DNA from: an uncultured Oscillospiraceae bacterium
GTDB lineage: Bacteria; Bacillota; Clostridia; Oscillospirales; Oscillospiraceae
DNA: 35,973 nucleotides
Assembly (NCBI GenBank): GCA_947624385.1
Contig: CANQJZ010000026.1
Location: 1-35,973 of the forward strand
Reading direction: 5' to 3'
Shown here piece after piece: positions 1 through 35,973 of this stretch (the stretch's first letter is position 1; every line of letters begins with the position of its first letter). The notes beneath the pieces were generated by a model that saw only the letters and a program-made list of their open reading frames with translations, searched no databases and was not told the DNA's origin. A program made the position numbers and the translations under genes.

Positions 1-1019
1 TCCCGGGCGGCGGCCTCGCTGCCGCAGGCCTTCAGATCGTCGAAGGCGATGATGTTGGCCCGGATGAAGCCCCGCTCAAAGTCGGTGTGTATCTTGCCCG
101 CGGCCTGGGGGGCCTTGGTGCCCTTTGTGATGGTCCAGGCACGGCACTCGTCCGGCCCGCAGGTCAGGAAAGAGATCAGCCCCAGCAGCTCATAGGAGCA
201 CTTGATGAGCCGTTCCAGGCCCGATTCCCGGATGCCCAGCTCCTCCATGAACATCTCCCGGTCGGCCGGGTCCTCCAGCTCGGCGATGTCCTGCTCGAAC
301 CGGGCGCAGACCGGCAGGACCATGCTGCCCTCCGCGTCGGCGATGGCCTTGACCTGCTTATAATACGCGCTTTGTTCCGCCTGGGCGAAGCCGTCCTCGT
401 CCATGTTGGCGGCGTAAATGACGGGTTTGAGGCTGAGCAAATCGGACTGGGCCACCATCTCCGCCTCGTCCCCCTCGCAGGGAAAGCTCCGGGCGGACTT
501 GCCGCTGTCCAGCCAGTCGGCCAGCCGGGCCATTAAATCGGCCTCTTTGGCGTATTTCTTATCGCCGGACTTTACGTACTTCTGGGCCTTTTCCAGCCGC
601 CGCTGGACCATTTCCAGGTCCGCCATAATGAGTTCCAGGTCGATGGTCTCAATGTCGCCCCTGGGGTCGGTGGAGCACTCGTGGCGGATGATGTTGGCGT
701 CGTCAAAGCAGCGCACCACGTGAATAAGCGCGTCGGTGCCCCGGATGTTGCCCAAAAACTTGTTGCCCAGGCCCTCGCCCTTGCTGGCGCCCTTCACCAG
801 GCCCGCGATGTCCACGAACTCGATGGTGGCCGGGGTGAACTTCTTGGGGTGGTACATCTCCGCCAAAAAGTCCAGCCGCTCGTCCGGCACCGCCACCACG
901 CCCACGTTGGGGTCGATGGTGCAGAAGGGGTAGTTTGCCGATTCCGCCCCGGCGTTGGTCAGTGCGTTGAAAAGCGTGCTCTTGCCCACGTTGGGCAGGC
1001 CCAAAATGCCAAGTTTCAT
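1..1019 (-). CDS. ychF: YchF/OLA1-family GTP/ATP-binding protein, 3' end cut by window edge
   Basis: Ribosome-associated P-loop NTPase of the Obg/OLA1 family; members bind ribosomes and hydrolyse ATP in preference to GTP (family knowledge). The protein begins MKLGILGLPNVGKSTLFNAL, giving the G1 loop at residues 7-15. DIAGLVKGAS follows near residue 70, and the family's altered NKxD element appears as NMDE in place of NKxD, which is what separates YchF from ordinary GTPases. The last visible residues (IRANIIAFDDLKACGSEAAAR) belong to the C-terminal TGS domain, so about 339 of the usual 360-odd residues are present and only the tail is missing. A GAGAGGAAG ribosome site precedes the ATG. It lies 143 bp downstream of ftsH, and the gap contains a dispersed repeat and a perfect hairpin, so it may be a separate transcription unit. 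Confidence 0.96.
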   Translation of the reverse strand, partial: MKLGILGLPNVGKSTLFNALTNAGAESANYPFCTIDPNVGVVAVPDERLDFLAEMYHPKKFTPATIEFVDIAGLVKGASKGEGLGNKFLGNIRGTDALIHVVRCFDDANIIRHECSTDPRGDIETIDLELIMADLEMVQRRLEKAQKYVKSGDKKYAKEADLMARLADWLDSGKSARSFPCEGDEAEMVAQSDLLSLKPVIYAANMDEDGFAQAEQSAYYKQVKAIADAEGSMVLPVCARFEQDIAELEDPADREMFMEELGIRESGLERLIKCSYELLGLISFLTCGPDECRAWTITKGTKAPQAAGKIHTDFERGFIRANIIAFDDLKACGSEAAAR

Positions 1020-1040
1020 TTTTTCTTCCTCTCTCAGTCA

Positions 1041-1068
1041 GCAAGCCGGGACATACGGCCCGGCTTGC
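1041..1068. other. Perfect 10-bp hairpin between ychF and ftsH
   Basis: GCAAGCCGGG and CCCGGCTTGC pair perfectly around an 8-nt loop. On the plus strand the hairpin is followed by a T-rich stretch (GTTTTGTTT). On the minus strand, the direction of ftsH and ychF, no U-run follows. It is therefore not a convincing terminator for ftsH; it could be a pause or processing site in the ychF leader, or a terminator against antisense transcription. Confidence 0.5.
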
Positions 1069-1076
1069 GTTTTGTT

Positions 1077-1124
1077 TATCCCATTCGAGGCGGGGCTCCC
1101 GCCCCCTCGAGCTCCCCCTTGCTT
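1077..1124 (-). repeat. Core copy of the dispersed 115-bp repeat (third copy, inverted)
   Basis: Read on the minus strand, these 48 bp match the centre of the two 115-bp copies at 24186-24300 and 35835-35949, from AAGCAAGGGGGAGCTCGAGG through to TGGGATA. Only the core is shared; the flanks differ. The central hairpin pairs through GGC/GCC here and through GAC/GTC in the other copies, so base pairing is kept although the sequence changed. Confidence 0.8.
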
Positions 1125-1162
1125 GACTAAGATTTTCTCTTTCTTTGAGACAAGCTGGATTT

Positions 1163-3253
1163 TCATTGCGGTTCCTCGCTCGTCGGCGTCTCCGGCGGCG
1201 CGTCCGGCTGTGCGGGCGCTGCCTCAGGCGTCTCCGGCTGGACCGGCTGGGCCGGTTCCTCCGGCTGCTTGGGCGACACGCCCTGGGGCTGCTTAGGGGG
1301 CAGCTGGCCGTGGTCGCAGAAGTAGTCGAAGTCCGCCCCGTCCATGGACTCGTGGGTCAGCAGGTACTCCGCCACGGCGATCAGCTGCTCCCGGTGCTCG
1401 GTGAGTATTTTTTCGCACATGGCGCTGGCCTCGTCGAAGATGCGCTTGACCTCCTCGTCGATGATGCCGGCGGTCTCCTCGGAATAGCTCTTGGTGGTGC
1501 CGAAGTCCCGGCCGATGAACAGGCTGTGGCCCGAATCGTCAAAGCTGATGGGGCCCAGCCGGTCCGACATGCCGAACTGCATGACCATGGCGCGGGCGAT
1601 CTTGCTGGCCTGCTGGATATCCCCGGACGCGCCGGTGGAGATATCGTCCAGGAAGAGCCTTTCCGCCGTGCGCCCGCCCAGGGCCATCACGATCTGCTCG
1701 AACATATCGCTCTTGGCCCGGAAGGATTTGTCCTCGCTGGGACGCATGAGGGTGAAGCCGCCTGCCTGACCCCGGGGGATGATGGTGATATAGTGTACCG
1801 GGTCCACATGGGGCAGGTACTTGGCCGCGATGGCGTGGCCGGACTCGTGGTAGGCGGTGAGCCGCCGCTCCTTCTCGGTGATGACCCGGCTCTTTTTCTC
1901 CGGGCCCATGGCCACCTTCAAGATGGCCTCGTCGATGTCGTCGTTGACGATGAACCGCCGATGCCGCCGCACGGCCAGCAGGGCCGCCTCATTGAGCAGG
2001 TTTTCCAGGTCCGCGCCGGAGAATCCGGCGGTGCCCCGGGCGATGGAGTTGAGGTTCACGTCGTCCCCCAGGGGCTTATCCTTGGCGTGGACCTTCAAGA
2101 TTTCTTCACGGCCCTTCACGTCGGGCAGGCCGATATAGACCTGCCGGTCGAACCGGCCGGGCCGGAGCAGGGCGTTGTCCAGGATGTCGGCCCGGTTGGT
2201 GGCCGCCATGACGATGACGCCCTCGTTGTTGGTAAAGCCGTCCATCTCCACAAGAAGCTGGTTCAAGGTCTGCTCGCGCTCGTCGTGGCCGCCGCCAAGG
2301 CCGGAGCCGCGCTGACGGCCCACGGCGTCGATCTCGTCGATGAAGATGATGGCGGGCGCCACTTTCTTGGCCTGGTCAAAGAGGTCTCTCACCCGGCTTG
2401 CGCCAACGCCCACGTACAGCTCCACGAAGTCGGAGCCGGAGATGGACAAAAACTGCACCCCGGCCTCCCCCGCCACGGCCTTGGCCATCAAAGTCTTGCC
2501 GGTGCCCGGAGGGCCCACCAGCAGCACGCCCTTGGGGATGCGTGCGCCCATGGCCGTGTAGGCGGCGGGATTTTTGAGAAACTCCACGATCTCCTGCAGC
2601 TCCTCTTTTTCCTCGTCGCACCCGGCTACGTCCTTGAAGGTCTTTTTCGTCTGGCCCTCCTGGGCCACCTTGGTCCGGGCCTTGGAGAACTTGGCCACGC
2701 CGCCGGCGCCGCCGCCGGTGGCCCGGTTCATCATCACGTACCACAGCACGCCGAGCACGCCCATCACGATCAGATAGGGCAAAAAGCTCAGCCACCAGGG
2801 AGCCACGAACCCCTCGTTGTCGTCATACTCCGTCAGGATACCGGCGTCCTTCTGCTCCCGGATGAGGTCCCCCAGGTCCTGATAGAAAAGGTCCACATCC
2901 CGCAGGTTGCGCCCGATCTCCGTCTGGCCCTTGTAGGGTGTACGCAGATAGAGATAGAGCTCGTTGCCGGATATGACGAAGGACTCCACCTGTTTGGCCT
3001 CAAACAGGTCGAGGATCTCCGAATAGGTCACGTCCGTGGTTTTGCTGTTGCCGGTCAGGGAGAACACCGTGGCCAGCAGGATCACCAGGATCAGGGCGTA
3101 AAAGCCGATGTCCCTGGCGCGCCGGTTCGGTCCGCCGGGGCGCTGCCCGCCGGGACGCTGACCGCCGCCGTCCGGTCGCTGTCCCCCCGGTCCGGGTCCG
3201 CCGGGTCCCGGTCCGGAATTGTTGTTATTGTTGCTGCCAGGCATATTGTCCAT
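1163..3253 (-). CDS. ftsH: ATP-dependent zinc metalloprotease FtsH
   Basis: Membrane-anchored AAA+ protease that degrades damaged membrane proteins and some regulators. The 696 residues hold a first membrane segment at about 49-67, an extracytoplasmic region, a second segment at about 158-175, Walker A GPPGTGKT at 247-254, Walker B IIFIDEID at 302-309, the second region of homology at 351-370 ending RPGRFDR, and the zinc site HESGH at 469-473 with D545 in GASGD as likely third ligand. A GAGGT ribosome site sits just before ATG and the gene begins 9 bp after hpt ends, as in the usual tilS-hpt-ftsH order. The first 45 residues are unusual: almost only N, G, P, Q and R (a run of five N, then GPGPGG and QRPGG units). 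The C-terminal 40 residues are rich in P, E and Q. Both tails look disordered. Confidence 0.98.
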
Positions 3254-3262
3254 GTGCTTACC

Positions 3263-3799
3263 TCATGAATAAACTTCCGGCTTCAAAAGGCCGATATAGG
3301 GGAGATTGCGGTATTTTTCGTCGAAATCCAGGCCGTACCCCACCACGAACGCGTCCGGGATGGTGAAGCCCGCGTAGTCCGCCTTGATGGGCGCCACGCG
3401 GCGGTCCGGCTTGTCCAGAAGCGTCACGATGCGGATGGAGCTGGGCTTGCGGGCCATCATATAGTTTTTGAGATAGCTGAGGGTATTGCCGCTGTCCAGT
3501 ATATCCTCCACGATGATCACGTCCCGGCCCTCGATGTTCTCCGTCAGGTCCTTGATGATCTTCACCGCGCCGGTGGACGTGGTGCCCTTGCCGTAGCTGG
3601 ACACCACCATGAAGTCTATGGTGCAGGGGATGTCACAGGCGCGCACCAGGTCCGCCATAAAGATGAAGCAGCCCCGCAGCACGCCCACGAACAGTGGATT
3701 CTTGCCCTTGTAATCCGCGGAGATCTGCCGCCCCAGACGGGCCACGATGCTTTTCAGCTCTTCCTCGGTGGCGATATAGCGCTCGATGTCGTTGTGCAT
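3263..3799 (-). CDS. hpt: Hypoxanthine(-guanine) phosphoribosyltransferase
   Basis: Purine salvage enzyme joining hypoxanthine or guanine to PRPP to make IMP or GMP. At 178 residues it has normal length. The PRPP-binding motif VEDILDSGNT is at 97-106, the flexible-loop SSYG at 67-70, and the late metal/base-binding stretch FVVGYGLDFDEKYRNLPYIG at 151-170. A GAGGAT ribosome site precedes the ATG, which lies 12 bp after the tilS stop. It sits between tilS and ftsH, as in Bacillus and many Clostridia, where these genes are co-transcribed. Nothing is odd about the protein. Confidence 0.98.
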   Translation of the reverse strand: MHNDIERYIATEEELKSIVARLGRQISADYKGKNPLFVGVLRGCFIFMADLVRACDIPCTIDFMVVSSYGKGTTSTGAVKIIKDLTENIEGRDVIIVEDILDSGNTLSYLKNYMMARKPSSIRIVTLLDKPDRRVAPIKADYAGFTIPDAFVVGYGLDFDEKYRNLPYIGLLKPEVYS

Positions 3800-3811
3800 A
3801 AGTCTTTATCC

Positions 3812-5110
3812 TCACTCACCCGGCATTGGCCGGAATTGTATCCGCAACAATTTTTTGTCTCCCGGCCTGGCGCAGACCCTCTCGTCCGCCCCCAGACCAC
3901 ACACGCCCAGGATCCCCTGCTCGTCCCGCAGCACAGGCACCGCGTTCCGCTCCCAGGGCGGTATGCCCGCTTCCTGAAAAAGCTGCTTGAGGGTTTTCGT
4001 GCAGCCCCGGCCCGCCGGGCGGAACCTGTCCCCCGGCCGACGGCCGGCGACAGTAATACTACCACATATATTCTCACATTGAAAGAAAAAAATGTTGTAC
4101 GATTTGTGAACATCTTCGGGCCAGTCTGTGAATTGCGTCACACACACCTGCAGGCCCGCCTCGGGGATATGGGTCACGCCCGGTACGGCCAGGACCCGTT
4201 CGGGAAGCCCTGGCCCGTCCTCAGCGCCGAACACCAGACGGCCGTTGTAACAGGCCGCCCGCAGTCCCGGCACGTCCGCCGCGCCGCCGTCTCTGGCCGC
4301 CTTCAGCACGGCCTGTACATGGCCCATGGAGAGCTCCCGGCCCGCCAAAAGCCGCACCGCCCTTGACGCCACCGGCCAGGGCGCGTCCGACAAAGCCCTG
4401 GCGTCCACGGAGCTTTCATCCGCGTTGGCCGCGAGAAAGTCCCGGGCCAGCCTTTCCAGAAACGCCTCGTCCTGGCGCAGCAGCCGGGTCGTCCTGCCCA
4501 CCGCGGACACGAACGCCGGGTCCACCGTTTCCAGGGCCGGCACCGCCCCGTGGCGGACCCGGTTGCGGGCGTATTCGTCCTCCCGGTTGGACCCGTCCTC
4601 CACGTGGGGGATGTTCTTTTCCTTCAAATACGCCTCGACCTCACGGCGGGTCACGTCCAGCATGGGCCGGACGATGCGGCCCCGGACAGGCGTGATGCCC
4701 CCCAGGCCTTTAAGGCCCGCGCCCCGGGCCAGGTGCAGAAGCACCGTCTCGGCGTTGTCGTTGGCGGTGTGGGCCGTGGCGATCACGGCCGCGCCCAGCG
4801 CGTCAGCCGTCCGCTCCAAAAAGGCGTACCGGAGCTCCCGCCCTGCCTGTTCCAGGCCCATATGCGCCTGGGCGGCGTACGCGGCCACGTCGCCCTTTTC
4901 CGTAACGCACAAAATGTCCCGCTCTGCGCAAAAATCCCGCACAAATGTCTCGTCCCGGTCAGCATCCGCGCCGCGAAGGCCGTGGTTATAATGCCCCGCC
5001 GCCACGGCGTAGCCCAGCTCCCGAAGCCGACACAGCAGGTACATGGAATCCGCCCCGCCGGACACAGCGCACAGGATAAGGCCGTCCCTGGGCAGAAGAT
5101 CAGTATGCAT
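3812..5110 (-). CDS. tilS: tRNA(Ile)-lysidine synthase TilS
   Basis: Modifies C34 of the tRNA(Ile) CAU anticodon to lysidine with ATP and lysine, which changes both codon and amino-acid identity of the tRNA. The PP-loop SGGADS is at residues 17-22 and the N-type ATP pyrophosphatase domain covers about the first 190 residues. The C-terminal TilS domain is marked by PGDRFRPAGRG and TLKQLFQEAGIPPWER near 357-391. The ATG overlaps the end of dnaB by 11 bp, and an in-frame TGA lies 24 bp upstream, so the start cannot move much. The N-terminus before the PP-loop is shorter than usual, and the ribosome site is weak (AGGAC), suggesting translational coupling to dnaB. Confidence 0.96.
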   Translation of the reverse strand: MHTDLLPRDGLILCAVSGGADSMYLLCRLRELGYAVAAGHYNHGLRGADADRDETFVRDFCAERDILCVTEKGDVAAYAAQAHMGLEQAGRELRYAFLERTADALGAAVIATAHTANDNAETVLLHLARGAGLKGLGGITPVRGRIVRPMLDVTRREVEAYLKEKNIPHVEDGSNREDEYARNRVRHGAVPALETVDPAFVSAVGRTTRLLRQDEAFLERLARDFLAANADESSVDARALSDAPWPVASRAVRLLAGRELSMGHVQAVLKAARDGGAADVPGLRAACYNGRLVFGAEDGPGLPERVLAVPGVTHIPEAGLQVCVTQFTDWPEDVHKSYNIFFFQCENICGSITVAGRRPGDRFRPAGRGCTKTLKQLFQEAGIPPWERNAVPVLRDEQGILGVCGLGADERVCARPGDKKLLRIQFRPMPGE

Positions 5111-6446
5111 CGTCCTGACGGTTGGAATCGTTCACGTAGGTAGTGTACTCCGGTATCCAACGCAGATACACCGTGCCCACCCGGCCGTGCCGGTTTTTGA
5201 GGATGATGGCCTCGGCGGAGTTGGGGTCCTCGCACTCCCGGTCGTAATACCCCTCCCGGTAAAGGCCGATGACCGCGTCCGCGTCCTGCTCGATGGAGCC
5301 GGACTCCCGCAAATCGGAGAGCATGGGCCGCTTGTTCTGCCGCGCCTCGTTGGCGCGGCTCAGCTGGCTCATGCAGACCAGGGGCACGCCCAGCTCCTTG
5401 GCCGTGACCTTCATCATGCGGCTGATGTCGCTGACGGCCTGGGTGCGGCTCTCGTTGGCCCAGGAATTGCCGCTTCCCGCGCTCTGCATCAGCTGCAAAT
5501 AGTCCACCACCACAAGCCCCAGGTTTTCCACCCGGCGGCACTGGGCGGCCATATCCGCCACGGTCATGGTGGGGTTGTCGTCCATGCGGATGTCGATCTT
5601 GGACAGGGCCCCGGCGGCCTCGGCCAGACGGGTCCATTCCTCGGCGTTCAGCCGTCCCTGGTTGATCTGGTAAAGGTCGATATGGCTCTCCGAGGAGAGC
5701 ATGCGCTGCACCAGCTGCTGGCGGCTCATTTCCAGGGAAAAGATGGCCACGGTCTTACCGGAGCTTTTCGCGGCGTTCACGGCGATGTTCAGGGCGATAC
5801 TTGTCTTGCCCATGCCGGGCCGGGAGGCGATCAGCACGAAGTCCCCCTGCCCCAGGCCCTGCAAACACTCGTCGATGTCGGCAAGGCCCGTGGAGATGCC
5901 GGGAAGCTGGCTGCCGCCCGCCGCCGCCTGGGACACCTGACTCAACACGTCCTGAAGCACCTGGGTCATGGGCACCAGCCCGCCGGTGGCGCTCTCCTTG
6001 CGCAGAGCGTAAACTTTACGCTCCGCCAGCTCCAGCACTTCCCGGCCCTGGCCCGATTCCTGGTACACCTGCTCGCTTATCTCCGACGCGGCGGCGCCAA
6101 GCTCCCGCAGCAGCGCCCTGTCCCGGACGATGGCGCAGTATTGCAGCACGTTCGCCGCCGTGGGCGTCACGTCCATCAGCTCAAGAAGGTACTGTTGGGA
6201 ATTATCCCGCCAGCACTTTCTGGTGCGCATCTCGTCCAGCACAGTGACCGGGTCGATCCTGGAGCCCATGGCGAACATGGCGAACATGGTCTCAAAGATG
6301 TCCCGGTTGACGTCGATATAAAACTCCGCTCCCCGGACGTTGTTCACCACGTCAGGGATACAGGCGGGGTCGATGAGCATGGAGCCCAGGATCGCCTGTT
6401 CGGCCTCCGCCGAATAGGGGACCCTGCGGCCGAGGATCTCGTCCAT
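5100..6446 (-). CDS. dnaB: Replicative DNA helicase DnaB (DnaC of Bacillus)
   Basis: Hexameric helicase of the replication fork. The 448 residues show an N-terminal primase-interaction domain beginning PYSAEAEQAILGSMLID, a linker, and a RecA-like ATPase domain with Walker A ASRPGMGKTS at 207-216, Walker B LVVVDYLQLM at 311-320, and the QLSRANEAR and SDLRESGSIEQDAD segments typical of DnaB. There is no intein, although DnaB Walker A is a common intein site. It follows rplI by 6 bp and overlaps tilS, so it is part of the same transcription unit. Confidence 0.98.
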   Translation of the reverse strand: MDEILGRRVPYSAEAEQAILGSMLIDPACIPDVVNNVRGAEFYIDVNRDIFETMFAMFAMGSRIDPVTVLDEMRTRKCWRDNSQQYLLELMDVTPTAANVLQYCAIVRDRALLRELGAAASEISEQVYQESGQGREVLELAERKVYALRKESATGGLVPMTQVLQDVLSQVSQAAAGGSQLPGISTGLADIDECLQGLGQGDFVLIASRPGMGKTSIALNIAVNAAKSSGKTVAIFSLEMSRQQLVQRMLSSESHIDLYQINQGRLNAEEWTRLAEAAGALSKIDIRMDDNPTMTVADMAAQCRRVENLGLVVVDYLQLMQSAGSGNSWANESRTQAVSDISRMMKVTAKELGVPLVCMSQLSRANEARQNKRPMLSDLRESGSIEQDADAVIGLYREGYYDRECEDPNSAEAIILKNRHGRVGTVYLRWIPEYTTYVNDSNRQDDAY

Positions 6447-6452
6447 AGCGGC

Positions 6453-6902
6453 TTATTTCTCCTCTGTCACCATCACGTGGATCGTGCCGGCGATCTCATA
6501 GCCCAGCTTGCACTTGACCTGGAACGTGCCGAACTGCTTGATGGGCTCGGTCTGCACGATCTGGTTTTTCTCGATGGCGATGCCGTGCTGGGCGTTCAGG
6601 GCCTCGGCGATCTGGCTGGAGGTGACGGCGCCGAATAATTTTCCGCCGGCGCCGGCCTTGGCCTTCACGTGTACCACCACGGCCCCCAGCTTTTCCGCGT
6701 ATTCCATGGCCTGGGCCCGCTCCCGGGCGATCTGGGCCTGGCGGGCCTTGTCCTTCAGGCGCATGGCGTTGAGATTGTCCGCCGTGGCCTCGATGGCCAG
6801 GCCCCTGGGCAGAAGATAGTTGCGCCCATAGCCGTCGGAGACCTCCTTCAGCTGGCCCTTCTTCCCCTGGCCCTTGATGTCCTGCTGCAATATGACCTTC
6901 AT
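6453..6902 (-). CDS. rplI: 50S ribosomal protein L9
   Basis: Ribosomal protein L9 binds 23S rRNA near the L1 stalk. The chosen start gives 149 residues beginning [21 protein letters not shown], the usual L9 N-terminus and length. A strong AAGGAGGAT ribosome site 6 bp upstream supports it, and an in-frame upstream ATG would add 27 residues unlike L9. The motif [14 protein letters not shown] (residues 23-36) is the L9 signature. It lies between the methyltransferase gene and dnaB; in most Firmicutes gdpP is directly upstream. Confidence 0.97.
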
Positions 6903-6934
6903 ATGTTCATCCTCCTTGCCTGGATGCTTATGCT

Positions 6935-7807
6935 CTATGCTGTGCCGCGCACCACCATGATGACAGACACCTGGGTATCCCACTGCTTCTCGCCCCGGTC
7001 ATACTGGCCCAGGCGGGCGTCATAGCGGGCGTTGGCAAGCGCCTCCATCCGCTGTCTGTCCCGGTCCGTGATGTCTCCCCGCTCCAGCCACGCCGTGGAC
7101 GCGATGGCGTCCAGCTCCCCGTACCGCTCCGCGTCGATCATCTCCCTGGCCAGCGCCGGGGGAAAGGCCGGGTCATCCGGCGTCAGGCCGATCGCCGCAT
7201 AGCCGGTGCGCACGTCGGCGAACCCATACCGCTCCATGGCGGCGGGCAGCTCCGCCTCGCTCATGTGGTACCTGCCCACGGCGTATTTTTCAAAGGTATC
7301 GTCCGACTGGGCGGCCTTGTCCCAGAAGCGCTTTTCCTCCTCCCCCGGCGTCAGGCACGCCGCCTGAACGGCGATCCCCCTGCGGGAGGACAGCACCAGG
7401 CACACGCCGCCGGGACGCAGCACCCGCCGCTGCTCGCCAAAAAACGCGCCGGGCTCGATGTGTTCGCTGACCGTGTTGGAGATGGTCACGTCGAACGCGC
7501 CGTCCGCAAAGGGCAGCGCCGCGGCGTCCCCCTCCAGAAAACGGACCCCCGGCTCATGCTCCCTGGCGAAGCGGATGAACGCGCTGTCCCTATCCAGGGC
7601 CGTGATCTCCGCCCTGGGATACCACCGGCGCAGCGCGCCGGCCAAAGCGCCGGGGCCGCAGCCCACCTCCAGGATCTTCAGCGGCTTGTCCCCGTCCAGA
7701 GCGAACAGCGGCGCATACCGCTGCCGGAACAGATCGTGGAACCGCAGCCTCCGGCTGAGATACAGCGTCCTGACGCCCTGCACGCGGCTGGACCAGATCA
7801 CGTTCAC
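6935..7807 (-). CDS. Class I SAM-dependent methyltransferase, substrate unknown
   Basis: A 290-residue protein with a Rossmann-type methyltransferase core: motif [14 protein letters not shown] at 45-57, an acidic residue after beta-2 (TALDRDS), motif II/III with [19 protein letters not shown], and post-motif [15 protein letters not shown] cannot name the substrate. The start is GTG at 7807, preceded by an AGGGGGA ribosome site with 7-bp spacing; it follows gdpP by 12 bp. It interrupts the common gdpP-rplI pair, and its close spacing on both sides says it is transcribed with them. The C-terminal 100 residues do not match a fold I recognise. It could be a small-molecule or a ubiE/COQ5-like enzyme, but nothing here decides. 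Confidence 0.85.
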
Positions 7808-7819
7808 GGGCCAGTCCCC

Positions 7820-9817
7820 CTACTCGTCCAGATACTCGTCTATCGCCGCTTTCAGGCGTTTTTCCGCCTCGGCGATGGTGACGTCCTTCAACTGCGCGCC
7901 CGCGGCGGACTGGTTTCCGCCGCCGCCCAGCTTTTCCAGTATCACCTGCACGTTCGTCGTGCCCATGCTCCGGGCGGACAAAATGACCTGCCCGTCGGCG
8001 GTGGGAAACAGCACCACGGACGCCTCTACCTCCGTGATGCTCAGCATCTCGTCCGCCGCCTGGGCCGCCGCGACCCGGTCCACCTCCCGGTCCATGACCG
8101 CAAGGCATATATTGTTCCGGTATATTTTGGCCCGCTCCAGAATGGCGTAGCGTATGACGGTGTGCTGCATGTCGTTTTGGAGCATGCGCTTGACGGCGAT
8201 GGTGTCCGCGCCCATACGGCGCAAAAACGCCGCCGCCTCGAAGGTGCGCTCGCCAGTGCGCATGGTGAAATTCTTGGTGTCCGTGACCAGACCGGCCAGC
8301 AGCGCCTCCGCCTCCACCCGGCTGATGCCGCCGGGGTCCACGACCTCCTGCAAAAGCTCCGTCACCAGCTCCGAGGCGGAGGAGGCGTAGGGCTCGTGGA
8401 AGGTCAGGGCCGCGTTGTCGATATAGCTGGCCGCACGGCGGTGGTGGTCGATGATGACAAGGCGGCTGATGGATTGCAGCAGCGCGCTGTCCTCCACCTG
8501 TTCGGGCCGGTTGGTGTCCACCACCACAAGAAGGCTCCGGGAGTTGGCCTGCAGCATGGCCTCCTTGGGGGTTATGAACACGTCCTCGTATTCCTTGTGC
8601 TTTTTCAGCTCCTCCAGCAGCACGCCGCAGGCGTTGGGCCCGCCGCCCAGCACGATCCGGGCCTGCTTGCCGCAGCTTCTGGCGATGCAGCAGATGCCCA
8701 CCGCCGCGCCCACCGCGTCCATGTCCGCGAACCGGTGGCCCATGACATAGGTGGTGGAGGCGTCCTTGATAAAGGACAGCAGGGCGTTGGCCACCACACG
8801 GCTTTTCACCTTGGTCCTTGTCTCCACCTCGGCAGCCCGGCCGCCGTAGAACTCAAAGTTTATGCGGTTGCGCACCACCGCCTGGTCACCGCCCCGGCTC
8901 AGAGCCATCTCCACGCTCATGGAGGCGAAGTTGAAGTCCTCCTCCAAACTGGCCCCGTCCAGCCCCGCGCCAAGGCTCACCGTGGCGTGGATGCCGGAAT
9001 TGTTCACCACCTTGTGTACCTGGTCAAGAAGGGTGAATTTCTCCGCCGCCAGACCGTCAAAGTGGCGCCGCTCGCACAGGAAGATATACCGGTCCCTGTC
9101 GTACCGGCGCAAAAAGCCGCCGGTGCCCTCGATCCACTGGACGAAGATATCCTCCAGCTCGTTGCGCAGGTCGGCCCTGGCCCGCTCGGGTACGTTTCGG
9201 ATCAGCTCGTCGTAGTTGTCGATCATGATGAGCATCACCACGGGCCTTGACGCGGCGTACTCCCGGCGGATGTCGTCGTAATCCGTCACGTCCACCCAAT
9301 AGGTCACGCCCATAGTCCCGCTGATACGCTCGCCGCTCTTGCCCTGGACAAGATTACCGTGGACCTGATAGCGCCGACCGCCCAGCTCGACGAGGCCGGG
9401 ACAGCGGCTCTTGCCCTCCATGAGCCACTTGCCCTGAAAGGCAGGGACAAGCTCTTGGATGGACACGTCCACGCTGGGGGATTTGCGCCCGCATATGGAG
9501 AAAAACACCTGGTTGGCCCACACGACCCGCCCCGAGTCCACGAAATAGGCCGCCATAGGCAGCGGGAAGTTCATCATCGCGTTGTCCCGCGCCGCCTCGG
9601 AGTCATAGGTCACGGACTGGATATAGGCCAAAAGCTCCTTCTGCCGCTTGCGGGCCAGGTACATGTTCACGAACAGCAGCGCCAGCGACGCCACGGCCTC
9701 CCCCAGGGCCAGATATGGCTCGTGGAAGAACACCGCCGTGACCGCCGCGAAAATAAACAGGCACAGGATATAAAACCGGGACCCCGGCTCGCCCAGATTT
9801 TTCGTGATCTTGTTCAT
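7820..9817 (-). CDS. gdpP: Cyclic-di-AMP phosphodiesterase GdpP
   Basis: Membrane-bound enzyme that hydrolyses c-di-AMP, linking cell wall and potassium homeostasis. From the ATG at 9817 (GGAG ribosome site about 11 bp upstream) it has 665 residues, close to the family norm. The order is two membrane segments (about 14-53), a PAS-like domain (about 75-180), a degenerate GGDEF domain (about 190-320, without a GGDEF signature), and a DHH-DHHA1 phosphodiesterase. Catalytic metal ligands are visible in GHRFADMDAVG (360-370), VVVDTN (D434), IDHHRR (DHH at 457-459) and VTDTKNF (D513). It is the first gene of the minus-strand operon running to ftsH, with its promoter at 9851-9879. Confidence 0.96.
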   Translation of the reverse strand: MNKITKNLGEPGSRFYILCLFIFAAVTAVFFHEPYLALGEAVASLALLFVNMYLARKRQKELLAYIQSVTYDSEAARDNAMMNFPLPMAAYFVDSGRVVWANQVFFSICGRKSPSVDVSIQELVPAFQGKWLMEGKSRCPGLVELGGRRYQVHGNLVQGKSGERISGTMGVTYWVDVTDYDDIRREYAASRPVVMLIMIDNYDELIRNVPERARADLRNELEDIFVQWIEGTGGFLRRYDRDRYIFLCERRHFDGLAAEKFTLLDQVHKVVNNSGIHATVSLGAGLDGASLEEDFNFASMSVEMALSRGGDQAVVRNRINFEFYGGRAAEVETRTKVKSRVVANALLSFIKDASTTYVMGHRFADMDAVGAAVGICCIARSCGKQARIVLGGGPNACGVLLEELKKHKEYEDVFITPKEAMLQANSRSLLVVVDTNRPEQVEDSALLQSISRLVIIDHHRRAASYIDNAALTFHEPYASSASELVTELLQEVVDPGGISRVEAEALLAGLVTDTKNFTMRTGERTFEAAAFLRRMGADTIAVKRMLQNDMQHTVIRYAILERAKIYRNNICLAVMDREVDRVAAAQAADEMLSITEVEASVVLFPTADGQVILSARSMGTTNVQVILEKLGGGGNQSAAGAQLKDVTIAEAEKRLKAAIDEYLDE

Positions 9818-9845
9818 TGGCCTACTGCTCCAAATTAAATATACT
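9817..9845 (+). promoter_or_regulatory. Possible promoter of the nucleotidyltransferase gene
   Basis: TTGGCC at 9817-9822 and TATACT at 9840-9845 are spaced by 17 bp. The minus-35 matches consensus at 4 of 6 positions and the minus-10 at 5 of 6. It would give a leader of about 75 nt before the ATG at 9928. It overlaps the start codon of gdpP on the other strand. Confidence 0.35.
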
Positions 9846-9850
9846 CGGTT

Positions 9851-9879
9851 ATTATAGCAGAAATGGCATGATATTACAA
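9851..9879 (-). promoter_or_regulatory. Sigma-A promoter of the gdpP operon
   Basis: Read on the minus strand: TTGTAA (9874-9879), a 17-bp spacer, then TATAAT (9851-9856), with TGC directly before it, which makes an extended minus-10. It lies 34 bp upstream of the gdpP ATG and is the only good promoter seen before the gdpP to ftsH run. Confidence 0.75.
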
Positions 9880-9927
9880 TTACATTTTTCCCCCGTCCCG
9901 TCCACATACTATGGCCGAGGTGAAAGG

Positions 9928-10881
9928 ATGAAAGCGGTCATACTCACCGGCGGCGAGGGTACGCGTCTGCGGGCCATATCCGCCGGGCTTCCCAAGCCCA
10001 TGATGCCCCTTCTGGGCACGCCGCTTTTGGAGCGGACCGTGGCGCTGCTGCGGGAAAACGGTTTCGACAGGCTGTGTCTCACGCTCCACTACCAGCCCCA
10101 GGTCATCCGAGACCACTTTCGGGACGGGAGCAGATACGGCGTGCGCATCGAATACCGCGAGGAACACACCCCCCTGGGAACGGCGGGGGCTGTTTTAAAC
10201 TGCGCGGACTTCATCGGGAACGAAAAATTTCTTGTCATGAGCGGCGACAGCGCCTGTGACTTTGACCTGGCCGATCTAATGGCCGGGCACAGCAAGGGCG
10301 TCACCGTGGCCCTGGCGGCCCAGGCGGAGCCGCTGCCATACGGTTTGGTCATCACGGACAAGGCCGGCCGCATCACCGGGTTTCTGGAAAAGCCCGCCTG
10401 GGAGCGGGTGGTGACGGACCAGGTGAGCACGGGCATCTACGCCCTCAGCCCCGACGTTTTATCGTATATCCCCCCAAACACGCCATACGATTTCGCCAGG
10501 GACCTGTTCCCCAGGCTGCTGGAACAGGGCGTACCCATGCGGGGGCGGGTCATGGACGGCTACTGGTGCGACATCGGCACGCCCCAGGCCTATTACCAGT
10601 GCAATCTGGACGCGCTAAACGGCCTTTACCATCTGCCCGGCGGCCAGGAGCCCCCCAGGCGGGTGCTGCCATGCCGGGACAGGGCAAGGCTCATGCGGGC
10701 CATGGGCGAGCATCTGGCGGAGTTCGGCGCGGATTTTTCCGACGGGCTGACCGTGAGTTTTGCACACGGCAAGGCCCATCTGGCCCCTTTGGCGGACCAG
10801 AGCGCCCTGGCTTTGGAGGGGGACAGCGCCGCCGTCCGGCGGCTGGAGGCCCTGGCAAAAAAGCTGGAGCGGGACATGTGA
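9928..10881 (+). CDS. Sugar-phosphate nucleotidyltransferase with a short mutase-like tail
   Basis: NTP_transferase-family enzyme that would make an NDP-sugar from a sugar 1-phosphate. The start ATG follows GAGGTGAAAGG. In the 317 residues, GGEGTRLR is at 8-15, the LPKPMMPLLGTPLLE stretch at 21-35, metal-binding GDS at 106-108, EKPAW near 154 and GYWCDIGTPQAYYQCN at 211-226, all typical of the COG1208 group. Residues 247-317 (LPCRDRARLMRAMGEHL, then DGLTVSFAHGKAHLAP and a helical end) resemble the final domain of phosphomannomutases. In long relatives that domain follows a hexapeptide repeat and three further mutase domains, all absent here. I infer an internal deletion; the nucleotidyltransferase half looks intact. 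Substrate (mannose or glucose 1-phosphate) is not decidable. Confidence 0.9.
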   Translation: MKAVILTGGEGTRLRAISAGLPKPMMPLLGTPLLERTVALLRENGFDRLCLTLHYQPQVIRDHFRDGSRYGVRIEYREEHTPLGTAGAVLNCADFIGNEKFLVMSGDSACDFDLADLMAGHSKGVTVALAAQAEPLPYGLVITDKAGRITGFLEKPAWERVVTDQVSTGIYALSPDVLSYIPPNTPYDFARDLFPRLLEQGVPMRGRVMDGYWCDIGTPQAYYQCNLDALNGLYHLPGGQEPPRRVLPCRDRARLMRAMGEHLAEFGADFSDGLTVSFAHGKAHLAPLADQSALALEGDSAAVRRLEALAKKLERDM

Positions 10882-10889
10882 CGATAAAA

Positions 10890-10918
10890 TGACCCTGCCG
10901 CGTCAGGCGGCAGGGTCA
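10890..10918 (-). terminator. Hairpin terminator after the 30-codon gene
   Basis: TGACCCTGCCG and CGGCAGGGTCA pair perfectly (11 bp) around 7 nt. On the minus strand it is followed by TTTTATC, a usable U-tract, and it lies 22 bp after the stop of the small minus-strand gene. On the plus strand it is just downstream of the nucleotidyltransferase stop but has no U-run. Confidence 0.7.
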
Positions 10919-10940
10919 GTGTTGCCGGGTGGCCTCCGGC

Positions 10941-11033
10941 TTATTCCGCGATCACCACGGGCGCTTCCGGCGCGCTGCGGCCGATGGAGGCGATGCCGTT
11001 TTTCGCCGCCTTGATCTCAAATTTAGCCGCCAT
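10941..11033 (-). CDS. 30-residue protein resembling an internally deleted YegP/DUF1508 protein
   Basis: The reading frame is ATG to TAA with an excellent AAGGAG ribosome site 6 bp upstream and a hairpin terminator just after it, so it is probably a real transcribed and translated gene. The peptide starts MAAKFEIKAAKNG, like the start of clostridial DUF1508 (YegP) proteins, and ends GIASIGRSAPEAPVVIAE, like the end of the DUF1508 repeat (GIESVKKNAPDAPVV in my memory of the family). The middle of the repeat is missing. I infer loss of the central stretch, perhaps between short repeats encoding AAKNG. It may be a non-functional remnant or a retained small peptide. Family assignment is from memory and rests on short matches. 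Confidence 0.6.
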   Translation of the reverse strand: MAAKFEIKAAKNGIASIGRSAPEAPVVIAE

Positions 11034-11166
11034 GTGTCTCTCCTTCTTTCTTTTTGTGATCGGCATCATGCCATATTCGCGTACATATTACGCCATTATC
11101 CGGCAAAACGCAAAAAATCTTTCACACTTTACAAAAATAATAGCACTTTTAACTATTTGCATGACA
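11034..11166. other. AT-rich gap between the 30-codon gene and the ftsZ terminator
   Basis: The stretch holds the ribosome site of the 30-codon gene and, on the minus strand, a weak promoter candidate (TTGCGT, 17 bp, TAATAT) in a sequence much richer in A and T than its neighbours. I see no other gene in it. Confidence 0.35.
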
Positions 11167-11200
11167 AAAAACGCCCTGTCCACACAGACAGGGCGTTTTT
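11167..11200. terminator. Bidirectional terminator after ftsZ
   Basis: AAAAACGCCCTGTC and GACAGGGCGTTTTT form a 14-bp perfect stem with a 6-nt loop (CACACA). On the minus strand it starts 10 bp after the ftsZ stop, and the T-run gives a classic intrinsic terminator; it would also work on the plus strand. It marks the end of the dcw cluster. Confidence 0.92.
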
Positions 11201-11210
11201 CAAGCTGATC

Positions 11211-12353
<1,143 letters not shown>

Positions 12354-12432
12354 CTTTGTTTGCCTCCCGTGTATTCCAAATGTGAGGGCACCGCGACGGA
12401 CGCGGCACCGCCTACCCAATTATATATGTAAC

Positions 12433-12461
12433 ATTTTATTACGAATTATCGTGGAGGTCAA
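12433..12461 (-). promoter_or_regulatory. Promoter of ftsZ
   Basis: Minus-strand TTGACC (12456-12461), a 17-bp spacer and TAAAAT (12433-12438) match sigma-A consensus at 5 of 6 positions in each box. It is in an AT-rich gap between ftsQ and ftsZ. A perfect TTGACA also occurs upstream at 12482-12487 but without a good minus-10 at proper spacing. The leader would be about 75 nt. Confidence 0.72.
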
Positions 12462-12518
12462 TAGTTTATTTAAAAATATTATGTCAAACGGAAGAAAAAT
12501 TTTCTAATTTTCGCTTTT

Positions 12519-13277
12519 TCAGCTGGGCGTGAAGCGAACGGTCACGCCGTCGGACAGGTTGATGGTGCCGATCTCGGTCTCGCCAAGCTGGGGCACGCCG
12601 CTCAAAAGCATGCGCAGCTTATAGTCCGTGTTGTCGTTGGAGCCCATGCGGACGGTGAACCGGCCCAGGTACTGGAACGTGGGGTTGGCCGGGTTGGACA
12701 TATCCAGCTGGTCCACGTCCCCGGCCATGTTCAGCTCCTCGAACGCGCCAAGGAGCTGCTGCAGATAGGCGAGCTTCAGGCTGTCGTCCTCCGCCACGGT
12801 CATGGCCTTGCCGGCCTCCGGGGCTTGGGGGGACAGGTTCAGCACGTGGATAAGGCCCGCCACCTCGTCCGGCGTGGCGGTCTGCAAAAGCTTACAGTTG
12901 CCGGTGACCACCCAGTACACCCCCTGACACTCCACATAGGCCAGAGCGTAGCTCTCCTTCACGTGTATGGTGAGCCGGTTGGGCAGGTGTGGCTCCACGT
13001 CGGCCGTCTCCACCCGGGGCAGCCGGGAATAGATGCGCGTGGAGGCGGCGGCCCGGTTGATGAAGAACAGGTTATCCCCGATGTCGATGCCGGAGGCCTC
13101 GATGATCTGTTCCGGGGTGTACTCCTCCATGCCCTCCACGTCGATGGTCTGCACCCGGAAGAATACGCCCATGCCGAATACCACGGCCACGCACACCAGC
13201 AGGAATGACAGCGGCGCGAAAAACGCGCTTCTGCTCTTTTTCTTTCTCGCCGCGCCGTAGCGGTCTCGTCTTGCCAA
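12519..13277 (-). CDS. ftsQ: Cell division protein FtsQ/DivIB
   Basis: Bitopic divisome protein that bridges FtsL/DivIC and the septal PBP. The 252 residues contain a basic cytosolic tail (RRDRYGAARKKKSR), one membrane segment at about 19-40, a POTRA domain at about 41-109 (FRVQTIDVEGMEEYTPEQII through HVKESYALAYV), and a beta domain. The start is TTG at 13277, fixed by a GAGGT ribosome site 8 bp upstream that overlaps the end of murA; no ATG lies nearby. The rare start codon may hold down its level. It follows murA by 11 bp. Confidence 0.9.
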   Translation of the reverse strand: MARRDRYGAARKKKSRSAFFAPLSFLLVCVAVVFGMGVFFRVQTIDVEGMEEYTPEQIIEASGIDIGDNLFFINRAAASTRIYSRLPRVETADVEPHLPNRLTIHVKESYALAYVECQGVYWVVTGNCKLLQTATPDEVAGLIHVLNLSPQAPEAGKAMTVAEDDSLKLAYLQQLLGAFEELNMAGDVDQLDMSNPANPTFQYLGRFTVRMGSNDNTDYKLRMLLSGVPQLGETEIGTINLSDGVTVRFTPS

Positions 13278-13288
13278 AGCGATCTACC

Positions 13289-14542
13289 TCATTCTGTAAA
13301 TTCGATATGTGCGCCAAGGGCATTCAGCGCCCTGTCCAGTCCCTCGTAGCCTCTTGCCACGTGGCCACTGTCCAGTACGGTCGTCTCCCCCTCGGCTCCC
13401 AAGCCGGCGATGATGAGCGACGCCCCGCCCCGCAGGTCCTCCGCCGTCAGGCTCGCGCCGGTGAGGCGCTCCACACCGGTAACGACGGCCCTCCGGCCGA
13501 CTATCGCTATCTTCGCCCCCAGACGTGTCATCTCCCGCCCCTGGCGGTACCTGTCGGAGAATATGGTTTCCTCAAAGACCGTGACCCCGTCCGCCTTCAG
13601 GCTGGCCGCCATCATCAGCGGCTGTGCGTCCGTGGGAAAGCCGGGGTACGGCTCCGTGACGATCGTTCCGCCGCCGTTGAGCCGGCCCGCGCATTTGATA
13701 CGCAGCCGCCGGGAGCCGGTATGTATGTCCGCGCCCATGCGCCCCAGCGCGTCGCTGACGCTTTGCACGTGGGCCGGGTCCAGGCCCCGCAGCTCCATAT
13801 CACCGCCCGCACATGCGCATGCGCACAGCATGGTGGCCGCGGCGATACGGTCCGGCATGACCCGCCAGCCCACCAGCCGGACGGGGGTAAAGCCCCGGAC
13901 GGCGATGGTATCCGTGCCCGCGCCGGCGATATCCGCGCCCAGGGCCCGCAAAAATCCCTGCAGCTCCACGATTTCCGGCTCTTTTGCCGCGCCGGTGATG
14001 ACGGTGGCGCCTTTGGCCCCGCAGGCGGCAATCATGGCGTTTTCCGTGGCGCCCACGCTGGGCAGCGCCAGGTGGATATGTCCGCCGGTCAATCCGTCTG
14101 TACGGCAGACGATCCGGCCGTCCTCCAGCGACACGTCCGCGCCCAGGGCCTTCATCGCCGCCAGGTGCAGGTCGATGGGCCGGGGGCCAAGCTCGCACCC
14201 GCCCGGCATGGCGATACGCACCTGGCCGCACCGGGCCAGGATGGCTCCCAGAAAAATCACCGACGAGCGCATCCGGCCCGTCAGCTCCCGGCCAATGGCG
14301 CAGCCGGTCATGTTCCGGCTGTCCAGACGGACAACGTCGTCCTGCCGCCCGACGGCGCAGCCCAGGTGCCGCAGGATGTTCAGCGACGCCTCCACGTCCC
14401 GCAGCCGGGGCACGTTGGTCAGCTCCACCTCGCTGCCCGTTAAGATCGCCGCCGCCAGAACTGGCAGCACCGCGTTCTTGGCGCCCTGGATGGTCATGCT
14501 CCCGTCCAGGGGATATCCGCCCTGTACTCGCCATATGCTCAT
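13289..14542 (-). CDS. murA: UDP-N-acetylglucosamine 1-carboxyvinyltransferase
   Basis: First committed step of peptidoglycan synthesis, transferring enolpyruvate from PEP to UDP-GlcNAc; target of fosfomycin. The ATG at 14542 is preceded by GGAGGGCGG and gives 417 residues; an in-frame ATG 39 bp upstream has no such site. The substrate lysine is K22 in QGAKNAVLPVL and the PEP-binding cysteine is C116 in MPGGCELGPRPIDLH, so the enzyme carries the fosfomycin-reactive cysteine. The repeat of the two-lobed EPSP-synthase fold is seen throughout. It lies between murG and ftsQ and is separated from murG by 245 bp with two hairpin repeat units. Confidence 0.97.
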   Translation of the reverse strand: MSIWRVQGGYPLDGSMTIQGAKNAVLPVLAAAILTGSEVELTNVPRLRDVEASLNILRHLGCAVGRQDDVVRLDSRNMTGCAIGRELTGRMRSSVIFLGAILARCGQVRIAMPGGCELGPRPIDLHLAAMKALGADVSLEDGRIVCRTDGLTGGHIHLALPSVGATENAMIAACGAKGATVITGAAKEPEIVELQGFLRALGADIAGAGTDTIAVRGFTPVRLVGWRVMPDRIAAATMLCACACAGGDMELRGLDPAHVQSVSDALGRMGADIHTGSRRLRIKCAGRLNGGGTIVTEPYPGFPTDAQPLMMAASLKADGVTVFEETIFSDRYRQGREMTRLGAKIAIVGRRAVVTGVERLTGASLTAEDLRGGASLIIAGLGAEGETTVLDSGHVARGYEGLDRALNALGAHIEFTE

Positions 14543-14632
14543 GTTCCGCCCTCCGGCCAGTATGTGTGGACTCAACATCAAAACATACTATGCGAAAGGT
14601 CGGAAAATGTGCGGCGGCTATTACATTGATTT

Positions 14633-14790
14633 TACCATGTCGCGCGGTTCCGGCATCAGCCGGGAGCGCGACTGGTATCTTATGGTAAAATAGCGGTTTT
14701 GCCGCTGTTGTACCATGTCGCGCGGTTCCGGCATCAGCCGGGAGCGCGACTGGTATCTTATGGTAAAATAGCGGTTTTGCCGCTATTTTA
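14633..14790 (-). repeat. Tandem pair of 78-bp hairpin repeats between murG and murA
   Basis: Units 14633-14710 and 14711-14788 have period 78 and are identical over about the first 74 bp. On the minus strand each unit folds as TACCA and GTCGCG, then CTCCCGGCT(N4)CCGGAACCG, then CGCGAC, a bulged A and TGGTA. A second hairpin with arms TAAAATAGCGG and CCGCTATTTTA (14764-14790) contains the murG stop codon. The same inner motif occurs at 27742-27905 with different outer stems. Of the gap 14543-14787, the part at 14543-14632 next to murA holds the murA ribosome site and nothing else I can name. Confidence 0.88.
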
Positions 14791-15921
14791 CTCTGTTTTG
14801 CCCTTTTGCGCAAGCCCCAGCACGATAGAGGCGATACGGTCCGTGGCGTCGGCCACGCCCAATTTCAAGCTCGCTTTGTGCATCGCGTCCAGCGCCGCCC
14901 TGTCGTTCAGCAGCCCGGTCACGGTGTCATAGAGCTTGTCGCCGTCGAACTGGCCCTCCAGGAGCATCTTCACCGCCCCGGCCTTTTCCAGCACGCGGGC
15001 GTTTTTCTCCTGATGGTTGTTGACCACGTTGGGGCTGGGGACCATCACGGCGGGCTTGCCAAGATAAGTGAGCTCGCTGATGGTGGACGCGCCGCTGCGG
15101 CATATGATCACATCCGCCGCCGCCATGACCTTGGGCATGTCGTAGATATACTCCCGCACGTCGATACAGGGACTGTGCAGGCCCGCGGCGTCCAGCTTTT
15201 CCCGCACGCCGTCGTAATAGCGCTTGCCGGTGGCGTAAATAAGATGCAGACCGTCCCCATTGCCCATCCGGCGGATAAAGCCCTGCATGGCGCTGTTCAT
15301 ATAGTCCGCGCCCAGGGAGCCGAACACCGCCAATACCACGGGTCGGTCCGGGTCCAGACCCAGCTCCCGCCGGGCCTTCGCCCTGTCCAGGTCCCGGAAG
15401 TCCACCCGCACGGGCGTACCGGTGACCTGCACCTTGTCCGGGGCTTTATAATACTGGCGGCTCTCCTCAAACCCCACCAGAATACGGTCCACAGTCTTCT
15501 CCAGGAGCCGGGTGGTCAGCCCCGGCAGGGCGTTGGACTCGTGAACCGCCGTGGGCACGCCCATGGCCGCCGCCGCCTTCAGGACCGGGTAGCACACATA
15601 GCCGCCGGTGCCAACGGCCACGTCGGGCCGAAATTCCTTTATGTACCGCCTTGCCAGCCGCTGACTGGACACCACCCGTCCCACGGCCCGGATATTGGCG
15701 GCGATCATCTTCGGCGCCAGACTGCGCTGGAACCCGGAGATACGCACGGTTTTTAAGGCGTACCCTTCCCGTGGCACCAGCTCCGTCTCCATGTGCCCCT
15801 CGGCCCCCACGAACAGAAATTCCGCGTCGGGGACCAGCTGTTTGATACGCCCCGCCACGCCCAGGGCCGGGTTGATATGGCCGGCGGTGCCGCCGCAGGT
15901 AAACAATACTCTCATGCTCAT
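14788..15921 (-). CDS. murG: Lipid II synthase MurG
   Basis: GT28 glycosyltransferase adding GlcNAc to lipid I at the inner membrane face. The 377 residues begin MSMRVLFTCGGTAGHINPAL, with the first glycine-rich loop at 9-19; HESNALPGLTTR and GSLGADYMN are the other family motifs, and the acceptor/donor site RSGASTISELTYLGKPAVMVPSPNVVNNHQ is near 270-300. Two ATG codons two positions apart are possible starts; GGGAGAG favours the first. It follows ftsW by 12 bp. Its TAA stop falls inside the first hairpin of the adjoining repeat, so the repeat begins exactly at the end of the gene. Confidence 0.97.
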   Translation of the reverse strand: MSMRVLFTCGGTAGHINPALGVAGRIKQLVPDAEFLFVGAEGHMETELVPREGYALKTVRISGFQRSLAPKMIAANIRAVGRVVSSQRLARRYIKEFRPDVAVGTGGYVCYPVLKAAAAMGVPTAVHESNALPGLTTRLLEKTVDRILVGFEESRQYYKAPDKVQVTGTPVRVDFRDLDRAKARRELGLDPDRPVVLAVFGSLGADYMNSAMQGFIRRMGNGDGLHLIYATGKRYYDGVREKLDAAGLHSPCIDVREYIYDMPKVMAAADVIICRSGASTISELTYLGKPAVMVPSPNVVNNHQEKNARVLEKAGAVKMLLEGQFDGDKLYDTVTGLLNDRAALDAMHKASLKLGVADATDRIASIVLGLAQKGKTE

Positions 15922-15933
15922 GCTCTCTCCCTG

Positions 15934-17118
15934 CTATCGTTTCTCCGCCACGTCCCGGGATATGGACAGGACGATGCCCAGCTCCGCCATTTGCAGCAGC
16001 AGCGCCGTGCCCCCGTAGCTGAAAAGCGGCAGGGATATGCCCGTGCAGGGGATGGAATTGGTACACACGGCCACGTTCAGGATGACCTGCATGGCCAGGT
16101 GGGTGGTGATGCCCGCGCCGACCAACGCGCTGTACCGGTCCCGGGCGTGCATGGAAAGCCAGAAGCCCCGGATGATGAGCAGCGCGAACAATGTCAGGAT
16201 CAGCATCGCGCCGATGAAGCCCAGCTCCTCGCAGATCACGGAGAAGATGAAGTCGTTGTGCTCCTCGGGCAGGTAGAGATATTTCTGCCGGGAGTTGCCC
16301 AGCCCCAGGCCCAAAAGCCCGCCGGAGCCGATGGAATAGAGGCTCTGCACGATCTGATAGCCGTCCCCGGAGGCGTCAGCGAAGGGGTTGAGCCAGGCGT
16401 AGAACCGGTCCCGCACATAGGGGAACAGCGCGTAGCCGATGCCCAGCAGGGCCCCGACCCCCAGACCGCCGCCGACGAACCAGTAAAGGGGCAGCCCGCC
16501 CAGAAACAGCATCACCATGCCGATGGCCAAAATGATGATGATGGCCGACATGTGGGGCTCCATCACCAGCAGGAGGCAGATGCCGCCCAATATCACCACA
16601 AAGGGCAAGATGCCGTACCGGATCGTTTTCATCTTCTCCTTAAAGTTACATATGAGCACGGAGAAGAACAAAATGACGGCGATCTTGGTGATCTCGGAGG
16701 GCTGGAAGGTGGTGAAGCCCAGGTTGATCCACCGGCGGGCGTTGTTGGCCTTCTCTCCGATGCCGGGGACCAGCACCAGCGCCAGCAGCGCCACCGACGC
16801 CATCATCACGATGCCGGAGATACGCCGGTAAAAGCCCATGGGAAACCGGGAGCACACGAACATGACGCCCACGCCGCACAGGGCGAAAAGCGCCTGACGC
16901 ACGAAATAATAGGTGGCGTTGCCGTTGGTGGTGCCGGATGGGTCGTAGTAGGCCCGGGCAAAGCTGGCGGACAGCACCATGACGACGCCCACCGTCAGCA
17001 GCAGCAGCGTCAACAGCGCGAAGGGCAGGTCGATACTGCCCCGCTCGATGGAGTTGTCGTACGTATAGTCCGCAAGGCGCGTGTTCTCATATGTTACGGT
17101 GTTTTCCCTTGCCGCCAT
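15934..17118 (-). CDS. ftsW: SEDS-family peptidoglycan polymerase FtsW
   Basis: Septal glycan-strand polymerase that works with the class B PBP encoded upstream. The 394 residues have a cytosolic N-terminal tail of about 30 residues and roughly ten hydrophobic segments, with the SEDS signature LPLFSYGGT at 363-371 followed by a final membrane segment. The large outer loop carries EEHNDFIFSVICEELGFIG. AAGGAGAG precedes the ATG. It is 31 bp after mraY; in most dcw clusters murD lies here, but there is no room for it. FtsW rather than RodA or SpoVE is inferred from position. Confidence 0.94.
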   Translation of the reverse strand: MAARENTVTYENTRLADYTYDNSIERGSIDLPFALLTLLLLTVGVVMVLSASFARAYYDPSGTTNGNATYYFVRQALFALCGVGVMFVCSRFPMGFYRRISGIVMMASVALLALVLVPGIGEKANNARRWINLGFTTFQPSEITKIAVILFFSVLICNFKEKMKTIRYGILPFVVILGGICLLLVMEPHMSAIIIILAIGMVMLFLGGLPLYWFVGGGLGVGALLGIGYALFPYVRDRFYAWLNPFADASGDGYQIVQSLYSIGSGGLLGLGLGNSRQKYLYLPEEHNDFIFSVICEELGFIGAMLILTLFALLIIRGFWLSMHARDRYSALVGAGITTHLAMQVILNVAVCTNSIPCTGISLPLFSYGGTALLLQMAELGIVLSISRDVAEKR

Positions 17119-17149
17119 TCGTCTTCACTCTCCTTCCCTGTTCGATCTT

Positions 17150-18160
17150 TCAGGCATAGCGGCCCATGCAGGCGAAAAATGATACCACGGCGCATACCAG
17201 GGATATGGCCGTGAACAGCGTCACGATCTGGCTCTCGGTCCACTTGTGGCCCAGCCAGCCGCCCATCTCCAAATGGTGGTGGAAGGGGGCCATTTTGAAA
17301 AACCGTTTGCCGTGGGTCAGCTTGAAATAGCCAACCTGGATGATGTCGGACAGCGTCTCCAGAATAAATATCAGGCACAGCGGGACCAGTATCAGCGGCA
17401 TATCCAGCGCGAAGGCCATCCCGCACACGGCTCCGCCCAGAAACAGGCTCCCCGTGTCGCCCATGAAGCACTTGGCCGGATGGTGATTGTAGAGCAGAAA
17501 CCCGAACAGCCCCCCGGTGAGTCCCGCGGAGAATACGCCCAGGGCCCCGTACCGCCCGCCCCAGAAAAAGCTCACGGCGGTGTAGAAAAGAAACACCGGC
17601 ACGGAAACGCTGGCGGCCAGGCCGTCGATGCCGTCGGTCAGGTTCACGGCGTTCACCGTGCCCACCACCACGAACGCGCACAGCGCGAAATACAGCCACT
17701 CGGGCATATGGATGGTAATGTTCCAGAACGGGACATACAGCGCCGGGGTCAGATACCCCTCCAGCCGCAGTAAGTACAGCAGCGCCACCGCCACCGCCAG
17801 CTGCAAGATGAACTTGGCCCTGGCGGACAGTCCCAGATTTTGCTTCTTCTTCAGCTTTTCGTAGTCGTCCAGAAAGCCTATCGCCCCGAAAAACAGGGAG
17901 AACACCAGCACGAACAGCGCCCCCAGCTCCCCGGCCCGGATGTAGGTGAAGCCAAAGGAAAAAACCGCCGCCGCCACGCCCGTGATGAACATCACCCCGC
18001 CCATGGTGGGGGTACCGGCCTTTGTTTTGTGCCAGTTGGGGCCGATCTCCTTGATCTCCTGGCCCGCCTTGATCTTCCGCAGCCAGGGTACGTATGCCGT
18101 GCCCAGCAGGGCCGCCACCGCAAAACCGGTCAGAAGGCTCTCGATAAGTCGCAGCGTCAT
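17150..18160 (-). CDS. mraY: Phospho-MurNAc-pentapeptide transferase MraY
   Basis: Integral membrane enzyme that moves phospho-MurNAc-pentapeptide to undecaprenyl phosphate, forming lipid I. The 336 residues form about ten membrane segments. Visible active-site features are FLDDYEKLKKKQNLGL, NLTDGIDGLA, FMGDTGSL and the histidine motif PFHHHLEMGGW at 292-302. The ATG lies one base after the murE stop (TGACATG), with GAGGA upstream inside murE, so the two are translationally coupled. murF, which commonly sits between them, is absent. Confidence 0.97.
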   Translation of the reverse strand: MTLRLIESLLTGFAVAALLGTAYVPWLRKIKAGQEIKEIGPNWHKTKAGTPTMGGVMFITGVAAAVFSFGFTYIRAGELGALFVLVFSLFFGAIGFLDDYEKLKKKQNLGLSARAKFILQLAVAVALLYLLRLEGYLTPALYVPFWNITIHMPEWLYFALCAFVVVGTVNAVNLTDGIDGLAASVSVPVFLFYTAVSFFWGGRYGALGVFSAGLTGGLFGFLLYNHHPAKCFMGDTGSLFLGGAVCGMAFALDMPLILVPLCLIFILETLSDIIQVGYFKLTHGKRFFKMAPFHHHLEMGGWLGHKWTESQIVTLFTAISLVCAVVSFFACMGRYA

Positions 18161-18161
18161 G

Positions 18162-19616
18162 TCAGTCGTTCCTCGTTTTCTTCAGATGTTCCGCCACGAT
18201 CTCCCGCTCGTCCATGTGGCGTTTGACCCCGTTGACCTCCTGGTAGGTCTCGTGGCCCTTCCCGGCCAGGACGATCACGTCCCCCGGCTGGTGGTGGTCG
18301 ATGGCCCAGCGGATGGCCTCGGGCCGGTCGCATATGACCTGCTTCGGCGCGTCGGCGGGCATACCGGCCACGATCTCGTCGATGATGGCCTGAGGGTCCT
18401 CGGTGCGGGGATTGTCGCTGGTGACCACGCAAAAGTCCGCCTCCGTGGCCGCGATGAGACCCATTTTAGGCCGCTTGGTCCGGTCCCGGTCGCCGCCGCA
18501 GCCGAACAGCGCCACCACCCGGCCTTGAGACACTTCTTTCATGGTCCGCAGCACCTTTTCCAGCGCGTCCGGGGTGTGGGCATAGTCAATGACAATGGTG
18601 AAGTCACCGCCTGTGGGGACCACCTCTACCCTGCCCTTCACACCGGCGGCCCGGCCCAGGGACGCCGCGCAGTCCGCCAGGGGCAGACCCAGCAGCCGGC
18701 CCGCCGCCAGGGCCGTCATGGCGTTTTCCACGGAAAAGGCCCCGGGGATGTCCAGACGCACGTCCGCCCGCTCAGGGCCCGCGCAGGCCGTGAAGAACAC
18801 GTGGTCGGCGCCGAGGTACACGTCCACCGCCCGCAGGTCCGCCGTCAGGTCCCCCTGGGCGGAAAAGGTACACACCGGGCACTGGGCGCGGTCGATCATG
18901 AACCCGGCCCACTCGTCGTCAATGTTGACGGCGGCCTTGCCGCACTGGGCGAACAGCAGGGCCTTGGCTTTGGCGTATTCCTCCATGGTCCCGTGAAAGT
19001 CCAGGTGGTCCTGGGTCAGGTTGGTGAAAAGCCCCGCCCGGAACCGGACCCCCGCCGTCCTGTCCAGCGCCAGCGCGTGGGAGGACACCTCCATCACCGC
19101 GTAGGAACACCCGGCGTCCGCCATCCGGGCGAACAGCTTTTGCAGGTCGTAGGACTCCGGCGTGGTGCGCTCCGTGGGTAATTCCTCGTCGCCGATCCAG
19201 TTGGAGATGGTGCCCACCAGGCCCACTTTTTCGCCGGTCACGTCCTCCAGCATGTGCTTGATGAGCACGGTGGAGGTAGTCTTGCCGTTGGTGCCGGTGA
19301 CGCCGATCATGGTCATCTTTTCGGAGGGGTACCCGAACCAGGCGCAGGAAACCCGCGCCAGAGCCAGACGGCTGTCGGCAACCAGCACATAGGGCACGCC
19401 GCCCTCCGGCGGGCGCTGGCAAAGCACCGCCGCCGCGCCATTTTCCGCCGCCATGGGGATGAACCGGTGGCCGTCGCTCTGCATGCCGGGCACCGCCACG
19501 AACAGGTCCCCCGGCCGGACGGCCCGGGAGTCGTAGCAGATGTCCCGTATCTCTATATCCGGATCCGCCGTGCTCTCGATCACGGAAAGCTCCGTGAGCA
19601 GTTCTCGCAGTTTCAT
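18162..19616 (-). CDS. murE: UDP-MurNAc-tripeptide synthetase MurE, meso-DAP type
   Basis: ATP-dependent ligase adding the third stem-peptide residue. The P-loop GTNGKTT is at 108-114, the UDP-MurNAc contacts TTPESYDLQ near 151-159, the carbamylated-lysine region YAKAKALLF near 214-222, and DNPR at 401-404. DNPR marks meso-diaminopimelate as substrate, rather than lysine (family knowledge). At 484 residues it has normal length. The ATG is one base after the stop of the PBP gene (TGACATG), so translation is coupled. It carries the N-terminal, central and C-terminal Mur ligase domains intact. Confidence 0.97.
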   Translation of the reverse strand: MKLRELLTELSVIESTADPDIEIRDICYDSRAVRPGDLFVAVPGMQSDGHRFIPMAAENGAAAVLCQRPPEGGVPYVLVADSRLALARVSCAWFGYPSEKMTMIGVTGTNGKTTSTVLIKHMLEDVTGEKVGLVGTISNWIGDEELPTERTTPESYDLQKLFARMADAGCSYAVMEVSSHALALDRTAGVRFRAGLFTNLTQDHLDFHGTMEEYAKAKALLFAQCGKAAVNIDDEWAGFMIDRAQCPVCTFSAQGDLTADLRAVDVYLGADHVFFTACAGPERADVRLDIPGAFSVENAMTALAAGRLLGLPLADCAASLGRAAGVKGRVEVVPTGGDFTIVIDYAHTPDALEKVLRTMKEVSQGRVVALFGCGGDRDRTKRPKMGLIAATEADFCVVTSDNPRTEDPQAIIDEIVAGMPADAPKQVICDRPEAIRWAIDHHQPGDVIVLAGKGHETYQEVNGVKRHMDEREIVAEHLKKTRND

Positions 19617-19617
19617 G

Positions 19618-21966
19618 TCAGAATATCCCCGCCTTCGTCGCGTCGTTCAGCGTGACCGTCACGATGGTTCCGGGGTCCACCATCATACCGGGTTCCACGC
19701 TCTGGCTCACCGTCAGCACGTAGTTGCTCTTCATCATGGTGCCCGTGCCGCGCACGTACAGGCCGGCCCAGCTGGCACGGATACGGGCCACCTCGTAGCT
19801 CAGGCCCCGCAGGTCCGGCATCTCCACCGGCTCCAGCACCGGTTCCTCGCCGCAGTACAGGATGATCTCGCTGCCGGCAGCCACCTTGGCGTTGGCGGCA
19901 GGCATCTGGGCCGTGACGGCCGCGCCGCCGCCCACGGTGTCCTTCAGGACGAATCCGGCCTCCTCCAAAATGGACTTGGCCTCCTCCGGCGTCTTGCCCA
20001 CCAGCCGGGGCACCCGCTGGTCCACCAGCGCTTCCTCGCCCTCGCCGTATACCGGCGCCACGCCCAGATAGGGCAGGATGTCCTGGAGCACGGCGCCCAC
20101 CACGGGCGCGGCCATGGTGCCGCCGCCGACGCTGTACGGGTTGTCCGGGCCGGGATTTTCCAGCAGCACCAGCACCGCCACCTTGGGGTCGTCCGCCGGG
20201 GCAAAGCCCAGGAAGGAGCAGATATATTTTTTCGTGCCGTGTACGGCCTCATACACAACGTCCTCGGACGTACCCGTCTTGCCGGCCACCCGGTAGCCGG
20301 GCACATAGGCGTTGGCGCCGGTGCCGTCGGCCTCGTTCACCACGCCCTCCAAAATCTCGCAGCACGTCTTGCTGGTCTGCTCGCTGACCACCTGGCGTAT
20401 CACCTTTGGCTCCCGCTGGCTGGCCACGGTGCCGTCGGCGTTCAAAAACTCGCTGACGAAATAGGGCTCCATGAGGTAGCCGCCGTTGGCAACGGCGCTG
20501 ACCGCGGTGATGAGCTGCATGGGGGTGATGGTGAAGGTCTGGCCGAAGGAGGCCGCCGCCAGCTGGGACAGGTTGGACTTGTCGAAGAACACGTCGTCCG
20601 ACCACCACAGGCTGTCCGACTCGCCCGCCAGGTCCACATGGGTCCGGTCGAACAGGCCGAAGGCCCGGATATACTTGTAAAACGTCTCCGCGCCGATCAT
20701 CTGGCCGATGGTCACGAAGGCCACGTTGCAGGAATACTTGGCCGCCTCGGCCAGGCTGATGTCCCCGTGGCCATAGATATTGGCGCAGTTCAGCGGGTCC
20801 GTACGGCCAAGCACGTTGATGCTGCCGCCGCAGAAAAAGGCGGAGGTGTCCGGGTCCACGGCGCCGCACTCCAGGCCCGTGGCCAGGGTGATGATCTTGA
20901 AAACGGAGCCGGGCTCATAGGTGTCGGACATGGCCTTGTTGCGCCATTGCAGCTGCCGCTCCTGCTCCAAAAGTGTGTCCCGCTCCTCTTCCGTGTGTAC
21001 ATCCGCCCGGTCCACCCGCTCCTGGGCCTCGGGGCTCAGGGCCAGATAGTTGTTCAGGTCGAAATTGCCCAGAGACGCCATGCCCAGAATGCCGGCGGTG
21101 TTCACGTCCATGACGATGCCAGCCGCGCCGTCCTGCAGATCGTACGTCTCCGCCGCCGTTTCCAGGTGCTTTTCCAGGTAGAACTGGACGGTCTGGTCCA
21201 ATGTCAGCACCAGGCTCTGGCCGTCCACGGCGTCGTAATAGTCCTCGAAGTCGGTGAACATCATGTCCGTGCCGTTGGCGTTGGTGGCCCGGACGATGCG
21301 CCCATCCGTGCCGGACAGGGCCTTGTCGTAGTAAAGCTCCAGGCCGGAAAGGCCGTGGTCATCGGAGCCCACGAAGCCGATCACGTGGCAGGCAAGGCTG
21401 CCGTAGGGGTAATAGCGCTTGCTGGCCTCCTCGATCTTCACGCCGGTGAGGGACTTGTGGTCCTTCTCGTCGGTCACGAGCTCGCCCTGGGCGTTGCGCC
21501 CCTCGTTTTCCTTGAACTGGCGGACCTGCTCGGTCACGTCGTCCTCCACCTTGCGGGCCACGGTGGCGTACCAGGAGTCGGTGTTGAGTGTCTTTTCATA
21601 GACCTCGTTGTAGTCCAGCCCCAGAATATCGGCCAATCCCTGGGCGATATAGGCGGGATTTTCCTCGTTCATCTTGATCTCGGCGGGGCTTATGTAGATA
21701 TTGCTCACGGAGGCGCTCATGGCCAGGATGTTCATGTTCCGGTCGTAGAGCGTGCCCCGGTGGGCGGACACGGTGGTCTGGCGCAGCTGCTGCTCCACCG
21801 CCGCGGATTCATAGGTGTCGTGGTCTATGATCTGCAGTTTGAACAGTCGTGCGCCCAGCGCGATAAATGCAACTATGCCGCACACTATCATGAGGAACAG
21901 TGTGCGGCGAAGCATCATGCTGTTTGGTGACGTGAGAGACTTCTTCTCCCGGCGTTTCTTAAACAT
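19618..21966 (-). CDS. ftsI: Class B penicillin-binding protein with two PASTA domains (FtsI/PBP2B/SpoVD type)
   Basis: Septal transpeptidase partner of FtsW. In 782 residues: basic N-terminus, membrane anchor at about 20-41, PBP dimerisation domain, and transpeptidase domain with SVFK (nucleophile S354, K357), SCN (412-414) and KTG (563-565), so all three active-site motifs are intact. Two PASTA domains follow at about 651-706 and 715-775. Bacillus has PbpB (two PASTA) and SpoVD (one PASTA) side by side; here only one gene is present, and two PASTA domains favour the vegetative division role. AAAGGAG precedes the ATG. It lies 59 bp after the FtsL-like gene. Confidence 0.95.
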   Translation of the reverse strand: MFKKRREKKSLTSPNSMMLRRTLFLMIVCGIVAFIALGARLFKLQIIDHDTYESAAVEQQLRQTTVSAHRGTLYDRNMNILAMSASVSNIYISPAEIKMNEENPAYIAQGLADILGLDYNEVYEKTLNTDSWYATVARKVEDDVTEQVRQFKENEGRNAQGELVTDEKDHKSLTGVKIEEASKRYYPYGSLACHVIGFVGSDDHGLSGLELYYDKALSGTDGRIVRATNANGTDMMFTDFEDYYDAVDGQSLVLTLDQTVQFYLEKHLETAAETYDLQDGAAGIVMDVNTAGILGMASLGNFDLNNYLALSPEAQERVDRADVHTEEERDTLLEQERQLQWRNKAMSDTYEPGSVFKIITLATGLECGAVDPDTSAFFCGGSINVLGRTDPLNCANIYGHGDISLAEAAKYSCNVAFVTIGQMIGAETFYKYIRAFGLFDRTHVDLAGESDSLWWSDDVFFDKSNLSQLAAASFGQTFTITPMQLITAVSAVANGGYLMEPYFVSEFLNADGTVASQREPKVIRQVVSEQTSKTCCEILEGVVNEADGTGANAYVPGYRVAGKTGTSEDVVYEAVHGTKKYICSFLGFAPADDPKVAVLVLLENPGPDNPYSVGGGTMAAPVVGAVLQDILPYLGVAPVYGEGEEALVDQRVPRLVGKTPEEAKSILEEAGFVLKDTVGGGAAVTAQMPAANAKVAAGSEIILYCGEEPVLEPVEMPDLRGLSYEVARIRASWAGLYVRGTGTMMKSNYVLTVSQSVEPGMMVDPGTIVTVTLNDATKAGIF

Positions 21967-22025
21967 ATGGGTTCTCCTTTGGACACGTGCTTACGGCGGC
22001 TGTCATTACCAGTATAATACCCCTG

Positions 22026-22625
22026 TCAACTGAAATATGCCTTGATCGACGACAGGATGTCCGCAAGCCCCAGAGAAAACATGTCCGCGTCCTGTTTTAC
22101 CACTACCTCGGCCCGGTCGGCGGAAGCCACGCCGGTCAGATAATAGATCTGCTCGTTGTCCGGCTCCTGCATGCCCAGCACGTTCACGGCCCGCTCTTCC
22201 ACGTCCTCCAGGTTGAAGATGCTCTCGTATTCCACGGTGAGCTTGTTGCGCTGGGTCTCCAGCTGGTCGATCTGCCGCTCCAGCTTGGCGGCCGTGTCGG
22301 ATATGTCCGTCAGGCGTATCTGGGCCAGCAGCATCATGGTCAGCATCACCACCACCACGGCCCCGCCCAGCAGGGACACCAGGGAAAAGCCCTGCCGGTT
22401 TTTCGCGGCGGCCTCTTCCTTCCCGTCGGGGCGCACGTCCTCCCGGACCCACTCGCGGGGCTGGAGCTTTTCTTTGCGCCGGGGACGCCTTTTTGGCTCG
22501 TCCTGTATGACCTCCTCCTCCGGCTGGTATATCTCCGGGTTGCTGAAGTCATAGGCCAGCGTCCCGTCCACCGCGCCGGTGACGAAGTTGTAGCTGTTGA
22601 ATCTCCGAATGTCCGCCATGGTCAT
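22026..22625 (-). CDS. ftsL: FtsL-like bitopic division protein
   Basis: About 199 residues: a charged cytosolic region of 78 residues containing RRPRRKEK, one membrane segment at about 81-102 (LLGGAVVVVMLTMMLL), and a coiled coil at about 103-135 (AKLERQIDQLETQRNKL), with the NLEDVEERAVNVLGM stretch seen after the coil in FtsL/DivIC proteins. FtsL is too variable for firm naming; position between rsmH and the PBP gene is the main support. The ATG overlaps the rsmH stop as TGATG; a second ATG six bases on is better spaced from AAAGGG. The cytosolic part is longer than usual for FtsL. Confidence 0.85.
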   Translation of the reverse strand: MTMADIRRFNSYNFVTGAVDGTLAYDFSNPEIYQPEEEVIQDEPKRRPRRKEKLQPREWVREDVRPDGKEEAAAKNRQGFSLVSLLGGAVVVVMLTMMLLAQIRLTDISDTAAKLERQIDQLETQRNKLTVEYESIFNLEDVEERAVNVLGMQEPDNEQIYYLTGVASADRAEVVVKQDADMFSLGLADILSSIKAYFS

Positions 22626-23554
22626 CACACCCTTTCCGCGATCCGCAGCCGGGCGCTTCTAGCCCGGGGATTGTCCGCCACTTCTTCCGCGCCGGGTATC
22701 ACCGGCTTGCGCGTGACGCTTTTCAGCGTCTGGACAAAACCGCAGGTACACACCGGAAAATCCGGCGGGCACGTACAGCCGTTCTCACGTTTGCGGATGG
22801 CCTCCTTCACCAGCCGGTCCTCCAGGGACTGGAAGCTGATGACCAGCAGCCTTCCGCCGGTCTCCAATCTGTCCGGGGCCGTGTCCAGCATCCGCTCCAG
22901 CGCGTCCAGCTCGTCGTTGACCGCGATGCGCACCGCCTGGAAGCACCGCTTGGCCGGGTGCTGCTTCTCCCGCAGGGCGGCCGCCGGCATGGTCTGGCGG
23001 ATGATCTGCACGAACTGGCCCGTGGTCTCCAGAGGCTCCTTCTCCCGAGCGGCCACCACCGCCGCGGCGATGCGTCCGGCGTACCGTTCCTCGCCGTAGC
23101 GCCAGAAGATACTGCGCAACTCCGCCTCCGACCAGGTGTTCAGGATCTCCCGTGCCGTGAGGCTGGCCTTCTCGTCCATGCGCATGTCCAGAGGCGCGTC
23201 CTGCATGTAGGAAAAGCCGCGGCCGGCATCGTCCAGCTGGGGCGATGACACGCCCAAGTCGAACAGCATCCCGTCCACCTTTTCGATGCCCAGGCCGTCC
23301 AGAATGGCGCCCAAATCGCCGAAATTGCCCTTGACCAGCTTCGCCTTATCCCCGAACCGGGCCAGACGCTTCCCGGCGTAGGCCAGGGCCTTATCGTCCC
23401 TGTCGATGCCCACCAGCTTTCCGCGGCCGGTGAGCCCGTCCAGTATCGCCTCCGAATGGCCGCCCAGGCCCAGGGTCCCGTCCACATAGGTCCCGTCCGG
23501 GTCTATCTCCAGATAGTGAACACACTCCCGGAGCAACACGCTCTTGTGCTCCAT
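22625..23554 (-). CDS. rsmH: 16S rRNA (cytosine-1402-N4)-methyltransferase RsmH
   Basis: Methylates N4 of C1402 in the 16S rRNA decoding centre. The 309 residues start MEHKSVLLRECVHYL, with the SAM-binding GTLGLGGHS at 26-34 and LFDLGVSSPQLDDAGRGFSY in the catalytic region, followed by DMRMD and the C-terminal KRCFQAVRIAVNDEL and SFHSLEDR-like SFQSLEDRLVK motifs. The ATG overlaps the mraZ stop by one base (TGATG), with GGAGG inside mraZ. The usual SFHSLEDR here reads SFQSLEDR, a single substitution. Confidence 0.97.
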   Translation of the reverse strand: MEHKSVLLRECVHYLEIDPDGTYVDGTLGLGGHSEAILDGLTGRGKLVGIDRDDKALAYAGKRLARFGDKAKLVKGNFGDLGAILDGLGIEKVDGMLFDLGVSSPQLDDAGRGFSYMQDAPLDMRMDEKASLTAREILNTWSEAELRSIFWRYGEERYAGRIAAAVVAAREKEPLETTGQFVQIIRQTMPAAALREKQHPAKRCFQAVRIAVNDELDALERMLDTAPDRLETGGRLLVISFQSLEDRLVKEAIRKRENGCTCPPDFPVCTCGFVQTLKSVTRKPVIPGAEEVADNPRARSARLRIAERV

Positions 23555-23970
23555 CAGAAGTCGAGTTCCTCCATGATCCGGGCGATGTTCTCCGGCGAGG
23601 TCTCCTCGTCACGGATGGCGCGCCAGGCGTCGCTGTCCCAGAACTCCGCGTGGTTGTTAGCGCCCAGGACGCTCACGTTCTTGGTGAGCCCCGCCCACTC
23701 CCGCAGGTTCTGCGGCAGCAGGATACGCCCCTGGGCGTCCAGCTCGCACTTACAGGCCATGGAGAACAGTGTCCGAACGCTCCGCTGGTTCCGGTAGCTC
23801 ATGGCGTTTACCTTGTCAGAGAGCGCTTTCCACTGCTCCGCGTTATATGCGTACAGGCACTTGTCCATGCTGATGGTCACATAGAACTCTGCCCCTAACT
23901 CGTCCCGCAGGCGTGCGGGAATGAACAGCCGCCCTTTGGCGTCCAGGGAATGTTGGTATTCGCCTGTCAT
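23554..23970 (-). CDS. mraZ: Transcriptional regulator MraZ
   Basis: DNA-binding protein that controls the dcw operon it heads. The ATG at 23970, with GAGGAG upstream, gives 138 residues, the family norm. The two AbrB-like halves carry the DxxxR signatures DAKGR (10-14) and DAQGR (78-82), each followed by a hydrophobic strand and P. Three MraZ-type boxes lie directly upstream at 24003-24027, so autoregulation is expected. Confidence 0.97.
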   Translation of the reverse strand: MTGEYQHSLDAKGRLFIPARLRDELGAEFYVTISMDKCLYAYNAEQWKALSDKVNAMSYRNQRSVRTLFSMACKCELDAQGRILLPQNLREWAGLTKNVSVLGANNHAEFWDSDAWRAIRDEETSPENIARIMEELDF

Positions 23971-24002
23971 GCTGTTCACTCCTCTCCCGTGGGAAAATGA
24001 AA

Positions 24003-24027
24003 CACTTTCCCCCACTTCGCCCCACTT
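24003..24027 (-). promoter_or_regulatory. MraZ operator: three boxes at 10-bp period
   Basis: On the minus strand, AAGTGGGG, AAGTGGGGG and AAAGTG are spaced with exact 10-bp period (their AAGTG elements end at plus-strand 24027, 24017 and 24007). This matches the known GTGGG-type repeats bound by MraZ octamers. The boxes begin about at the predicted transcription start, so bound MraZ would block initiation or promoter escape. Confidence 0.88.
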
Positions 24028-24033
24028 GCCTCT

Positions 24034-24062
24034 ATTATAGAGGGCGGTTTTTCAAATTGCAA
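24034..24062 (-). promoter_or_regulatory. Promoter of the dcw operon (PmraZ)
   Basis: Minus-strand TTGCAA (24057-24062), a 17-bp spacer and a perfect TATAAT (24034-24039). The predicted start site falls at about 24027, at the first MraZ box, leaving a leader of about 57 nt. Confidence 0.85.
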
Positions 24063-24159
24063 GGGGGCAAAAGCAGTTTTTTTACGCATTTCCACTTCCA
24101 TTTTTTTCCTATTGTGGACGGCGTTTTTTCGCGCCACAACATCTAGAACCGACAAAAAA
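24063..24159. other. Non-coding stretch upstream of the mraZ promoter
   Basis: About 100 bp of mixed composition with T-runs on the plus strand. I see no gene, no clear promoter and no repeat here; it separates PmraZ from the repeat block at 24160-24413. Confidence 0.4.
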
Positions 24160-24185
24160 GACGCGTCCGAAAATCGGACGCGTCC

Positions 24186-24300
24186 CAGACTGTCAAAGAA
24201 TTAGAAAATGTGCGTAAAGCAAGGGGGAGCTCGAGGGGGACGGGAGTCCCGCCTCGAATGGGATAAATAGCCGCCATGCGCACGCTTTGCGGGCGCGTGG
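24186..24300 (+). repeat. Dispersed 115-bp repeat, copy 1
   Basis: Matches 35835-35949 at 110 of 115 positions by direct reading; four of the five differences lie in the first 25 bp and one in a hairpin loop. It has two internal hairpins: CGAGG-GGGAC-GGGA-GTCCC-G-CCTCG, and CCATGCGC paired with GCGCGTGG. The core is also at 1077-1124. Confidence 0.9.
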
Positions 24301-24356
24301 GCCGCGACGCGGCGTTTTTTGCGGCGGCTCGCCGCCGGGAAAAACACGGCGTTTTC

Positions 24357-24386
24357 AGGCCGTCAAAAAACCTTTTTTGACGGCCT
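24357..24386. terminator. Perfect 14-bp hairpin downstream of the beta-helix gene
   Basis: AGGCCGTCAAAAAA and TTTTTTGACGGCCT pair perfectly around two bases. With the hairpin at 24389-24413 it follows the stop of the minus-strand beta-helix gene and probably stops its transcripts, although the T-run lies within the stem rather than after it. Confidence 0.6.
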
Positions 24387-24432
24387 GAGACGCGTCCGAA
24401 AATCGGACGCGTCCTTGCGTTTTGGTCGTATC

Positions 24433-27400
24433 TTATTTGTTGTACTTCAAACTGTTGCTTGCCTTATAGCTGCTCAGCATCGTTTTCTTGTCGTTCTGGC
24501 AGCAGCGGACGGTGAATTGATAGGTCACGCCGTTTTTGAGGTACTTGGCGGCGCGGGTGTAGCTGGTCGCGGTGGTGGTGCCGATCTGCTTCCAGCCGCC
24601 GCTGCCCTCCTTGTAGTACACCATGTACCGGGGCGAGCCGGCGATCTTGTTCCACGTGACCTTGATGCCGGTGGAGACTTTGCTGATGGTCACGGTCGGC
24701 GCCGTGAGCTGGCCGGTGGCTGTATAATTCAGGCTGTTGCTGGCCTTGTAGGGGCCAAGCATAGTCTTTTTATCGTTGGCGCAGCAACGGACGGTGAACT
24801 GGTAGGACGCGCCGTTTTTGAGGTACTTGGCGGCGCGGGTGTAGCTGGTCGCGGTAGTAGTTCCTATCTGCTTCCAGCCGCCGTTATTCTCCTTGTAGTA
24901 CACCATGTACCGGGGCGCGCCGTCCACCTTGTTCCAGGTCACTTTGATGCCGGTGGAGACCTTCACGATGGTCACCGTGGGCGCGGCAAGCTGGCCGGCG
25001 GTATATTGCAGGCTGTTGCTGGCCTTAAAGGGACTGAGCATGGTTTTTTTGTCGTTGGCGCAGCTGCGGACGGTGAATTGATAGGTCACGCCGTTTTTGA
25101 GGTACTTGGCGGCGCGGGTGTAGCTGGTCGCGGTAGTAGTTCCTATCTGCTTCCAGCCGCCGCTGTTCTCCTTATAATACACCATGTACCGCTCCGCGCC
25201 GGCGCACTTGTTCCACGTGACCTTGATGCCGTTGGACGCCAGGGCGATGGTCACCGTGGGCGTCTCGGCCTGGTAGTTGTTGGAAACCGCTGCCGTGCTG
25301 CCGTCGGATGCGGCGACCACCACCGCCCGGTTCTTTGCCGCGCCGATCACCGTATTGCCCGTGATCGTGCCGCCGCTGGACTTGCCGCTCACCCCGATAC
25401 CGCAGTCTCCGGGGGAGGTGACGGTGTTGCCGCTGACCGTCGTGGTGCTGGAGCCCTCCGCGATGTGGATGCCGTGGCGGCCGGGAGAGGCGATGGTGTT
25501 GTTCTGGATGCTGGCAGCCGCCGCCTTGCTGTAAACGAAGATGCCGCAGTTCGCGGGGCCGGTGACCGTATTGCCGGTGACGGCCTTCACCTGGGAATTG
25601 GAGACCACGATGCCGTAACCGCCCGCGTCCGTGACCGTGTTGGCGTCAACGGAGCTTGCTTTGCTCTGGGCCAGGCAATCGTACACATAGATGCCGTGGG
25701 CCTTGGGGGACGTGATCCTGTTGCCGGTGGCGGTCAGCGTGGAATCAGCCGACACGATGATACCGCTTTTGCCCGCGTTGTCCAGCGTGTTATTCGTGGC
25801 GGTCACGGCGGTGTTTTCCGCCCCGATGGCCTGCCCGGCGGGGCCGGTGATGGTGTTCCCGGAGGCGTTCAGGGTGCTGCCCCCCGCCGCGTAGATGCCG
25901 TTGCCCCTGGCCGACGTGATCTTGTTGCCGGTGGCGGTCAGCACAGTGCCGTTTTGCCCCAGCAGACCGTTGCTGCCCGGCGTCTCGATGGTGTTATTCT
26001 CGACCGTGAGCGTGGAGCCCTCACCGCCGATGCCGTTGCCGGCGGCGTCGGTGACAGTGTTCCCACTGGCGGTCACGGTGGAGTTGGATGCCCAGATGCC
26101 GTGGGCGCCGGGCTTGGTAAGCGTGTTATCCGTCACGGTGACGCCGGTGCTGTCCTTCACCAGCACGCCGTTTTTGCTGACGTTCTGCACCGTATTGCCG
26201 GTGACGGACGAAGAGCGCACATCCTGCATGCCGATACCGTGGCAGTCGCCGGTGCCGGTGACCGTGTTGCCGGTGACGTTCGCGCCGCCGATGAAATGAT
26301 CGACCCCGCCCAGTTCATAGCCCCGCACCATAATGCCGCAGGATTCGGCGGCGCTGTATTGGTCGGTACCGGCGACCGTGATGACATTGCCGCTGACGGT
26401 GATGGCCTGGTCGGCGGCGGGCGCCGTGTAGCCGTTGGGGGCGTAGACCTCGCCGCCCTCCTGGCTCACGGAGCTGACCACGATGCCCCGGGGCGCCGTG
26501 ATGGTATTGTTGGAGAAGCTGCAGCCGGTCCAGCCGAAGGAGAAGATGGCCGTGCTCCCGATGCCGGAGAAGGTACACCCGCTCACGGTGACGCCGCTGA
26601 TGGGGCAGCCGATAACATTTGTGTGTCCGCCCACGCCCCGGGGCACGTTGGTGAACGTGCAGCCGGACACGGTGACGCCGCTGGTGGCCAGATCTTCCTC
26701 CCGGTAGCCCGTGATATGGGCCGATCTGAGCACGTCGATCTGGATGGACTCGAAGGTGCCGGTGGCCGCGTCTGCAGCCAGAAGCTGGTTGGAAAAAGCG
26801 CAGCCGCTGATGGTAAGGCCGCTCACGCCCGCGATCTCCACCAGGTGGGCGTTGTTGACGTTGGTCAGCGTCACGCCGCTGACGACGACGTTCGCGGCGT
26901 GGCACATTTTCAGCACGGTGGTATCGCCGCCGCTGCCGTCCAGGGTGCCGCCCTTGATGGTGATGTTGGTAAAGGCATAGCCCGTGGCGCCGGTACTGGT
27001 GGAATAGTCCGGGCTCCGGTCCTGCTGCAGGCCCAAAAAGACCATGTTGTAGGAAACGCCCAAGGAGGACGTTCCGCTGCGCCGGAGCGTCACGCCCGTC
27101 AAATCGAAAATGGTGTTGCTGCCCACGGACAGGGACTGGCTCTCCAGCGTATACGTGCCCGCCGGGACCGTGACCGTACAGGGGGCGCTGGCCGTACCGG
27201 CTGCTGCGGCCTTGTCCAGCGCGTTCTGGATCGCCACGGCGGCCCCCAGGCTCGCAATATCCGCCGCGGACACGGTGATGGTATCCCCGGCCGCGACCGT
27301 ATCCGGCTCCGCCTCTTCCTCTTCCTCCGGTTCCGCCACAGGCTCTTCCGTGACCACGGGCTCTTCCGTGACCACAGGCTCTTCCGTGACCACAGGTTCT

Positions 27401-27657
27401 TCCGTGGCCACAGGCTCTTCCGTGGCCACAGGTTCTTCCGTAACCACAGGTTCTTCCGTCGCCACAGGTTCTTCCGTGGTCACAGGTTCTTCCGTGACCA
27501 CAGGCTCTTCCGTGACCACGGGTTCTTCCGTCGCCACAGGCTCTTCCGTGACCACGGGCTCTTCTGTCACGGCGGGCTCTTCCTCGGCAAACGCCGGGAC
27601 CGCCAGGGAAAACAGGCAGAGCACCGCCAGAATAAGACATACCGCACGCTTTTTCAT
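24433..27657 (-). CDS. Secreted beta-helix protein with TEEPV repeats and three fibronectin-III-like domains
   Basis: A 1074-residue exported protein, probably at the cell surface or released. The ATG at 27657 follows GGGGAGG and opens a signal peptide (MKKRAVCLILAVLCLFSLA, AFA cleavage near residue 24). Then comes an acidic stalk of 13 tandem TEEPV units with 6-residue period (about 26-108), and a right-handed beta-helix of the pectate-lyase/NosD type (about 120-790) with many turns such as VTGNTVTG and ITVSGNVITV. Three FN3-like modules of 92-94 residues (about 796-1074) share TWNK, RYMVYYKE, GWKQIGTTTATSYTRAAKYL and YQFTVR. I see no LPXTG, SLH or choline-binding anchor, and no catalytic pectate-lyase residues I could vouch for. 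Adhesion or glycan binding is a guess. The flanks are repeat-rich. Confidence 0.9.
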   Translation of the reverse strand: MKKRAVCLILAVLCLFSLAVPAFAEEEPAVTEEPVVTEEPVATEEPVVTEEPVVTEEPVTTEEPVATEEPVVTEEPVATEEPVATEEPVVTEEPVVTEEPVVTEEPVAEPEEEEEAEPDTVAAGDTITVSAADIASLGAAVAIQNALDKAAAAGTASAPCTVTVPAGTYTLESQSLSVGSNTIFDLTGVTLRRSGTSSLGVSYNMVFLGLQQDRSPDYSTSTGATGYAFTNITIKGGTLDGSGGDTTVLKMCHAANVVVSGVTLTNVNNAHLVEIAGVSGLTISGCAFSNQLLAADAATGTFESIQIDVLRSAHITGYREEDLATSGVTVSGCTFTNVPRGVGGHTNVIGCPISGVTVSGCTFSGIGSTAIFSFGWTGCSFSNNTITAPRGIVVSSVSQEGGEVYAPNGYTAPAADQAITVSGNVITVAGTDQYSAAESCGIMVRGYELGGVDHFIGGANVTGNTVTGTGDCHGIGMQDVRSSSVTGNTVQNVSKNGVLVKDSTGVTVTDNTLTKPGAHGIWASNSTVTASGNTVTDAAGNGIGGEGSTLTVENNTIETPGSNGLLGQNGTVLTATGNKITSARGNGIYAAGGSTLNASGNTITGPAGQAIGAENTAVTATNNTLDNAGKSGIIVSADSTLTATGNRITSPKAHGIYVYDCLAQSKASSVDANTVTDAGGYGIVVSNSQVKAVTGNTVTGPANCGIFVYSKAAAASIQNNTIASPGRHGIHIAEGSSTTTVSGNTVTSPGDCGIGVSGKSSGGTITGNTVIGAAKNRAVVVAASDGSTAAVSNNYQAETPTVTIALASNGIKVTWNKCAGAERYMVYYKENSGGWKQIGTTTATSYTRAAKYLKNGVTYQFTVRSCANDKKTMLSPFKASNSLQYTAGQLAAPTVTIVKVSTGIKVTWNKVDGAPRYMVYYKENNGGWKQIGTTTATSYTRAAKYLKNGASYQFTVRCCANDKKTMLGPYKASNSLNYTATGQLTAPTVTISKVSTGIKVTWNKIAGSPRYMVYYKEGSGGWKQIGTTTATSYTRAAKYLKNGVTYQFTVRCCQNDKKTMLSSYKASNSLKYNK
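24440..25270 (-). repeat. Three tandem near-identical FN3-coding segments
   Basis: Segments of 282 and 279 bp period (equivalent points at 24511, 24793 and 25072) are nearly identical in DNA over long stretches, for instance around the KQIGTTTATSYTRAAKYLKN coding part. Such DNA identity, beyond protein conservation, points to recent duplication or gene conversion. Confidence 0.8.
27335..27575 (-). repeat. 18-bp minisatellite coding for TEEPV repeats
   Basis: Thirteen in-frame 18-bp units encode (V/A/T)TEEPV with small variation at the first residue codon (GTC, GCC, ACC types). Unit number can change by slippage without a frame shift, so stalk length may vary among strains. Confidence 0.85.
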
Positions 27658-27696
27658 CCAATTTGCCTCCCCTATCGGAAATTGCGCCAAATGCCA

Positions 27697-27906
27697 ATGC
27701 TATAATAGCCGCAAGCGGCTATTATACAGGATTTAGGGCGGTTTTGCTCCCGGCTTGCGCCGGAACCGCAAAACATGCCGTATTATAGCACATTCGTGCT
27801 ATAATAGCCATGGGTGGCAATTATAAAATGATTTGAGGCATTTTGCTCCCGGCTTGCGCCGGAACCGCAAAACATGCCGTATTATAGCACATTCGTGCTA
27901 TAATAT
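27697..27906 (+). repeat. Hairpin repeat cluster upstream of the beta-helix gene
   Basis: A first hairpin (27700-27725) has arms TATAATAGCCG and CGGCTATTATA. Two units with 99-bp period follow: 27742-27806 and 27841-27905. Each holds the motif CTCCCGGCT(N4)CCGGAACCG flanked by (G)TTTTG and CAAAA(C), then a bulged A and TGCC, then a hairpin with arms TATTATAGCAC and GTGCTATAATA. The same inner motif occurs at 14633-14788 on the other strand. These elements, with the spacers, fill the gap 27658-27942; I see no gene there. Confidence 0.88.
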
Positions 27907-27942
27907 ATCCACGCCCGCCGAATTTGTCAACGGGCGCGGTCG

Positions 27943-28476
27943 TTAAAGTTCGTACCGCCGGTATTCCTCCCCCTCCAAGGTGAGCCACCGGAAAAGGCCG
28001 TCCTCGGCCGTCATATACCCCCGGACGCTGCCCCACAGGGGGCTGGACACGGAGCCGGGGTTGAAGCACAGGTAGTGCCCCCGGTTCTCCGTCCTGGGCA
28101 CGTGGGTGTGGCCGTGGAGCAGGATGTCCCCCTGGTCCATGTTGGGGGGCAGGTTCGTGTCGTTATACATATCCCCGTGGGTGGCGAACATGGCCACGTG
28201 TCCAATGGGAATGCGGACAAACCCCGGCTGCACGGGAAAGGCCAGCATGGCAACGTCCTCGTCGCTGTCGCAGTTGCCCCGGACGCAGACGATTTTGTCC
28301 GCCATGGGGTTCAGCAGGTCCGCCACCGTCTGTTTGTTCCGCTTTGTCCCCAGCTTCTTATAGAGGATATCCCCCAGCAGCAGGAGCCGGTCGGCCCCCT
28401 CCTTTTCATATGCCTCCAACAGCGCCTCGCAGCACTCCGCCGACCCGTGCAGGTCGGACGCGATCAGCCATTTCAT
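27943..28476 (-). CDS. yfcE: YfcE/MJ0936-family metallophosphoesterase
   Basis: Calcineurin-like phosphodiesterase of 177 residues. All metal-binding motifs are present: D8 and H10 in SDLHG, D36 in LLGDIL, N68 in RGNCD, H100 in ATHGD, and H123/H125 in HGHTH. YfcE cleaves artificial phosphodiesters; the natural substrate is unknown. AGGAGGG with 7-bp spacing precedes the ATG. It lies 16 bp after mtnA and is the last gene of the unit, followed by the repeat cluster. Confidence 0.93.
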   Translation of the reverse strand: MKWLIASDLHGSAECCEALLEAYEKEGADRLLLLGDILYKKLGTKRNKQTVADLLNPMADKIVCVRGNCDSDEDVAMLAFPVQPGFVRIPIGHVAMFATHGDMYNDTNLPPNMDQGDILLHGHTHVPRTENRGHYLCFNPGSVSSPLWGSVRGYMTAEDGLFRWLTLEGEEYRRYEL

Positions 28477-28492
28477 CCCGAACCCTCCTATT

Positions 28493-29539
28493 TTATCCGA
28501 ACAGTTTTTGTAAATTCACGTCGTATGGCGGCCGGACCACGCCCTTTTCCGTGACGATGGCGGTGATGAGCTCGTGGTCCGTCACGTCAAAGGCCGGGTC
28601 CCAGCACTTCACCCCCGCCGGGGCCATGGGCCTTTCGTACCACAGGGAGCGTATCTCCTCCCCGTCCCGTATCTCGATGGGAATGTCCGCCCCGGTGGGA
28701 CAGGCAAGGTCTATGGTGCTGGAGGGAAGCAGAATATACACCGGCACGCCGTAGTGCCTGGCGATGATGGCCGCGCCGGAGGTGCCTATCTTGTTGGCGG
28801 CGTCCCCGTTGGCGGCCATCCGGTCGCACCCGGCCAGCACCGCCTGGATACGGCCCTCGCGCATAGCCAGCGCCGCCATATTGTCGCAGATCAGCGTGCA
28901 GTCCACCCCGGCGTTCATGAGCTCCCAGGCCGTGAGCCGCGCTCCCTGGAGAAGGGGTCGGGTCTCGTCCACATAGGCCCGGATATCCACGCCCCGCTCC
29001 GCGGCCAGCAGCAGCGGGCCCAGGCCCGTGCCGTACTCGCTGGTGGCCAGCGGTCCCGCGTTGCAGTGGGTCAGCACCGTGTCCCCCTCGTGCAGCAGAC
29101 TTAAGCCCGCCTCCGCGATGGCACGGCACATGGCGATGTCCTCGTCGTGGATGGCCCGCGCCTCCCGGCCCAAAGCCTCCACGATCTCCGGGACGGGCTT
29201 CCCTTCCATGCCGTGGGCCAAAGTCCGCATACGCTCCGTCTGGCGGGCCAGGTTCACCGCCGTTGGCCGGCAGGAGATGAGATAGTCGCAGTCATCGTCC
29301 AGCCGGGCGAAAAACTCGTCCTCCCCGTAGCCCTTTGCCAGCACGTACACGCAGTACGCCGCGAAGATGCCGATGGCCGGCGCGCCCCGGACCCGCAGCG
29401 CCTTGACGGCCTCGTACATAGCCTCCCGGTCCCGGAGATTTATGTAAACTACTTCCCCCGGCAGCCGGGTCTGGTCCAGAATACGCACCGCGCTCCCGTC
29501 GGGCGAGAGCGCGATGTTTTGTATCTTTTCCTTTGTCAT
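28493..29539 (-). CDS. mtnA: S-methyl-5-thioribose-1-phosphate isomerase MtnA
   Basis: Isomerises methylthioribose 1-phosphate to the ribulose form in methionine salvage; some relatives act on 5-deoxyribose 1-phosphate. The 348 residues carry RGAPAIG at 51-57, catalytic C159 in THCNAG, and D239 in GCDRMAANGDAANKIGT. The ATG overlaps the punA stop by 4 bp (ATGA), so the two are translationally coupled. No methylthioribose kinase gene (mtnK) is nearby, which fits a phosphorylase rather than a kinase route to the substrate. The usual GADR reads GCDR. Confidence 0.93.
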   Translation of the reverse strand: MTKEKIQNIALSPDGSAVRILDQTRLPGEVVYINLRDREAMYEAVKALRVRGAPAIGIFAAYCVYVLAKGYGEDEFFARLDDDCDYLISCRPTAVNLARQTERMRTLAHGMEGKPVPEIVEALGREARAIHDEDIAMCRAIAEAGLSLLHEGDTVLTHCNAGPLATSEYGTGLGPLLLAAERGVDIRAYVDETRPLLQGARLTAWELMNAGVDCTLICDNMAALAMREGRIQAVLAGCDRMAANGDAANKIGTSGAAIIARHYGVPVYILLPSSTIDLACPTGADIPIEIRDGEEIRSLWYERPMAPAGVKCWDPAFDVTDHELITAIVTEKGVVRPPYDVNLQKLFG

Positions 29540-30366
29540 GCCTTGTCGATGGCCGGGATGGCGGCGGTGACCAGGGCGGAGAAGCGCTGGGCGATCTGCT
29601 GGCCCGCCTCGATGACCTCCTGATGGCTCAAAGGCTGGGCGGAAAGGCCCGCGCCCTTGTTGGTGATGCAGCTTACGCCGCAGACCCGCAGACCCATATG
29701 CCGAGCGGCCACGGCCTCGCAGGCGGTGCTCATGCCCACCGCGCCGCCGCCGATGGAGCCATAGTAGCGCACCTCGAAGGGCGTCTCAAAGCTGGGGCCG
29801 GTGAGCTGGATATACACGCCCTCCTCCAGCTTCTGGCCCAGTTTGGCGGCCGTTTCGTGCAGGACCTGGCGCAGGGCCGGGTCGTAGATCTGGCTCATGT
29901 CCGGGAAACGGGGACCCAGCTCGTCCAGGTTCGGCCCGATGAGCGGGTTGGGGAAGTTGAACATCATCTGGTCCCGGATGACCATGAGCGTGGGCGTCTC
30001 CATCTTCGGGTCCAGGCCGCCGGCGGCGTTGGTGAGAAACAGGGTCTTAATGCCCAGCAGCCCCATCACCCGCACGGGCAGGACCACATCGTGTACGTCA
30101 AAGCCCTCGTAGTAGTGGACCCGGCCCTGCATGCAGACGACAGGCACACCGCCGATAGTCCCGAACAGGTACCGGCCCGCGTGGCCCGGCACGGTGGACA
30201 CGGGAAAGCCCGGTATGTCCTTGTAGTCCACGGCGGCCTCGATCTCCATGGTCTCGGCCACGGGACCCAGCCCGGAGCCAAGTATCAGGCCGATGCGGGG
30301 CTGGAAGTCAGTCTTTGCCCGGACCGCGTCCCGGCAGCGGATGAGTTTTTCATAGTAATTTTCCAC
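29536..30366 (-). CDS. punA: Purine nucleoside phosphorylase, trimeric PNP/MTAP family
   Basis: Phosphorolytic cleavage of purine nucleosides to base and pentose 1-phosphate. In 276 residues: phosphate loop GSGLG at 30-34, GHAG with H62, GRVHYYEG with H84, and GPSFETPFEVR with E194. The base-contacting ITN has N236, the residue of 6-oxopurine PNPs; MTA phosphorylases carry D there. The start is GTG at 30366 with AGGAGG 8 bp upstream. It overlaps mtnA by 4 bp and nearly touches the XpaC-like gene upstream. Confidence 0.94.
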   Translation of the reverse strand: MENYYEKLIRCRDAVRAKTDFQPRIGLILGSGLGPVAETMEIEAAVDYKDIPGFPVSTVPGHAGRYLFGTIGGVPVVCMQGRVHYYEGFDVHDVVLPVRVMGLLGIKTLFLTNAAGGLDPKMETPTLMVIRDQMMFNFPNPLIGPNLDELGPRFPDMSQIYDPALRQVLHETAAKLGQKLEEGVYIQLTGPSFETPFEVRYYGSIGGGAVGMSTACEAVAARHMGLRVCGVSCITNKGAGLSAQPLSHQEVIEAGQQIAQRFSALVTAAIPAIDKA

Positions 30367-30367
30367 G

Positions 30368-31558
30368 TCAATGTCCTCCTGCGACAGTTTGTCCGAAATC
30401 GTCCCGATCGGAAAGGCCGTCCCGCCTGAGCATGTTCTCGATCACGCCCACGTCCCCGGCGATGTCCATGGCCTCCGCCCGATAGAGCTTGTCCAGCTGT
30501 TTTTCGTACCCGGCCACCAGCGTGTCCGCGATGCCCTCGATGTCCGCCTTTGCCTTGGCCATATTCTCCCCGCTGACCCCTTGGGCCTCAATGCGGGCGT
30601 AGGATTCCAGAAGCTTTAAAGTCGTGGGCAGGTAGTAGTTCATGAACCGGTCGATCTGCGGCCGCTTTTCCGGGTGGGCCTCCACCTCGGCGAAGATGGA
30701 CGCGGTCAGGCTCTGCATCCGGCGTATCTTCTCGCTCATGACCTCATCCTCGATGTCCACGTCCGCCTGGCGTATGCGCTCCACGTACCGCTCGTACTCG
30801 CTCATTTTATCCTGGGCCTGGGCCTTCTCGTCGGCCTGCTGCTTGGCCCGCTGCTCGTCCTCCCGGCGGTACACGTCCCGCATGTCCTCCACGTCGATGA
30901 CCAGAAGCTGCCGCTCGTGGTCGATGTAGGCCCGCTCGCCGTAATAGCCCCGGTCCACCATCTCCGTGAGCAGCTTGTCCGCCTCCGCCGGCTTCACGCC
31001 CATGGTCCTGGCCAGCTTTTGCATGTCTACCACGCCCTGCTGGCCGGTGATGGAGATGCACTGGCGGAATTTGGCCTCCTTCTTCCGGCCCATAAAGCCG
31101 GACCAGACCAGCGCGCCGCCGCCCAGGGCCACCGCGATCATGCTCAGCACATGCCACAGGCCCTCGCCCGTGCCCACCGCGCCGATGGCCGCCACGATGC
31201 CGAAGCCCGCCAGTATCCAGCCGAACACAGTCCTGGCCGTTGCGCCGGCGTCCGCGTGGCGCACGCCCGCAAAGCGGCCCTCTTCCTTTTTCGCGCCCGA
31301 TTTGGCGGCGGACGCCGCCGGACGGGCCGTCTTTTTCCGGGAGCCGAAAAGGCCCTGCAGGATGTTCCCGATCAGGTCATGCCCCGCCGCGTGGGCGAAG
31401 GTCAGGAACAGTCCCAGCGGCCCCGTGGCAAAGATGAGCGCCACGTCCAGCACCCAGCTGACCGCCTCCCAGTCGGAGCCGCCCCGGGGCGGTCTGGGCC
31501 CGGGCGTGCCGGGTCCCGGTCCGGGGGAGTTATTGTAGCCATAATTATAATCACTCAT
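30368..31558 (-). CDS. XpaC-family membrane protein
   Basis: A 396-residue protein of the 5-bromo-4-chloroindolyl phosphate hydrolysis (XpaC) family, whose biological role is unknown; relatives are often next to TelA-like genes. The C-terminal half, with FMNYYLPTTLKLLESYARIE, is the family hallmark. The N-terminal 30 residues are G/P/N-rich (NNSPGPGPGTPGPRPP). Three hydrophobic stretches follow, at about 35-60, 110-130 and 134-155, then a charged helical region. There is no ribosome site before the ATG, but an extended minus-10 box lies nine bases upstream, so the transcript may be nearly leaderless. No telA is present here. Confidence 0.85.
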   Translation of the reverse strand: MSDYNYGYNNSPGPGPGTPGPRPPRGGSDWEAVSWVLDVALIFATGPLGLFLTFAHAAGHDLIGNILQGLFGSRKKTARPAASAAKSGAKKEEGRFAGVRHADAGATARTVFGWILAGFGIVAAIGAVGTGEGLWHVLSMIAVALGGGALVWSGFMGRKKEAKFRQCISITGQQGVVDMQKLARTMGVKPAEADKLLTEMVDRGYYGERAYIDHERQLLVIDVEDMRDVYRREDEQRAKQQADEKAQAQDKMSEYERYVERIRQADVDIEDEVMSEKIRRMQSLTASIFAEVEAHPEKRPQIDRFMNYYLPTTLKLLESYARIEAQGVSGENMAKAKADIEGIADTLVAGYEKQLDKLYRAEAMDIAGDVGVIENMLRRDGLSDRDDFGQTVAGGH

Positions 31559-31576
31559 AGTGACGGTATTTTACCA
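31559..31576 (-). promoter_or_regulatory. Extended minus-10 promoter directly before the XpaC-like gene
   Basis: Minus-strand TGGTAAAAT (31568-31576) is an extended minus-10; only ACCGTCACT separates it from the ATG. A start site 6-7 bp after the box would leave three or four untranslated bases. No good minus-35 is seen. Confidence 0.5.
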
Positions 31577-31624
31577 CATAACAGCCAAAAGGAAAAGTAT
31601 CTGTTGATTAAACTTGCATTAAAA

Positions 31625-31647
31625 TGCCTGCCGCGTCGCGACAGGCA
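31625..31647. terminator. Terminator after the first XRE gene
   Basis: Arms TGCCTGCCG and CGACAGGCA form a stem with a CGTCG centre; on the minus strand the stem is followed by TTTTAAT, on the plus strand by CATTTTTG. It ends the two-gene XRE unit, 9 bp after its stop. Confidence 0.75.
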
Positions 31648-31655
31648 CATTTTTG

Positions 31656-31904
31656 TTATTCCCGGCCCAACAGCCAGTCCGAGGACACTTGGAGAATATC
31701 GGCTAAAGCGTTCAGTTCTATATCATAGACCGGGCGCTTCTGCCCTTCCAACAGGGACAGGGCCGGTACGCTCATATCCACGCCCGCCGTCTGGAGTTTC
31801 GCCAAAAGCTCCACCTGCTTCATCCCCTGGGCCAGTCTCGCCTGTGTTACTCGGGCGCCGATGATGTTTTTGTTCCCAAGCGCCAGCTTCCGCGTTTTCA
31901 ACAT
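31656..31904 (-). CDS. Small XRE-family HTH regulator (second in pair)
   Basis: About 82 residues, an almost bare helix-turn-helix domain: IGARVTQARLAQGMKQVELLAKL, then SVPALSLLEGQKRPVYDIELNALADIL and WLLG at the end, as in Cro/CI-like proteins. GTG, ATG and ATG codons follow each other; the ATG at 31904 is best spaced from AGGGG. It begins 14 bp after the first XRE gene and must share its promoter. No effector domain is present. The target is unknown, but the paired operator at 32167-32235 is the obvious candidate. Confidence 0.87.
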   Translation of the reverse strand: MLKTRKLALGNKNIIGARVTQARLAQGMKQVELLAKLQTAGVDMSVPALSLLEGQKRPVYDIELNALADILQVSSDWLLGRE

Positions 31905-31917
31905 CATCACCCCCTAT

Positions 31918-32157
31918 TTATGGCTCCAGGTTTTCCTCATCGAAAAGCGGGGAGCGGAAAAAATCTTCTATCCCGATGCCAAGCCCCTGGCACATTTCAT
32001 GGATGACCCGCAGCTTCACGGAATCATACGCGCAATTGATCACGTTTCCGATGGTAGACTTGGGAACGCCGCTTTTCACATAAAGCTGGTACTGGGTCAT
32101 GCCCCGCTCCCGCAAAAGCTCCGCCAGACGCTGGCTGACCGCCTCATTGAGCTGCAT
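31918..32157 (-). CDS. Small XRE-family HTH regulator (first in pair)
   Basis: A 79-residue protein with one HTH_3 domain: VSQRLAELLRERGMTQYQLYVKSGVPKSTIGNVIN at 8-42, then a short helical part and an acidic end. GGTGAGGGG precedes the ATG. A perfect TATAAT at 32190-32195 lies 33 bp upstream between two copies of a 19-bp sequence, so autoregulation is likely. It is divergent from a 55-residue protein gene. The layout resembles small phage- or element-derived control modules, but no integrase or other mobile gene is in the window. Confidence 0.9.
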   Translation of the reverse strand: MQLNEAVSQRLAELLRERGMTQYQLYVKSGVPKSTIGNVINCAYDSVKLRVIHEMCQGLGIGIEDFFRSPLFDEENLEP

Positions 32158-32166
32158 CCCCTCACC

Positions 32167-32235
32167 GTCCTTGTGGCTGTACTATCCACATTATAGAAAC
32201 GGCCCGCAAAAAACTAGTCCCTGTAGCTGGACTAT
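32167..32235. promoter_or_regulatory. Divergent control region with two 19-bp operator-like copies
   Basis: GTCCTTGTGGCTGTACTAT (32167-32185) and GTCCCTGTAGCTGGACTAT (32217-32235) agree at 16 of 19 positions with centres 50 bp apart. The second is part of a perfect inverted repeat TAGTCC-N8-GGACTA (32215-32234). The minus-strand TATAAT (32190-32195) lies between them. The plus-strand candidate TGGACT (32228-32233), 17 bp, TATGCT overlaps the second copy. Both promoters would be covered by a bound regulator. Confidence 0.7.
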
Positions 32236-32277
32236 TTGGCTTGCTTGTGGTATGCTGTCTACAGGAGGTGAAGAACG

Positions 32278-32445
32278 TTGATCGACTATAAAAAGATGTA
32301 CGCGATCCTTTGCGCGGCGGCGTCAGATGCGCTGGACGCGCTGCCGGATACGCCGGAGAACGCCAGGGGGCGGCTCCTTTTGCAGACGGCGCTGTTCCAG
32401 GCGGAGGACCTGTATATTTTTCAGACGGACCCCGACGAGGAATAG
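32278..32445 (+). CDS. 55-residue protein with TTG start, function unknown
   Basis: The frame opens at TTG with AGGAGGTG 9 bp upstream, an ideal ribosome site, and ends at TAG. The product begins MIDYKKMYAILCAAASDALD and ends LYIFQTDPDEE; it is predicted helical and acidic. Small proteins of the same plan (DYKKMY start, helical middle, E-rich end with LYI) are, as I recall, common beside XRE regulators in clostridial phages and elements. No function is known to me. It is divergent from the XRE pair and probably under the same operators. Confidence 0.72.
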   Translation: MIDYKKMYAILCAAASDALDALPDTPENARGRLLLQTALFQAEDLYIFQTDPDEE

Positions 32446-32451
32446 GCCGGC

Positions 32452-32480
32452 TTGACAAACACGTGCCCTGTCTCTATGAT
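32452..32480 (+). promoter_or_regulatory. Strong sigma-A promoter of the 70-residue protein gene
   Basis: TTGACA (32452-32457, perfect), a 17-bp spacer and TATGAT (32475-32480, 5 of 6). It is among the best-matching promoters in the window. The leader to the ATG at 32549 is about 62 nt, with no structure I can argue for. Confidence 0.85.
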
Positions 32481-32548
32481 ACGTATGTTAAGAGAAAACG
32501 CCCGGACAGATCGGCTGAGAGCATATCAAGACGAAAGCAGGTGGGACT

Positions 32549-32761
32549 ATGTTGGGAAGGAAGAAGGGACCACGGTACGACAGGACCGGCAAACAGCCGG
32601 TCGTCCGCGCCAGCATCTGCACCGGCGAGAAGGTGGCCGGGTACCGGGATACCGCCACAGGCCGCTTTGTGGAGGTGGTGCTGATCCGCAGCGACGCCGA
32701 TCTGGAGCAGTTCTTGCGGGACTACGGCTTCGACAGGAGCGAGGTCAAATACGAGTGGTGA
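32549..32761 (+). CDS. 70-residue conserved-looking protein, function unknown
   Basis: A basic N-terminus (MLGRKKGPRYDRTGKQP), then VVRASICTGEKVAGYRD and FVEVVLIRSDADLEQFLRDYGF. The single Cys in SICTGEKVAGY and the D/E-LEQFLRDYG end look like a small clostridial family that I believe is widespread but unnamed. AGCAGGTGGG serves as ribosome site. It has its own near-consensus promoter and a terminator at its end, so it is a single-gene unit, apparently well expressed. I would not assign a function. Confidence 0.85.
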   Translation: MLGRKKGPRYDRTGKQPVVRASICTGEKVAGYRDTATGRFVEVVLIRSDADLEQFLRDYGFDRSEVKYEW

Positions 32762-32776
32762 TATGGATAACAGTAA

Positions 32777-32802
32777 GTGCCTGCCGCGATTCCGGCAGGC
32801 AC
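32777..32802. terminator. Bidirectional terminator between the 70-residue gene and spoVT
   Basis: GTGCCTGCC and GGCAGGCAC pair perfectly around an 8-nt loop, followed by ATTTTC on the plus strand. It lies between two converging genes and probably serves both. The arms resemble those of the terminator at 31625-31647. Confidence 0.8.
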
Positions 32803-32806
32803 ATTT

Positions 32807-33349
32807 TCAGCTCTCCATCTGTTTGCCGAGAAAGCCGCTGACCGTGGTGGCCAGCTTCAGCTCCACGTCCCCGGCGCGAACGCCGTCGCCCCGCTCCAGA
32901 AACACCACGCAGCCCAGCACGTCCCCCTCCGACAGGATGGGCACGGCCACAGCCGCCGCGGGGGAGTTCTCAGCGTCTGTGACGGGCACCTTTCGCCCGC
33001 CCGGGTCGGCCCGGTATGCCTTGCGGCCCTCCATGATCTCCTCCAGCGCGGGACTGATATGCCGGTCCAGGATGTCTTTCCGGCCCTGGCCGGCGGCGGC
33101 GATCACGCTGTCCCGGTCGCACACGGCCGCGGAATACTCCGCCGTCTTGTGCATGGACTCGCATATCTGCTCGGCAAAAGCGCTCATCTCGCCCATGGGG
33201 GAGTATTTCTTGAAAATGACCTCCCCGTCCTTTTCCGTGTAGATCTCCAGCGGGTCGCCCTCGCGGATGCGCATGGTGCGGCGTATCTCCTTGGGGATGA
33301 CCACCCGGCCAAGGTCGTCGATGCGCCGCACGATCCCTGTTGCTTTCAT
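32807..33349 (-). CDS. spoVT: Stage V sporulation regulator SpoVT
   Basis: AbrB-type regulator of forespore genes. The ATG at 33349, with AGGAGGAT upstream, gives 180 residues, the known SpoVT size. The DNA-binding swapped-hairpin domain is at 1-50 (MKATGIVRRIDDLGRVVIPK and KEIRRTMRIREGDPLEI), and the rest is a GAF-like domain (AAVCDRDSVIAAAGQG through GCVVFLERGDGV). The full-length GAF part separates it from AbrB and Abh. Its presence indicates a sporulating ancestor. The Firmicute neighbour mfd/yabM is not in this window, and the gene stands alone between converging and diverging genes. Confidence 0.94.
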   Translation of the reverse strand: MKATGIVRRIDDLGRVVIPKEIRRTMRIREGDPLEIYTEKDGEVIFKKYSPMGEMSAFAEQICESMHKTAEYSAAVCDRDSVIAAAGQGRKDILDRHISPALEEIMEGRKAYRADPGGRKVPVTDAENSPAAAVAVPILSEGDVLGCVVFLERGDGVRAGDVELKLATTVSGFLGKQMES

Positions 33350-33547
33350 CTTTATCTTTATCCTCCTGTCATCTTTTTGTCGGACAGGATTTATTATCCG
33401 CAAAAGTCCCAAACCTATACAAAGCGCCGAAAATTGGCAGCTATTGCGAATTAAGAAAATCTTAAGGCACTGATGGCGTTTTCTTCTCCACAAACGGGCC
33501 GATCCGTGTTATTATAAAGGATAGTGACGAACAAAGGAGAGCTTTGC
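33350..33547. other. Divergent gap between spoVT and the NlpC/P60 gene
   Basis: About 200 AT-rich bases with promoters for both sides presumably inside. TATTAT (33510-33515) or TATAAA (33514-33519) could serve the plus-strand gene, but I find no good minus-35 partner. On the spoVT side I see no confident sigma-A or forespore promoter. Confidence 0.4.
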
Positions 33548-34333
33548 ATGAAAAAGACGAAAAATGCCCGAGGCAGGATCAAGGCGGAGCTGTGTGTGAT
33601 ATGCGTTCTGGCCCTGGCGCTGGTGACGGTGCTGCTGTGGCGGTCCGGCCGGGCGAAAGAGACGGCAAAGGAAGCGGCGGAGGCCACGCCTGTCCCGACG
33701 GCCATCCCCACCTCCGTGCCCACCCCCTCCCCTATCCCGCCGGATATGTTCGAGTGGCGGGAGGGAGAATACGTACATGTGGAATACGGCCCGTCCTCCA
33801 GCAATACCATCGACGCGAGCCGCCTCAAAAACCCCAGCGTGAAAAACAGCGAGGACCTGGTGGCCTGGGCGCAGATGGCCTGGGAGAACCAGTGGGGCTA
33901 CGTCTGGGGCACCTTCGGCGACGTGCTGACCGAGGACCTTTTGCAGTACAAGCTGGACCAGTACGGCGAGGCCGTGGAGGAATACGAGCAGATCATCCGG
34001 GAGAAGTGGATGGGCCGCCGGGTGGTGGACTGCGCGGGGCTCATCAAGGCATACGGCTGGTACGAACCAAGCGAGGACGCCATTATGTACTGCTCCAGCG
34101 ACATGCCGGACATCGGCACCGACGGCTTTTATGAGGACGCGCCGGACAAGGGACCCATCGACACCCTGCCGGAGACGCCGGGGCTGCTGGTGTACGCCCC
34201 GGGGCACATCGGCGTGTACATAGGCGACGGCTGGGCCATCGAGGCCATCTCCCACGCCGGCGGCGTGGTGAAGACCCGGGTGGCGGACCGGACCTGGACC
34301 CACTGGCTGCAATGCCCGTATATCCAATATTGA
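33548..34333 (+). CDS. Membrane-anchored or secreted NlpC/P60-type cysteine peptidase
   Basis: Likely cell-wall hydrolase or relative. The ATG at 33548 follows AAAGGAGAG. In 261 residues: an N-terminal membrane segment at about 14-31, a T/P/S linker (ATPVPTAIPTSVPTPSPIPP, 47-65), and an NlpC/P60-like domain with the triad C162 (VDCAGLIKAYGWY), H220 (GHIGVYIG) and H236 (ISHAGG). Between WGYVWGTFG (about 116-124), which would normally be close to the Cys, and C162 there is an acidic insert of about 35 residues (LTEDLLQYKLDQYGEAVEEYEQIIREKW). There are no SH3 or LysM binding domains. Bond specificity is not decidable. Confidence 0.85.
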   Translation: MKKTKNARGRIKAELCVICVLALALVTVLLWRSGRAKETAKEAAEATPVPTAIPTSVPTPSPIPPDMFEWREGEYVHVEYGPSSSNTIDASRLKNPSVKNSEDLVAWAQMAWENQWGYVWGTFGDVLTEDLLQYKLDQYGEAVEEYEQIIREKWMGRRVVDCAGLIKAYGWYEPSEDAIMYCSSDMPDIGTDGFYEDAPDKGPIDTLPETPGLLVYAPGHIGVYIGDGWAIEAISHAGGVVKTRVADRTWTHWLQCPYIQY

Positions 34334-34358
34334 AAATTCAAAAACTTGCGTATATAAT
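34330..34358 (+). promoter_or_regulatory. Promoter of asnS
   Basis: TTGAAA (34330-34335, 5 of 6), a 17-bp spacer and TATAAT (34353-34358, 6 of 6). The minus-35 overlaps the stop codon of the NlpC/P60 gene. The start site near 34365 leaves a leader of about 29 nt, too short for a T-box riboswitch. Confidence 0.85.
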
Positions 34359-34393
34359 GGCGGCATACTGAATCGGCAGGGAGGCAGCAAACC

Positions 34394-35788
34394 ATGACCA
34401 GAACGAAGATCGCCCGGCTTTGGGCCGACGCGTCCCAATTTGCGGACAAGTCCGTCACCGTGTGCGGCTGGGCGCGGACCATCCGGGACCAGAAAAATTT
34501 CGGCTTCATCGACCTGAACGACGGCAGCTCCTTCAAGGGTGTGCAGGTCGTGTTCGAGCGGGCCAATTTAGATAATTACGACGACATCGCCAGGCTCAAC
34601 GTGGGCGCGGCCCTGATCGTGACGGGTGTGCTGGTGCTCACGCCAGAGGCCAAGCAGCCCTTTGAGATCAAGGCGGCGAAAATCGACGTGGAGGGCGTGT
34701 CCGCGCCGGACTATCCCCTGCAGAAAAAGCGCCACACGGTGGAGTATCTGCGGACCATCCAGCACCTGCGGCCCAGGACGAATCTCTTTTCCGCGGCGTT
34801 TCGGGTCCGGTCCGTGGCGGCCCAGGCCGTCCATGCGTTTTTCCAGGGCCGGGGCTTCGTGTACGTACACACGCCCATCATCACCGGCTCCGACTGCGAG
34901 GGCGCCGGCGAGATGTTCCAGGTCACGACCCTGGACATCAGCGACCCGCCCCGGAACGAGGACGGCTCCGTGGACTACACGAAAGACTTTTTCGGCAAAC
35001 CCACCAACCTGACCGTCTCCGGCCAGCTGAACGCGGAGAACTTCGCCATGGCCTTCGGGGATGTGTACACCTTCGGCCCGACTTTTCGGGCGGAAAATTC
35101 CAACACCCAGCGCCACGCGGCGGAGTTCTGGATGATCGAGCCGGAGATGGCCTTCTGCGATCTGGAGGGCGATCTGGAGTGCATGGAGGCGATGGTCAAG
35201 TATATCATCAACACCGTGCTGGAGCGCTGCCCCCAGGAGCTGGAGTTTTTCAACGCCTTCGTGGACAAGGGACTGCTGGACCGGCTGCACCACGTGGCGG
35301 ACAGCGACTTTGGCCGGGTCAGCTACACCGAGGCCATTGAGCTGCTGAAAAAGTCCGGTGCGGAATTTAAATACCCGGTGGAATGGGGCATGGACCTGCA
35401 GACCGAGCACGAGCGGTATCTGACCGAGCAGATCTACAAAAAGCCCCTGTTTGTGACGGATTATCCCAAGCAGATCAAGGCGTTTTACATGCGCCTGAAC
35501 GACGACGGGAAGACTGTGGCGGCGGCGGACTGCCTGGTGCCTGGCATCGGGGAGATCATCGGCGGCAGCCAGCGCGAGGAACGGCTGGACGTGCTCACCG
35601 CCCGCATGCAGGAGCTGGGCCTGAAGGAAGAGGATTACTGGTGGTACCTGGACCTGCGGCGCTATGGCTCCTGCCGCCACGCGGGCTTCGGCCTGGGCTT
35701 TGAGCGTATGGTCATGTACCTCACCGGCGTTTCCAACATCCGGGACGTGGAGCTGCACCCCCGGACCGTGGGCAACGCGGAATTTTAA
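34394..35788 (+). CDS. asnS: Asparaginyl-tRNA synthetase
   Basis: Charges tRNA(Asn). The 464 residues have an OB-fold anticodon domain (about 1-105, [22 protein letters not shown]) and a class IIb catalytic core with motif 2 [21 protein letters not shown] at 231-251 and motif 3 GFGLGFER at 431-438, ending in TVGNAEF, close to the family's usual RTPGNAEF. GGGAGG is 9 bp before the ATG. It has its own promoter. A direct AsnRS means Asn-tRNA need not be made by the transamidation route. The gene is followed by a hairpin and copy 2 of the 115-bp repeat. Confidence 0.97.
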
Positions 35789-35806
35789 ATCGAGAGCAAA
35801 ATATCG

Positions 35807-35831
35807 CCGGGACCGGTTTTACCGGTCCCGG
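35807..35831 (+). terminator. Perfect hairpin after asnS
   Basis: CCGGGACCGGT-TTT-ACCGGTCCCGG has 11-bp arms and a 3-nt loop, 18 bp after the asnS stop. There is no U-run after it, so as an intrinsic terminator it is incomplete. The same geometry (11-3-11) stands before copy 1 of the 115-bp repeat. Confidence 0.55.
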
Positions 35832-35834
35832 TGT

Positions 35835-35949
35835 CAGACTGTCAAAAATTTAGCAAACGTGCGTAAAGCAAGGGGGAGCTCGAGGGGGACGGGAGTCCCG
35901 CCTCGAATGGGATAAATAGCCGCCATGCGCACGCTATGCGGGCGCGTGG
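35835..35949 (+). repeat. Dispersed 115-bp repeat, copy 2
   Basis: Agrees with 24186-24300 at 110 of 115 positions; the loop of the second hairpin reads CTATGC in place of CTTTGC. It starts 3 bp after a perfect hairpin downstream of asnS. Sequence after 35949 differs from that after copy 1, which defines the right end of the element. I see nothing else in 35950-35973. Confidence 0.9.
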
Positions 35950-35973
35950 TTTTGGGGCCCCCACGCGACACGC

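Follow-up and report, generated by a model that had tools for sequence, protein, structure and literature searches.

What does a conserved hairpin do that stands twice in tandem between murG and murA, and twice again in a gap near 27.7 kb beside a beta-helix gene? The stretch that we analysed, here called the window, comprises 35,973 nt from an uncultured Oscillospiraceae bacterium, and an earlier sequence-only reading of it had proposed either a REP-like element spread by a transposase or a structured RNA family. Our analysis points to a small, non-autonomous mobile hairpin element, which probably inserts mainly at promoter −10 boxes and mostly in the direction of the promoter, with a proposed self-restoring layout and a putative recombinase acting in trans.

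The element and its copies in the window and genome

The core of the element, CTCCCGGCT(N4)CCGGAACCG, was found exactly at 14645-14666 and 14723-14744 on the minus strand (murG-murA gap) and at 27747-27768 and 27846-27867 on the plus strand (27.7-kb gap), which verifies all four copies described at the two loci. In 100 shuffles, core matches with up to three mismatches averaged 0.18 (maximum 1). The genome-wide search that had been advised showed copies beyond the window: the 2.18-Mb genome holds 25 exact cores and one with a single mismatch, and a reversed-pattern control gave 0 matches.

Each unit is laid out as a palindrome with a −10-like box (H1), a short linker and the conserved hairpin (H2). 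From its foot inwards, H2 consists of stem 2, an A bulged on the 3' side, stem 1, and an internal loop TC/AACC that a C-G pair closes; inside lies the inner stem CCGGC/GCCGG, capped by four variable loop nucleotides. The copies fall into two families. Family B (unit ~78 bp) mostly has GTCGYG/CRCGAC as stem 1 and TACCR/TGGTA as stem 2, and its ends, TAAYAG... and ...CATGG, are without terminal inverted repeats. Family A (unit ~99 bp) has GTTTTG/CAAAAC and GGC/GCC, carries a third hairpin (H3) in most copies, and has partly inverted ends, TGCTATAATG...CATTATAGCA. At its foot the hairpin mostly reads TACC(A/G) or GGC(A/G), and tandem arrays reach up to 4 units. Stem 2, the bulged A, the 78- and 99-bp tandem periods and the AT-rich neighbouring hairpins were all as first described. 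The pairing of stem 1 stood for GTCGCG/CGCGAC and GTTTTG/CAAAAC but not in full for the second copy of locus 2, which reads ATTTTG/CAAAAC and leaves its outermost pair, A·C, unpaired.

Features of locus 1, the murG-murA gap:

14808..14813, minus strand: TTGCGC, the murA promoter's host −35, separated from the left box by 17 bp; also in the two nearest relatives, both without the element
14785..14790, minus strand: left −10 box TAAAAT, overlapping the murG stop codon TAA and forming the 5' arm of unit-1 H1
14764..14790, minus strand: unit-1 H1, palindrome TAAAATAGCGG...CCGCTATTTTA around the predicted transcription start
14711..14755, minus strand: unit-1 H2, the conserved hairpin, TACCAGTCGCG-CTC-CCGGC-TGAT-GCCGG-AACCG-CGCGAC-A-TGGTA
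14707..14712, minus strand: internal box TACAAC between the units
14686..14712, minus strand: unit-2 H1, arms partly mismatched
14633..14677, minus strand: unit-2 H2
14629..14634, minus strand: right −10 box TAAAAT, after the element's TGG (extended −10)

Features of locus 2, the 27.7-kb gap:

27701..27726, plus strand: unit 1, left box TATAAT and H1
27737..27779, plus strand: unit 1, H2 (GGCGGTTTTG..CAAAACATGCC)
27781..27806, plus strand: unit 1, H3 (TATTATAGCAC..GTGCTATAATA), family A only
27800..27825, plus strand: unit 2, H1, imperfect
27836..27878, plus strand: unit 2, H2, outermost stem-1 pair A·C
27880..27905, plus strand: unit 2, H3, ending in TGCTATAAT
27902..27930, minus strand: promoter-like motif TTGACA-17-TATATT reading to the beta-helix gene (a motif match only)

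Folding and covariation

Both regions of the window fold much better than their shuffles (z −8.7 and −7.3). Without a pairing filter, at least 5 of the 6 stem-1 pairs were kept in 142 of 147 distinct copies, which is a weak measure because arms taken from two different copies pair equally well 82% of the time; our argument therefore rests on double-sided changes between families A and B. In a set of 45 diverse copies, prefiltered for at least 5/6 stem-1 pairs, 69 cells were altered on both sides, compared with 24.9 in shuffles (0 of 500 reached 69) and with no more than 25 when registers were slid. Two coarser measures on the same copies were unremarkable, namely the pairs with a change on both sides (7 vs 5.6 in shuffles, 37 of 500 of which reached it) and the further pair types (15 vs 16.5, reached by 492 of 500). 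The proposal that pairing is kept while sequence changes is thus borne out by the double-sided cells and gains nothing from the coarser counts.

The outer stems vary, with pairing largely kept, around a constant CTC/AACCG internal loop and the bulged A. The inner stem is nearly constant within the genus; in distant relatives it is mostly CCGCC/GGCGG, CCCGA/TCGGG, GCCGC/GCGGC or CCGTC/GACGG between unchanged CTC/AACCG flanks, a conservation that is partly by construction because the search pattern demanded the flanks and a paired inner stem. With regard to the folding strand, one stem-2 pair is G·T in 104 of 147 copies, which suggests which strand folds; at the other ten stem positions A·C cells (at most 37) exceed G·T cells (20), so that the wobble pairs are equivocal about the strand.

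At the curated cut-off, Rfam left the element unmatched and gave a sole hit, 6S RNA in L177, apart from the element. Relaxed searches returned sub-threshold matches only: P15 at 27.5 bits (cut-off 70) beside the copies at L024, sR28 elsewhere, and others around tRNA and rRNA genes.

Gain of the element at murA and at other sites

The two nearest relatives (98% and 95% identity over the 210-nt murA query) have a plain murA promoter, TTGCGC-17-TAAAAT, reading ...CTTGCGCAAAAGGGCAAAACAGAG-TAAAAT-CAAT.... The window genome has the same promoter with two units placed between two copies of TAAAAT, and downstream of the right box (14629..14634) follows the murA leader common to relatives. The murA query matched 26 of the 35 genomes of the genus, own included. 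Upstream of murA, the element was seen in 0 of 22 relatives (23 readable regions including our own, of 24 loci tried; L277, below the alignment cut, and four weak matches were left out of the comparison), and GAGTAAAAT stood at the promoter position in 10 of these 22.

At locus 2, the query matched 27 genomes, own included, and the element was seen in 0 of the 20 relatives read; six weak matches lie outside that set. L284 alone visibly keeps the gene order, with a gap that is short and empty. The element is oriented against the beta-helix gene, and its right end overlaps the −10 of TTGACA-17-TATATT, so that locus 2 may also touch a promoter, in inverted orientation. A motif of this type was found at 1 of the 13 clusters that face an opposite-strand gene (locus 2 itself); the other 12 are without it. 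The beta-helix gene also contains two tandem repeats, one of 18 bp near its start (27336-27583, 13.8 copies), likely a low-complexity protein stretch, and one of 279 bp at its 3' end (24452-25262, 2.9 copies).

Including murA, insertion polymorphism was observed at six sites. The five others are the filled/empty pairs L026/L077 (smpB), L014/L110 (serC), L067 vs L074 and L133, L074 vs L067, and L126/L064 (addB), the last with flanks only 74-76% identical. Two candidates were left uncounted: L042/L083, which gave no clean alignment, and L053/L051, where both carry the element. The number of units differs as well, 2 versus 1 between L048 and L138 (flanks 97-98% identical) and between L142 and L108 (about 90%); in another genus, four species have 1, 2, 2 and 3 units at one orthologous site. 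The mobility part of the proposal of a REP-like mobile element is therefore supported by six polymorphic sites, by tandem changes and by a scatter upstream of mostly unrelated genes.

The site of L067 is not a promoter. There, the gene-end sequence TGTGGT|GCAGG became TGTGGTATAAAAGACGC...GACATGGTACAGG; the left box arrived with the element, and one host base differs. The empty site has no TATAAT and reads GTGCAG, with TG where TA is needed for a TA duplication. Since this box was not duplicated, simple box duplication cannot explain every site. Near 542-650 of L067, the insertion adds an in-frame stop (GTA TAA), and the host gene is a few codons shorter than in L074.

These sites bear on whether the element is a DDE-type MITE with TA target duplication. 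Promoter insertions allow the reading TA|TAAT, flanked by TA left and right, and the partly inverted ends of family A would suit such an element. Given the TG at L067 and the lack of terminal inverted repeats in family B, we regard this origin as improbable.

Placement and orientation at promoters

We compiled 108 clusters from own-genome, genus and contig-scan loci (for the contig scan, among the matches listed). Of the 107 with enough upstream sequence, 98 have a −10-like box as the 5' arm of H1; the box was picked by its likeness to TATAAT and by pairing, never by upstream sequence. A TTG stands exactly 17 bp upstream of the left box at 40 of the 98 sites, compared with 0-9 at any other spacing, and 16-18 bp upstream at 57, compared with 0-8 at spacings of 8-15 and 19-39; 41 of the 98 have a box without TTG at 16-18 bp. 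Other genera of the order gave 21/46 at 17 bp and 25/46 at 16-18 bp, with 0-2 at 10-15 and 19-31. Keeping one site per orthologue group left 34/88 at 17 and 50/88 at 16-18 in the genus (others at most 6), and 20/42 and 23/42 in the other genera (others at most 3). A single record, L056/L177, is present in both the genus and the distant sets; L056 is an Oscillospiraceae MAG of another set and the same record as G183 of another family.

Genes were called with a codon-pair model made for this purpose, for which the window (16 chosen minus-strand ORFs) was the training material; it is less reliable in other genera. Of 10 window ORFs sent to Pfam, 9 gave a family. The gene strands around the 108 clusters were ++ 44, −− 5, −+ 36 and +− 8, with 9 overlapping genes and 6 at contig edges. 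Only the ++ and −− clusters are informative for orientation, and their ratio of 44 to 5 (two-sided binomial 8e-9) shows that the element is usually codirectional with the downstream gene; without orthologues the counts were 41 and 5, and in the distant set 18 and 4. Differing orientation relative to the genes at the two window loci had been offered as an argument for a mobile element, and it fails in general, locus 2 being exceptional. A TTG at 16-18 bp accompanied 47 of 76 copies with a codirectional downstream gene and 5 of 13 that face an opposite gene. Not every copy is promoter-placed: 13 of the 108 clusters face an opposite-strand gene and 9 overlap predicted genes.

With CATGG as the 3' end of the element, the right-hand box becomes an extended −10. 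Over 80 clusters, the right box and the predicted start codon lie a median of 53 nt apart. These positions suggest how insertion could be tolerated. Insertion at a −10 box would leave a −10-like box on either side. The host −35 would then pair with the left box, and transcription would start inside H1 and run through H2. The last bases of the element (CATGG; TGC in family A) would supply the TGn extension to the right-hand box, so that the gene would keep an extended −10 promoter at about the original distance to its start codon. With this self-restoring layout, promoters may be safe landing sites, and insertion may be nearly neutral.

Of the proteins downstream of the 80 codirectional clusters, 50 were scanned, and 44 had a Pfam family, of many unrelated kinds; some families recur as orthologues. 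DNA-repair genes seem frequent in this background-free count (lexA-like, uvrA, uvrB, addB, mutY and recO; for example L002, L072, L160, L126, L134 and L124).

The strong bias to a position just 5' of codirectional genes could also mean that H2 is a 5'-leader RNA (riboswitch or protein-binding hairpin) of a regulon, multiplied by duplication. The conserved internal loop, the several DNA-repair genes downstream, and L233/L237, which have a promoter and H2 with H1 missing, would agree with a cis-regulatory leader. We nonetheless hold it to be rather unlikely, as the other downstream genes are unrelated, which weakens a regulon, the gain at murA is recent with the old promoter intact in relatives, some copies stand at the ends of genes or form tandem arrays as long as 4 units, and the pattern is missing in 11 of the 35 genus genomes (several of them incomplete).

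Distribution across genomes

By pattern search, 24 of the 35 genomes of the genus carry the element (own included) and 0 of 25 outside it, counts in which matches in incomplete genomes can be missed. A covariance model extended the range within gut Oscillospirales: of 394 genomes drawn from this order, 16 have relatives of the element, our own among them, and they belong to 12 of 169 genera. In another family, four genomes have 8 to 13 copies apiece, and a genome from a third family has 10; these are lower bounds because only 15 candidates per genome were scored, with stricter filters. A pattern scan of genome contigs gave at least 109 matching stretches; those from Streptomyces, Curtobacterium and other unrelated genera were dropped, their flanks being mostly without pairing. 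Searching IMG/VR with the element pattern gave 0 exact matches. The named carriers are mostly MAGs with isolate names starting with Lapin, which we read as rabbit.

Site choice and the search for a mobilising enzyme

Left and right boxes agree at position 3 in 56 of 79 cases, compared with 41.7 by chance, which fits either duplication or the choice of similar targets. H1's 3' arm agrees with the box to its left even where that box is a variant (at position 3 in 87 of 91, with 59 expected), an agreement that is favoured since boxes were found partly by pairing. Such a match could come from target choice by pairing or from quasi-palindrome correction after insertion. In the four-unit array of L019, only the leftmost H1 arm matches the host TAAAAT, and the inner units differ.

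A mechanism of the first kind would have the 3' arm of H1 (ATTATA and variants), complementary to the −10 box, guide site choice by base pairing: single-stranded DNA, or RNA from a host promoter, would pair with the non-template strand where it is melted in an open promoter complex, and insertion would be directional and targeted to active promoters without Y1, IS110 or reverse-transcriptase enzymes. We consider this route unlikely. Agreement of the arm with the host flank is confined to −1 and box position 1; matching over a long, guide-like stretch is thus unsupported in this genus.

Under the second, no dedicated enzyme would be needed: template switching in replication, or annealing at TATAAT microhomology, would spread the element, and quasi-palindrome correction would perfect H1. 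The H1 arms that match the box on their left, the L019 array and the existence of carriers without Y1, IS110 or RT are all compatible with such an origin, which we judge quite unlikely. The imperfect H2 has been retained; its internal loop and bulge were never corrected to a perfect palindrome, and we take this as pointing to recognition of a folded form. In the mobile-element account that we prefer, a putative trans-acting recombinase most likely recognises H2 as a folded hairpin with a fixed internal loop and a bulged A.

With regard to that recombinase, the sequence-only reading had suggested looking for a Y1 (RAYT/IS200-like) transposase gene. The look did not bear out that suggestion: our genome (93% complete) has no Y1_Tnp, and neither do 15 of the 24 genus carriers. 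Within the genus, Y1 is present in 9 of the 24 carriers and in 3 of the 11 genomes without pattern matches. Outside the genus it was found in 5 of 15 carriers, each with one or two model hits, and in 0 of the 7 with three or more, all at least 90% complete. Around the Y1 genes of the genus (12 loci), the core gave only two chance-like matches with three mismatches. None of Y1, IS110 and RVT_1 occurs in any of the four f7/g9 carriers; in our own genome, IS110 has a single partial match and RT a single match. Y1_Tnp, IS110 and RVT_1 were thus set aside as movers, as none of the three occurs in every carrier tested.

A canonical REP spread by a Y1 transposase, with the foot guide TACC pairing with a right cleavage site GGTA, would account for an imperfect, bulged hairpin in many intergenic copies, for directional insertion and, in family B, the lack of clear terminal inverted repeats, for the complementarity of the foot TACC to the element end GGTA, and for the Y1 genes of those carriers that have them. 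We find it very improbable, given the carriers without Y1 (our own, the 15 in the genus and the seven multi-hit ones outside), the examined Y1 loci without a convincing core, and the hairpin foot, from which a GTAG or CGTC tetranucleotide is absent. The REP/RAYT part of the earlier proposal is thus unsupported.

Comparison with known elements

The sequences of the BOX, RUP and SPRITE repeats of pneumococcus differ from that of the element, and we know of no targeting of −10 boxes by them. As far as the available parts of PMC10969869 describe them, they resemble it as modular, structured, clustered and possibly transcribed repeats. From the same partial source, Correia elements of Neisseria and other bacterial MITEs are likewise small, non-autonomous, located upstream of genes and equipped with promoter sequences (PMC10969869); in contrast to these, family B has no terminal inverted repeats, and the element lands on a −10 box that is left on both sides.

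Like our short, imperfectly palindromic, multi-copy intergenic hairpin, REPs with their TnpA-REP/RAYT are, in the excerpts available of PMC8266576 and PMC3733652, short imperfect bulged hairpins in many intergenic copies, for which recognition of the folded strand is likely; the element differs by its foot without GTAG/CGTC and by a genome without a Y1 transposase. REPs lie close to gene 3' ends according to the same excerpts (PMC8266576, PMC3733652), whereas the element lies mainly at promoter −10 boxes and is promoter-directed. The pairing of guide and cleavage site at IS200/IS605 ends, as outlined in part of PMC8266576, resembles the foot-end complementarity TACC/GGTA, but our genome has no TnpA and the element, at ~78 bp, is too short for a transposase gene.

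A literature search over titles and the starts of abstracts returned no element of such sequence and no mobile hairpin aimed at −10 boxes, which leaves absence from print unproven. If our interpretation is correct, landing on a −10 box and rebuilding it would be a new solution to harmless insertion. It would also rewire the promoters of many housekeeping genes in gut bacteria, through a second start, a hairpin leader and tandem promoters. The carriers without the three candidate enzyme families make the missing mover a concrete question.

Unusual copies

In two species (G085 and G066; L235 and L236), an H2-like hairpin has on one side a 31-nt duplicate of the 5' part of tRNA-Lys and on the other the whole tRNA-Lys gene, which is followed by an inverted copy of GCACCTGACTC; this arrangement is possibly an insertion into the tRNA gene. 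In G107 (L185, L248, L250) and G215 (L188), H2 stands directly 3' of genes within long perfect palindromes, which take in the last codons or the stop of the upstream gene. At L185, L248 and L188, an extra arm is complementary, by eye, to the ribosome-binding region of the next gene.
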